Positions 1 through 64,000 of a DNA stretch of 64,000 nucleotides are shown here, in pieces (the stretch's first letter is position 1; each line of letters begins with the position of its first letter). The translations under genes were made by a program, and so were the position numbers. Below the pieces are notes generated by a model. The model was not told the origin of the DNA, did not search any database, and saw only the letters and a program-made list of their open reading frames with translations. Source of the DNA: Cystobasidium ongulense (lineage: Eukaryota > Basidiomycota > Cystobasidiomycetes > Cystobasidiales > Cystobasidiaceae); NCBI GenBank assembly GCA_022835595.1, contig BQUP01000008.1, positions 558,001 through 622,000 on the forward strand. The letters run 5' to 3'.

Positions 1-1
1 A

Positions 2-624
2 TACAAGACTAGCTTTGTAGATGGACTCGAGAAGGCGGACCTTGACTTGCGGGAAATGCGCCGGCTGGAAAAACGCCTGAAGAAGGATGGCAAGCTAGTA
101 TCTGAGCACAACCAAAAGCTCGCTGACCTGAAAGCTGCTTGGAACAACTGGAATGATGATGAATGGGACGATAAAGCGAAGATGTTCGAAGGCGAGGGAT
201 CACTTACCGAAAGTCCGCCCGAAGATGCAATCGAAGATGGATCAGGCTCATATCCCGGTTTCAGACACCTGGCGCCAAAGCCAGACGGTGGAAATCTTGA
301 AGTCCGCCAAGCTGTGGATGCTGACCGAGAAGTTCAATTCAAGATTCTCATCGGAGATTCTGGCAGGAAGCACGCAATGCTACCTGATGTCGTGGGTCCA
401 GTTTCCACAATGCAGCATCACACACCACATGACTGACATTGCTATTGCAGGGGAGCCTCGGATACATATGGCTCATCCCATCCTTCCATTCCGAAGCAAC
501 GCCCAACATCGACGATCCAGCCTCCCTGAAGTTTACAGTTTCGTTAGGTACTTATGAGATTGATTTCTTCAAGAGTCAGAGCGGAATCGAGAAAGTTGAG
601 ATCGATTTTGAATGGAGAGCATAG
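2..624 (+). CDS. 3' part of an unrecognised gene (5' end outside window)
   Basis: An open frame runs in from the left edge and encodes a charged, probably helical stretch with EMRRLEKRLKKDGK followed by an acidic Trp-rich piece (WNNWNDDEWDD). The best model joins three exons. An intron of about 52 nt at roughly 212-263 (donor GTCCGC, acceptor TTTCAG) moves the frame. A second intron at about 396-451 (donor GTCCAG, acceptor TTGCAG) leads into the last exon, which ends with KVEIDFEWRA and a TAG at 622-624. Both donors are weak, so the joins are tentative. I recognise no domain and propose no function. The gene converges on the minus-strand ATPase gene that ends at 786. Confidence 0.5.
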
Positions 625-785
625 CGGACGACCGCTGCCTTGTGTGTGAGATAACCAACATTACCCAAACATTGCTCAATATCTCAAATACTTGGCATGA
701 TCTATTGTTACTGACTGCAATAGGAGGATATACTACTGCGACCGCAACTGGACGTCCACGGATACGACAAAACCTCTCACTTAAC

Positions 786-3150
786 TTATTTAGCTTGCGA
801 CTGGAAGAAGTCTTCCCACTCGCGAACAACTTGTTTCATAGCTGACCGCATGACTGGAGTCGTGGGCAGAAGGATGGGGCCTTGATCATGCGAAGATGTA
901 TCAATACCCTCGTCCGGAGTGACAGATTCGACCCAACGAAGTTCAAGTATACGAGCTGTAAAGGCAGGCAATCAGCGCACTTTCATAGCGACTTCCAATT
1001 GCAATGTCTACCTACCTCTGACAAGTCCATCGACCACGCTTGCTCCCATCTCGCGACACAACGGGAAATACGAAATGTACTTTTCTTGCAGCAAGCGTTT
1101 GCAAACAGACAGAAGATCCTGCGGAGTAAAGTCGTGTGGTGTACCAGAGGCATTCTGAGCATCCGCTGATGGCTCGACTGCTCGAAGAGGTGAGTAAATA
1201 CCGAACCCAGCAACTTGGCCTTCCGTCTCGTCTCCTTCAGGCGCCGATAGCGATGGAGTAGCGTGAATGAGCTGTAGATTGAGCAGAGCGTGCGCCTGTG
1301 CATAATGTGAGGATTGCGTAGCTGTAAGTAGAAAGGTTGAGCTGGGCTCTTTATCTCAAGTCAAGGCAGTCTGCTCACGGGATAGCTTGCCATCGCTGTT
1401 GACATAATCAGCTACGAAATCACTGATGTGGGCTAACTTTCCACCAAAGACTGGATATAGATCGTCGAACTTTATAGCAGCACGCAACTTTTCAGGCACT
1501 TCAGGGAGAAGATGCTTGTCAAAGTATCGCTTTGCTTCTTCCTTCGATGCGTCGCCGACCGACATGATCTTGCAGTGCTGCATTACGTTAAGCTGTCGGA
1601 GCCAGTGCATATAGAAAGCGTCGCTTGTTGCGTGTATGACGTGAATAAGGCGATCCTGTACGCACTCGTCAGACACCATTGACCCGGCAGGCAACTTTCA
1701 GGATGCTTACCTGTTTCGTCAAGACCAGCATGGCGTCCAATATACATTTCATAGCTTTCCGGTCGCGAATAAGCAGGGGCAAGCGGTGTGCTTCATCAAA
1801 GAAGATAACAGGAACTAGCTTCTCTGGTTTGGTTGGCTCGTCTTGTTCGGTGGCGTTCATCGCTTTCTGAGTCTCCGCCACACCGCTTGTGACGCTAGGT
1901 CCTGTATATCCTCGCGGCTCCCTCGCATCTTTATGTGCCTCGGCAACGTTCACAGATCTTTCTGCCTTTAGGGTTGCTTTTTTCTCAGTTGCTGCTTTAG
2001 TCTCCTCGTTCTCTTCCTCCCCTTTCTTTGCTGGCTCGAAGCTCCAATACTTGAGCAGGGCACTTTGGCTTAATAAGGTATCGAGTACAATCAGTCTATA
2101 TTACCCGGATCCCGGACTGATTCAATGGCTTACAATAACTCCAGGATGTGTGCAACATCCGATGTCTTCACTTCCCCGCCGTTTTCGACTCGTTTTTCGA
2201 CAGCCAGTCGATCGTGCTGAAGTACAGGTACATCCCTGGTCATCGGTGATGGCATGATGCATCAAAAGTGAACCTACCTTGAATGCAAAGGACTCTTTTT
2301 CAAAGTCCTCGTAACCTTCTAGCCGTCTAGAGAGTTCTACGAAATATTGTTCCATTTGACTTGCCAGCGCAAAGTACAGACTTGGCAGATCTGCAAATCC
2401 AGCTATTCGACTGATTAAATGTCATTACTGTCAATGGATCTTGATCTTAGAGCACCCAGAAGCCGTACGAGAAGGTACTCACAGATCAAAATGCAATACA
2501 TGGTATTCCGGCCGGGTGAGAACCTGTCGACATAGAGCTGTCTTACCGACACTACCAAGTATCGTCAGCACGCGTCCGCATTTGCAGTATTCTGTCAAGA
2601 CTACACACCTGGATGCACCGAACAAGACGGTAAACGATGGCACACCACTTAAAGCTCTTTCGATAGCCGTCAACTCCGCTGTCCGTTCAAAGAAACCAGG
2701 TAAAGGTGAGAATGTGTGCTTAGGTGGCATTTGCGACCTTTCTTTCATGTCCTGCACGAGGTGGAGAAGCAACAGCAGATTAGTGGGGGTGTAGAATGGC
2801 GTCGCCACATCTGCTGAAACACACCCGTATGTCTTGCCGCGCCTCTTCCAGCAGCTTTCGTGACTCTGTGAGGTTGCGCACCACCTCGCTGGGCTAGTAT
2901 ACGTCGATAAAGTCAGCCGCGGGGCCTTCAGTGTCAAGTCCACACCGAGCCTACATTCGCTAGGACACTGATTGTAGAGGCACGCCGATCAATTATCATC
3001 ACAAGGTACAGCGCTATCAGCCGCTTACTTGACAATCTCGCCTATCCCGAAGAATGAGCGCCGCTGTAGCCATCTATCTTGGGTGAGACGAACTGCTTGA
3101 CCTCTGATACTGCCTTGTTGTTGCGGCCTTGTCGCTATCAATGTCGACAT
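786..3150 (-). CDS. Probable mitochondrial P-loop (AAA/STAND-like) ATPase
   Basis: This is a multi-exon gene. The N-terminus is basic and ends in RRSFFGIGEIV, which fits a mitochondrial presequence region. It is followed by VLANPSEVVRNLTESRKL, then FSPLPGFFERTAEL and a Walker A loop GASSVGKTA, assembled across an intron at about 2560-2610. Next come FDLRIAGFADLPSLY, SFEPAKKGEEE, and a Walker B-like VIFFDEAHRLP at about 1800. A sensor/lid region follows (SDAFYMHWLRQLN, VFGGKLAHISDFV), and the C-terminus is REWEDFFQSQAK with the stop at 786-788. I recall this layout from fungal P-loop NTPases annotated only by fold; the role is unknown. A 13-nt micro-exon at 2955-2967 restores the VLAN segment. 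The start (ATG near 3150) is uncertain, because open frame continues upstream. Two in-frame introns could be read through, so alternative isoforms are possible. Confidence 0.75.
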
Positions 3151-3442
3151 CGCCCGCCTCGTGATCGCGGTTCTCGCAACCTTGTTCACTTGTACCAGAC
3201 AACATAGATTGCATGCGCTGGAGGAAGATTGGCGTGCGTGGCTCATCTCGATAGATTTGTTTGCGGCCTGAACGCCTGTGCTGCGGCAAGCACCAACTGG
3301 CGGAAGAGCAAGCCAAGTTGACGGTCGAGAGCGCCCACTGCGGGTACCACAAGAAAGGCGAGTGGCGATCGTCTCGTTGCTGGTATCACATAGCATGCTG
3401 CTTGCCGGGAAGCATGCCATCTCCTATAATATACATTATGTA

Positions 3443-4369
3443 CTAATTCTGCTTCCCATTAGTTGAACTTGCACCGTATCCTCCAAGGAATTTGTAGAAG
3501 AAGACGCCACCGATTAGGCGCCCGTCTACGGGTGATATTTCCATACGCTGGAACTCGTCCGCACTGTGGAGACGAAAGCAGTATAGCGTTCAGTAGTTAC
3601 TTACACGAGTGACATGTAAACAAGCCTCACCGCGATGAAGCCAAGTCTCGGATACATTTTCTCGGCGGGGCTACCTTCCTCTGTGTCCAGGAGCTTCAGA
3701 GCTGCAATTCAGTATACCACCGGTAACAGCAGACAATTGCAATGTTCGTATAGGTAGCTCACTAATAGTGCTCTACCATTCTCAAGGGCAACTTGCTCCA
3801 GCTTGTCCAGTAAAGCTCTCGCGACGCCGCTGTGCTGCATGAAATAAAAAGCAGTCGCGTCAGTCTGTCAGTCAGTTAAGTGGTCAGGCCCCAGTCGGAG
3901 TATGTGCCTTGCAGTAAGCCATGTACATACCACTTTCTGATATCCGGAGATACAAGAAGCTTCTCTGCAGACCCGCGAAATGGTCCTGTCTCGGTCCAGG
4001 GCATTGCGAGCATAACAAAGCCAGCGAGGTGGCTCTGTCCGTTCGAATCTTCCAGATACTGCAGTGTAATAGCTCTTCTGCCTTCTGTGACCTCTTGACA
4101 TATTTTTTTTCGGTACCAATTCACCATCTTTGTTCTATCCCACGGCGGCAGAAAGGTTGCTATCGCGCCATCGTTTCTGAACACGCGATATGAATCTCTA
4201 CCATCGCTTGCAAGGTTACCCGAGACTCGACGAAACAGGGTCTAGTAAGACCATTCCTGGGCCCGTCATTTTCTAATTGTACCTGTTGCAGGCTCCTTTG
4301 CGCACGATGTCTATCGGTCTGAAGCAAAGCCGGAAGGATGCGCTGAGTCCAGCACAAGCGGCGCAGCAT
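3443..4369 (-). CDS. GNAT-family N-acetyltransferase
   Basis: The longest exon (about 3876-4241) encodes RDSYRVFRNDGAIATFLPPW, then LAGFVMLAMPWTETGPFRG and AEKLLVSPDIRK. This is the beta-strand and start of the acetyl-CoA pyrophosphate loop seen in small-molecule GNATs of the puromycin/streptothricin-like group. Downstream exons supply the segment corresponding to GVARALLDKLEQVALENGRAL and a C-terminal exon with MEISPVDGRLIGGVFFYKF, ending at TAG 3443-3445. That order (binding loop, helix, 'YGISPVDG..FFYK'-like end) matches family members. The substrate cannot be inferred. The N-terminus is the weak part: the model starting at 4369 needs a 41-nt intron at 4242-4282, unusually short here, and other starts are possible. 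UBC13 lies upstream on the same strand. Confidence 0.7.
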
Positions 4370-4641
4370 AAGAAGTCAAATACTTTTCGTTCTCATCACG
4401 AACATGATTTCGCAGATACAAAGGTAGAATATAAGATTGTACACGACCGCAATAATGAGTATCGTCTTCATGAACGAAGGGACAGACTCGAAAGGTGACT
4501 AAGCGTAAAACAGAAGCCTGGTATTTGATAGCCGTTTGTGCAGGGAATTTGAGCAATCACACACTTGTCCTGCACGACTAAGAAGCTTGGCGGCTCTACA
4601 GCCTGAAGCAGAGCGAACATGCCAGTTCCGAATCATGCCAA

Positions 4642-5446
4642 CTAGACTGCGTACTGTTTCGTCCATTCTCTGCTGACTCTTTGGGCATCTAAAAGATTTT
4701 CCTTGTAATGTTGCGCGCACTCGTTGTTCAGGGGATCGTCCTGGTGGTAGTACGCACATCCCGGCGAAGGTGTCAGCAAATGCGCAGACTTATCGTTCAT
4801 GAAAAGACGAGCTTACTGGGTTTGGTGCCGACAGTAGAGCTTGGATTGAAAGCAGAACTGTTCTGATCTGAAGAGCAGGTGACCATTTGTCTGTGAGAAC
4901 ATTGAATGCATTAGCTCTCGACACCCACAAATAGTCTTACCTGATCTGCCATTGTGCCTTACCTTTCAAAATGTCGAGACATATACGACCAAGCTTATCT
5001 GTGTAGAGTGGTGGAATATGAGCATCACGTTCCCTTATCTCCCAGAAGGTATACATACCAATATTTGGATGGTATATCTTTGTCATGAAGCTGCGAGTGA
5101 CGGGTTGTACAGCATCAGTTGATCTACTGTTGACTAGCGCTTTTGCAACAAGTTGCTGACCGGACTTTGGGCGCCCCCATTGGATATTCTTCTGGTAAGA
5201 ATAGCTCTAGCTTGAACTTGCCCCCTTCGAAAGCAGAGTCGCTCGGTCCATCGATAACAACATCGAAGTATCTCAGGTTATCGTCGTGAGGTATGGCTGA
5301 AATGCCTGGCGGCGAGTCGGCGACAAGTCTCTCCGTTTCCTGCAGACAAGGTTTCAGGGTGTTAGCCACACACTACTACCCTGCAGCGCTTGCTAGCTTG
5401 CCTTGATGATCCGCTTTGGCAGCGCAGCCGAAGTTGATGGCGGCAT
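4642..5446 (-). CDS. UBC13: Ubiquitin-conjugating enzyme E2 N (Ubc13)
   Basis: The spliced product reads [15 protein letters not shown], then [94 protein letters not shown] and [11 protein letters not shown], and ends [15 protein letters not shown] with TAG at 4642-4644. It is collinear with human UBE2N and yeast Ubc13 at nearly every position and has about the same length (about 152 aa). The catalytic cysteine is in GRICLDIL. Ubc13 pairs with an Mms2-type variant to build K63-linked ubiquitin chains in DNA-damage tolerance. About six short exons carry standard donors. The gene starts 230 bp from the divergent WASP start. Confidence 0.95.
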
Positions 5447-5676
5447 TGTTCTTGTGTCTCTTAACACGCGGACGCTAGCTACGCAGGCTCTTCGAGCGGT
5501 ACCGTAGCAGTCACAAGAACTAGAGTATGATGCGTCGAGTTTACGCCCTTGGTAGCTGCTTCTGTGGTTGGTCCTCCTGGAGCAAAGGCAAGCGGTGTGC
5601 CGCCTAAAGCTGGCCGCGGACATCGTCATCGAGGTTGACTGCAGCCCAACTGCAAGTCGCACGCACACAAGCAGAC
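5447..5676. promoter_or_regulatory. Short shared divergent promoter region (UBC13 / WASP)
   Basis: Only 230 bp separate the divergent start codons of UBC13 (5446, minus) and the WASP homologue (5677, plus), so both promoters must lie here or reach into the neighbouring 5' ends. I see no clear TATA box or repeated operator; the segment is mixed in composition with GC-rich patches. Confidence 0.45.
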
Positions 5677-7772
5677 ATGCCCTCGTCCAGCTCGCTGAAC
5701 GTTGAAGAGAAGGCGAAGATCAAAAAGGCGATTCAATCTGGAAAGGTGCGCCTGCAGTGTCCCACACCATGGGCTTAAATGGCATCACATGCCCAAGCAT
5801 AGCCACCTGGTCGCGCTATGTTGCGAGCACGATGCCGTAGTCATTCCTCTAATGCTGATGTAATGTCATTCTGCCTGTTTCAGATTGTAGCAGCTGCCCC
5901 AGCGAGAATATACTACGCTTGGCCTAATCCGAATGTCTGGAGCTATGGCGGGGTCGAGGGTGCGCTTGTTTTCGGCGTTCAAGATAATGGTTACTGGTTT
6001 CGACTGGTTGACCTGGCGGTAAGCTAATGTTGCAGACAGTAACAATGTGATACATGCAGGCTGATTCTATCAGCAATTAGGGCACACGAGGAGTGATCTG
6101 GGAACACGAGTTCTATGAGGACTTCGAATGGTACCAAGACCGAACATTCTTCTACTCATTCCCTGGCGATGTACGTTATCACATCAAAAACGAACTGACT
6201 CACACTGACAACGGGCACATGTTACAGGAATGTATGATTGGTATTGCCTTTTCCGACGAAAGCGAGGCTTCTGCTTTGAACAAGAAGGTACTGAACCGCA
6301 AGAAGTATGCTGGTAAGTCACGCTCCCCTTTAGAGGAGTTATAATAGCTTCGTTACTAATCATATCAACCTCCAACTTGCAGCTAAAACGCGGAACAAGC
6401 GCAGCTCCGGCATCGGTCTGCCTTCCATGCCCACTATCAATCTCTCCCCAAGCAGCAAGGACAAAGAACCGAAGGAAAAGAAGAAGAAAAAGGGATTCTT
6501 CAGCAAATCTCTCATCTCTGCACCTTCTGCCTTTAAGCACATTGCACACATGGGTTTTGATTCGGAAAAAGGCTTTACGGCCGAAAATGTAGACCCATCG
6601 TGGGAGCGCTTGCTCTCCCAACTTCAGGGAATGGGCATCTCGAAATCACAAATCGAAGAAAACAAAGACTTTATCAAGGACTTTGTGCGAGATGCAGAAG
6701 CTGGAAATACTGCCCAAGCGCCGCCCCCTCCCCCACCCGCACCGCAAGCCCCCAAGGGGAAGAGAAAGCAAGCTCCGCCTGCTCCAAAGAGCAGAACTGC
6801 AGGCGACGATGCAGAAGACACTCCGCCTTCGGCACCATCTCACCTTCCACCTCCCCCGCCTCCTTCTCTAGGAGCTTCCGCTCCATCTCGGCCCAATATA
6901 CCTCCACCGCCGCCGCCTCGTAAGCACGGCCTACCATATGTGATCCCACTGGACTGACTAGACTGACAATCCTCGTCATAGCTGCTGCCGGGACTTCCGC
7001 CAGGCCTTCAGCTGCACCCCCGGCGCCTCCTCGTAAGCCCTGGACGAAAGTTACACCAGGCTCCAAGCTAATATGATTGATTTACAGCGCCACCGTCGAG
7101 CAAAGCTCCATCTGCACCTCCTCCACCGCCGCCGCCCCCTCCAGCCGGTGGCAGGGGCGCTCCTCCCGCCCCTCCAGCTCCTCCAGCTCGTAAGTCCAAT
7201 GCTCAGGTCATTGTATTGCAAATAGCTGAGCTGATTAGCTACCCTAGCGTCGCGTCCTTCTGGCGGTGCTCCACCACCACCACCTCGTAAGTTTTATATA
7301 TTGATAGACGTTGCTGGGAGGCATCCTCTGATTCATGTAATGTCTGCACATCACAGCACCACCTTCGATGCCGGGTCGAGGAAGTGCACCACGTAAGCAA
7401 TTGAGATCAGCCTTAATGACTTCCGAATACGCTGACTCCCGCATACATACAGCTCCGCCAGCACCTCCTTCGAATCGTGCTCCACCCCCACCCGCACCAC
7501 CTGCTGGCGGATCCTCTTTGCCACAGCCAGAAGGCGCACGTGTAAACTTGTTAGCGTCTATTCGCGGCGCTGGAGTTGCCAAGCTCCGCCACGTAGACGA
7601 GGGCGCATCTCCTTCTGCTTCAACTCCTAGAGCGGAGACACCAAGTAGCACTACACCCGCTGCAGATGGTGGAAATTTGGCTTCTGCTTTGGCAGCAGCT
7701 CTGACTGTCCGCAGAGCTGGTACTGGCGATAGTGATGATGACGACGAGAGCGACGATGAATGGGAAGAGTAA
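5677..7772 (+). CDS. LAS17: WASP/N-WASP homologue (Las17-type actin nucleation promoter)
   Basis: Domain order: short N-terminus (MPSSSSLNVEEKAKIKKAI), WH1/EVH1 domain (PARIYYAWPNPNVWSYGG, NGYWFRLVDL, GVIWEHEFYEDFEW, FFYSFPGDECMIGIAF), a basic stretch with KKKKK, a CRIB motif ISAPSAFKHIAHMGFD and a helical segment (SWERLLSQLQGMGISKSQIE). A long proline-rich region follows, then one WH2 motif (RVNLLASIRGAGVAKL) and an acidic tail with a single Trp ending DESDDEWEE, stop 7770-7772. Such proteins activate Arp2/3 at endocytic patches under Cdc42 and SH3 control. The proline-rich part is spread over small exons at 6982-7032, 7088-7189, 7248-7286 and 7357-7392, between longer exons at 6383-6919 and 7453-7772. 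All the junctions are phase 1 with C|GTAAG donors. Start 5677 is the first ATG of the WH1-containing frame. Confidence 0.93.
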
Positions 7773-8457
7773 GCAGTATGACACTTGCGCGCGCTATGCA
7801 TTCCAGATGCAGTCAGTCCAACGATAATGTAGCTATAGCTCATACTTTACACCATGCGTAACACTGGAAATGAATGAAAGAGTGTTCAGTAAGAACTTTG
7901 CCGCTTGGCACGCCGTGGAGATGTTCCTATATTTGCCCGCTGTGTCATAGTCAAGGACGATGAGGCAGCTTATCCGAGTGTACGACTGTTTCGCACCGTT
8001 CTCACAGGCTTTACAAGTAATTACTGCCTCGCGCGCTGGTACAGGTTGAACGTATAAGGAGACATAGCTTACTAAACTGCTTCATTCATGTAGGTGCTAA
8101 GTAGAGAGGCCTAGGATGTAGCCAGAGCGCATACAAGATTGCGCTTCACCCAATACGGAAGGGAAGGCTTTAGGATCGTCGTTGACTTGTGTAATTTGCC
8201 ATAGCTACACGTGATTATCCATGAATATTGTTTCAATACCTACGACACAGTAGAGTCTGATCTAGCCACCTCCTCACCCCGATGCTGTTGATAGCTCAAG
8301 CTGCACCGAGTGATGGTTATTCACAACCGACGTGCGAACTTCTGCAGGTCTGCGCGTTGTACATATGGCCTCGAATTGGTGTTTGAATTGTCTGGCATCT
8401 AAAACAGAATCGGATCGATGGGTGCCAGAGCGGGAGTGCCTAGATAATGGAGCAGCA
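7773..8457. other. Convergent intergenic region, no gene seen
   Basis: This is the 3' region between WASP (+) and the low-complexity gene (-). It has mixed composition, no long open frame with coding character, and no repeat or RNA gene that I recognise. Confidence 0.5.
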
Positions 8458-9449
8458 TCAGTATATATATATGCAAAGCTGGAGGCTTCCTGGCATACTC
8501 ATTCGTCGCATTCTGACGCTACCTGGAGGTGCATTAAGCGCTGCGAGCTCAGCGTAGGCGGTATCCATGCCGAAGTCGTCAACCATTGGTTCAAATAAGT
8601 TGCCTCTCATATGAGGAGTCTGATGAGTAAGCGCTGTGTCAGCGCCCATATCACACTGTATGTACAGCAACCGTATCATGCTCACGCCGTGCATCATGTG
8701 GTCCATGCCGAGTGCAGCGCCATAGGGAGAAGCACCAAGGAAAGGTGTGCCTGCAGCGTATGGTGTAGTCGGTAGGTATGGCGTTCCGCCCATATATGGC
8801 GTTGCTCCAAGAGGCATACCACCGATACGTGCTGGTCCAATCGCCGATAATCCTGGAGTCATGCCCATCATAGCTGCACTTTCGAGAGCCTGTCGTCGCT
8901 GTAGTCGGAAATGCAGCGTTAGTCCTCGTGCAGGAGAAGGAAAGTGAAACTCACCATGAGCATATTACGCTGCGCTATCATACGTCGCCGTCTTTCATGG
9001 GCGATTGCCATCTCTCGTCGAGCTTGTAGACCTCCCATACCATATGCGGGATCTAGATGGGGGGAAATACCGCCAGTGAGACCGATGGGAAGAGGGCTGC
9101 CATATCCGCGAGGACTGCCGTAACCAAGACCTGGATGGCCGACCATGTTTCCACCTCCCATAAGAGGGTTGTAGAGTCCACCATATCCTGCACGGCTGTA
9201 AGGGCTGCCGTATCCGTACATACTGGCGTTGTGCCCATAACGAGCACCTTGCAGGCCTTCAGCAGCGACCTGTGCAACATTGTTTAGCAGTCTTCGTTCG
9301 TTCTTGATTTGCCCGTGTAGCATGTCCTGATGTGCTTCAAGCCTGTGAGTCTGATACTCCAGGCGCTGTTCTTGAGGCGTCTTCGCGTTCCTATCCACGT
9401 GCAGGCGGAAATGGATCATGTACAGCGAGTGGCAAGGCCGAGTAAGCAT
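8458..9449 (-). CDS. Low-complexity Gly/Tyr/Met-rich hypothetical protein
   Basis: The first large exon encodes a helical, charged N-terminal part (RNAKTPQEQRLEYQTHRLEA, MLHGQIKNERRLLNNV). A glycine/tyrosine-rich domain follows with SMYGYGSPYSRAGYGG and GHPGLGYGSPRGYGSPL, then an arginine-rich helix (HERRRRMIAQRN). The second exon has a run of TPY/TPF/SPY repeats (GATPYMGGTPYLPTTPY), and the last has MRRMSMPGSLQLC and a stop at 8458. No catalytic domain is visible. The composition resembles condensate- or RNA-associated disordered proteins, but that is inference. The start is uncertain: ATGs at 9449 and a little further on are usable. An upstream ATG at 9599 opens a frame that looks coding, but I could not join it by a convincing AG acceptor. 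A 66-nt intron at 8620-8685 is in frame without stops. Confidence 0.6.
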
Positions 9450-10471
9450 GTGTCAGACACTCGCGATGGCAGCGCGAAAAGAAGGAGGAACCTCACCAAG
9501 TTCTTGCTCGAACACCCCAGGAGACCATTGTAGTTGTACTGGCGACTGTGCAGCGGTGGTGTTGTTGGAGGAAAGGAAAGAAGAGTACTCGGCATGCATC
9601 AGCTGATTTCAGCTGCTGAACAAGCCCTCCGCGGAAGGACCTGTTTCTGATAACACTTGTTCGAACGTGCCTCGCCTGTGTCAAACCAAACAGCGGCTTT
9701 ACTGCCGGTGTTAGACGAGTCCACAATCCACTCCCTGTCTCGTACGGCATTCGACTTTGGACTTTGCTGCACTTGGACACAGCCGCTGGAAGACCTACGT
9801 ATGGATAGCTTGAATACATCGACTTGGCGCATATTCTCATGATACGGCAGATAAGCGAAACGTTATGTCGGGAGTTTCGTCATTCACACCGGCAAACAGC
9901 AGGCCTCTTGATTAGAGTAGGAAAGGCTTCTTGCAAGCCGGCTTGAAGTGGGCCTTTCGAGGACGAAGCAATCCTTCTGCAGTCACAAACAATTTACCAC
10001 ATTCGGATCTTCAAACATGTGTACGTTATGTCGCTCTTCATTGTGTGGTTTCTGCAACATTGGGCCATTGAAATCCGCGACGGCTGTTTCTCTCTGAGAG
10101 CAACTTGCAGTAGAACAGTAGGACCGAAAAAGTCAACGTAGACGACGAGACAATCGCCTGTCAAACGTTTTATCGTTTGTCAAATCTTCCTTTCTTTCGC
10201 TCAGAGTCGAGTTTGTCCCGGTCTCTTAGGACTGCGTCTCCCTGAATGGCTGACATTGCTGCAGTTTCCCGGCGCGAATATGGCTTTCAGAGAAGTCAAG
10301 GCTCTTATGAGAATTACGGGCTTTCGCAGGATTGACTGTTGCAAGCTAATCATCAGCCAGCGGTGTCATCTGCCAGGTCGTAGAACAACCCAATCGAGAC
10401 ATGTGTACATCTGAGAAAAGCACGACTCTGTCTTACCGCACGCTTGCAACAACAGCAACTTGCTACAAACT
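9450..10471. other. Divergent intergenic region upstream of ARC1-like gene
   Basis: This about 1 kb region separates the minus-strand low-complexity gene from the ARC1-like gene. The first 150 bases hold a short minus-strand open frame from ATG 9599 that may be a 5' exon of the left gene. The rest contains pyrimidine-rich patches near 10185-10215 and no coding signal I trust. Promoters of both genes are presumably here. Confidence 0.4.
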
Positions 10472-12241
10472 ATGTCCGACCCAGTCCTTATTCTGCCCAC
10501 GACCTCCAACTCCAGCCATGCAGCATCTAGCCTTCTCGTCCAGGCCTATGTCGCTCCGCATGTCCCAGGCCTTCAGGTCGAGCAGGGCAGCGAGGTGAGG
10601 AGCTCGCTCGTCGTCTGTTGTCGGCACAAAGCAGCTGTATCGGCTCATAGACTAGTAACATGCACTGACATGCATTACCTTACCCTATGGAATAGCTTAG
10701 CTTGAAAACATCATCCGCTAATGCAGCTCAGGGCGCGGGCTTCCTACCAATTTTCAAGACGCTGTTGCAGGAAGCAGGCCAGGTCGATGTGGCCTTTGGA
10801 GCGCAGAAAGAAGATTCAGAAGAGAGGAAGAGCATTGAAAAGTGGATTGAAGCCTCTACTAGCGGTCAAGAGGTGCCCATTAAGGAGCTTGATGAGCAGC
10901 TGAAGAACAAAACCTACATTGCGGGTAACAAGTTGACGGCAGCAGACGTCGCTGTCTTTGGTGCCTTGAATACCTACATTGTAGGTGAAGAGTCCGTATG
11001 TGACTTGAATTCGCCATACTGATGAGCTCTTCACAGGCCCAAGCATCTCATGATGACCGCCTTTCACACGCCAACGTAACACGCCACTTTGACCTCCTCC
11101 AACACACACCTTTCGTCTCGTCCGCAGCGAGCAAAGTTTCACCCAACCTTGTCTCTCACGAAGCTATCTCAATCGATCTAGATAATGTCCCTCTTGTAGA
11201 GCGAAAGTACGAGTCATCCAAGAAAGACAAGAAGGAAAAAGCTGCGGCTACAGCAGGAGCTGAAGCGGCTCAAGAAGGCCAAGCGCCAACCAAAGAGAAG
11301 AAGAAGAAAGGTGATGCAGCACCAGCTCAATCTGCTGCTCCCGCTGAAGCAGTGATTGCTGCTGTAGCGGCCGGAGAGGGCGCTGCACCAGGCGATCAGC
11401 CAGCTCAAGGAAAGAAGGAGAAGAAGGCGAAAAAGGAAGGTGCTGAGGGTGTAGAAGGTGGAAAGCCAAAGAAAGAGAAGGGCGGCGGTGGCGGTGGGAA
11501 AGCTCCCGCTGAGGCTGAGCCTATTACACCTGGTCTCATTGATATGCGTGTTGGAAGAATCGTCGAAGGTGAGGACTGCTTCCAGTGAGTACCTAGGGCA
11601 ATCAAACTGATGTGTAATATCATACCACTTGCAGTGAAGAAGCATCCAGACGCCGACTCTTTGTACGTCGAGCAAATCGATGTTGGCGAGGCTGAGCCAC
11701 GCACCGTCGTCTCTGGCCTTGTCAACTACATCGTGAGCATCGAACCTCTTCACTGGCTCTTTTGCAGTCATCGCTAATACTAGTCATCGAAAAGCCTATC
11801 GAGGAAATGCAGGGCAAGATGCTGGTCGCTGTTTGCAATTTGAAGCCGGCGAGCATGAGAGGAATCAAGTCTTTTGCAATGGTCTTGGCTGTAGGTTCCC
11901 CTTATGACAGCGGCGAAACTGCACGCCGTACTGACGTGTGTGATTTTCAGGCCACTTCACCAGACGGCAAAGAAGGTATGGGCTCTGTTGAGCTAGTTGC
12001 GCCACCAGAGGGCAGTGTACCAGGCGACCGCGTCTACTTTGATGGATTCGAATCAGTGAAACCACTCGAGCAACTTCCACCAAAGAAGAAGATCTTTGAA
12101 ACTATTCAACCTGGTTTCACTACTTTGGAAACTAGAGAAGCGGCTTGGATAGACTCGACAGATAAGTCAAAGATCGCTAAGATTAGAACTGAAAAAGGTG
12201 TGTGCAAAGCACCTAATTTCGTTGGTGCTTCGTTGTCATAG
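10472..12241 (+). CDS. ARC1: ARC1/AIMP1-like tRNA-binding aminoacyl-tRNA synthetase cofactor
   Basis: The N-terminal half is a GST-C-like fold ([39 protein letters not shown]) as in Arc1p and its synthetase partners. A long Lys/Ala-rich linker ([28 protein letters not shown]) comes next. The C-terminal OB-fold tRNA-binding domain of the EMAP-II/Trbp111 type has [59 protein letters not shown] and [12 protein letters not shown]. Stop 12239-12241. The order matches yeast Arc1p, which binds MetRS and GluRS, delivers tRNA and keeps the complex cytosolic. Introns include about 10593-10695, 10985-11036, 11586-11634 and 11893-11950. Start 10472 gives the expected [11 protein letters not shown] beginning. 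Confidence 0.9.
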
Positions 12242-12464
12242 ATGAAGAATTGTCAACGATAGTAGTTGATTCCGATTGATGCACAATTTGGTTCTCGCAT
12301 TTACTGGGATACCAGATTCTGCGGCTGGAAAGCTGCTTGACTATCGACAATTTAGCTGATTTTAAGCAGGGCTCGCGAGACAGAGAGAGTCAAAGCGCTG
12401 TTCCGCTGACAGGTTGTATGCCGCTCAACCGTCGAAGCTCGGCGGAATGTCAAGTGAACCGTAA

Positions 12465-12488
12465 CGTTGTTTGGCAATCGAGATGCAT
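12465..12488 (+). repeat. Upstream copy of duplicated promoter-proximal segment
   Basis: A 24-base stretch here recurs without mismatch at 13660-13683, offset 1195 bp. It begins CGTTGTTTGGCAATCGAGAT. It marks the left edge of the visible tandem duplication that includes the orphan gene pair. Confidence 0.8.
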
Positions 12489-12659
12489 GCTTTGCTCTGG
12501 CAACTCATTCATCAATCACTAGCACAGCAAGCGACAGCTGGACATCATCAAGATCTCAATCGCCTCTGATCTATCTCGCACTGTACACATTTACCGCGTC
12601 ACAGCTCCGCTCTCGAACTCGTCAGCTGAAAGCTTCAAGCCCATAGTCTGGCGCCGAGC

Positions 12660-13300
12660 ATTGGAGCGAAGTATGCTTGAAGCAATGGTTATGAGGCGGC
12701 GTGCATGCGTCATCGCGGTGGTTCTCCATCAGAGGAACATGTTGCTAGCAATACTATATGGCAGCCTAGAAGATCATTCCGAAGACTCGGAAGCCGAATC
12801 AGAAGATCTAGAGCGAGATCTGAAAGATCCTGAATTGTTGCAATACTGCAAAACCAGTGCTTATGAGCTTACGAAAGTTATAGATCAGCTTTTTCGCACT
12901 GCAAACGAATACTCCAGAGATTTACGACAAAAGATGAGGAGATAGCTAGAATCAACTGCGCAGGGGTCGGAGCAACGCGGGCAGAAGCTATGTGCAGCGT
13001 AGAGTCTCTAAATCACGACTCGTCAAATTCAGTGGAAGATGAAACGAGTACTGCCCTCGAGTCACTATACGAGGACTGCAATGTCGGAGATAAGGCTATA
13101 CAGTGGCTTCGGCAAATGCGGGAGACGAAAGTGCTCGTTCGGGATGCAGATTCGATACCTTAGACAAGCCGATGCCTACCGACGGCTTACAAGATTCAAA
13201 TACGGAACGCTTAAGCGGGCTGAGCACTAAGAGCAAAAGATCGCTCCATGAATCGCTCGATGTCTGCAACGACGGTATGTACCGAATTTGAACCGGCGAC
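12660..13300 (+). pseudogene. Decayed tandem copy of the orphan coiled-coil gene
   Basis: The open frame at 12661-12945 encodes GSLEDHSEDSEAESEDLERD, DPELLQYCKTSAYELTKV and ends shortly after ANEYSRDLRQ. These align with RLEDDFEELEEQFKERELRD and DAELIQYWKFRAEAFELTKE of the intact copy at 13896-14498. Beyond the stop the nucleotide match continues in another frame (GAGATAGCTAGAATCAACTG here against GAGATGGCTAGGGTCAACTG there). It picks up again near 13230, where AAAAGATCGCTCCATGAATC matches the SLDESN region of the intact copy. The reading frame is thus broken by at least one shift and a stop. Either this is a pseudogene or the 5' fragment is still expressed as a short protein. The upstream repeat shows that the promoter region was duplicated too. 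Confidence 0.65.
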
Positions 13301-13659
13301 ACCTACTAGAGCTATCGAGATATTGAAAAGGTAGATTCAGTCACACCATTCAGCAAATGTATAATCACAGCCCATGAGCTATCATCGTCCCCCCCAAACA
13401 TTCTGAGCTGCGGCTGCGTCTGTGATCTCTTCTGCCGCTTGTATGCATACAGTATCATATCACGAGCAAATGTCATTCATTATGTTCTATACCTGGGCCT
13501 CAATTTTGCGATCATCGAACTTGGGCTGGAATGCCGCTTGTCCTTTGCCAACGTCAGTCGACTATATACTCGACTCACTGCGACCTACCATCTTCCATAC
13601 TTGACTGGCCTGACGACGGACAGAAAGAAATCACGTGATTTCGCTCCGCGTGCTCTACG

Positions 13660-13683
13660 CGTTGTTTGGCAATCGAGATGCAT
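13660..13683 (+). repeat. Downstream copy of duplicated promoter-proximal segment
   Basis: Perfect 24-base copy of 12465-12488, lying about 240 bp upstream of the intact orphan gene. It helps to date and delimit the tandem duplication. Confidence 0.8.
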
Positions 13684-13895
13684 TGCTCCAAGCGAATTCA
13701 CCTTTCCAGTCAGAACTATCCAAGGCACCGCTCGACCATAATTGACAGGCCGCATAGCTTCCTGCTTCGCTTCTGACAGAACGTGGCCTGCGGATCACAG
13801 AACTGAAAGTCGGAAATGTCATTAGAATTAGGTGAGAGCTTTTCACAACTTGTCGTATAGTGTTAAGGAAGTCTGCTGAAAACCAAGTAGCGCCT

Positions 13896-14498
13896 ATGCT
13901 CCTTCTCGCAGGGTGCCTTCAACAGCAGAGTATGTCGTCGAGAATTGTACTCGATCTCGTCAAAGACCTGCATGAACAGAACATATCGTTGGGGAGACAA
14001 ATTGACAGGCTAGAAGACGACTTCGAGGAATTAGAAGAGCAATTTAAAGAACGAGAACTCAGAGATGCTGAATTGATACAATACTGGAAATTTAGAGCGG
14101 AAGCCTTTGAGCTTACCAAGGAAGTAGGATGGGAAGTCGCAATGGCAGCTTCAGGAAACATTGATAAAGCCCAGGAGATGGCTAGGGTCAACTGCGTGCG
14201 AACCGAAGCACTGCGATTGGAAGCATCGCGTATCGCGCTAGATGGCACACAAAGCTCAATAAGCAAACAAGTTACGGAGATGGAACGGGTCAAATCGGCT
14301 GCTTTGAGGTCTAAAATCAATAGTATGGTCAAACCGGTACCTTCTGATAGCACATCGAATTCAAATATGGAAGGCACAAACGACACCACCACTAAGGGCA
14401 AGAGATCGCTCGACGAGTCCAACGACGACATGTTATCCGTTCGTTCCGAGCTCGAATCGGCGAGAGCTACGAGAGCTGGCAAGAAATCGAGAAGGTAG
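13896..14498 (+). CDS. Orphan small nuclear-looking coiled-coil protein (intact tandem copy)
   Basis: Single open frame of about 200 codons ending at 14496-14498. The N-terminal third is a likely coiled coil (LHEQNISLGRQIDRLEDDFE, LEEQFKERELRDAEL). The middle is helical (EVGWEVAMAASGNIDKAQEM, RVNCVRTEALRLEASRI). The C-terminus is Ser/Asn-rich with two basic clusters, KGKRSLDE and the final RAGKKSRR, which look like nuclear localisation signals. I recognise no domain. ATG 13896 and ATG 13932 are both possible starts; a CTCGCAG|G just before the second could be an intron acceptor. A decayed copy lies 1.2 kb upstream in the same orientation. Confidence 0.6.
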   Translation: MLLLAGCLQQQSMSSRIVLDLVKDLHEQNISLGRQIDRLEDDFEELEEQFKERELRDAELIQYWKFRAEAFELTKEVGWEVAMAASGNIDKAQEMARVNCVRTEALRLEASRIALDGTQSSISKQVTEMERVKSAALRSKINSMVKPVPSDSTSNSNMEGTNDTTTKGKRSLDESNDDMLSVRSELESARATRAGKKSRR

Positions 14499-16159
14499 AT
14501 TTTGATAGACCATTCATCAAGTGGAACCTCGAAACCGACGAAGACCCTCAGCGTCTGTTTCACTGGACATGCTTAGCTGCTATATGTATCTTGAGTGCTT
14601 GAGGGTCTTCTGCCATTCATCTGTACCAGTCTCATCCCACTTAATTGTTCTCTGTAAATTACCCTATCTGGGCTTTGTTGATCAGTACGGCAGTCCGATC
14701 CAAAAACAAAGGTTTACCGTATATGTACCGTAACTAACTTATGGCTTGAACGAGACTGACTAACAGCGAGGACCAATGATCTCCGGCAGCTCGAGAGTAT
14801 GGAGCCAATCACTTGCTGATGGTTGTGCGGTCGGACAGAAGTCCGGATTATCAAAGACTCCGACTTCTCTCTCTACCGGTAAGTTATTCCTGAAATTCAG
14901 TTTGAGTTAGTTTCCAGCCCGGATAGCTTGCAAGACGAGGGCTCCGAAGGTCAAACATTCAACGCTACCCGTGTTTTCCTGCACAATTCTTGGTATCACA
15001 CCAGATTCCAGAAGCTGCGCATTGTACGGCACCGTAAATCCAGAACATCCTGAGAAGTGCAGGCAATTTGAGGAGAGAAGCTCAGCTGGCCTGATGCGCG
15101 CATGCATAACTTAGGTTTCGCTGCTCCGGCCTCCCTTGATGCAAGCTGACTTGAGCAGGCGTAATTCCTTTCCTCCAGCATTCCTCGGCATGACGCGGAA
15201 CACGGGCGGCCTGACCGGATCCACCAAATTGAACGCTGGAAAGGGATCCAGAACCCACGCGACACGGGCTGTTGTTGAGAAAATGCGAGAAATGCCAGAT
15301 AATTGTGCTTTGTCAGCGAAGATAGGAGCAATAAATGATGAAATGAAATGATTGATAGGGGAAGGGTGGAAGTTGAAAAAAATACTCGGCAATTCAGCTG
15401 GAAAGAGAGCGAAATGATGCAAGATAAACACGATGATGCGCCAAGATGAGGGAAAGATGGACAGCGATGCATAGCTTCTATGCCCATGACACGTCGATGA
15501 TGCAGCCCTTCCCTCCTTTTGCTTTTCAAGAGTGTTCCTTGTTATGCAGAGCTGCGGCACGTGACGCGGTAGTTGGAGTTGTATGCCTCTTGAAAAGCAG
15601 GCGTTTCTCTCTCCTTGCAACGGTCTGTTCTCGCCTTCAGGGTCTGTTTAATTCGTTCTATCGTGCGTTTATTGTTCTGGTTCCCGTCCTGGAATCCCGC
15701 TCCTCCGACCTCTGGCTCCCACGCACCAAAGAGGCACGCAACTTCGTTTCGAAATTACAGTTGAGCCGGAGCGTTGACAGCATCCGTCGTGGAGCGTGAG
15801 GGAAGCAATTTCATTCAGCTTTGAATGAATGAATTAGAAGAGAGAAGTTATCATTGTCTATACACATTCAATCAAACTCGTCCATCAATATAACAACGCC
15901 TTGTTGGCCCAAGATCTCAGCGTCGCCTCCAGCCACAGCCAAATAACAGTTCGATATCCTACAAGGCCTTGATCCGCGCCATTCACCACCATTCGAGAGC
16001 CCAATTCAACAATACACACTGCAGCGCACCATTGTCCCATCTCGATGACCACTCAACAATAGCACCGTCCCATCGTAGCTGGCAGCCCTCTCTCTTGTTT
16101 GCAATCCACCGCTCCACAACGCGACTAGTATTCGCAACAAAGGCAACAAGCAAGCAAGG
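14499..16159. other. Long intergenic region upstream of CDC25
   Basis: This 1.6 kb holds the CDC25 5' leader (AC-rich, about 15840-16159) and an uncertain minus-strand open frame (about 15111-15330). That frame includes ISRIFSTTARVAWVLD and FRVMPRNAGGKELRLLK, which could be a mitochondrial presequence followed by a small protein. I could not join it to other exons or match it to a family, so it is not called as a gene. Confidence 0.35.
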
Positions 16160-19100
16160 ATGGCCTTCTTCTCGTCCTCGCCGCCGAGCGCACCACCACA
16201 AGCATGGCACCCTGCAAACGTCTTTGGTGACGAGCTGGTCTCCCAGCACCATCTCCCCTCGTCGCCGTTTGGTCAATCATCCACCTGTCTAAAGCCACCT
16301 CGCGCAGGCGGGCTCTTTGGAGGGCAACAGCCGCGCAGGACGACGAGCAGCGGCAGTGAAGCCAGTCAAGGCAGTCATCCAGCTGCTACTGCTGGCCAGC
16401 TATCGCCCTCGTTCGACCAGACCTTCCAGTCCAGCATGTATGTGTTCTCTCTTCGCTCGCTTGCTTCTCCCGCTGAAACCGCTTCCCTTTTGTCCTTGCC
16501 CGTCGATTCTGCAGGAACATCTCGGCGACAGACATGCATTCTGGGATAGAGACGCTCGAGCACCACTCTCCACCCCACAGTCAATCCCACTACATCCAGC
16601 CAACGTACGGCCACTCTCCATGCGCAATGGAAATCTCGCCGCTTCCATCTCAGCCAGCTCAAGCCTATCTCTCACACGACCAGCCTGCAGCTTTATTCCA
16701 TCCCCGCGTTCTGTCGCCCACGCTGGCCAACCACCAGCGCACATCCACTTCAGACAGCAGCTCCAATGCATCCTCTCGCTCAGGCAGATCATCTCCCCGT
16801 GCCCAGACGACTACCACCACTCACAAACCCTTCGATCAATCCTTCTTCTCCAAGCTCGCAAGCCATGGTTCAGACGCCACTCTAAATTCTTCTTCCATTT
16901 CTAGGTCCAGGACCCGTTCTGCCGATGTTCCCTTGTCAAACAAAGATACGAATGCTTCATCTACTACTTCATCCTTCTCTCTCGAAAAAGCACCTCAACC
17001 CAATCTCAAGAAACCCTATGGTCTGCTAAGGACAACATCAGCTCGGCCCTCTTTACTTAGCTCGCAATCCTCATCTGCCACCATCAACAATCCCAATGAT
17101 TCGAAAAATCCTTTCCAAGTGTCACCTCGACCTACTGCCTTCTTGGAAAGGGCACAGTCTGATTCCACCCTCTCATTTGGTGGGACATTCCCAAAGACGA
17201 CTCGAGAAGGAAGGAAATTTAGTAATCTAGGGAGGGAAGTCAGCACCACTAGACCTTCTCTGGTAGCCTATGGATCATCTACAAGTCAAGGACGCAAAAT
17301 AAGCGGCAGGTGAGTACTCGCTTTTATCACCAATTGTGATGAAACATCTTGTTTCATCGGAATAGCCTGCTAATGTACATGCCTTCCTATCTAGTGGACG
17401 AGTACGCAGTGCACTACCCAAAGAATGGCAACAAGGAGGAGAATTCAAGCCTCCCCTACTCCACCATGCTCATTCTGCTCCTCTCGTCAAACCTGCCGAT
17501 TGGGCTACTTTGGAGGCACATAAAGCCAACGTCAGTAAAATGCACCCTTCTAACAACACATTTGCATCTTCCTATATCTCATCGAGTTATTCATCTTCTC
17601 ACACACAGTCGGATTCTCTTGTTCCTACCCGCAAATCACTGGCCTTTGAGAAGACTTCGTCGAAATTGGCTCAAATGCATTCGAACCTAAGCAGTCCATC
17701 TGGAATGGATGTTGACACTTCATCGCCTCATCATTCTCAAGGTCAAATGATGACAGGCTCTCCAGGTCTCGGCGATCTGTTTGCAGCAGATGGAGGATTA
17801 GAATGTTCGCCCTCTTCCTCGTCCTCATCACCTCCTCCAGACCTACCAAGCCAAATCACAAATCGTAAAAGAGGAATTCAAGATGCAGATTCTAGCTTCA
17901 ACTCTCAGCTTTCTTCATCTCCTGTTCCTTGTGCTTCCTCTGGTAGTATTCTCCCTTCTGCCACTTTGGGAGTTTCCAATACTGGGTCAATTGGAAAAGG
18001 ACACCCACCTAGGCTTTTACATAGAGCTACGTCAGCACTGTCTCTTGGCGCAGCTTCCAGAAGACGCGGATCTGGCAATTTTCAAAGCAACAGTACTGGA
18101 AGTGCCTCCACTTCCTCAAGCTTCTTGGCTACGTTGGCAGCGGCTGCACATGACAATGATGAATTCCATTCAGCATCCTCTGATAGTTCGGTACGCCCTT
18201 CATACCAGCAAAGACACACGCTTGCTTTATCGGGTTCCACACTGCTATCGAGGGAGAACTCGGGCTCTTCAAGACATAGGAAAATGTCTAGAGGTACAGA
18301 CGGGAAACCACACTTGTTGAAATCGGGCAGAAGATCATATTCAATGTGTGATTCGGAATTCTATGCTTCCCCTCCACTGAATGAAGAAGAAGGCTCTAGT
18401 CAAATAGATTATTTCGGTCATCAAATCACACAACAACAGCAAGCTGCCAATTTGCATCATCAGCACGAAGAAGAATCAATTGAAGAAATACTTCATGAAG
18501 ATGTTCTTTCTCCTCCTAGGAAGAATCTCGCTCCCCTCAATAGCTACCAACCTAGTCCTGAAGCTAGTTTCACTTGTGGCTTTGGACACAAAGAAGCTCG
18601 AGGGAAAATTCTACCTTGCTTCCCTGTCAAAGAGGATGGTCTTATGCGCATCACTGCAGATACGCTCAATGAACTTCTAGCCGGCGCTTTTGATGACCAT
18701 ATCGAACAGTATGTCATCATCGACTGCAGATTCGAATACGAATATCAAGGCGGTCATGTCGAAGGCGCTATCAACCTCGGAACCGAGAAGAGCGTCGAGA
18801 AATTCCTACTTGAAGCTGGTGAAGACGGAAATCATCTCTACGAGAGCACAGAAGAGATGCCAGCTCCTTCGAAGAGCGGTGAGATTGATCATACAGGAAA
18901 TACCAAGAAAACTATCTTGGTGTTCCACTGTGAATTTTCAGCTAAAAGAGCACCTACTTTGGCTAAATATTTGAGAAGTAGAGATAGAGCTTTGAATCAT
19001 GCTGCTTATCCTTCTGTTCATTTCCCGGAGTTATACATTCTTCAAGGTGGTTATGCAGAATGTTGGAAGAAATATCCTGATAGATGCGAACCTAGAGGCT

Positions 19101-19768
19101 ACACTCCTATGGATGATCCTAGACATTTAGCTGCGAGGGCCAATGACTTGGGTGAGATGAGAAGAAAGAGAATGGGCGTTAGAGCTAAATCTTACACTTT
19201 TGGTGAAGGAATGTTTGCGAATAAACATCAGCAACAAGCTCCTCCCAAACACCTATCTGGAATCAATTTCAAACCTACTTCATCGTCTAGGCTTGCGTCC
19301 TCCTCTTTCACTGCCTCTTCGGTAGCAGCTTCTACGAGCACTACATCTTCCTCCAATGGGACAATCGGCAAGATTAGAAGCTCTTTCAATGCAAACCTCT
19401 TCAATGTACTTAATACCAAACTCAGCATTCACGAAGAAGAACACGACGATGAAGAGCATGGTGCTAGCTCGTCTGCTGAAATTGAAGGTGACCATAGCTT
19501 CTCCAACACTCGACATGGCAACAATGACCTCGTTGTCGGCGACGATAATAGTAGTCCATGTGGACCTATGCTAGGCGCTGGTACCAGCATAGCCCTAGGT
19601 AGTATGTCACTCGGTGATAGTCCTTGTCAAGGTTCAAAACCTTCGAAATTGGCCAGACCAGGCATGATGCCTCTTCAACCTTCTTCAACCGCAAGAGGTC
19701 TCTTCAAACCTAGAGGTATGCAGAGAGCCTCTACCACTATTGGAAGTAACTTCTTAGGAGGACGATGA
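16160..19768 (+). CDS. CDC25: M-phase inducer phosphatase CDC25
   Basis: Three exons: 16160 to about 16437, about 16515-17310, and about 17395-19768. The first two and the start of the third encode about 800 residues of Ser/Thr/Pro-rich disordered regulatory sequence with many SP and TP sites, usual for this family. The rhodanese-fold catalytic domain sits near the C-terminus: LPCFPVKEDGLMRITADTLN, YVIIDCRFEYEYQGGHVEGA, VFHCEFSAKRAPTLAKYLRS, YILQGGYAECWKKYPDRCEP. The CX5R loop is CEFSAKR, with the nucleophile cysteine codon at 18929-18931. After the domain come GYTPMDDPRHL and a long acidic/Ser tail. CDC25 removes inhibitory phosphates from the mitotic CDK. At about 1130 aa it is larger than yeast Mih1, mainly through its disordered regions. 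Confidence 0.95.
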
Positions 19769-20594
19769 TCGTCTGTCTCGTTATCTATCAAGTTGGAATC
19801 TCCCCTTTTATGCAATCAGCGTTAATCGTCGGGTACTTCTGTTCCGAAGCTTTACGAACCAAATCACTACACAATTCACCATAAACGAACGAACGAACGA
19901 CTCGACACGATCTTGAAAGAATGAAACCCCAAAAAATGTATATTCTTTATGACACACGCTTGTGTATGTACATCACATACCTCACGATTCTATGGGCGCT
20001 TTCGACCCAAAACCTTGCTGGATCTTAGTAGTGTCACTGGCTTTCTTATCGAAGGGATTCTACAGTTCCAAGAACAAAAGCTGTTTTGCGACAGCTTGGC
20101 CATATCCAAACACCCCTTCTGAACCCTCTTGCACGACACAAACGTCTGCTAGGGTATACTTCTTGTAAACGCCGCATCTTTTGTGTCGTCCCTGTTACAT
20201 ATATTCCTTCCATCTTACCATTTTTTCAATCTCCTGTCCTTTTTACTTCTCTTTACGTTTTACGAACGAATATCAATTACGAATTACTCCCTTAGCACGC
20301 ATTAGGCACTATTCACGATTAGTCTATGCCCTCACGATATTCGTTCCAGTTCCAATTACACCTTTTTTTATGTTATGTTAGCTTTCCGCATTGTCAATGT
20401 CGTATCGATGAAACTTGAAATGAAGCATGAACATGTTCTATTTGATACTCTTGAGTTTTGACTCTAGGCTTTGCTTGGTTTACTTCTCGGTCTCGTGGTG
20501 TCCGAGTGGTGGCCGATCACTTTGGCTGGCGACGGCCAGTTGACACTGCACCTTGCGAGCACTCCATCGACACCTCTACCTCGCTTCCCCAAAC
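19769..20594. other. AT-rich 3' region of CDC25 and promoter of NDUFA2
   Basis: A pyrimidine- and AT-rich stretch with a short GAAC tandem run at about 19883-19903. No coding frame is convincing. It probably holds the CDC25 3' UTR and the promoter of the downstream complex I gene. Confidence 0.4.
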
Positions 20595-21072
20595 ATGTCT
20601 GGACCATTACACAAGGCATTACCGCCGACGCTCAAAGAGCTCCGCATTCTCTGCTGCCAGCAGTCGCAACCATCCGCTGGTGCGAGGTGAGTTGGAAATC
20701 ACTGCCTCCGGGCTCTAGCAGCTAGCCTCGAGAACATGGGCGAAAGGAAGCGCCGCAATGCTGATCTGTTGTCTCTATCTTATGACACCGACTGCCCTTG
20801 CAGAGCATTCGTCGAGAAGTCGTACCTCGGCATCAAGGCAAAGAACCCCGACCTACCTATCCTAATCCGAGAAGCGCTGGGTACACCACCACGAGCTTTC
20901 GCACGATTTGGTGAGTGCATAGTCCACATCAGTGTCTTCAACGCTCGCATGTTAACAGACAGCCAACGGCGACTCGTATTCTACTGTAGAAAAAGGAATG
21001 GAGAAGCAAGTCTCGCTTGATGGAGCTTCCGATGCAACAGAAGTCGAGAAGAGGATAGCAGGCATGCTTTGA
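20595..21072 (+). CDS. NDUFA2: NADH:ubiquinone oxidoreductase B8-type subunit (NDUFA2)
   Basis: Three exons give MSGPLHKALPPTLKELRIL, CCQQSQPSAGAR, AFVEKSYLGIKAKNPDLPIL, IREALGTPPRAFARF, then ANGDSYSTVEKGMEKQVSLD and TEVEKRIAGML, stop 21070-21072. This is the thioredoxin-fold B8 / 10.5-kDa accessory subunit of mitochondrial complex I. The N-terminal LKELRILCCQ and the KNPDLPILIRE block are diagnostic. The second cysteine that forms the disulfide in mammalian NDUFA2 is absent. Introns lie at about 20693-20802 and 20910-20960. For the second intron I chose the later of two tandem acceptors (ACAG/ACAG), because it restores the family C-terminus. Confidence 0.92.
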
Positions 21073-21633
21073 GCTCAGTGGAATGGATTCAGTCACATGT
21101 ATAATAATGGCCTATGCACTCTTTGGCCTTCGCAACGGCATACATAGCAAGTCGACGGCAACAGGACTTTCAGCTTTCGAACCAATCTCTGCGAAGCTAT
21201 CTGCCCATAACGAATGCCCTCATGTCTGAGCTTGTATGATCTGCACCCGACAAGACGGAGCTTAGGCACAGGTGCAAGACGGCCTCTGCAGCTGCGTTGA
21301 CGTTCCGTGGTCAATTACCTATGATGGTGCATGCGGCGCGCCCGTGGATGCTGAAGCATAAGCACGGTGGCGCGGACAAGCACTGAATGCAGTTTGCTGG
21401 TGAAGCAGCCAGCCTTGAATCGCAGAGATGGCTTACGAGTCATGCAGCGATAGCCCATTCACGTTTTAGAAGTCGCGGAGCCCATGTCTTGTATTCCTCT
21501 GAAATATGGTGATCGAGGTCGAGAACGAGAACATCCACCTTGGAGCAATTGATGGGTGCTTGCTATCTTGCACCCTTCTCACCTTGCACGACGTCTATGC
21601 CTATGGTGTCTACCACACTCTCATGACTATACG
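21073..21633. other. Intergenic region, no gene seen
   Basis: Mixed-composition spacer between NDUFA2 and the following plus-strand gene. Short open frames run into the next gene from the 5' side, but the coding character starts only around the ATG at 21634. Confidence 0.4.
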
Positions 21634-23452
21634 ATGGACGATGACCTGCTCTTCGGAGGGCAGCATCGCTTCTCGCCTGACCGCCAGTGGGCTGGCAGCC
21701 CGCCGAGTTGCAGCCAGCAAGACGATGGATACCGCATCACCTGGGGACCGTCGATGAACACCGTGCTTGCTAGCTGCCGGGGAAATGCATTACAGCCTGC
21801 CATCAAGACCAAGTCCAGCAGTGTGCTAGCCAATGTCAAGCGCTCGTCTGCCAGTGCCGGCTTTGCCAGCCCAACTCGCCCGCAGGCATCCAACAGCAAC
21901 ATCAACGCACGCAACAACCCCAACACCAGCCTCCAGAGCGCGTCTGATACCTCTGGCGACACGTCTGGTGGAAGCACTTCATCTGCGAGTGCCGCAAGTA
22001 GAGTTTCTAAACGTCGCAGGCGCTTTCTACCCTCTTCATCCACTCTTGACTTTGATGTTTCGGCACGCAACAATACTAGTCACGGACTTCGATCGCACTC
22101 AGTAGACGATACAACCTCTGATGTGACAGAAATGCTAGGGGAACTAGCCAGACGTTTAGAAGCGAATCGCAATGCAGTAGCAGAGAAGGAAAGTCATGCT
22201 AGGATGCCTCTGGCAAACAGAGAGAACGTTGGACCCATGCGTCCATCTGCAGACTCGAATAATGCAAAAGGGAAACAGAGAGAAAAAGTAGCTATCTCAC
22301 CTGCCTTTAGCACTGTTGTTGAGGAGAGCATGAGTCAAGGTATAGCTGGAATGCTCATCAATTCGTCAAAATCCGACACTAGCCAGCGGGTAGTGCGGAG
22401 CATCCTTGGTTCTCGAGAAGGACATCATGCTGCTGGTGACGGTATTGTGCACCCGTCAGAAAAGCCAGGTAAGACTCGCTTGACTTGTCTTAACTGAAAC
22501 ATGCTGACCCAAACTCTCTGCAGTCGCTGAGCTGTCTACCCGCCCGACTTTCGGCGATTCTGGCTACACTTCCCGAGGACAGAAGGATACGGGGAACAGC
22601 GAGCGAATCCACCGTTCTTGTAGTCCAGTCACAGCAGCAAGATACTCTTCCAAGCGTAACAATGTCATGCAGAAAGCCGCTTCGACCACCGCCGTCTTCG
22701 GGCAGACCCACACTACAAGTCCGCGCAACCCTAAGATGCCTGCGTCTCCAGTACGGCTCATGGAGTCACCTACAACCCTCAGAATTAAACCGCAACAGGA
22801 GGAAGATCTGTGGGATGAAGATGACAAATCATTAGAGATGGCTATGAGCCAGATGGATATACCAGATGCGCCGTCTTCGCAACAAGGCGGACGGAGTCAA
22901 AGCACTAGCATGCTGAATTTGCCGATACCGCCGGCGAGGATGCGTCAGCCTTCAGAAGATGCCGAAGAGAAACGCTGGGAAGGATTCAAGGCTAGAGACA
23001 AGAGGACAAGAGAAAAGTCTTCGGATTCCGGTTCCTCAAGTGTTGGCAAACTCAGCTCGAAGCCGCTGGTCGCGTCTCAAGGCAGGGTGCATCGTCCAGC
23101 TCAGGCGACTGTGAATCTAGCGCCGGTCGCGCCGGTCGCTGCACCAGTTGTCGAAGCAGAGTCAGTGCGCAATTTTACAAAGTCTACTTCTACCTCTTCG
23201 GAGAAGCTCAAGATAGGAAGTGCGAGACCTATGATGGCTTCAGCGCGTTCGTGTGGATCAAATATCATGGCAGCTCCGGGTTTGATGAAGAAGTTCAAAT
23301 GCCCGACAGTCACAAACACAGCAGCTGCAAAAGCGGAACAAGAAAAGAAAGCAGCTGCAGCTGCGAAACTTGTGAAAAGGGCTGGGCAGCCATTGCCAGC
23401 GGACGAAGCCTGGATGGAGGATGTGGACTGGAACGTCGATGATTCATTTTGA
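21634..23452 (+). CDS. Disordered nuclear protein with acidic-tryptophan motifs, function unknown
   Basis: Two exons (21634 to about 22467, and about 22525-23452) encode about 580 residues. Most is Ser/Ala/Thr-rich and disordered. Visible landmarks: KRRRRFLPSS (possible NLS) near residue 130; a short helix TEMLGELARRLEANRN; an acidic amphipathic segment EEDLWDEDDKSLEMAMSQMD near 22797-22856; a KAEQEKKAAAAAKLVKRAG helix; and the extreme C-terminus DEAWMEDVDWNVDDSF. Short acidic-aromatic peptides of this kind bind RPA70N or checkpoint partners in proteins such as ATRIP and ETAA1, which suggests but does not show a DNA-repair role. DNA2 starts 387 bp downstream on the same strand. I cannot name the family. 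Confidence 0.75.
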
Positions 23453-23839
23453 AGGATGTCTGCAAGATGTTATACTATACTGGCTCTTCTCGTTAAGCAT
23501 TATTTATCGTTCTTTCTATGCTGCAATTTGTAGTCTTCCTTTTGGCCACGTGATCCACAGCGGGATCAGGATTGTTTTTCCGAGGATTTGGATAATAGCT
23601 TGGACAATCACGATTGTATTTGTATAGAGGCGGTGCAATGTATACTACCATTGCTGAGCAAGATCTGCTCATGTTCAAAGCAAGCTTGGGCTGTACACTT
23701 GCCGCCACTGTATTCCTCGTGTTTATCATTGAAGGCGATCGAAAATAATGTAGACGATGCTTCTTTACCTCAAATGCACGCGGCAGAAGCTGCCTCGACC
23801 TTTTTCTTACGCTTCTCTTGCTGCACCTCAATCTATGCT
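23453..23839. other. Spacer between disordered protein gene and DNA2
   Basis: 387 bp with no separate gene; the DNA2 frame stays open through part of it. It presumably holds the terminator of the upstream gene and the DNA2 promoter. Confidence 0.4.
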
Positions 23840-26800
23840 ATGCCTCCAGTCGACGATGAGACCGAGTTCGAGCTGCTGGACAGCATCTTTGCGGAAATCG
23901 ACGAGGCAACCTTGAGCGGCCTGACGCGGGGCAAGGCTGCGACAACGAAGACTTCGAACAACAACACCTCAGCTAGTAGAACTGCACGACAGCCGACTAC
24001 ACGCACTGCGAACAAAGCTACATCATCTCAGCCACAAAGGGAACCGCTGGTTGCGGTGCGGAGCAATAGCCTCCCTGTTCTCCAGACACCAGGAAAGACG
24101 ACGCATGCACGGCCCGTTCTTGGACAGACATCAATAAGACCGTTTACACCTTCCACAACTTCTCAAAGACCTACACTCAAATATGCGCCTCTCCCTTTCA
24201 CCAGGACAGCAATAAAGCCTTTGCAGCAATCTACACCCACCGTCAATTCGCGGCAAGCTTTGAAGGCACCTATTAAGCACAAAGCTGAGGACGATCTTCT
24301 TGATGGAATCGACTGGTCCGATGACGAGCCTCCATCGCAAGCTACTACTTCACAGAAAAGCAAAGCAAGCGATACGGGCAAAGGCAAAGGCAAAGGCAAA
24401 GAGAATACAAAGCAAGAGCAAGCAGCTCTAGCGCTAAGTAAACTGCGAGCTGATCCGAATTATGTGTGTTGCACGTGCGTGGCATTGGAAGTTTCCTCGC
24501 ATATCTGACAATCACAATGGCCAACAGGTACCTTTCTCAAAACGGTTCACAAGATGTGTAGTGCTCAGTGTCACTGAGAAAGTCGTCAAAGACCTTCGAC
24601 GGGAAAAGGTTAGTTGGTTCGTCAATCGTCCACATTGCAGTAGCTCAGTTTCATACATTCGCCAGACTGTCATACTCGAGGACGTGCGATCTAAGGAATG
24701 CAGAAGAGTCCTGCTGTTTGACGAATGGGCGACAACTGATGTCGACAAAGGTATGTAACGAGAAAGTGCTTGACGAAGGCACAATAGACTGAAGTTATAC
24801 TTGTTAGGCGACGTTGTGAACGTCATTGGCGAATTTGTGATCAAGCAACACTCCTCGCCAAAAGCTTCAACGAGTGCTGGCAGCTCGCAAGACGACTTGC
24901 CGACGTGCACGATGGCGTACTCGTCGACCAACATGCTTATTGTGCACCCGGACACTCTGATCTCAGCTACACGTGCCAGTGATGCTCACTTTTGTCGTCG
25001 AAAAGCTGTACTACAAGAGAAAGTACGATCTTCAAGCGAGTCTACTCCAGCTCTCGTTTACGGCAATCTCCTCCACGAATTATTCCAGGATCGTTTTCTC
25101 GCCATTGCAGAACCAAGCGATGCTAGCCTAGAAGAAAAAGTATCAGAAGCTTTCAGTCTGCAACGACGCGAAGCTGAAATTGATAGACTGCTCAAAGTGC
25201 CGAAGAACATCGAAAGTTTATTTACTATACATGTCGAACTCGATGAAGCAAGAAATCATCTGCGCGAGAAGAGCATCATTTTTGCGGAGTTTGCGCAACA
25301 GTACATTGGCCAGTTTCCCAAGGTCAGTCCGCTGTAATCTCCCTACGAATCCTGGGCACTGACTTGAATGATGCCGTAAAGCCTGATGCGTTCTTGTCCG
25401 ACCCCCGTTCGCGCAACGCGGATGCATCGGCTACGCCGCGCGTTGCAATCAGCAGCGTGCACGATATTGAAGAAGATGTCTGGTCCCCTCGACTGGGATT
25501 GAAGGGCAAGATCGATGCTTCTGTCCAGAGTTCGCTGACGGGGCCTCCCACTCCTGCCTGGCCTTTGGGACAGGAAGACCATCTAGTCATGCCTTTCGAA
25601 ATCAAGACTGGACGCAATACAAGTGTTATGCAACATCGTGCTCAGACCATGCTTTATACTCAGATGATGGCGGATAGATATGGTGGGGACCTACGTTTCC
25701 TTCTGGTGCACCTGATACTGATTTCTGTTTCTTACAAAGACCGCACTATCGACTCAGGCCTCCTCTACTATACACAGACTAACTCCCTCATCCGTGTCGA
25801 GCCTGTTCGTAATGAGCTGCGAGGGTTGATTATTGGAAGAAATGACCTAGCCCGCTACTTGACTTCTTCCTCGCTTGAAAAGGCAGGCGCATCCGGACTA
25901 GGTGCAGAAGGCGACGAAAGCTTAGGAGATATATCAATCAGTCTTCCATACTCAAGCTTGGAAGCCGTCCATGCCACCGATCGCAAGGACCTGGACCATC
26001 CTGCCAACACAACCGAAGAGGATGCCATGTGGGGAGATATCGAAGAAGCTGACTTATCGGGCTTTGGTAGTCAGCCGGCACCAATCAAAGCAATGCAGGC
26101 CTTGCTTCCTCCCGCAATCGATGACATAAAATCTTGCAAGAAATGCTATGCTGCAGATGCATGTACCTTATATCGACGAGCTGTCGATAAAGTCAAGTTC
26201 ATAGCTTCTGATGACGATCCTCTTCAACAAAGCTATGACGACCGTGTTGGACACCTTACGGACGCTCAAAGCGAATTCTTCCAGTCTTGGGAAAGGTTGA
26301 TTAGTCTAGAAGAGAGGGAGATGCTACGGTTCAAGAAGGAAATTTGGACGATGTCCGCGCAGGAACGGGAAAAGCATGGAAGATGCTTCTCAAATATGAT
26401 TGTCGATCCATATTTCTCGCCTGAACGGTACCGCTTGAAAGCCACTTCACTTTACCGCTATACGTACCGCATGAAGAGAGCGACAACAGCCATGGCGCAT
26501 TTACCCACGCAAGTTGTTCCGTACTCGCAAGTCCAAGACAATATGACCCAAACGGACTATTCCAATAAACCATTGACGAGCGGCCATATGTCTGTGGGAG
26601 ATCCGGTGGTAGTTAGTATGGAACCCTCCGTCCTTGCTCTGGCTCGAGGATACATACTCGATCTAAAGGCAGACTACGTGGAGATCGGACTAGACCATTC
26701 ACTCGCACTACTACCGGGGGGCGTTCCTGCTTCCCCGAATGCAATATTCCGCGTAGACAAGGATGAATTGCAAGCAGGCATGGGCCGAATCAGGGAGAAT

Positions 26801-28972
26801 CTGGCGCATGTGTTTTATGCGAATGGCGATTTCCGAAGAAGAGCTTTGGTGGTGGACCTTGAAAGGCCTCGATTTAACGACCCGGACTACAGAGCTCTAT
26901 CGGCACAGGAACGAAGTTCTGCGAAACTCAATGAGGATCAGCTAGGGGCGGTCGAAAAGGTACTTACGACTCAAGATTATGCTCTCATTCTTGGAATGCC
27001 CGGTACTGGCAAGACCACAACTATTGCCCAAATTATCAAAGCCCTTACTGCTAGAGGAAAAACTGTACTCTTGACAAGCTACACTCATTCTGCTGTTGAT
27101 AACATCTTGATGAAGATCAAGGATATGGATATCAATATACTTCGTCTTGGTCAGACAAATAAGGTATGTAATGTCGCCCTGCCTCAGGTGGGTGTTGTTG
27201 CTGAGTGTTCGCCAACAGGTCATGCCTGCAATTGCCCATCTCACTCTTGGATCACAAGAAACACCAACAAGCATCGCTCAGCTTGAACAACGCTTGTTCG
27301 CTCCGCAGGTCGTAGCCACTACAGCGCTCGGTATAGATCATCCTATCTTCACTCGCCGACGCTTCGACTACTGCATCGTCGACGAGGCATCTCAAATCAC
27401 TCTCCCTACTTGTCTTGGACCACTTCGCTACGCGGAACGCTTTGTTCTTGTCGGAGATCACAAGCAACTCCCCCCTCTCGTAGGCTACATTCGTCTATGG
27501 AGTGATCCGTTGAAGTTACACTGAATATCTCTCTTGTACATTCAGGTTAAAAACCCAATGGCGCGAAAAGAAGGTCTTGAGATGAGCTTGTTCCGCAGAC
27601 TCTCTGAAGCTCACCCAGAATCGATGGTCTATCTCAGACATCAATATCGTATGAATGCCAGCATCATGGCTATCTCTAATCGCCTGTTTTATGACAACAC
27701 GCTCGTATGCGGAACACCTGAATTGGTTAACCAGAGCATGCAAATTGTACCACTCAACGGTTCTTGGAGTAATTTATGCTCTGGATGCATGAATGGCAGT
27801 GAGGCTTGCTGGCTACGTGACATAATCGACCCAAAGTAAGCTGGGCTTTGGTTGATTTCGCGGGCTTGTATGCAAATGCTGATGTTGCCTTTCAATCAAG
27901 GCGGCCCGTTGTTTTCGTCGATACCGATGGTTTACCGGCCCGGGAAGAGAGACTCGGTAGACTTGTACAGAACAGTAAAGAAGCGCAGCTCGTTTATCAG
28001 GTATGCGAGGAAGCCTTCACAGTAGAGGTCACATTTTAACTGATATCGTCTCCTGCCTGGCTTTATTAGACCGCCGAAGCAATGCTGAATTGTGGTGTAG
28101 CCGAAAATCAGATTGGGATTATCACTTTATATAGACAACAAATCAAACTGCTGCAAGGTTTGCTTGAAGAACGTAAAAGCATTGAAATCTTAACGGCTGA
28201 TAAGAGTCAAGGTCGAGATAAGGATTGCATTATAATGTCTTTAACGCGGTCGAATAGTGAAAAACAAGTAAGTTTCTCTCAAAGGCCTGCATATTCGAGA
28301 CAGAAGGTGCTTGAAAGATATGTTTACTGAGCATGCGATTATTCTCGTTCTCGCCTGTTTCAGGTCGGAGATTTGATAAGAGATTGGAGACGTCTAAATG
28401 TCTGCTTCACTCGTTCTCGCTACAAGCTCATCATCTTTGGCTCGCGTACAACATTAGATGAAACTCCACACATGCAAGAATTCTTCTCTTTAGTCGACGA
28501 GCGAAATTGGCAGTATCGGATCCCAGCAGGCGCTCGCATACAGCACTCCTTCGAGCATATGACCGGAGACGCACGTTCAGATAAGCTAGAATGTATGTCA
28601 GCTACAGCGCCAGTTGCCATATCGAGCGTAGCATTGGAACCACCTACACCATCATCGTCGCCATTTAGCAAGATGCCCATGAAAAGACCGGCCAATACAG
28701 CTCCCGCCGCAGCCGGGACATCTATACTCGCATCTTCACCTCTGTGCCACAATAACAAATATCCCCCATGTTCCGTAATTAATCCGTCTTTCTCTTCAAG
28801 TCCAGAGATTCGCCCTCAGAAATTTCGGAAAACAACTACCGGAAGCGATAGTAATTTGAACTTGGTGCTGAATGGGACAAGCAATGCTCATGAGGATAAG
28901 GTCAATGGTAACAGAATTGTGTTTGGCAAGAATAATAGACGTGTACTGCAAGAGATCCTCAATCCGCAATGA
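23840..28972 (+). CDS. DNA2: DNA replication ATP-dependent helicase/nuclease DNA2
   Basis: Order of parts: disordered N-terminus starting [17 protein letters not shown] with an [11 protein letters not shown] motif (about residue 155). Next is an OB-like region ([40 protein letters not shown]). The RecB-like nuclease follows ([49 protein letters not shown], with the metal/catalytic E-x-K in FEIKTG). The Fe-S cysteines are one in HFCRRK plus [11 protein letters not shown]. The SF1 helicase has Walker [55 protein letters not shown] and [17 protein letters not shown]. The gene has about ten exons and its stop is at 28970-28972. DNA2 processes Okazaki flaps and resects DNA ends. All key motifs are present, so it should be active. 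Confidence 0.96.
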
Positions 28973-29778
28973 CGAGTAAATGTCAATGGGTGCGATTATT
29001 GAGGCTACGCTATTTCCGACAGTAATTAGACGGCTCTTGCTGCAATTGCCGGTATCAGTGGACCGATGCCATGAGACGGACCAGCGTGCTGCTATTTGAC
29101 ACAGTCATGACATCAAAACTGCTTCCACTACCGTATCCTGACGTGATTATGGATAGTCGGATTTTATATATACTCACCCCACCTATCTACTCCCTTATTC
29201 AGCTGCGCTAATAAGCCATCCAAGCGTCACCCGTTCGGGATAGTGTGGTAAGTTTACTGTCTTACAAGGAAATGGCACCTGGATCTGAGCCGATACGTTT
29301 CCGAACATACGGAATGATGCATGCTTTGGAAGTGATCGTTCGTTGCAAATTATCACTGAGGACGCAATACGGTACCGTAGAAACTGTTCCCCAAGCCGGG
29401 ATCCCCGAAAAGCTTAACTACCAGTGCTCAGGGTCAGTGATGGGCAACCGGGAAGGCTTGCCCGCATGCTAGTATCGGTACTGTGCCACCGGACAAGTGA
29501 GTGGTTACCATTCTCCGCTATTTTACTACTGCGAATATATTACACCAAGCGCAAACTAATACTCCTACTACTATTGTTACTACGCATTGTTACTCGGGAA
29601 CCCCTACCCCTGAACTCCATAGACCGCTCCTCTTCCGACGGTATTCAGTGGCCGGAGTGTCTTTGGTACCATCAATTTCATATCTGTTTTCATTGAGCAC
29701 CCTGTTTTTACGTTGCTCTTCTCTTGAATTCTCTATTGCAGCAAGCTAGATATCTACCTTTCGACAAGCTGTTCCACC
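28973..29778. other. Intergenic region with TATA-like element upstream of C2H2 gene
   Basis: The 800-bp spacer contains a TATA-like run TTTTATATATACTC at about 29162-29175, which could be the core promoter of the downstream transcription factor and would imply a long 5' leader (about 570 nt). It also holds a short inverted repeat GGGCAA...TTGCCC near 29442-29464. No coding frame is convincing. Confidence 0.4.
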
Positions 29779-32700
29779 ATGACATACGCAGAAACGTACA
29801 GATACCAAGCCTTCAAACTGCCCGAGCAGCCGCGTGAATGTCACCGTGATTCCGACGCTCTCCGCACTGCGCAGGAGGAGGAGCAGCATCAGAATCAGCA
29901 AGTAGCATTTGACGCACACGGAGCTGCAAGGTACGACCGTCGTGGAGGAGCAGCGTCGAACCCGTTCAGCGCGCCGAGCAGCGCCACCAGCAGCTCGTCG
30001 GGCAGCAGCGAAGGAGCTGCCGATTTTTGGAGCGGAAGCAGGGAGAGCAGCAGTGACTGTACCGATACTACGAGCATGAGCAACCAGCTTGATGCTGAAG
30101 CTGGCAGCGGCGTGGACGAGCTGGCCGACTCGCTGTGGGAGCTCGAGTGGGATCTCTTGCCACCGCCCTCAACGATGCCGTCAATCTTGGACGGGGACAA
30201 ATTCTGGATGATGATGGAGACGGGGACGAGTGGAAGAACCGAAGAAGCTGGAGCAGCGCCTGGCCACTTGTTCAGCAACGACAACTGCTTGGGGAGGAAA
30301 GCTTCAACATCATCCTTGTCGTCCTCAACGTCGTCCGCCGACGCCTGGCCGCACCCGCAGTCTTTTACATCAGCAACAGCCGGATCGTCGTCGTCGTCGT
30401 TGTCGTCGTCGGCTGCACACAGTCTTCAGGGCGACACGTTCAACGAGAAAGCCAGGCGACACTTGGGCACTACTCCTGCTGGTCGTCGTATGCACTGGTC
30501 AAGCTCTACCCAGGCTGAAGAGCCCGCTGCTGCTGGGCCAGCCGCGATGCTGGAGCAGGCTGCCTCGTCGTCCGAGTCTGTCGATCAATTACAGCATCAG
30601 CAGCATACTGCTGGCAAGCAGGCACTCGCTTTCACACCGGACGACCGCAACTTCTACCCCCAAGCACCATCATCATCCACGTCATTACCCACTGCTGCCA
30701 ACTTCCCGCATTCGGGATATCCTGCAGTGACGCCTCAACCTCTGACCGCCAGCTGGCAGCAGCCGGACCACGCACCTTCCCTATCTCCGTACGCTCAGCT
30801 TCAGCAATCTCTGCAAGATTTCCAGCAGCAATACCAGTCTACTTCTCCGGCATCTGTTCCAGATGTCTCTGCATCATACCCCTACTATAACTTTGGTCAC
30901 CTCGGCGCCACCACCGATCAGCAGCAGCAGCCGAATTACTTTGGTAATACAGACGGAACTGCATCAAGACCGATGACCGCCGTGTCCAATCATTCCTCAT
31001 CCTCCTCTTCATCTAGACCCCACTCGGCAGCTTCTCAGCACTCGTTTGCTCCAAGCGGACGACTATATTCGTGGAGCACTGGGAATGACGGTCCTCCGGA
31101 ATGGGCTCAGTCTGATCCTACCGCTGCCTGGCAGCAGGCACAACAGCCGCCAAATCAATACCACCAACCATATCAAGCTCAAGCGTACCCTTCATACATG
31201 CAAACTCCACAGCACCAGCATGTAACAAACCAACCATACGGCACTCCGTCTGAACAATCACAAGGCTGGCACATGCCCTATGAGAGCAGTCGCGCGCAAT
31301 CATCACGGCAGAGTACACATACCGTGAGCTCGACCGGTATGCCGATTCCGCGAGGACAATACGATCAAGTTCCAGCCGCCAGCCCATCTCTGTATCACTC
31401 GACCAGCTATTGGCAAAGCCAGACCGTCACCAATTCTGTACACATACAAACGGACTTTCAACCTCTCCACTCTTTCCGAGATTATTCGCAGCCTCGTGAT
31501 TCAAATTCTAATTTTGCAGAAATCAGTGGGCGAATGGAAGATCTTCATCCTTCGTTTCAAGCCGCTTCGACGTCATTTACAAATGATGCTGTTTCACCGC
31601 AGCTGATTAACAGCAATCATGTCGAAAATGCTCAGCATGGTAACTATGGCAGCGTGCCCAGATCGCACTTTACGACTCAACTCAGCGATAGCGCGGCACC
31701 AAATTCAACAGCTGCCTCCTTCTCCACAAACAGAGATGCTGCCCCGAATTCAAGCTTCTTTGTCAACGAAAACATTCCTGTACAAAGCACAGCAGCATTC
31801 GGCTTGGGTCTCGAAGAACGTCCGCTACACTTTGATTATTCGAAACCAGGTAGTCCCAAACCTCTCGCGCGCCTCGCCACAGCACAACCAAAGACTATGG
31901 GGAAAAAGAAGTCTTCTCTCTCTGTAGAGATCCCGCCTGAGGTTGCTCAGAGCAACAACGATTTGCGTATGGGCGGTCAAAGTAGCGATTGCAATGCGAA
32001 CACCAGTCATACTCAAACGAACTTTGTCCTGCCTAGTCCTTCCGAAAGTTCCGACTCTGGCGCATCGAGTTTGTTTAGCAAGGGACAGAAACGTCGAAGA
32101 CCTGGTCCTAGCGCTGTCAAGGGGCGGGATGATAGCGGTTCAGGTACTTCGCTTACATCGGCTGAGTCTCTGCCTTCAGGGAGCTCAAGTCAGATCAAAG
32201 ATTCGAGAAACACGTTTGATACGAACAGAGGTAACTCACAACATCGTTCAACCGGCAACAACGACAGTACGGTGGGGAACTATATGCAAGCTTTACCCCA
32301 GATAGCGACTCTGCAGCTCAACGGATCAAATTCCGGGCACAACCAACCTCAGCCGTATTCTTATGCGAGCTCGATGCCGAGGGGTGCGCCTCCAGCTTCA
32401 GTCTATGGAAAAAATGAGCCTCCCTCGCCTCAGGCATTTGACGAAGGTGGCAACGATCTTCATAGCGAGAATGACAGCCTTGAGAAGAGCGGAAATTCGG
32501 GCAGACGATTGTACGAATGCAAACTCTGTCCAAGAAGTGAGTTCTCTCCTGTATCGTCGCAGGCTTGCAGATGGAACGATTACGTGTTTTTTTGAGCGAC
32601 ATACTAATGTATCTCGTGCACTCTTTTCTCCGCAACAGAATTCCCGCGACCATCTGCTCTCGTTGTACACGAACGCATTCATTCTGGAGAAAAGCCTTTT

Positions 32701-33285
32701 ATATGCGAATTCTGTGGTCGTCCTTTCACTGTGGCTTCTAATCTCAGAAGACATCAAAAAATACACGCAAAAGAACAAAGCAAGATGCCTGCTGAGGAAG
32801 TAAGTCACATTTGCTGAAGCTCACTTCTACTGCTCGTGCTACTTCCAATGCTGACTTGATTGGCACTTCCCTTTGCTAAGGCTGTTGCACCTAGCCGAAG
32901 CTCTGACGAATCCACGATTAAAGGTCCGCCTGCAACGAGACAAAGGCTTGACAGGGATTTGACATTGCAAGGCACTGCTACGAGCGACTCAAAACACTTG
33001 GACACTCATTCCGATGCTTTCTTGGCTTTAGAGAAGCAGCCTTCCCTACCTTCGGTGTCTGGTGATCCGGGCGACAGTGATGGTGACTCGTATGAAGAAG
33101 GCTCGGAGGGTAGCTCACCGATAACCAGGCACTTTGATTTGCCTAACTTGCGTGCTAGAGATTACGCTATCAGCACACCTGCCCCTACCTCTACCTCCAA
33201 AGCGCGATCCCCGAAAAAGGAGCAAGAGTGTGATATGCAACAAAGCTTGGATGAAATCAGGCAGTGGTCGCGAAAGATACTGTAG
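29779..33285 (+). CDS. C2H2 zinc-finger transcription factor
   Basis: A long first exon (29779 to about 32535) encodes about 920 residues of Ser/Gln/Pro-rich, disordered, probably transactivating sequence. The DNA-binding domain is split by introns: CKLCPRKFPRPSALVVHERI and CEFCGRPFTVASNLRRHQKI, two classical C-x2-C-x12-H-x3-H fingers joined by the linker SGEKPF. Introns are at about 32536-32638 and 32801-32880. The C-terminal exon is acidic (GDPGDSDGDSYEEGSEG) and ends SLDEIRQWSRKIL, stop 33283-33285. Two tandem fingers near the C-terminus of a long disordered protein recall stress or cell-cycle regulators in fungi, but I cannot assign an orthologue. Confidence 0.9.
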
Positions 33286-33631
33286 GGACTCGTCGTAGAT
33301 GCATAGATAGCTCTGCCTTTTTGCCTTTCTGTAGCAGTGTAGTACATTCGTATCTAGGAGGTGACGGTAGTTTGCTCAGGATAGACACGAAACTATTGAC
33401 GAAAATCGCATGGAAAGAAAAGTTTGCTGCGTACGAAGTACAAATGTCCGTATGAATTCGCACCAACCAAGCTATGCAATGCCGGGAAATATACATGTAT
33501 CAGTACAAGGTTCTGAGTGTGACCTTGCTAGAAGGAAGTAATACTACAACACATTATCAAGCGTTTCTATGGTACTTAGATAGTCTGGATCGTTAAGAAA
33601 TTTTAACACGCCTTGGGGTAACTGGACTTGT
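33286..33631. other. Convergent 3' region
   Basis: 346 bp between the stop codons of the C2H2 gene (+) and the GH16 gene (-). AT-rich, no gene or repeat seen; it should hold both polyadenylation regions. Confidence 0.4.
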
Positions 33632-35447
33632 CTATGCATATAGCTTAACAGAGTTGATGAGCCAATAGGCCTTGTTGAAATTGCCAGCATCGGCTAGCGT
33701 TGCTGCTAATGTGCCTGTGCAACCATTGTTCCAGAAAGTGGCTCCAGCCCAATCGCCCATTAACGTGGTATTAATACTATTTACAAACAGAATTTACAAA
33801 CAGAAAGATAATCAAGTCAGCAAGAGGAACAAGATTGGCAAAGATATTGAGAAGTCTCGTACATGATCATTTGTTCCTCGTCGAAGAAGGTGTCCATATT
33901 GCAGGAAGAGCTTTCGAAAGTGGCTTTCGGAGTACCGAATTCATTCATGTTAGGAGAACCATTCTTGATACTTGCGGGAGCATCATTGACACTCCAGAAC
34001 CAGATCTGTACGAGACAAGGTAAGTGTGATTCTATGATTTATACTCTTTTTTCCGAGGCTCTAGCTTACTTTGATACCCGAGTCATCGAAGAATGAAGCG
34101 TAGAAGCCGCCTCCAGCCGAGTTGAAATCCTATTGGCAGATATCGGAATTAGTCATTTGTTGCAACAATGAAGGAAAAGAAGCCGATACGCACAGGCCCA
34201 TAGCTGTTATCGACTCGATCTTTGTAAGAACATCCAGGTTGATATTGGCAGTCTTCGGTCAACGCCAAGCCAGTTGACGCGGATTGGCCAGACATGCTGC
34301 AGCCTGCTGTGGTGTGCAAGGTATAAGTGTTGCCAGCAACATTGTTTACGCCTTCCAAGATGTCGATTTCTCCGCCAGCGGGCCAAGCACGGTTTGCACC
34401 CTGCATAGTAGGACAGATGTCAGCATCTACCGCCCAAACCTTTGAGTCGGTCCTTACGATTGACCAGAGCGCAGGCCATGTTCCGCAGCCTTCAGGGATG
34501 TGATTCTGCAGGCGAGAGAATGCTTCAGAGAGGAGTTTCGTGTACAAGCCTCCAGGAGTCGTAAAGATAGCTTACAATGTCGGCTACCATGAGCTGTCCC
34601 TTCTTCCAGTTGGTGGGGGATGAGATCCTGACAGAATTCTGAAAGGAAAAAAATTAAATAAAGATCTTGGAGTCGCTGGGCGGTAATAGAGTGAGTACTC
34701 ACTCTTTTCCCATTGACAAGGTCGGCGGTTGAGACGGACATCTTGAACATGCCATCCTGATTGCCGATTAGATTCTGAGAACTGGCATCGGATTTAGAGA
34801 TGTAGTTGACGTCGCCGTGGGTAGGGTCGCTGTAAGTAAAGAAGTCCCAAGACTGGAACTGCGATGGGAAGTGGAAAGTTGAGAATCGTCAGGCAGTGCG
34901 CAAGAAATGCTGATAGAATGCATCTTACGTCATCTCCAGACCAGGAAGTCACTACTGACAATCCACCTCCGGAAGAGGTCGCACCTGATGTCGCTGGTGC
35001 AGCGCTGGAAGTCGTAGACGAGGAAGAGGAAGCTTCGGACCACGCTGAAGAGGACGCATCCTCCGCCGAAGACTCGACCTGCAGGGAGGTGCGCTCGTCG
35101 GAGAGTCCGTCCGACGAGCTTTCTTTGCTCAGAGGCTGTCGCGAGTCCGAGACTGCACCTTCGCCTTGACCTTGGCGGATATAGCTGGTGGCGGGAATAA
35201 CAGTCACGTTGCCTGTGGATGCGTCGGTGATCCTGAAGCTGACGGTGCTGCTGCTCTTGCTGTTCGACGACGACGAGTCCTGCTCTCTCTTGCATGGATT
35301 GTTGTCGCTGTCGTTGCTGGGCAGCCCGCGTCGACGATGCATGCGCGACTGGCGTGCATGATGTTGCTGCTGGCCGCCCAGCGTCGTCGACAGCACCTCG
35401 CCGGCGAGCGCGAGCACACTCAGCAGGATGGCGGGCTGGGTGTACAT
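33632..35447 (-). CDS. Secreted GH16 laminarinase-type endo-beta-1,3(4)-glucanase
   Basis: The N-terminus MYTQPAILLSVLALAGEVLS is a signal peptide. A Ser/Thr-rich, probably O-glycosylated linker of about 150 residues follows. The catalytic domain is spread over about eight exons: WDFFTYSDPTHGDVNYI, NSVRISSPTNWKKGQLMVAD, HIPEGCGTWPALWSI, WPAGGEIDILEGVNN, YTLHTTAGCSMSGQSA, FNSAGGGFYASFFDDSGIKI, NEFGTPKATFESSSCNMDTF, GDWAGATFWNNGC and AYWLINSVKLYA, stop 33632-33634. GEIDILEG carries the nucleophile and acid/base glutamates. The order matches Phanerochaete Lam16A. It cuts mixed or branched beta-1,3-glucans, either in the fungus's own wall or in substrate. The long Ser-rich N-terminal linker is larger than in Lam16A. 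Confidence 0.92.
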
Positions 35448-36607
35448 GGTGAGGATAGATAGATGGGTGTAATGAATGTGATGGCTCCGTCGAGGAGAAG
35501 TGGGCCTGTCAAGCCTGCTTGGGGGATTGGCCTTTGGGCTTGTTGAGCAAGAGGTGTGTGAATGATGATGCTTGATGGAAAGATGCAGGACTGGTGTAGA
35601 GGAAAGGCAAAGCTGGACCTGCCAGGCTAATAAGGCAGATGGTGCGCAGTGACTGTGTTGTGCAGAAGTCTCGTCACTCGCTGCGCGCCTCTTTCTTCAA
35701 GATATGCCTTCAAGCGCAGCCAGCTCGTGTTTAGGAAGGCATGCAAATCACACCAAAGGCGCGAAGGCCCAGAATTATCGACACAAAAGCCGGGGTGTTA
35801 CATTCAACATCTGCACGCACGCCTGACACACTTGAAGCCAATAACAAAGACGCACACGCAGTCTTGGAGACACAGTCCGCCAGCTTGTGTCCTTGTTCTT
35901 CGGTGGCGGCTCATTTTGCTTTTGTCAAGCGCGTCCAAGTAACACGCGCGAGAATCATCATCAGCGCACGACTTCAGCACATCTCTACAGCAAACACCAC
36001 TTCCATCTTACCAAACGACATCCGATACTGCAGATCTTGGCAAGTCGCCTGTCAAGTACACGCTTGCTTCTATGCATGTGCCGTTACTCAGGAAGCGCGT
36101 CACGCAGCGATATAGCATCAAGAATCTCAGCAATGATATAGCCTCATCATATCAATACAGGGCAGCAGGCCTGTCTTGGACCAATCCCTGTTTCTCTACT
36201 CAAATATTCACAGAGAATTGAATCCAACTGACCCGCGACTGATCGGCGTCTTCCAAGGTGGCAAGCACTCCGATAGCAACTACAACGAGAGTAATGCATG
36301 AACAGCAGCTGTGCTAGCCCATCTTGAACAGTCTATCATTGTCCGGGATTCTAACTGTTTCGTGAATGATGTTCTGACAACTGCCTGACATATTCTCGAC
36401 ATTTCTGGGCTGTTGTAAGCCGACATTTGCCTATCGTCAGCAAGCCCAACCTTGCGCTGACGATGCCATGCAGACAGAAGAAGGACTTGCTGAACGAACG
36501 AACATATCTATCGCTCGTGTCCTATGTAACAACCACAGCATTAGCGTAGTATTGCGTCGGTTCGCCACTACACGCTACCAGCAGGCGTCCTCTATAGGTA
36601 GCAAGCA
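35448..36607. other. Divergent promoter region between GH16 and MFS transporter genes
   Basis: 1.16 kb separating divergent starts. It contains CA-rich stretches (about 35760-36030) and a short GAACGAACGAAC run near 36493-36504. A small upstream open frame from ATG 36468 (MQTEEGLAERTN) lies before the transporter start and could act as a uORF. I see no gene here. Confidence 0.4.
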
Positions 36608-39434
36608 ATGGCTATCTTCAACCACCATCGTGCGGAGAAGGGTCAGAAAGTAGAAATCAACAAGAATGGCAGTGCAGCCTCTACTACTCGGAATATCTAT
36701 GGAGTGCAAGATCCTGAGCGATACACTTTGCGCAAGTGGCCATGGCGCCCTCGTACAACATCGTTCACTCGGATCCTACAACAAGTAGGTTGTTTGCTAT
36801 CGTCCAGGACCTTCCACTATTGAGTATAACTCTGGTGCGTGTAGAATTATCGAGGAGATGGCAGTAAAGAGCATCCTTATGTCGTCAGTCTATCCTTATC
36901 CTTATTTACCATGTCGACAAGTCCACTTAGGAAAGGCTAAAAATGTCTATGGTTTCGGTACATTACAGATTCAATGGCTCTCCGATGATGTAGAAGATCC
37001 TCAAAATTTCCGTGTAGGATCCAAATGGACGATTACAGCCGTCAATGCCGGTGTGACGCTTGCTGTGGCTTTGGCAAGTTCAACATATGCCGGAGCTGCT
37101 CTCGATATAGCTTTCGCTTTCAGAGAGCGAAACGAGGAGATCGTTATTCTAGGTATATAGCTCAAGCATTCCTGGCAAGCATTTTCCATTGACCTGACGC
37201 CCTGAATCCAGGCATATCCTTGTTTGTTCTAGGCTTCGCGTTCGGACCTCTCGTTTGGGGACCTTTGTCAGAGATATATGGCCGTCGATGGATCCTGATT
37301 GTAAGTCATATTGGAACAGGGCAGATCAGCTGCGCTTACTGTTCAGTGAACCGCCCTGACGACATTCTGCTATTTCACAGGGTACCTATGCCATGTTCAC
37401 GCTGTGGAACGCTATCGCAGCTGCATCTCCCAATATCGGCTCGTATATCGTATTTCGATGCTTAGCTGGTATATTCGGGTCTTCGCCGTTAGCGTGAGCT
37501 ACCTTCAGATCACAGGCTAGACCAACCCAGACCGTGTAGCTGTTTCTGAATCTACGGAGCTCTACAGAAATGCTGGGGGTACGATCAGTGATATATTCGA
37601 GGCCAAGACTCGAGGCTTGGGTGAGTCATTCGTTGCTCTGACACATCGACAAGTATCTAAACCAGGAGAGCGTCAACAGCCGCTGGACTGTTTGCTGCTG
37701 CTTTGATCTTGTAAGTAGACCTAACTTGTCAGTGCGCTAGTGAGATACAGCGCTTGATAGATCGCTGGCTATCCAGAGGACCGGCCCTTGGACCGACAAT
37801 TGGCGGTTTTATGAGCCAGGTGAGAGTCGGTAGGACGATTCCAGACTTCGGTGCAAATTGATTGCCATTCCTTCCAGACGGTAGGATGGGCGTGGGTTCA
37901 AGGGTTCCTTGGCATCTTCTCTGGAGTTCTTACGATTATCTGTTTCTTGACGAGTACGGGACTTTGACCGTTGCGGCGTGTCGAGAGGTTCGTTGACTCC
38001 GCTTCATTCGTTTGCAGTACCGGAGACATACGCACCAACGTTGCTTCGACGAAGAGCTGCCAGACTGACCAAAATTACGGGTCGACGTTATTGTGCGCCC
38101 ATGGATCTGGACAGCAAGCAAGACCTGGCTTGGTTCAGAACACAGCTGGTACGCCCTTGGCAGCTGTTATTCCAGGAACCTATTGTTTTCGTCATCAGTG
38201 TCTACATGGCCATCGTCTATGTAAGTTGCTTAAGTCTTGCGACCCAACAGCTGCTGAAACCCTGGTCATTCTTGGCAGGGAACCTTGTACTTATTGTTTG
38301 CAGCATTTCCCATCGTGAGTATTTGACCCAAAAAGCTGATGCGCCCAGCTTATCGCACGGCATTCGTATTTCCAGATCTTCCAGCAAGGTCGAGGCTGGA
38401 GTGCGGGCATCAGTGGCCTTGCGTTCATGGGAATGTTCGTTGGAATGCTCATTGGTCTACTTTGGTCCATGTTCGTCTCGGAACCACAATACGCTAGGGC
38501 TACGAAAATGCACAATGGCCATCCGCCGCCAGAAGCTCGACTGCCACCATCGCTCATTGGGGGCCCTGCCTTAGTGATTGGCTTAGCCTGGTGTAAGTCT
38601 ATACCATTATGAAAGTCGACCAATCTGACGAACACCCTCGTAAATGTTAGTCAGCGCATCATGCGGGCCATCGACATTTTGGCTTGTTCCTATCATGGGG
38701 TGAGCTTCTCTAGATTTTTGAACGAATGGAGATGTAGCTGAACAAGTGAGTGGCCCGCAGTGCTGCGCCGGTTGGCTTCGGCATGGTCCTCATCTTCCTG
38801 CCCCTAGTGCTATACCTGATTGAAGTATACACTGTCTACTCGGCAAGCGTGTTGGCAGCCAGCAGTGTTCTTCGCAGCTTGTTTGGGGTTGGTGAGCAGA
38901 GCATACTCCCTTTGATGCTGAAAGAGCATGATACTAAGCTACCACCGCGCTGCGTTAGCCTTTCCCTTGTTCACCACGTACATGTATCGCAACCTCGGTG
39001 TGCACTGGGCGTCTGCAGTGAGTGCGACAGTAGCTTCATACAGCATTCACAACATTCTTTCCTCTAACATTCTATCCCTGCAGGTTCCTGGCTTCCTCGC
39101 GCTAGGATGTCTCCCTTTCCCTTTCCTTTTCTACAAATACGGCGCCGCTCTTCGCAAGCGATGCAAATGGACGACAAAAGCTGCCAAGCTCTATGCAGCA
39201 ACAGCTGCTACCGGATCAGAGCAGGGCATTGACAGTTCAGAATCGAGTAGAGGGATGACCGAGTTGCATCCTCAATTGTCGCATCACACTAAAGAAGCAG
39301 AGAACCACGAAAGGAATATGGATAGAGGTAGCGTGCGGAATGGAGTCAGTAGCATGAATGCAGGGAGTAATGGTCAGCCAGCTGCCTTTAATGTAGATGC
39401 GGACCGTCTGGCTGCCATGCAAGAACGCGTGTAG
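36608..39434 (+). CDS. DHA1-family MFS transporter, copy 1 (polyamine/drug:H+ antiporter-like)
   Basis: The cytosolic N-terminus has [20 protein letters not shown]. The core then has [199 protein letters not shown] and [20 protein letters not shown], and a long hydrophilic tail ends LAAMQERV at 39434. The 'FGPLxWGPLSExYGRR' and 'VPETYAPxLLxxRA' blocks are typical of fungal 12-TM DHA1 (TPO1-like) exporters. About ten short exons. A paralogue lies at 41306-44224 in inverted orientation. Confidence 0.9.
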
Positions 39435-39576
39435 CTAGTCGTGGCTTCTCGGGTGTTTCATACCCGAAGTCTCACTCAGGCTTTGATTGAAGCCGTTCGT
39501 GTTGTCCTCATGTAGATACGATTGCAGCCGTGGTCCCGTCTCCTCATGCCAACAAATGTGACACACGCCGCTGAAG

Positions 39577-40990
39577 TTATGCTTGGAAGGATACACCGAA
39601 TTTCTTGGCTTCTGCCATGCCTCCTCCAGCGTAGCCAGTTCCCTCGCGCTTTATGGCAACAATGGGCTGCTTCTTCTCGGGTAGCAATATTGTGTCACAA
39701 TGTGCGCATTGTGGAGGTGATGCTTTCTTTACGAGTGTCTCGACGCAAGTGCCCTACATCATAGTCGTCAGCATGACAACCGACAGAGAACGTATCGGTA
39801 GCAGGACTTACGCATAAAACGTGACCGCAGGGTTTGAGCACAAAGCTTGCGACGTTATTGGACAGTGTCTTGCGGCAGGATGGGCATGTATACTCGGGTT
39901 CCGCCGTGCCCTTTGAGCCGGCCTCTCCGTTCGCGAGTTCTGGAGCCATATGAAACTTGACAGTTGTCAATGACTTTAGACTATGAATAATGGAGGTATT
40001 CTCAGTATGCGGACGCTTGACAGGCAGATAGCAGCTAGTCACCTTATCGGATGAGGCGGATCGTTCGCCCGGCACAGAGTTTGTAATTTGACTTCCGAGA
40101 TCTTCGTAGGTGCGGCATTGGGCGTTAAGCTCGGCTGACGGTGTACACAATCTTGTCAGATGTGCTGCAGCGGAAAAGGACCTCCTGTCGGGACATTTCA
40201 ACCCACCAGCCAGAAGTTAGGAAGCTTGGCCTTTCTCTTTTCCGCCTGTTCGCGCTCTATGTCCCGCATTGCTTTCTCTTCGTGTTCCTCTTGTAATCTG
40301 ATTACTTCCTGTTCGTCCAAAGCAAACTTGCGTTTCGTGCCGCGTTCACCGATACTTTCGATAGCGACGGGGTCTACCGTATTGTTGCTTGTGCTGGAAG
40401 CAGAAAGAGCCGATGTGCCCGCACCAGACTGAAGCTTCTCAAAGTCTCGCAAGACTCTCTCGCGAGCTAGCTGACGTGCTGCTTGACGCTCTTGCTCCTC
40501 CTCTTGGCGCATCCGTTCAAGCAGCTTCTCTTGTCGCTTGATTTCCTTCTTTTGTGTCAGGAGGGATGTGATAACACACTCCTGTGTACCTAGAATTAGC
40601 AACTGGCTAAAATGTCACTGTACATATACTGTTTAACTCACTTGACAGAAGATATGACCTTCATCGCACATGCGTGGGTCTCGCGCTCGCATCAGGCAGA
40701 GCGAACAGGCATCAAAATTGCGCAGAGAGTCTCGCCCTAGGCGCATTTTCCGACTTCCATATTGAGTTTCGTTCCTCTCAGCATACGAGAACACGGGCTA
40801 TAGGGTTGCAGTAGCAAAGTAGCAGTAAGGCAGGCGGATGGAGGTTGATCGAGTTCAGCAAGACCAGCTTTAGCGACCGGACTGTAGATACATCACTAAC
40901 CGCAGCTGTTCGATTCTACGTATGGCAGATCAGTCAGTACTTGTGCTGTGCTTTCTGGTGCGCGGTACGCACCTTGCTATGTTTCGTCAT
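39577..40990 (-). CDS. NOSIP-like E3 ubiquitin ligase
   Basis: The spliced N-terminus reads MTKHSK, NRTAA, PVFSYAERNETQYGSRKMRL, GRDSLRNFDACSLCLMRARD, CDEGHIFCQ. The middle is a charged helix (RQEKLLERMRQEEEQERQA, EREQAEKRKAKLPNFWL). The C-terminus has YTCPSCRKTLSNNVASFVLK, PCGHVLC, GTCVETLVKKASPPQCAHCD, PIVAIKREGTGYAGGG and KKFGVSFQA, stop 39577-39579. This is collinear with animal and plant NOSIP: a U-box/RING split by the coiled region, and the GTGFAG-type end. NOSIP proteins are ubiquitin ligases associated with late spliceosomes. Family members often lose Cys, but here several zinc ligands remain. The first intron is 57 nt, followed by a 15-nt micro-exon at 40901-40915 and a 103-nt intron. 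Confidence 0.9.
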
Positions 40991-41305
40991 TTTGTCGAAT
41001 GGGGTTGGCAAGAGCTGGACACGCCTTGAAAGCTTGAAGCCTTTCTTCGGCTCGTTTGAACGGTGGCAAGAGTGATGTTGCTTGTTCAAGAGACAACTAC
41101 CGAATAAGCGATGAACTGCTACGCGTCCTTGATGTCATTCTTGGATTATTACGCTGCTCGCTTTTCAAATTTGCTTAGTTCAAGAAGGGACAAATACTAA
41201 CATACGTACATTGAACGAGTGAATGCTTGACAAACTCTATATTGGATACGGTATTATACGACAAGCATACTTTACGCCACGATATCTCTCTAAACTCTGG
41301 TATAT
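40991..41305. other. Spacer upstream of NOSIP and downstream of MFS copy 2
   Basis: 315 bp between the NOSIP start and the 3' end of the second transporter, both on the minus strand. No gene or repeat seen; it must hold the NOSIP promoter. Confidence 0.35.
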
Positions 41306-44224
41306 TTACTTGTCTAGAGCATTATGTTTATCATTGTTGGTACGGTGGACTTCCTCTTCAGCCAAAGTATCCTGCTGACTGCTGCCACTGGCAGAAACTT
41401 TGCGATGAACTCGACCATTAGGGCTTTCCTGGTTTCTGTCAACCTCGACAACGACATCTTCCTCAACCGGAGCATCTAAAGCAGCGTCTAGGTTTTCTTG
41501 GTCTTCAGCCTGTTGCGAGGGGGCTTCCTTCTTTTGAGCCACCTGGCCGCCGGCCATCATGGCAGCCAACATCTTGTCGGCTCTGACAGTCCATTTGCAT
41601 TTCGCTCGTAGACCTGCACCATATTTGTAAAAGAGGTAAGGGAAAGGGAGGCATGCAAGAGCTAAGAAACCTGGAACCTGGAAGTAGACTTGCGTCAGCT
41701 ATGGTGCCTCTATGAGAGCCTGGCCTGAACCGCTTACTGCGGAGGCCCAGTGAATGCCCAGGTTGCGGTACATAGGAGTGGTGAACAGCGGGAAAGCTAT
41801 TAAGAGAGTGGCTCAGCTTTGTTCATGACAGCATCGAGTGCTATCGATGTAAGGGAGCGTTGCCGTACCTGTGCCGAACAAACTTCGCAATACGGAATTA
41901 CCAGCTAGGACACTTGCGGCAAACACCGTGTAGACCTACAATGTAAACACGCGTCAGCACTATAGTGGGCACCATACCAACTAGAATCAGGATACGCACA
42001 TCCACCAAATAATTCATCAGAGACAAGAAGACCAGCAGCATGCCCAAGCCGAAGGGTACACCGCTGTATGGGGGCATCGTCAATACGAGTAACACTGGAG
42101 TCTGTACAGGAGAATAAAACTCACGCCAAGATAGGTACGATCCAATGCACTTCGGGTCCACATGAAGCGGCGACTGAAGGAGACGAGTCGAAGGAGTCAG
42201 CCTCTGCTAGCAGATAGTCGAACGACAGCCGAGGCACAGCAGCTTACACCAAGCGAGTCCGATGACGAGAAGTGGTGCACCGAGAAGGGAGGGTACCAAA
42301 CGTGTCTCAGGTGGAGCACGACCGCCAGGGGCGGCATTGGCGGTTTTGATATATTTGGGATTGGTAATGAAGATCGTCCACGTTACGCCAAGCATCATAC
42401 CAACTAAGAGACCAAGGAATGCAAGACCGCCGATACCGGGACTCCAGCCTCGAGTTTGTTGGAAGACCTGTTCAAGCAATCACTGGTAAATATGACTAAC
42501 AAACGCAAGGAACTCAAAGAGAATTGGGGGAGGCGTACGATGGGGAAGGCAGCGAACAGCATGTATAGGGTACCCTGCCGTGCCGGGATCAAGTCAGATT
42601 TGGGATGAAAATGTGTGCGAAAGATTGACGGGGTCTCACATAAACAATGGCCATGTAGATACTAATGGCCATAACAATTGGCTCTTGGAAGAGTAATTTC
42701 CATGGCATACTGAGCTGAGTTAAAAAGACTCGACGAACGTCTAGTTCTTTTTCAGCGTCCATAGGAGCGCGGTAATATTTGCCGGTGATCTTGGATAGCC
42801 TTGCAGCGCGTTGCCTCAACAGAGCAGGAGCATATGTCTCAGGGACTGTATCCGACAGGGTTCAGCTGATTCGGTTCTAGCTGTTTCATGCACATGTACG
42901 TACCGGCCATGAAAGACACAAGTGTGAGGATACCAGTAAAGATTCCCAAGAATCCCTGGACCCATCTCCAGCCTGCGGACTAGAAGGAGTATCAGAAACA
43001 CCGCTGAAACATGGATTATAGACTGTTACTTACTTCGCCTAGGAAACCTCCAGTGATCGGACCTAGAGCAGGTCCTCTGCAATGACACAAGGGCGTCAGC
43101 TCTGATGTAGAATGACCGAGATTTCTATTGCAAAAGTGCCTACAAAAATGGTGCAGCGGCGAATAGAGCGGTAGCTAGAACGCAGAATTTAGTATACTGG
43201 TACTAGCGAGGAATTTGCAAGAAAAGGTGACTCACCAAGACCTCGCATATTAGCGGAGAACATGTCGCTGATAGTGCCTCCCGCATTGCTATAGTCTTTT
43301 TTGTCAGTAACGCGGCGCTTAACACAATTCCTGTGATTAAACAGAACTCACGCCAGAGGTGAGGATCCAAAGGCTCCCGCAAGGAATCGGAAAACGATGA
43401 GAGCTGCCATATTAGGCGATGCTGCAGCAACAGCGTTCCAGAGGGTGAACATTGCATATGAGAACTAAGGAGAGCAGTCGGTAAGCAGAAATTGGACACA
43501 TTGAGATGCCATTACGTACGACTAGGATGGGTCTTCTGCCGAATACTTCTGATAAAGGTGCCCAGATGAGAGGGCCTAGAGCGAAACCAAGCACGAAGAG
43601 CGAGACACCTGAAGAAAGCCATAATTAGTGTGCAATAATGGAACGTTCTGAATTAAGCTAGAGTAGCCTACCTAGAATAAGGACCTCCTGACTCTTAACA
43701 TTGAAGTCTTCGCGGATAGATGTAACGGCACCACTGTATGCGGAACTCGCTAATGCTACGGCGAGCGTGACAATAGCGCTGATCATGGTGACAACCCATT
43801 TGTACGTGGTGCTGTAGGTTTGTGGGTTCTCTGGATCGTCTGGCAGCCATGTAATCTGACAGTAGCGTAGTTAGCATACAAGTCCAAGTACGCTCACGTG
43901 AGTTCATCAACGCCACAAACTCACGATGAAAGGTTTTTCCTTGCTTCCGTCGCCTCTGTATTCCTGCAAGAGCAGCAAAGGGGACATGTAGTGCATTAGC
44001 AATGTGCCTTCTGGCCGGCTGCAAGTCGGTATGCCCAAGTGTCAAGTGCTGAAGAAGCTCACCTGAGCTAGAATATGCGGGAAAGGTGTGACCCGGGGCC
44101 GCCATGGGCGTTTCTGCAGGGAATACTGGTCGGGATTGGAGACGCCATCCGCTACCTCCATGCTGAGAGCTCTTCTGGGCGCTCGGCCCTGGCCTTTCTC
44201 TGCATTGTTCAGCGTTGTAGCCAT
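41306..44224 (-). CDS. DHA1-family MFS transporter, copy 2
   Basis: Paralogue of the copy at 36608-39434 with the same plan: N-terminal [20 protein letters not shown], then [197 protein letters not shown], and a tail ending [10 protein letters not shown] at 41306. The start ATG at 44224 gives [12 protein letters not shown]; open frame continues upstream, so a longer form is possible. The pair are clearly diverged duplicates: many conserved blocks, but different tails and loop lengths. Convergent to copy 1 with NOSIP between. Confidence 0.9.
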
Positions 44225-44986
44225 GATCGTCTTCGATCGTGCGCTGTTGCCTGGGAGATGGTCCGCTGGCCTGTGGGAAGATTCGACAACCGGCAGAAGA
44301 TCTGGGGCTTGAGGAAGTTGGGAGGAGGAAAGCTGGCGTGGGTGCGACACCTGCACTTGTTGTGAATCAGTGCAAACTCAGAGAAGAAGAGAGTAAGCCT
44401 CGCAGCGAGTGCCCTTTGAGTGCCACGGAGATAGCTCTTTTTGCAGCGTCGACACTTCTAAGCAAAACCTCGTAAAGTCGAGTCGAATAAATAGAAATGG
44501 CCCTGAATTAATCAGGACATAGGAATGGGAGACTACAAAGCATCATGACATAAAGTACAAAGAATACAAAACATTCTAAGTAATAGTAGTTAATCATTAA
44601 CACGACCTGGCTAGAAACTATGGTGCATTCGTACCACGCTCCCATCTATTATTTTCCATGCCTCTGAGCAGTTGTCAAAATTTGCCACCACGGCGTATTC
44701 GCAGCGTTAAAGCCGATACAATGCAATGTACCGAGTTTCACCCTCATCTTGCCTTCTTGTCTACTTGCTGGCAAACCACGACCGAAGCAAATGAATCCTA
44801 GACGCTACAAATACTATATGCAACTCCCTTGAAATTCGAACAAATCGCAAATTAATGTAATACCGGTACTATGAAAGCAGAACAGCTCGCATTCGGAAGA
44901 GCTCTCTACAAGTATGATGTTCACTTGCTGGTGCCGTACCGCAAAATGTTTCGTATCTACAAAAGGATCAGTCTAGCAGCGTCACC
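44225..44986. other. Upstream region of MFS copy 2, no gene seen
   Basis: About 760 bp between the transporter start and the 3' end of the next minus-strand gene. The first 150 bp remain open in the transporter frame. The stretch from about 44500 to 44900 is AT-rich and non-coding in appearance, probably the promoter of the transporter and the 3' UTR of the putative zinc-binding protein gene. Confidence 0.4.
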
Positions 44987-46090
44987 TTATCGGTTCCTTC
45001 GATTCGTGCGTAGTACAACAGCCCCAGGCGGTCTCGGATCAGCAGCCCTTGTTTGCTGGTTCCTGGTTCTTGAAGATCTTGGCAACGCTGTAGGAGTTGG
45101 GCGCTGAAGTTTGATAGAGGAAAGAAGTATGCTTAAATTCACGTGCCTAAAGTGCTAGTAAAGGTAGAAGTCACTCAGACTTACATTCACCACGCTTGGA
45201 GCCGGCCTGCGGAGATTATTTGCAACGGAGTGTGCTTGCGGCGGCCTTTTTACTTGCTCTCCCTCAAATGGCCTCAATGAACTGTAATTCCCTCCTGGAA
45301 ATTGGGTTCTCGCAAAGTTCAGTGCTGCTTTCCCGGCCGGATGTGTATCGAATATGACTTGAAAGGTAACCTATTCAACCTCGCAATCGAAGAGAAATAT
45401 AACATGATGAGCCAGATAACGGCGAGTTCGATAGACGGGCAGTTCAATTTCTCATCAGCCTTTTTCACAATCGATTAAATAGTCTTTGTGTAGTCTCACA
45501 AAGCAATCCCCTCGGCAGATTATGTTGTGTATATTATGTGGTAGCTTAGCTTCCGGGCCGCTCATCCTCACCAATGCTGCGGATTGTGGAACACCTTGGA
45601 TCAACCTGTTACAGATGAGGCAGCGGTGCCCGCCCGTGGATTTAGTGAATTCGAAGATCTCGTTAGGGCGTATCTTGTTTTTCATGATGAGCTGACCTAT
45701 TCCTAACTTTGAGAATTTTGTTCCCTCTTGTCTGTTTGAGAACTGATTAAACACATTGTATGGCTGATGCCACCGGTCGGCTTCCTTAGCATCCCTCTCC
45801 AGACGAGTTAGAAGGTCCTGTGGATGCTGGGCTTGTGAGCTGCCTGCATGAGCTTGTTTGGTTTGATGTTGGGTGTCTGTGCGATAGCGACCGCCATTCT
45901 GCAACGAAGCAGTCGAGACAGCACCCGGATGTGGATTTACTAGTGTAGTTTCGCTGTTCGAGTGTCCGATTGAATACGGATCGAATGTCATGCGTGGGGG
46001 AGCCTTAGGCTGGGCCGTGATATGATGCTGCCTGGAAGGCCTGTCATGGCGCTTCTCGTAAGTGGGGGAGGTTGAAGAATTGCCGCACAT
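44987..46090 (-). CDS. Putative zinc-binding protein of unknown function
   Basis: Exon 1 (46090 to about 45490) has a polar N-terminal half, then LERDAKEADRWHQPYNVFNQ, FSKLGIGQLIMKNKIRPNEI and a cysteine pair region HRCLICNRLIQG followed about 30 residues later by IICRGDCF. A C-x2-C plus C-x3-C arrangement suggests one treble-clef or ribbon zinc site. A GTGAGA donor inside the apparent end of that frame joins to VTFQVIFDTHPAGKAAL and SSLRPFEGEQVKRPPQAHSV. A third exon gives RPTPTALPRSSRTR and an Arg-rich tail ending at TAA 44987-44989. Without splicing, the first exon would end at 45455 after LHKDYLIDCEKG; the spliced version is preferred because the next 190 bp are clearly coding. No known family recognised. 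Confidence 0.6.
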
Positions 46091-47150
46091 CCATGGACGC
46101 TGAACGAGCTTTGTTTATCACGTGCTTTCTACTCGTATGTGCGAGATCCCCTATAAGGGCGCAATCACTGCTTTCGTACAAGGACCAATTGCAGAGGAAT
46201 CGAATAGCCCGTGCAAGGGGAGCAGCACGGATCGATGATGTTCTCGGGACCCGAAATTGGTGGACTACTAGCAGCGACCAGTCGCCAGATAAAAAGTGTG
46301 ATTCGGCCAGCGGGATCTCGAGTCGACTATAAACGTATATAAAAGGGGGGAATGAGCACGTTAGACTATCTGGCCGATGGTATGCACATCATAGGTGGAT
46401 CCAGACAGTCTGCAACTCAATAGCGTCAAGTTGTAGGTTAGTTAAGATTGGTCGGGAGGTAAGGGCAAAGGCAGCTGCCGCTCAACGACAGGCAGGGCTG
46501 GGAACAACGGGTCGCATGTTAACTGAGCACCGAGTAGTGCACCTTTGATCTAGCGGAGAGTTTGGAAGCAGTCCACGGTTGAGACAATGGAAGGGAGTGA
46601 AATGCGCCACTGAAAGTTCGCTATTCGACCGGGAGCTCGGTGAAATGCAAATGTGCCGGACGTGCGTGGGATGCGTTCACCGCCTTGGCTCGATGATATG
46701 GATAGCAGTCGATCCGGTATCAATCCTGCTATGCAACGATATTGGATGAAATTTTGGCTTTCCCGTTTGTTCCGTGTCACTGTTAGAGACGGACTGCTTT
46801 CACGTTCAGCTTGTCAGCACTCCCGATATATTTATCGCACATGACCACGGTGTAACCTTGTCACGTTGTATGTGGAGAAACCAGAGTTCTGTATTTCTTC
46901 AGAAAAAAACAAAGGGATACCATGAATGTGTTGCTTCGTGATTATTTGGGTGAGAGCGGGAGACACCCAAATCCAACCACATCCACGTTGCGCATGTTCA
47001 TTCTCTGACTATCTATCCATGCTTGCTTTGCTCTTGTATGAGTGAACCTCCCCGCACACTCAGACTATAACTCCTGCTTGACGACACCGCAAAGATCAAA
47101 AGACGTAGAAAAACATGGCGAGAAAAAGATTTGATGCATAAAAGGTTGCT
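46091..47150. other. About 1 kb intergenic region, no gene seen
   Basis: Lies between the start of the putative zinc-binding protein gene (minus) and the 3' end of eL38 (minus). It holds short open frames without coding character. I found no tRNA, snoRNA or repeat in it. Confidence 0.4.
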
Positions 47151-47645
47151 TTACTTCTTCTTGCTGGCCTTGTTGTCCTTGTCGACGTCTTGAACTGAGA
47201 GGGCTATAGGGTGGAACATGCAATTGTCAGATGGAGCTGTGTGTCGGTCCGGCTAGATGACTACTCACTAGGAGGCAGTGATTGTCTCAACTTCTCGGCC
47301 TTGGTAGCATCATCCATCACAAGTGTGTACATGTATTTCGAGCATCGTAGCTTGAACTTTGTCTGGCTGACGGTGGATGTCAAGCCGGTCTTTGGGTCCT
47401 TGCGGCTCTTCTTGGAGAGCTTGATGCGGGCGGCTGTGAATACACAAAAGCATTGCGATGAGCGTTGTCTCCTAGTGGTATCAATATCGTCTCCACGCAC
47501 ATGTAGCATCCTTCCTGCGAGCGTACTCGAGGAACTTTTTGATGTCCTTGATCTCTTGGGGCTGTGGGAAGCAAGCACACGGGATGTTAGCAACCTGCAG
47601 CTGCCTAGCAATTGACTATGAAGAGCGTTCCACGCTGCTCACCAT
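47151..47645 (-). CDS. RPL38: 60S ribosomal protein eL38
   Basis: The product is [77 protein letters not shown] and [16 protein letters not shown], stop 47151-47153. It is collinear with yeast and human eL38 through EIKDIKxFLE, QTKFKxR and YTLVxxDxxKAxKLxQSLPP. It carries an insertion after [10 protein letters not shown] and a lysine-rich extension at the end. The first coding exon is only the ATG (47643-47645). It is followed by an 81-nt intron (47562-47642) with a perfect TGCTAAC branch point and CCCACAG acceptor, a layout common in ribosomal protein genes. eS24 starts 370 bp away on the other strand. Confidence 0.93.
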
Positions 47646-48015
47646 GGTGAAGAACGGGTGTCGAGGGTGGAGGACGGGTTGGAACACTAGAATTGCTCGC
47701 CTTCGTCGTCGCCGCCGTGTCGCTGAGGCGGAAATGCCACTCTGAACTGCGTGCCCAAAGTTGATCGAGTTTCTGGCCTGCACTTGAGCCTTCCTCCGAG
47801 GATGCCCACTGGAGGGTCGGCCAGCGCGGTTTGGCGGGGAATCGCGACTTTGACTTTTTTTGCAATTTTCGAGAATTCCTTCCACCTCGGGTCGAGCGGG
47901 ATCTCGATCGCCCAGCAGCCAGCCAGGCCGTACGCGCCATTCTCGAGCACCCCGGCACACTGGTTGCAGCTGTCGACGCCTCCTCGTACCCATCTACCAC
48001 ACCCACACGCCCATC
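47646..48015. promoter_or_regulatory. Bidirectional ribosomal-protein promoter (eL38 / eS24)
   Basis: 370 bp between the divergent start codons of eL38 and eS24. A pyrimidine/T-rich element (GACTTTGACTTTTTTTGCAA, about 47847-47866) lies roughly midway, as is usual at ribosomal protein promoters. The flanks are GC-rich. One promoter driving two ribosomal proteins would keep their output balanced; that is inference from layout. Confidence 0.55.
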
Positions 48016-49126
48016 ATGAGCGACGCAGGAGCAGTGACCATCCGCACGCGCAAATTCGTGGGTCTCTTTGACTTGCTGGGGACGGGATGGAGGGAGAGTC
48101 GAGCAAGCTGGGCTCGGGCGCAATATCGATGGACTGGCTCGCTCGCAAGACGCATGCATGGATGGACGGATGAAAGGTGATGGAAGCACGAGGGCTGGAA
48201 GCGGCAAGCCCATGGAGGGAACAGGTTGAACAAGCATCGGCTATCTGCGAGCTGTGCTAGGCAAGCCATCAAACGCCTCCTCAATCAGCCATTGTAGAGC
48301 TTTTGAACCAAGATCGACAGCAGGAAGGCAACAGCAGCAACGCAAGCACAGAGATGGATAGTGTATCATTCTGTCAACGTCAACAATAGACGCCTCAAAG
48401 CCACGTCCTTCTATCACCATGCATGCACCAGCTAGAGCCAGATCCAGTCGACATAAAACCCCACCCAGCTGCCGTACGTCTCCCAAAGGCAGAACTTGTA
48501 CACTGACACGCTATCTTGCTTCCCATCCTACAGCTTACCAACCGTCTTCTTCAACGCAAGCAATTCGTTGTCGATGTCCTACACCACAGCCGGGCCAACG
48601 TCTCCAAGGATGAGCTAAGAGAAAAGCTCTCCGGCATGTACAAGGCACCAAAAGAGCAAGTCATCATCTATGGCCTAAGAACGCAATTCGGTGGTGGCAA
48701 GTCAACAGGCTTCGCTCTCGTTTACGATAACAAGGAGGCACTCAAATTCGAGCCAAAATACAGACTATTGCGAGTGAGTAGGACAGAGCTATATCCGTAG
48801 GATCCCCTCGCTTGGAATCAGGGTAGCAAGCTAGGAGACTCTCCAGCTCGTTGTCCCACTTCACAGAGCGGGGATACCAACGGAAATCCAGCATAGAATC
48901 TCGTACTGATTTTGTCATGTTTGCTTTTTTACCAGTTCGGTCTCATCGAGGCAAAGAAGAAGGACAAGGCTGGCCGAAAGCTCCGCAAGGAAAGAAAGAA
49001 CCGTGCAAAGAGTGCGTGTCTCGGCTTTGTCCTCGGCCACCGAACCATTGCTGATTTTTTGCTCCTCCTACAGAGTTCCGTGGTCTTGCCAAGCTCAAGG
49101 GTGCCGACCCATCGAAGAAGAAGTAA
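48016..49126 (+). CDS. RPS24: 40S ribosomal protein eS24
   Basis: Exons encode [114 protein letters not shown] and KNRAK, then [17 protein letters not shown], stop 49124-49126. The whole length matches eS24 of other eukaryotes. Intron 1 (48058-48533, 476 nt) is several times longer than the others in this window; I looked for box C/D or H/ACA snoRNA signals in it and saw none that convince. Paired divergently with eL38. Confidence 0.95.
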
Positions 49127-50328
49127 ATGGGTTCTCAACGATTGGAACTGGGTCTGCTGTAGATCAAGGGAGAGACAGTCAAGTGACGAAGGAGGCCAGA
49201 TATTTTTCTTTTCACGTTACCAATACCGACGATCCTTCGATCCTCTTCTTCGTCGCCATTCGGTATCCTTCACACTCAAGTCGGTCGCGTATTGGAACAA
49301 GGAAGGCAAATCTACATACATCTCGGTACTTCATTCGCTCTCTATGCTGTATCATCTCTTCGATGAATTAGTTGGACCTATTTCTTTGCTCGTTTTCGTC
49401 CTGTCTACTTCCTATCATTCGCATCACCTCCCGCTCGTTGTAGTCTGTACAACGCAGTCACCGGCTTTATAATTTTCCTGGGCATATACGCTTACGCGGC
49501 TGACGATTTGACTGACCGCCATCATATCTCACCTCACAGCTAACACTGAACACCAATCTTCCGCTTGTATTCCAGAAAGCTAACTGCAAGAGACACGGAG
49601 CAAAATAAGGAAAAGTGCGGGCATGGGTTATCCTTGCGAAAGTCCCTATGCCTGGCAGCTTATCATACATTAATCCTTATTGCAAGAAGCAAAAGAAGTG
49701 CAAAGCTACATTCTGCTTCTGAAATTGGCTCTCCTTCTGATTCCCCAAGGTGGTTAAATCGTAGTAGCAAGCAATTCCGAAACTCTGTCCTTATGGACAA
49801 GCCACTTCTGCATGCTAGCCAAATCCGCGTAGAGAACGGAAGCATTGCCTCGTTCACAGTCACAATGCGCACTTCCGGACACAACAGCTATACATATAGT
49901 GGAGGTAGCCGAGAGCTGGTATTGAATTGTTGCCCACTTCACACAGGCATATGAAGTCTCCACGCGCTTGATGAGCTTCGTGTCTTCTGGCTATGCTATT
50001 GCGCCACAATATCAGATGCCAGCCATACATCCTACTATATGCTTGAAGGCGGCTGACGAAAGTGACCGGCGAGGTATGGTGTTGACAGTCTCTCGTAAGT
50101 TTTTGTACGAAGACTTGTACCAATGTTTTCAGGGTCCAAGCTTGCTTATTTGGGCATCTCGTCGCGAGCAATACTTGGTTTCATCGGAAAAGGAGGCTTG
50201 AAGTGGTCCACATCGATGCCGCACATGGCAGAAAGGAAGCTTCTTGCAATATTTCAAGCGTAATTCTGCAGCGACCTTTCTGTCGACTTGGGCGCTGGCC
50301 AAAGCTTGTGTTGGAAATCGGCGCACAC
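49127..50328. other. Convergent intergenic region, no gene seen
   Basis: 1.2 kb between the 3' ends of eS24 (+) and the dihydrouridine synthase (-). Several short open frames exist on both strands but none shows splice-consistent coding or a known motif. No RNA gene recognised. Confidence 0.4.
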
Positions 50329-51583
50329 TCAGCAGTCCGATATCGTTTTGAGAACAGGCTCCAGTTCTGCAATGATTATCTTCATAGGCGCCAACTCTTC
50401 GCAGCTACTAAGACGTTTCTTAATTACTTGTGACCAAGCTTTCGGTATATGTGACTGTTCGAAAAAGTACTTGATATGCTGTTTAGCAGCTTTGATAGTG
50501 GTAGAATCGGGATATCTAGAGCAAGTCTCGAGGTATTCGTTTGTTAGATCGAAGGGGTTCGAGATCCTGTTTTGAAATAGACTACACAGAGTACGACGAG
50601 TATTAGAGGATGGATATACTATGTGACAGTAACGTGGAGACTTACTATGGATTGCGCATCAACTCTTCGCCTACCATCAAGCCCGAGGCTCCTGTATAGT
50701 TGAGGTTGGTAAACAGGTCTTGAAAGCAACGGACATTTCCATTGGTTAATACATGTATAGTCAAGGCATTGACCAAGTCCTTCACATGCTCTAATCTTGC
50801 TGCTCCGTGCCGACGGTGTTTCGCTGATGGAAAGCGAGCATGTAAAGCAATATGCGATACTCCAAGAGCTTCTAGATTTTTGGCTAGCTCGAGGGTGTCT
50901 TCCACTGGCGTACAGAGTCGAATTTTGACAGACACCGGTATATCGACAGTATTGATTATGGATTTGACTGTACAGAACAAGGAGTTCTACTCAGCTCAGA
51001 CACTATAGACAAACAAGTTCGTCGATTTTATGTTTAGCTTTACCCATTTGTTCAAGGTGATCCCAATTCTTGCGAGCGAGAAGAGCGCTTCCGTATCCCG
51101 CGAGCACAGCAGGTTCTTGAGGGCAGCCACAATTTATATCTGATTAATGATGTGGTAAGCAGTTAGTCAAATTTGTATTAATTCCTTTATTAGAATGATA
51201 CGCCATACCGATACCGTCGCAATGTGGCGCGAAAAGCTGAGCTGCCTCTACCATCTCTTTGATATCACATCCACCAAGCTGTACAACTACAGGTCTTTTA
51301 AGATCATCCGGTAGAGCTTTCTCATGTTCCAAATCTCTCAAAGCTCTTGTTCTATATTCTTCGTCTTGCTTGAGCTTTTCAGGCAGATACATCTGTGTAT
51401 AGGTCATCGTCGCGCCGCCTTTGATGCACATTAGTCGAAATGGAAGATCCGAGGCATCGACCTGTTATAGCCATGTATTGAATTAAGCTTGGTGAGTTTC
51501 ATGCGGAAAGCAGATCACAACCCTACCATAGGTGCTGCTACTAGAGCCAAGGCTTCGGGCGGAAAGCTCGTCTTGCGCGTCAT
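50329..51583 (-). CDS. tRNA-dihydrouridine synthase (DUS1-like)
   Basis: Exons read MTRKTSFPPEALALVAAPM, VDASDLPFRLMCIKGGATM, TYTQMYLPEKLKQDEEYRTR, DLKRPVVVQLGGCDIKEMVE, AAQLFAPHCDGIDINCGCPQ, VLAGYGSALLARKNWDHLEQ, IPVSVKIRLCTPVEDTLELA, NLEALGVSHIALHARF, IHVLTNGNVRCFQDLFTNLN and SGLMVGEELMRNP, then a helical C-terminal domain ending LEPVLKTISDC, stop 50329-50331. The FMN TIM barrel, the active-site cysteine in NCGCPQ and the NGN loop identify a Dus. The ending GNVRCFQD..VGEELMRNP leans to DUS1 over DUS2-4, but the subfamily is unsure. It reduces specific uridines in tRNA D-loops. The start at 51583 is 214 bp from the divergent GNA1 start. Confidence 0.9.
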
Positions 51584-51797
51584 ATCGTATCATTCCAGAG
51601 ATATTGAATTTCTCGACTAATGTCAAGCCTCATGGAGGTCCATCACTTGCTCTATATAGTCAATTGATAAAAGTGAAAGCCGGCAACGGTTAAACGCTTC
51701 GATCACTCGACGAGCAGGCACCGACGAGGGTTCAGCCTCTTTCACTCTCTCACCATCTGCACTCATACCTGTGTACTGCATCTACCACTCAAAAACC

Positions 51798-52502
51798 ATG
51801 CCTCTCACGCCAAACTCGGAACTGGATTTACTGTTCGATGACAAGCTTGTTCCAACCTCTGCGTTCGACGCACTTGCCGAGCGGGGGCTGCACGTGAGTT
51901 TGGAGGAAACGCGTACACAAGCGACGCAAACGCAATCCAAGGCAAACCAGACTGATGCCGATACACTCGCTATGTTAATCTCTCTTGAACAATCAGCTGC
52001 GACCTTTGAGCAGCACAGATTATTCAAGAGGTCATCTCACCGTCCTCTCAGACTTGACTCAAACACCAGACCTGGGATTATCGAAATATCAAGAACGATT
52101 TAATCTAATGAAATCATCTGGGACATATTACATTCTAGTTATAATAGATAAAGAAACAGATCAAGTAGTGGCTACAGGTACTAATATGGCCGAATATAAA
52201 TTCATTAGAAACGCAGGTTTAACTGGACATATTGAAGATATTGCAGTTAGTAAAACAAATCAAGGTCAGAAATTAGGTTATTATATCGTTACTGCTTTGA
52301 CAGAGTTAGGTGAGAAAGTTGGATTCTATAAGAGTATATTGGATTGTGAGGAGAAGAACAAAGGTGAGTTGTCGTAGCTTTGAGCTTTTCTATGCATCCG
52401 AGTCAGGGCTGAAGCAACTTCTATCTCACGACGACAGGCTTCTATGAGAAATGCGGACACGTCTATAAAGACAATATTCAAATGGCAAAGTACAAGAAGT
52501 GA
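51798..52502 (+). CDS. GNA1: Glucosamine-6-phosphate N-acetyltransferase
   Basis: Exon 1 gives MPLTPNSELDLLFDDKLVPT and ERGLH. An intron of about 108 nt follows (about 51894-52001), then LRPLSSTDYSRGHLTVLSDL, FNLMKSSGTYYILVIIDKET, VATGTNMAEYKFIRNAGLTG, HIEDIAVSKTNQGQKLGYYI, LGEKVGFYKSILDCEEKNKG, and after a second intron FYEKCGHVYKDNIQMAKYKK, stop 52500-52502. This is a GNAT fold with the acetyl-CoA loop NQGQKLG. It matches yeast Gna1 throughout (GHIEDIAVS, DCxExNxGFYEKCG). The enzyme makes GlcNAc-6-P for chitin, glycoprotein and GPI synthesis and is essential in fungi. The codons of exon 2 are strikingly AT-rich compared with exon 1. Confidence 0.95.
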
Positions 52503-52699
52503 AGTGAGACGTTGGTCCACTCCTCAGAGGTCATTGCCTTTTATCGCTTTCGATGAGCGTCGCAATACGAATATGCAGTGCAGTTGTCGTTTTTTCTCGT
52601 TTCTCCTTTGTCGCAATACTATGGCAACATACATAAGTCCCTTCACCTATTATCTCAACAACAGTACATACGTACACGTTGACTAATCCAGTCCGACCT

Positions 52700-54427
52700 T
52701 CACTCAAAAGTCAACTTCCTCGCCACTTTGACGCCTGCTTTACTACCTGTCAATTCACCATCATTTGCTTCACTTTTCCTCTTCTTGTTGCCTTGTGGAT
52801 TCATAATGTCTTTTCCATTGACTTCTTCTTCACCAGGAACATGTCTAGGAACTAATTCAGCAGTAGGTTTAGGTAGCTTACTAGGATGAGTAGGTAAAGG
52901 TTTTTCATGAAAGTAATCATGTTTTAAAGCTTGTAAAGCAGTTATTCTTTTAGAAGGATTAAAAGTTAAACAACTAGATAATAAATGTATTCCTTTTAAA
53001 GGAGTAGCAGTGAATAACAATTTGATATCTTGTTTAGGATAAATAGGTTTAATTTCATAAAAATCATTTAATTTTTTAAAATTTGGCCATTCTTCTTCTG
53101 TTGGTGTTCCTAATGCTCTAAAAATTACTTCTAACTGTTCAAAATCTGTTTCTCCTGCCATGTAGGGTAATCTCAACATTAATTCTGCAAAAATACATCC
53201 TGCTGACCATATATCTACTGCTCCTGTGTAGGATCGTGCTCCGAAGAGTAGTTCTGGAGAACGGTACCATCTGCCGGGTTAATGCATATTAGCATGCTTG
53301 CGCTTGAGTTGCCTCGGCAACTCCAACACAGTGACAAGAGCTAGGACTCACCTTGTGACAACCTGATGTGTCATCTTAGCATCTGCATCTGCAAATTCCC
53401 TCGCTAGACCGAAATCGGCAATCTTGAGCCTTCCATCACTTGCGATTAACAGATTGTTAGGCTTGAGATCCTGTATCATTAAAGAAGTTAAGGTTCAGTT
53501 TGAGGTTTCAGACAAGAAGAAGCTCATTAGGAACTCGGACAGGACAACATGTCGGGCGAGTAAAATAATCGCGCGACTTACGCGATGTAAAACCCAATTC
53601 CTATGACAGAATTCCAGACCTTTAAAAGTCATAGCCATCCAAGATTTAATATCACCAGCTTGAAAAATCAAAGATCTGTCTTTGATAATAGCTTCTAAAT
53701 CAGTATCTAAATATTCTAATACTAGATTTAGATTTGCTTTATGAGAGAAAACGTCTAGTAGCTTGATGTTTTCGAATATTGGGGTAAAAGAAATAACATG
53801 GAAAGAAAGATATCAGCAATGATTTCTCACGAGAATATAAGATTGACAATTGGTTCTGTTAAGACATACTTCTATTACGTTCGGATGACGTAGCTCTTGT
53901 AGGAATTTTACTTCTCGAATAGCAGACATGTCGAGGCCATCTAGATAGAAAAGTAACAACATCAGCAAAACACATCTAGCGATCTTCCTTGACTGAGAGG
54001 AACACAGAGGAGCGACGGGCTTACCTTTGAATTGGCCCACTTTGAGCTTCTTGATTGCAATCTTCCTACCAGTAGCTAATTCTCTTCCTGTGATACGCGC
54101 AGAGTAAGTATAATTCAGGACATTGTCCGGAGCTTGTACGCCCAATTAGTACGAAAGGCTGGGAAGTGGACGAACCTAGATATACGGTGGCATCTATAGG
54201 TGAAATCAGAGGAGGTATATACAGTCAGCTCTTCCTCGTCTGGTGTGCTCGCACAATGCATCACGACCTACAAGTTCCCTCTCCGATCTTCTTGTCCTTG
54301 CCTGTGATACAAGAGTCACGGAAGCTTCTTAGCTATAATATACCCAACATGGATGGTGCGTGAAGAGAGTGTCAAACACACTGTATGCTCTCAGTATACG
54401 TTCGTTCTCAGCTTGTGCAGCCTCCAT
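52700..54427 (-). CDS. KIN28: Cyclin-dependent kinase CDK7/Kin28 (TFIIH kinase)
   Basis: Spliced product: [190 protein letters not shown] and [20 protein letters not shown], with a Lys-rich tail ending [14 protein letters not shown] at 52700. DLKPNNLL and [11 protein letters not shown] are CDK7 hallmarks; the T-loop threonine is kept. It phosphorylates the Pol II CTD. The glycine-rich loop is coded by tiny exons: coding exon 1 of 28 nt (54400-54427), exon 2 of 30 nt (54272-54301) and a micro-exon of 18 nt (54176-54193). Confidence 0.93.
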
Positions 54428-55524
54428 GCTGTCTATCGAAGCGCAGCGTGTTCAGCGGCGTGATCGGTTGTTCTCTGCTTCAGACTTGCTCGTCGATGGA
54501 CTTGGAGCAGAGCCCTGGAGCTGGTCATAGGCTCCTTGCGGTGTCGATACGCGTCAGCTGGTCAGTGCTGCTGTTGTTGAGTGCGAGGCAGGAAGAGTGA
54601 AGGTCGCGCCGACATGATCGAGCGAGCACCGGCGAGTTCAAGAGACAGCACCATACCATAGCTGCGTATGTGCTATTGTCAAGCAACTCATGTAGCGAGG
54701 GTCTATACTTTCTAGGCTATCGTGTTGATAGAATCACGTGTGCTTGAATGTTGTTGCTATGGACCAGGCTGCCGTGCCCTGTCCATGCGCATTGTTTGGA
54801 TGGATGCAATGCGATGGGATGCAGTGCGAGGTCATGGGAGGGACAAGAGTTTTCGCACAGGTGGATGGTCCGCGATATTCCGAGTTTCTGTAATCTATCT
54901 CTGCTCTTGCTTCTCCACTAGCTCGTTCTCCTCAATCCTGTCCATCACCGTCTTCCAGACTCTGTCACTATCTGACTCGTCGACGCGGAAAACGCCGTGT
55001 GTAAGATCCCGGAGCAGCGGAACAGCGATAATTCACAAGACAAAGCAAGACTCTGACAGCTTGCCGCTTCTTATCCTCACACACGCTTCATTGTTGTTCG
55101 CACACCACGCTCGTGCTAGCATCACTACATGCTCAGACTGTCGCTCCCTGGTGAGTGGAGCTCTTCTTCGAGGATGCTTGTTCCGCTCAGAGCCGTGCGG
55201 CGGCACGCTTTACGCTTTACCGTGGGCATTGGATTAATTATAATTAACAACGACTACTCTTTCTCTTCTTATTATAATAATACAATCACAAATGCTACCA
55301 GCAGCAAGACAGGCATTAAGACAAAGACACGCTCGCTGCACCTTCCCTCGCTCCACCTCCACCCGTGAGTTGCGTCGTTCTGTCGCTCGAAAACTGGCCC
55401 CCCGGATTTACCGCACGCATAGGCACAGCACAGCACCAGCACAAAGTCGGGTAATTGACTGACACAACTGCATGCACCTCACATTATCATAGACTCTAAA
55501 GCAATCCAACTAGCACCTCCAACC
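54428..55524. other. Divergent promoter region, CDK7 / malic enzyme
   Basis: 1.1 kb between divergent starts. A minus-strand open stretch at 54895-55010 (VDESDSDRVWKTVMDRIEEN, then a stop) looks faintly coding, but I found no acceptor or start for it. An AT-rich block TTAATTATAATTAACA near 55233-55248 and further AT runs to 55290 lie close to the malic enzyme start and may be its core promoter. Confidence 0.4.
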
Positions 55525-57898
55525 ATGCCAGGTCTAAGATCACTCCCTCATTCTGTCGGATCAGTCGAAATACAAAAGCAACGCGTACTAGCAAGACTAC
55601 GTGAAAAGTCCACTCCGTTGGATCAGTATGAGGTGCGCTCTATCAAAACATATATCCTCATTGCGGCAGCCATCTCCGTTGGCTGACTTGCTTTACTCCT
55701 CCCTCTATGCTCGCAGTACCTAGTCTCGCTACAACATGCAAACACAGATCTATTCTTCCGCACTTTGATGGTAAGTTGACTTTCCCATCCGCGCATTTGT
55801 CCGGACGAGAACATAGTCCGTATTATATGGAGGAATGATTGGCAATCAGCCAGCCGTTGAAGGGTGTGCTGTATTTGATTTACAGGTCGTACTAAGTTCT
55901 GTCTCTTGTTTCCCGCCCTCTGTTATTCCAGGACAATGTACGCGAACTTATGCCCCTCGTCTACACCCCGACGATCGGATCCGCATGCCTCAGATACAGG
56001 TGAGATGCTATCCCAACTACTATGAGCATTGTCTCGTGATGACAAGAAGGTCTGTCTCATACTGACCTTACCCTTGTCCCTTACGCAAAACGACAGCCAC
56101 CTATTCTCATACGTTTCAAACGCTCTATTTTTATCCTACAATGAAAAAGGAAGAATAGCAGAAATATTAGATAGTCTACCTGATGATTTTGAGATATCAG
56201 TAGTCACTGATGGAAGTAGGATTTTAGGATTGGGTGATTTAGGTGTAGATGGTGTTGGTAAGTCAGACTCTCCACTCATCGTTACTGAACAGAAGAAAAC
56301 CTAAAAGGTTCGGAAAGAATGCTGACTGAACATTATTGTATTTGTGATAAAACAGGTATTCCAATGGGTAAACTAGCGCTCTATTCGGCATGCGCAGGTA
56401 TACATCCAGCAAAAACACTACCAGTAGTATTTGATGTAGGAACGAATAATGCACAAAAATTACATGATCCTTTATATGTTGGATTAAGACAAAATAGAAT
56501 TACTCCAGATGAAGAAAAAGAATTCATTAATGAATTTATGATTGCTTCTCAAAAGAGATGGCCTGGTATGGTCGTTCAATTTGAGGATGTAAGCGTTTTT
56601 CCCCCAACTTTTTCCATCTATACTTCCAATCCTTTTCGTAGCCCTCTCTGTGAAGTCGTTGCTAATACCTTTTTATTCTTCTTTGATGCTTTCTAGTTCT
56701 CGACGGAATTAGCGTTCGATCTACTGGCGACGCATCGTGATAAATACCCTACTTTCAATGATGACATTCAAGGTACCGCTGCTGTCTCACTAGCTGGAAT
56801 GATCAATGCCATTGCGGAAAGTGGGACTCCTCTACCGGAACATAACATTGTCTTCTTTGGCGCTGGTAGTGCTGCTGTTGGCATTGCTGAGTTGGTGAGT
56901 CTACATATCCTTGTCCAGATCTCGACAAGCCATAGTCGATAGCCAAGCGATTGACACTCTGACCTGTTTTATGCTATCTTCTTGGTACAGATCGCACAAT
57001 ACTTCATCCAACAAGGTATTCCAGAAGTCAAGGCAAAAGAAATGATTACACTAGTCGATTCAAAAGGATTAGTAGCCAATAACAGAGGTGATAATTTACC
57101 AACACACAAGAAATACTTCTCAAAATTAGATTCAAAAGTACCACGTTTGACGAATTTACAAGAAGTAGTAGAACATTATAAGCCAACAGCATTATTAGGT
57201 TTATCAACAGTAAAATCAGCTTTTAGTGAAGATATTATTAGATTTTTAGCAAAAACAAATAAAAGACCTATTATTTTCGCTCTAAGTAATCCTTTAACTC
57301 AAGCTGAATGTACTTTTGAAGAAGCTATACAATGGTCAGATGGAAATGCTTTATTCGCTTCTGGTTCTCCTTTTGCGGATGTTAATTGGCATGGAAAGAA
57401 TTTGATCAATAATCAGGGTAATAACGTTTAGTGAGGCTTTCACTTGTCATATTCAGTACTGCCGATTACTGATGCTTCCAATCCGAATAGCATCTTCCCT
57501 GGACTTGGACTGGGTGCTATCCTAGCCAAATGTGCAACAATCCCAGAAGACCTAATCCACACCTCGGCGAATGCTCTGGCACAAGCGACGACAGCAGAAG
57601 AGAAATCACAATTTATGATGTATCCGAGATTGGAGCGTATTCGCGAAGTATCAGGAACGAGTAAGCCTATACCTCCTTTGATCCATATCCCCTCTTTCAA
57701 ATATTTTCTTCTGTAAGAACTTTCGCTAACCTTGACTTGTTCGCAGTCGCTTTCAAAGTTATCAAAAAATGCCAAGAATTAGGTATCGCTCGCAATGACA
57801 AGATTAAAGGAATGTCAGATAAACAACTACATGCATACATCGCTCAAAACATGTATGATCCGCTATCATCTGCGAATGGAGAGCCTGCCAAGCTATAG
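55525..57898 (+). CDS. NAD-dependent malic enzyme
   Basis: Exons encode [243 protein letters not shown] and [20 protein letters not shown], stop 57896-57898. The catalytic Tyr in VYTPTIG, the Lys in GKLALY, the metal ligands in QFED and NDDIQG, and the GAGSAAVG dinucleotide loop are all present. It converts malate to pyruvate and CO2. No obvious mitochondrial presequence is seen on this start. About ten exons; the middle exons are AT-rich in codon use, the ends less so. Confidence 0.95.
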
Positions 57899-58310
57899 AC
57901 TGTTCCCGAGCGCCTACATAGGAGCGTGCAGCCGTAAGGCAGCCGTGTATTGGGAGGTGTCTGTCGAGTCGGAGGATATGCAGTGCTGTTACGAGACACC
58001 AGCGGGTCAAGTATACCTGAAGTCTTTTCCCTTCTGCTAACGGGAATATCCTTTTAATTGTTGTGACTATAATTACTTTCTTCTTTATAAGTGAAACTTG
58101 AGCAAAGATGCCGACAGTGCGACGCATCACCAGCACTGACAAGTTGCCTACCTTGTCGAGTTCCTCCGTTGTGGCTATATACTTGTGGCGATCTCCGAGG
58201 GCTACCAGGCTCATGAGCCTCTCCAACGTCATTTGCCCGCCAACTTGATTTTCATTTGTTTCCCACAAGCGAACTGCGAATACAATACATACATCCTCGG
58301 ACGTTTAAGA
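57899..58310. other. Spacer with an uncertain minus-strand open frame
   Basis: Between the malic enzyme and the dehydratase-like gene, both on +. A minus-strand frame at about 58060-58268 reads plausibly (TNENQVGGQMTLERLMSLVA, YIATTEELDK before a GTAGGC donor-like site). Its upstream exon would have to lie opposite the dehydratase gene, and downstream it runs antisense to the malic enzyme. I do not call it a gene. Confidence 0.3.
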
Positions 58311-59801
58311 ATGGTCATCAAAGTGCCGTTGTGCTATGCGACGCCCTCGTGCGGTAGGCTAATGTCCACCATAGCTGCGTGACTTTCGTGCTGATGATGA
58401 TGATCGACGTCGTGTACAGGCATGCACAAGAATCACACTCTACGTACGCTAAGGAAAACTGATATATCATACTGTAGAACACCTCTTAGACTTACTTCCA
58501 CTGACTTCCCGCAGCTATGAAGCTCGAAGCTATATCCCAAGCCGGATTCGACTCCATCGAACTAGGGATGCCAGATCTGCAAGCCTACGCACAGCAACAA
58601 CTAGGACCTTCATTCACACCCTTATCAGATGAAGACGGTTCAGGTGATCTAACATCATTAAAGAAAATAGCAAAAGAAATAAAAGAATTATGTTCAAAAT
58701 TAAACTTGTCAATTTTATGTTTGCAACCTTTTAGTCAGTTTGAAGGGTATGATAAAGATGATCATAAGAGAGATAGCAGATTTAGAAAAGCTAAAGTTTG
58801 GATGGATATTATGAATGTTCTTGGTACTGATATGTTACAAGTTGGTAGTACTGATGATAAAGAAAGTACTGCTGATAGAGATGTAGTTGTACAAGATTTG
58901 AAGGAATTGGCTGATTTAGCCGCTAAGAAGGGCATGAGGATAGGTTATGAGGTGAGCTTTTGATTTCTAATGAAGAACACTGCTCAAACAGATACACTGA
59001 CTCACCTTGCAGATGTGGTGCTGGGCCGCTCACAATTCCACTTGGAAAGACATCTGGGAGATCTGCAAAGCTGGTAGGATCGCCTCTTTCATGACTTTAC
59101 TAAGTGCAGGGAAAACGCTAAGCTGTATGATCTTTTCATAGTCGACCGACCAAACTTCGGCCTATGCCTCGATACCTTCCAAATCACAGGCAGAGAGTGG
59201 GCCGACCCATCTGAGCCGGATGGACTGCTAGCTGGGTTCGCGTCAGCTGAAGAGCGCAATGCAGCGCTTACAAAATCTTTGAATGAGCTGTCAACGACCA
59301 TTCCAGGTACGTGGATGAATAGTCATATAGTCAACCACATGCGAATAAGTAGATTCTCATCAATGCGTATTTGATACGTTCTTTCAGCCGACAAGATATT
59401 CTACTTTCAAATCTCGGATGCTCAAAAGATGGACCCTCCAATCAATGAGAAACATCCAGCTTGGGACGGAGAAACTCCAGCTCGTGGATTATGGAGTCAT
59501 GATTATCGACCATTACCTTATCAGACTGAAAAAGGTGCTTATTTACCTGTGGAAGGTATGTTTCAACAACTCCATTCTTGCCGTTTCTGTGAACAAAAGC
59601 TAAGCTCTGCATAATCATTTGTGTGACTATCCAGAGTGTACAGCCGCTGTTCTGAAAACTGGCTACCGTGGTCCTTTCAGCTATGAAATCTTCTATGGTG
59701 AAGACATGTCAAAGGATGATCCCGAGGTACCGAAAAGATGGACAGAGGACAGTATGAAATGCCATGAACGTCTTATGGCTGCCTGCGAAAAACTCTTATA
59801 A
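58311..59801 (+). CDS. 3-dehydroshikimate dehydratase-like TIM-barrel enzyme
   Basis: Exons: 58311-58353 (MVIKVPLCYATPSC), a 24-nt micro-exon 58420-58443 (GMHKNHTL), then from 58515 PMKLEAISQAGFDSIELGMP, LSILCLQPFSQFEGYDKDDH, RFRKAKVWMDIMNVLGTDML and QVGS. These are followed by GMRIGYEMWCWAAHNSTWKD, VDRPNFGLCLDTFQITGREW, KIFYFQISDAQKMDPPI, RGLWSHDYRPLPYQTEKGAY, TGYRGPFSYEIFYGEDMSKD and CHERLMAACEKLL, stop 59799-59801. The xylose-isomerase-like fold with CLQPFSQ, YE.WCW, NFGLCLDTF and SYEIF follows the QutC/Qa-4 plan, in which the two Glu, Asp and His bind the metal. That family turns 3-dehydroshikimate into protocatechuate in quinate use. Another sugar-phosphate isomerase-like substrate cannot be excluded. 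No other quinate gene is in the window. Confidence 0.85.
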
Positions 59802-60503
59802 AGCTATCGCCGTAAATAATGATAGTCGAACGAAGGCATCAATGGCCCTCGAGCAGTGGATCATAACATGTAGCATTGCATTGCCAGAATAGAAAATACT
59901 GCGAAATACAAGTAAAAGGTGAAAAACAAAAAAGGACTTCCGTCAAGGAATCCCACTAATGTGAGGAATAAAACACAAAGAGAGAGATTAAACAATGGTA
60001 TTGTATCTGGTTGTAGGTCCAAAAAGCGCGATTCTGAAGGGGTAAAAGGGTGCCTTCAAAAAGAGCCTTCCACTGTATGAAGGATATAAAACTTCTCGAA
60101 GCAAGATATTTCTATTGATTTGAGGTAAAGCGTACCAAGGGATATGACCAGAAAAACAAAGGTGGGAGATACGGTAAAAAGAATGAGAACGAAAGGTGGG
60201 AACAAAATAAAACTGCGAAAGAGGCGGTGAAAATTTGAAAAGAGGACCAGAAATGCGAAGTTTGCTGACTGAGGTATTCTTGAGAGGTTGTTGAGAGCTT
60301 TCTGTGGACGACTGATAGGTTTTATTGTTTATTGATGAAATGCTAAAGGCTTGACCTTGGAAAGCGCCAAGGCAAGGAGAATAAAACGAAAGACTATAGA
60401 GAGGAGAGTCGATAATTGAGAGGCGGGTTTGGATTGAATCTTGTCAAGGCTTGAAATGAGTTATAATTATGAAAAATATGTGTGTCCCTTTCCTAGAATC
60501 ATC
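59802..60503. other. Purine-rich convergent 3' region
   Basis: 700 bp between the stop codons of the dehydratase-like gene (+) and LCB2 (-). The plus strand is strongly A/G-rich from about 59920 to 60440, so the LCB2 transcript would have a CU-rich 3' region. No gene recognised. Confidence 0.45.
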
Positions 60504-63466
60504 CTAGTCCGATTCGACCAACATTCTGGAGTTCTTGATGATGTCCTCGACTTTCATTCTCTTATGTTGACTAGATAGTTTCAATCCTAGAATATCACCA
60601 ATAACATCACAAGCGATAAGTACTCTATCAATATCTTGTTTAGTATGTGCGGCAGAAACGCAAAATCTAACTCTCGAAGAAACTAGTGGTGTTGCTGGAT
60701 AAGCTACTACTACCGTTACTATATTAAATTTCTCTAGCATTAATCTCGAGAATGCTCCCATTTTGCCTGGTGAAAACATCAAAAGGGGTACGATTGGTGA
60801 ATCTCGATGACCGTAGACGATGAACCCGAGCTGTGCGTAAAGACGTCAGTTCCGATTTCATCTTGTAACCTAGTTTAGGTTAAGTTACTCACCTTCCTCA
60901 GACCCGTCGATAGATAACGAGAATTAAAAGCTAATCTCCTCAATCTTTCCAATCCTTCAGTACCATCCAGCATTTTCTTATTCATATATTTTTCTAAACC
61001 AGGGATCACTTCCAAAGATTCTTTACCGCCCATAATACAGACAATAGCAGAAATAATTTGCATTAAAACAGCAGGAGAATGAGCTTCACCATAAACAGAA
61101 GAATGATTGCTTCTTCTCATTTCTGAAATCATTTCTTTACTTCCTGCAATATATCCTCCTGCTGCTCCGAATGATTTTGTTAATGTTCCCATTAGAATAT
61201 CAACTTGTCCTGGATCTACGTTAAAGTAATCGCATACTCCTCTTCCTTTTGGTCCTAGTGCTCCTACGGAGTGTGCTTCATCGACATAGAGGTAGAACTG
61301 CGGGAGGTACGAAAGAAATAGAGAGGAGTTGCGTCAGTACAGAAAAGAACGCGATGTACTCGAACAAGAAACGCCTAAGCCTACCTTGTACTTTCTCTTA
61401 AGTTCCAAAATCCTAGGAAGATCAACTAAAGATCCCTCCATAGAATATAGTCCTTCAACGATAAGCATGATTTTCTTCCAAGGTCTATGGGTTCTAGGTT
61501 GACCTTGAGAGATAGACTCTCTCAGTAATTTCTCCAAATCCTTCATATCATTATGTTTATATTGTTTAACGACAGCACCAGACAATCTAACACCAAATCG
61601 AATAGAAGCATGATTAAATTCATCAGAAATGACTAAACAACCTTTTGAAACTAGAATAGGTAAAGTAGCAGAATTAGTTGCAAAACCTTGTGAAATTAAT
61701 AAAGAATCTTCAACTCCTAAAAATTTAGCTATTAATCTTTCAGCATGAATATGCAAATCCAAAGTACCAACATCTTCTCTATTTCCTAAACTTGATACTC
61801 CATATGTTTTAATGACTTCTTCAACTGCATCTGCACATCCTCCTTTGGATTGATTGAATCCTAGATAATTGTAAGAGGAGATGTTTAATGCTTGTGTGGT
61901 GAGACCGGTGAAGCGGAATGTAGCGTAATGATCTAGAGAGACTCGGTCCAAGCAGGTGATGGTTCGTCCAGCCACTCCAGTAACGGGACGAGAGAAGAGA
62001 TCTTCAATTCGTGCTTTGAGACGGCGAGTGTAGAAGGAGTCGAAATCGCTATTGAGAGCCGCGTAGCCCTGTGTGCGGGGAAAAGAAGATCGCAACAAGA
62101 CGAGGAGGCGAGTCGTGAAGGGCATTCAATGTGTGCAAATGAACAGAGCCAGAGTGGTATGGCGAATTGAAGGGTCGGAAGGGTCAAGAGGAAGAAGGAT
62201 AATAAAGCAGTGCGTCAGTTACCGGTTTCCGTCACATACCACCTATAGAGCCCCAGACGAAGCTGAAACAAAGGGTAAAGTGATGTGAAGACTCACATTA
62301 TAAGGCATTAAATGCTGATAACTTTTTCTATGGGTTCTCTTTCCAATAAAATCTCTCATATGACCGACTACGATTAATAATAAATAAGACATGTAGGTAG
62401 TCAAATAAATAAAATGTGAAGGTTCTTCAATTTCTTCACCACCAACACCCGTAGATTTCCTATATTGAGATTTATATTCAAATTTTTCTGCTGTATAACC
62501 AAATTCAGAATGTCTAGTTGCTAAAGGATCATTTTTTAATTCTTCCGGAACATAGAATGGATCAGCATCAAAATGCCTCGTTGGTGCTATCTTACTAGCA
62601 TTCAAAGGTGGATGTTTACTAAAATACTTTAAAGCTTCAGATTGTTTTAAAGGGACGTGATAATCATTTGAATAAACTATTTTATCTTCTTGTTGATGTA
62701 ATGTAAAGTTTGCGATTGATTCAGAGAGACCTCTTTTACGGCCTAGTATGAGACCACCACCACCGTTAGTAGCATTTCCATTGGGTGAAGTGACAGTATT
62801 GTGAGACTGGGTATTGTTGCGCTTCCTCTTGAGCAAGGAAGAAGGCGAGGGCAAGCTAGAAGCTAGGCTAGAGGCAGCAGATGAGATGGCGCTCGATGCG
62901 GAGTTTGTCGAAGTAAAGGACCCGACATCGGAGAATGAAGAGATTGACGAAGTGCCAGTATACAACGAGCTTGAGTCATCTGATGAAGCGGATGAAGAGG
63001 TGGTAGAGTTGTGTCGAGGGAGTTGCTGCTGGCCGTTTGCCAGGTTGGTTGAAGGCGACGACGAGGTTCGAGCGGCTAGTGCGGCGAGGTAAGCCTTTGC
63101 AGCTTCAGGAGCAGCCAATGAGATGGACGAGGGGTATTCACGTCCGCCCATGTTGCTACTATTGCTACTGCTGTTCAAGTTGGCCGAGGATGATCTCTTC
63201 CTGTTGATGAAGTTTGAGATGATGGATGAGGGGGACGAAGGCGGGCGAGATGCACTTGGGTTGGGCGATGGCTGGATCTGGACGACGGGCGTGGACGAGC
63301 GAGAGAGGCCGAGGCCACTGCTGGACGAAGGCCTGTTGGCGGTGTTGCTTGGAGTGCTGCTGCCCTCTTTGGTCTTTGTGCTGCTGCTGCCGCTGCTGCT
63401 GGGAGTGTTGGTGTTGTGATGCTGGTGGTTGCTGGAGGATGAGCGGGATCGACTGAAGAGCGGCAT
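60504..63466 (-). CDS. LCB2: Serine palmitoyltransferase subunit 2 (LCB2) with long N-terminal extension
   Basis: Exon 1 (63466 to about 62297) starts MPLFSRSRSSSSNHQHHNTN and encodes about 270 residues of Ser/Asn/Pro-rich disorder before homology begins at KYFSKHPPLNASKIAPTRHF. A membrane segment FIYLTTYMSYLLLIVVG comes next. Later exons give GYAALNSDFDSFYTRRLKAR, GLTTQALNISSYNYLGFNQS, YGVSSLGNREDVGTLDLHIH, ISQGFATNSATLPILVSKGC, VISDEFNHASIRFGVRLSGA, LIVEGLYSMEGSLVDLPRIL, VDEAHSVGALGPKGRGVCDY, GTLTKSFGAAGGYIAGSKEM, RSNHSSVYGEAHSPAVLMQI and RVRFCVSAAHTKQDIDRVLI, ending NSRMLVESD at 60504-60506. The PLP lysine is in TKSFGAAGG. With LCB1 it makes 3-ketosphinganine in the ER, the first step of sphingolipid synthesis. 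At roughly 850 aa it is longer than the usual 550-650. Confidence 0.94.
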
Positions 63467-64000
63467 CGAGACAGTAGCGGCGAGTAGAGTGTGCAGTGCG
63501 GGCTGTTGTGGTGGTGAGTATCCTGTCCCCAGTCAAGCGTGCATGGGCGTCGAGTGTCGGTTGTATTGGATGGATCAGAGCCAACTTGGAATTATTATCA
63601 ATTCGAATATCAGTCAATGATCCAGTCTCGCGTTCATTATAAAGTCGAGGTATAACAGCATTACAGGTGGAGCAGCTACACGCTACACACAACATACAAC
63701 ACCTACCCTCTCTCACGCTACACTTCTGCCCCTCCACCCCATCCACGCTCAATGCCATGGCCGCACTCCTCCGCCTCGCATTATTACTCAACTCGGCTGA
63801 CTGTACACGCAAGTAAGCACACGCAAAGAGGCAAACATCATCACACGCTCGACATCGTGTATTCATCCCATTGCAGTCAACTAAGAGTGTCAGGTAGGCT
63901 AGCCAAGGACATTGTATTGATGAGGTGGAAATAGCCGTATAAGGTAACTTGAATTCATGGGTGAGGAAAAGCGCGCACATCCATCGACAGACTCGGGGTT
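63467..64000. other. LCB2 5' region and window edge
   Basis: Upstream of LCB2 on the minus strand. The frame stays partly open, but this is probably 5' UTR and promoter (CT-rich near 63700-63760 on +). No second gene is evident before the window ends. Confidence 0.4.

Follow-up and report, generated by a model that had tools for sequence, protein, structure and literature searches.

What does it mean when several successive introns interrupt a gene in one phase and at nearly the same junction? The question is raised by a WASP/Las17-type fungal gene at 5677-7772 (+) of the window, the 64-kb stretch of Cystobasidium ongulense DNA analysed here. WASP proteins are starters of actin filaments. Five short introns cut the proline-rich part of this gene in the same phase, and a preliminary description took the exons between them to be interchangeable cassettes that may have arisen by tandem duplication. 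Its structural observation is correct, but the interpretation is borne out in part only. The reading favoured here, with a probability of roughly 0.8, is that of an ordinary fungal WASP gene whose five proline-rich introns are, we infer, removed constitutively and individually through intron definition.

A WASP-type gene and its five-intron block

The gene has 10 predicted exons, all on the forward strand, and its spliced translation yields a protein of 487 amino acids. Four exons (5677-5745, 5884-6018, 6081-6170 and 6228-6312) precede an intron at 6313-6382 (phase 1, donor G/GTAAGT, where the slash marks the splice site), which the gene finder predicted at all four settings. The exon that follows (6383-6919, 537 nt) encodes the CRIB/PBD and the initial proline-rich part. 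Downstream of the five-intron block, the last exon (7453-7772) supplies the proline-rich end, a V-like segment, the acidic terminus and the stop codon.

The protein displays the traits of the WASP subfamily: an N-terminal WH1 (Pfam PF00568, E 6.7e-15, residues 22-121), a CRIB/PBD (PF00786, E 3.1e-10, residues 171-222) and a polyproline region, with proline at 76 of the 161 codons of the proline-rich stretch examined. Its closest PDB match, among 10 distinct sequences matched, is N-WASP (6uhc_H, E 2.3e-21). The acidic DDDDESDDEWEE C-terminus and the V-like segment were judged by eye, and Pfam reported no WH2 up to E 1. WH1, CRIB/PBD, proline-rich region and acidic C-terminus are all held in common with fungal WASP/Las17/Wsp1 genes. 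The part of a WASP-family survey drawn on here reports CRIB in Basidiomycota, Mucoromycotina, Chytridiomycota and Blastocladiomycota, and not in ascomycetes (PMC3298513). Together with the many introns, the CRIB of this gene points to a probable basidiomycete; taken by itself, it would fit the other three groups as well. Scans of viral and genome contig collections gave 38, 12 and 33 pattern matches, none of them a relative of the WASP-type protein.

Two alternative borders were set aside. In all four parameter sets the gene finder extended the gene beyond the stop at 7772 through an intron at 7769-7812. An acidic DEWEE-type end is usual in WASP proteins, and this extension was therefore judged false in favour of the stop. 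The second intron (6019-6080) has two close acceptors, at 6059 (CAG) and 6080 (TAG); the former was rejected because it creates an in-frame stop, although its use may possibly give an unproductive splice form.

The block consists of intron 1 (6920-6981, 62 nt), intron 2 (7033-7087, 55 nt), intron 3 (7190-7247, 58 nt), intron 4 (7287-7356, 70 nt) and intron 5 (7393-7452, 60 nt), which enclose exons of 51 nt (6982-7032), 102 nt (7088-7189), 39 nt (7248-7286) and 36 nt (7357-7392). Every intron is in phase 1, starts with GTAAG[CT], ends with AG and has C on both flanks; four of the five share the donor context CTC/GTAAG, and in each a CTRAY motif, resembling a branch site, lies 13-25 nt before the 3' end. 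Thus the five consecutive phase-1 introns with the junction C/GTAAG...AG/C, as well as the four exon lengths divisible by three, stand as first described, both in the sequence and in the borders drawn by the gene finder. These traits are not independent of one another. Each intron splits a proline codon after its first base, which by itself places C on both sides, and the divisibility of the exons follows from the equal phase of their flanking introns and is no separate evidence. Since the intron at 6313-6382 is also in phase 1, the run comprises six introns rather than five and the 537-nt exon is likewise symmetric (1-1).

The intron borders come from a simple, self-trained gene finder in which the WASP locus was withheld when the coding and splice-site models were seeded and retrained. 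Introns 1-5 were recovered with exact borders in all four parameter sets, given a length prior (centred at 58 nt) and a branch-site score that had been set after the locus had been seen, and a first noncoding model that took in the entire window.

Phase and donor use within the window

Other introns in the window provide the background against which the block can be judged. A core set of 61 introns was defined as the intersection of three among eight gene-finder settings; the remaining five settings, which gave 61 to 414 introns each, two of them as one giant gene, were left out of the statistics. Removing the five introns under study and the one at 7769-7812 leaves 55 for comparison. The core set goes back to a run in which the WASP introns served as seeds, and a run without them yielded similar phase-1 shares for the other introns (31/98, 33/107, 19/60 and 49/147). 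Because the pattern was picked for its oddness, all p values reported here are post hoc, and they refer to introns predicted ab initio in a single 64-kb window.

Of the comparison introns, 33 are in phase 0, 16 in phase 1 and 6 in phase 2. With these window frequencies (16/55 for phase 1), the probability that all five block introns are in phase 1 is p = 0.002, and that they share any single phase is p = 0.08. When all possible junctions of the proline-rich region are weighted by the flanking-base preferences of the 55 introns, the expected share of phase 1 rises to 0.50 and the p value for the block to 0.03. That five random phase-1 sites would all lie in proline codons has p = 0.02. The donor is a different matter. 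GTAAG is found in all five proline-rich introns vs 13 of the 55 others (Fisher p = 0.0016), and in only 1 of the 10 others with C at -1; composition leaves this excess unexplained. Proline-rich controls were sought among the 16 proteins predicted at one setting, and none but WASP reached 10 Pro per 40 residues.

A comparable run of introns occurs in another gene of the window. The gene predicted at 52700-54427 (-) encodes a CDK7/Kin28-like kinase that matches 102 distinct sequences at E <= 1e-60; the best among the top 60 of these is yeast KIN28 (E 1.3e-115). The gene finder places its first four introns, all in phase 1, at 53941-54024, 54088-54175, 54194-54271 and 54302-54381 (-), with exons of 30, 18 and 63 nt between them. 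They fall at residues 15, 25, 31 and 52, inside a gapless KIN28 alignment that runs from residue 13, so homology supports their frame. Excising such exons from the N-lobe of a kinase would hardly be useful as a cassette, and the gene therefore indicates that equal-phase runs with exons divisible by three require no cassette function. Its donors vary (GTGTGT, GTAGGT, GTTCGT and GTAAGC), unlike the uniform donors of the WASP block. All four of these introns lie outside the core set, which holds two of the seven introns of the kinase gene, because one stricter setting shortened the gene.

Origin of the block

The near-identical junctions had been taken as a sign of tandem exon duplication. The sequences between the junctions lend this suggestion no support. 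The ten pairwise local scores among the intron interiors sum to 68, against 68.8 +/- 4.4 for shuffles (p = 0.60), and the mean score is 6.8 inside the block vs 7.2 against other introns with interiors of 40-75 nt. The internal exons score 57, against 59 for codon shuffles (p = 0.70), and the peptides they encode are likewise close to their shuffles (p = 0.12). A recent tandem duplication is thus rejected, as neither introns nor exons resemble each other beyond the shuffled level. Introner-like elements likewise supply a single gene with multiple introns of matching junctions. Introners, each copied from the same element, have near-identical bodies, whereas WASP introns 1-5 are mutually dissimilar, and an origin as introner copies is rejected too.

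An ancient duplication of an exon with its flanking intron could leave no such similarity, because introns diverge fast, and the introns would by now have changed beyond recognition. The equal phase of the flanking introns, the shared C/GTAAG donor with its CTC context in four of the five, and the order of the peptides, in which by eye a loose S/R-rich spacer is followed by poly-Pro, would all fit this origin. We nevertheless consider it unlikely: the exons are unequal in length, the similarity does not exceed that of shuffles, and proline-rich repeats are able to expand within exons without copying an intron. Alternatively, coding sequence that followed polyproline-basic motifs may have turned into introns. 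The codons CCN CGT AAG (Pro-Arg-Lys) themselves constitute a phase-1 C/GTAAG donor, so that such intronisation would account for the equal phase and donor without duplication. Introns 1-5 all read R-K at their start, but every C/GTAAG phase-1 intron does so, and this is therefore not independent evidence. Three of the five are free of stops in frame, compared with 11 of the 55 others (p = 0.08). With stops and splice signals excluded, the codon use of their interiors is, in frame, slightly more coding-like than that of other introns (one-sided p = 0.023 vs the 55 introns; p = 0.045 vs 34 introns of 50-72 nt), while the two remaining frames give p = 0.15-0.16; once signals and stops are included, introns 1-5 rank 15, 48, 54, 43 and 52 among 55. 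These statistics are weak, unadjusted and drawn from five introns, and the lengths of four of the five are not multiples of three. Intronisation is, on balance, highly improbable. Among the matches listed by literature searches on fungal WASP proline-rich introns, symmetric exons, proline-codon introns and intronisation, the pattern is absent from the titles.

Exon skipping, intron retention and constitutive splicing

As had been claimed, any internal exon of the block can be removed in frame. All 16 exon combinations, 15 of which involve skipping, read without interruption to the DEWEE end and encode proteins of 411-487 amino acids with 56-93 prolines. Proline is always remade at the join because the equal phase falls in proline codons. 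Intron retention has other consequences. If introns 1, 2, 3 or 4 are retained, a stop follows after 317, 336, 459 or 463 amino acids, respectively, and the acidic end is lost; introns 3 and 4 are themselves stop-free in frame, and their retention causes a frameshift. Intron 5 alone can be retained in frame. It is stop-free and 60 nt long, so that by its frame it is also readable as uninterrupted exon, and its retention gives a protein of 507 amino acids that gains 20 (RKQLRSALMTSEYADSRIHT) and keeps the acidic end. Among the other core introns, 3 of 55 are both stop-free and a multiple of three in length.

Like the symmetric 1-1 cassette exons of animals, the exons of the block are divisible by three in length and flanked by introns of equal phase. 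The block differs from them in that its introns are 55-70 nt long, its splicing is fungal and it is known from genomic DNA alone. Studies of fungal transcripts, each drawn on here in part, mostly give skipping a minor role. Across 23 fungi, intron retention makes up 61% of events and exon skipping 3%, and intron definition has been proposed (PMC3925392). Of 193 events recorded in Ustilago maydis, 12 (6%) are exon skipping and 114 are intron retention (PMC2219887). In Schizophyllum commune, transcript reconstruction assigns 1% of coding-region events to exon skipping, skipping reaches 21% of primitive events overall once UTRs are counted, and splice junctions tallied separately in coding regions give 1,527 skipping events and 7,851 alternative sites (PMC5034255). 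Eukaryote-wide, skipping is favoured where exons are short and where introns are long in proportion to them, and its levels in fungi are comparatively low (PMC6142364). For the family itself, a manual survey of more than 400 eukaryote genomes, with the cDNA and EST data of its time, found, in the portion consulted, alternatively spliced exons solely in one cluster in Aplysia, and it doubts an older report of a WASP lacking exon 2; full-length cDNAs are few for these low-complexity genes (PMC3298513).

The claim of interchangeable cassette exons is weakened by the short introns, by the small share of skipping in the fungal surveys and by the kinase-gene control. A regulated cassette would skip the 51-, 102-, 39- and 36-nt exons in combinations, and so tune the length of the polyproline region and with it the binding of SH3 domains, profilin and actin. 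The frame-neutral combinations and their range from 56 to 93 prolines agree with this, and, in the part of the work on yeast Las17 drawn on here, polyproline sites are contested between SH3 domains and G-actin, so length could matter (PMC12081870). Set against it are the intron lengths, the surveys cited above, the lack of such isoforms in the consulted portion of the WASP-family survey (PMC3298513) and a like exon pattern inside a kinase domain of the same window. A cassette reading of the block is possible but not favoured, and a regulated cassette appears quite improbable. A variant would place the choice mainly in intron 5, whose in-frame retention, perhaps with rare exon skipping, might shift polyproline spacing and put an Arg-Lys pair directly after a proline tract. 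By analogy with yeast Las17, where paired arginines beside proline tracts are described, in the part of the source used here, as binding G-actin (PMC5026357), splicing would then set how actin binding and SH3 binding are balanced; such a plastic splice module seems very improbable.

The ordinary-gene reading is favoured because the introns were recovered with their locus withheld, because the proline-rich context raises the phase-1 share from 16/55 to 0.50 and because introns and exons resemble each other only as shuffles do. The kinase-gene control, the dominance of retention in the fungal surveys and the WASP-family survey, as far as these sources were drawn on, point the same way. Intron lengths of 55-70 nt suggest splicing by intron definition. 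The common phase probably stems in part from proline-rich coding sequence, which offers phase-1 junctions more often, and in part from chance in a pattern selected post hoc. The frame-neutral exons would then be a by-product of the common phase, and any residual isoforms would probably be intron retention for the most part, not exon skipping. Several observations count against the ordinary-gene reading: the p value of 0.002 from phase frequencies alone, the GTAAG donors (5/5 vs 13/55) and the position of the four kinase control introns outside the core set. From the partly consulted literature, further points on that side are the small size of the 36- and 39-nt exons compared with their introns, a skipping-linked trait (PMC6142364), the Schizophyllum commune count of 1,527 skipping events and the 21% that includes UTRs, and the few full-length WASP cDNAs behind the family survey (PMC3298513).

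If the choice of exons or introns did tune the proline-rich region, the gene would exemplify splicing control of a fungal actin nucleation factor, adding to the single case in Aplysia. More probably, equal-phase intron runs need little explanation, as the second such run in the kinase gene of the window suggests.

The remainder of the window offers a few minor observations. Rfam and tRNA scans of the whole 64 kb gave 0 matches. Adjoining the WASP gene, at 4937-5372 (-), lie ORFs that resemble fragments of a UBC13-like ubiquitin-conjugating enzyme. Two convergent neighbours, at 36608-39434 (+) and 39577-44224 (-), have a similar N-terminus and by eye resemble MFS-type transporter paralogues. 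G+C content is 0.38-0.43 in the 2-kb blocks of 52001-54000 and 56001-62000, and 0.45-0.54 in the remaining blocks of the window.
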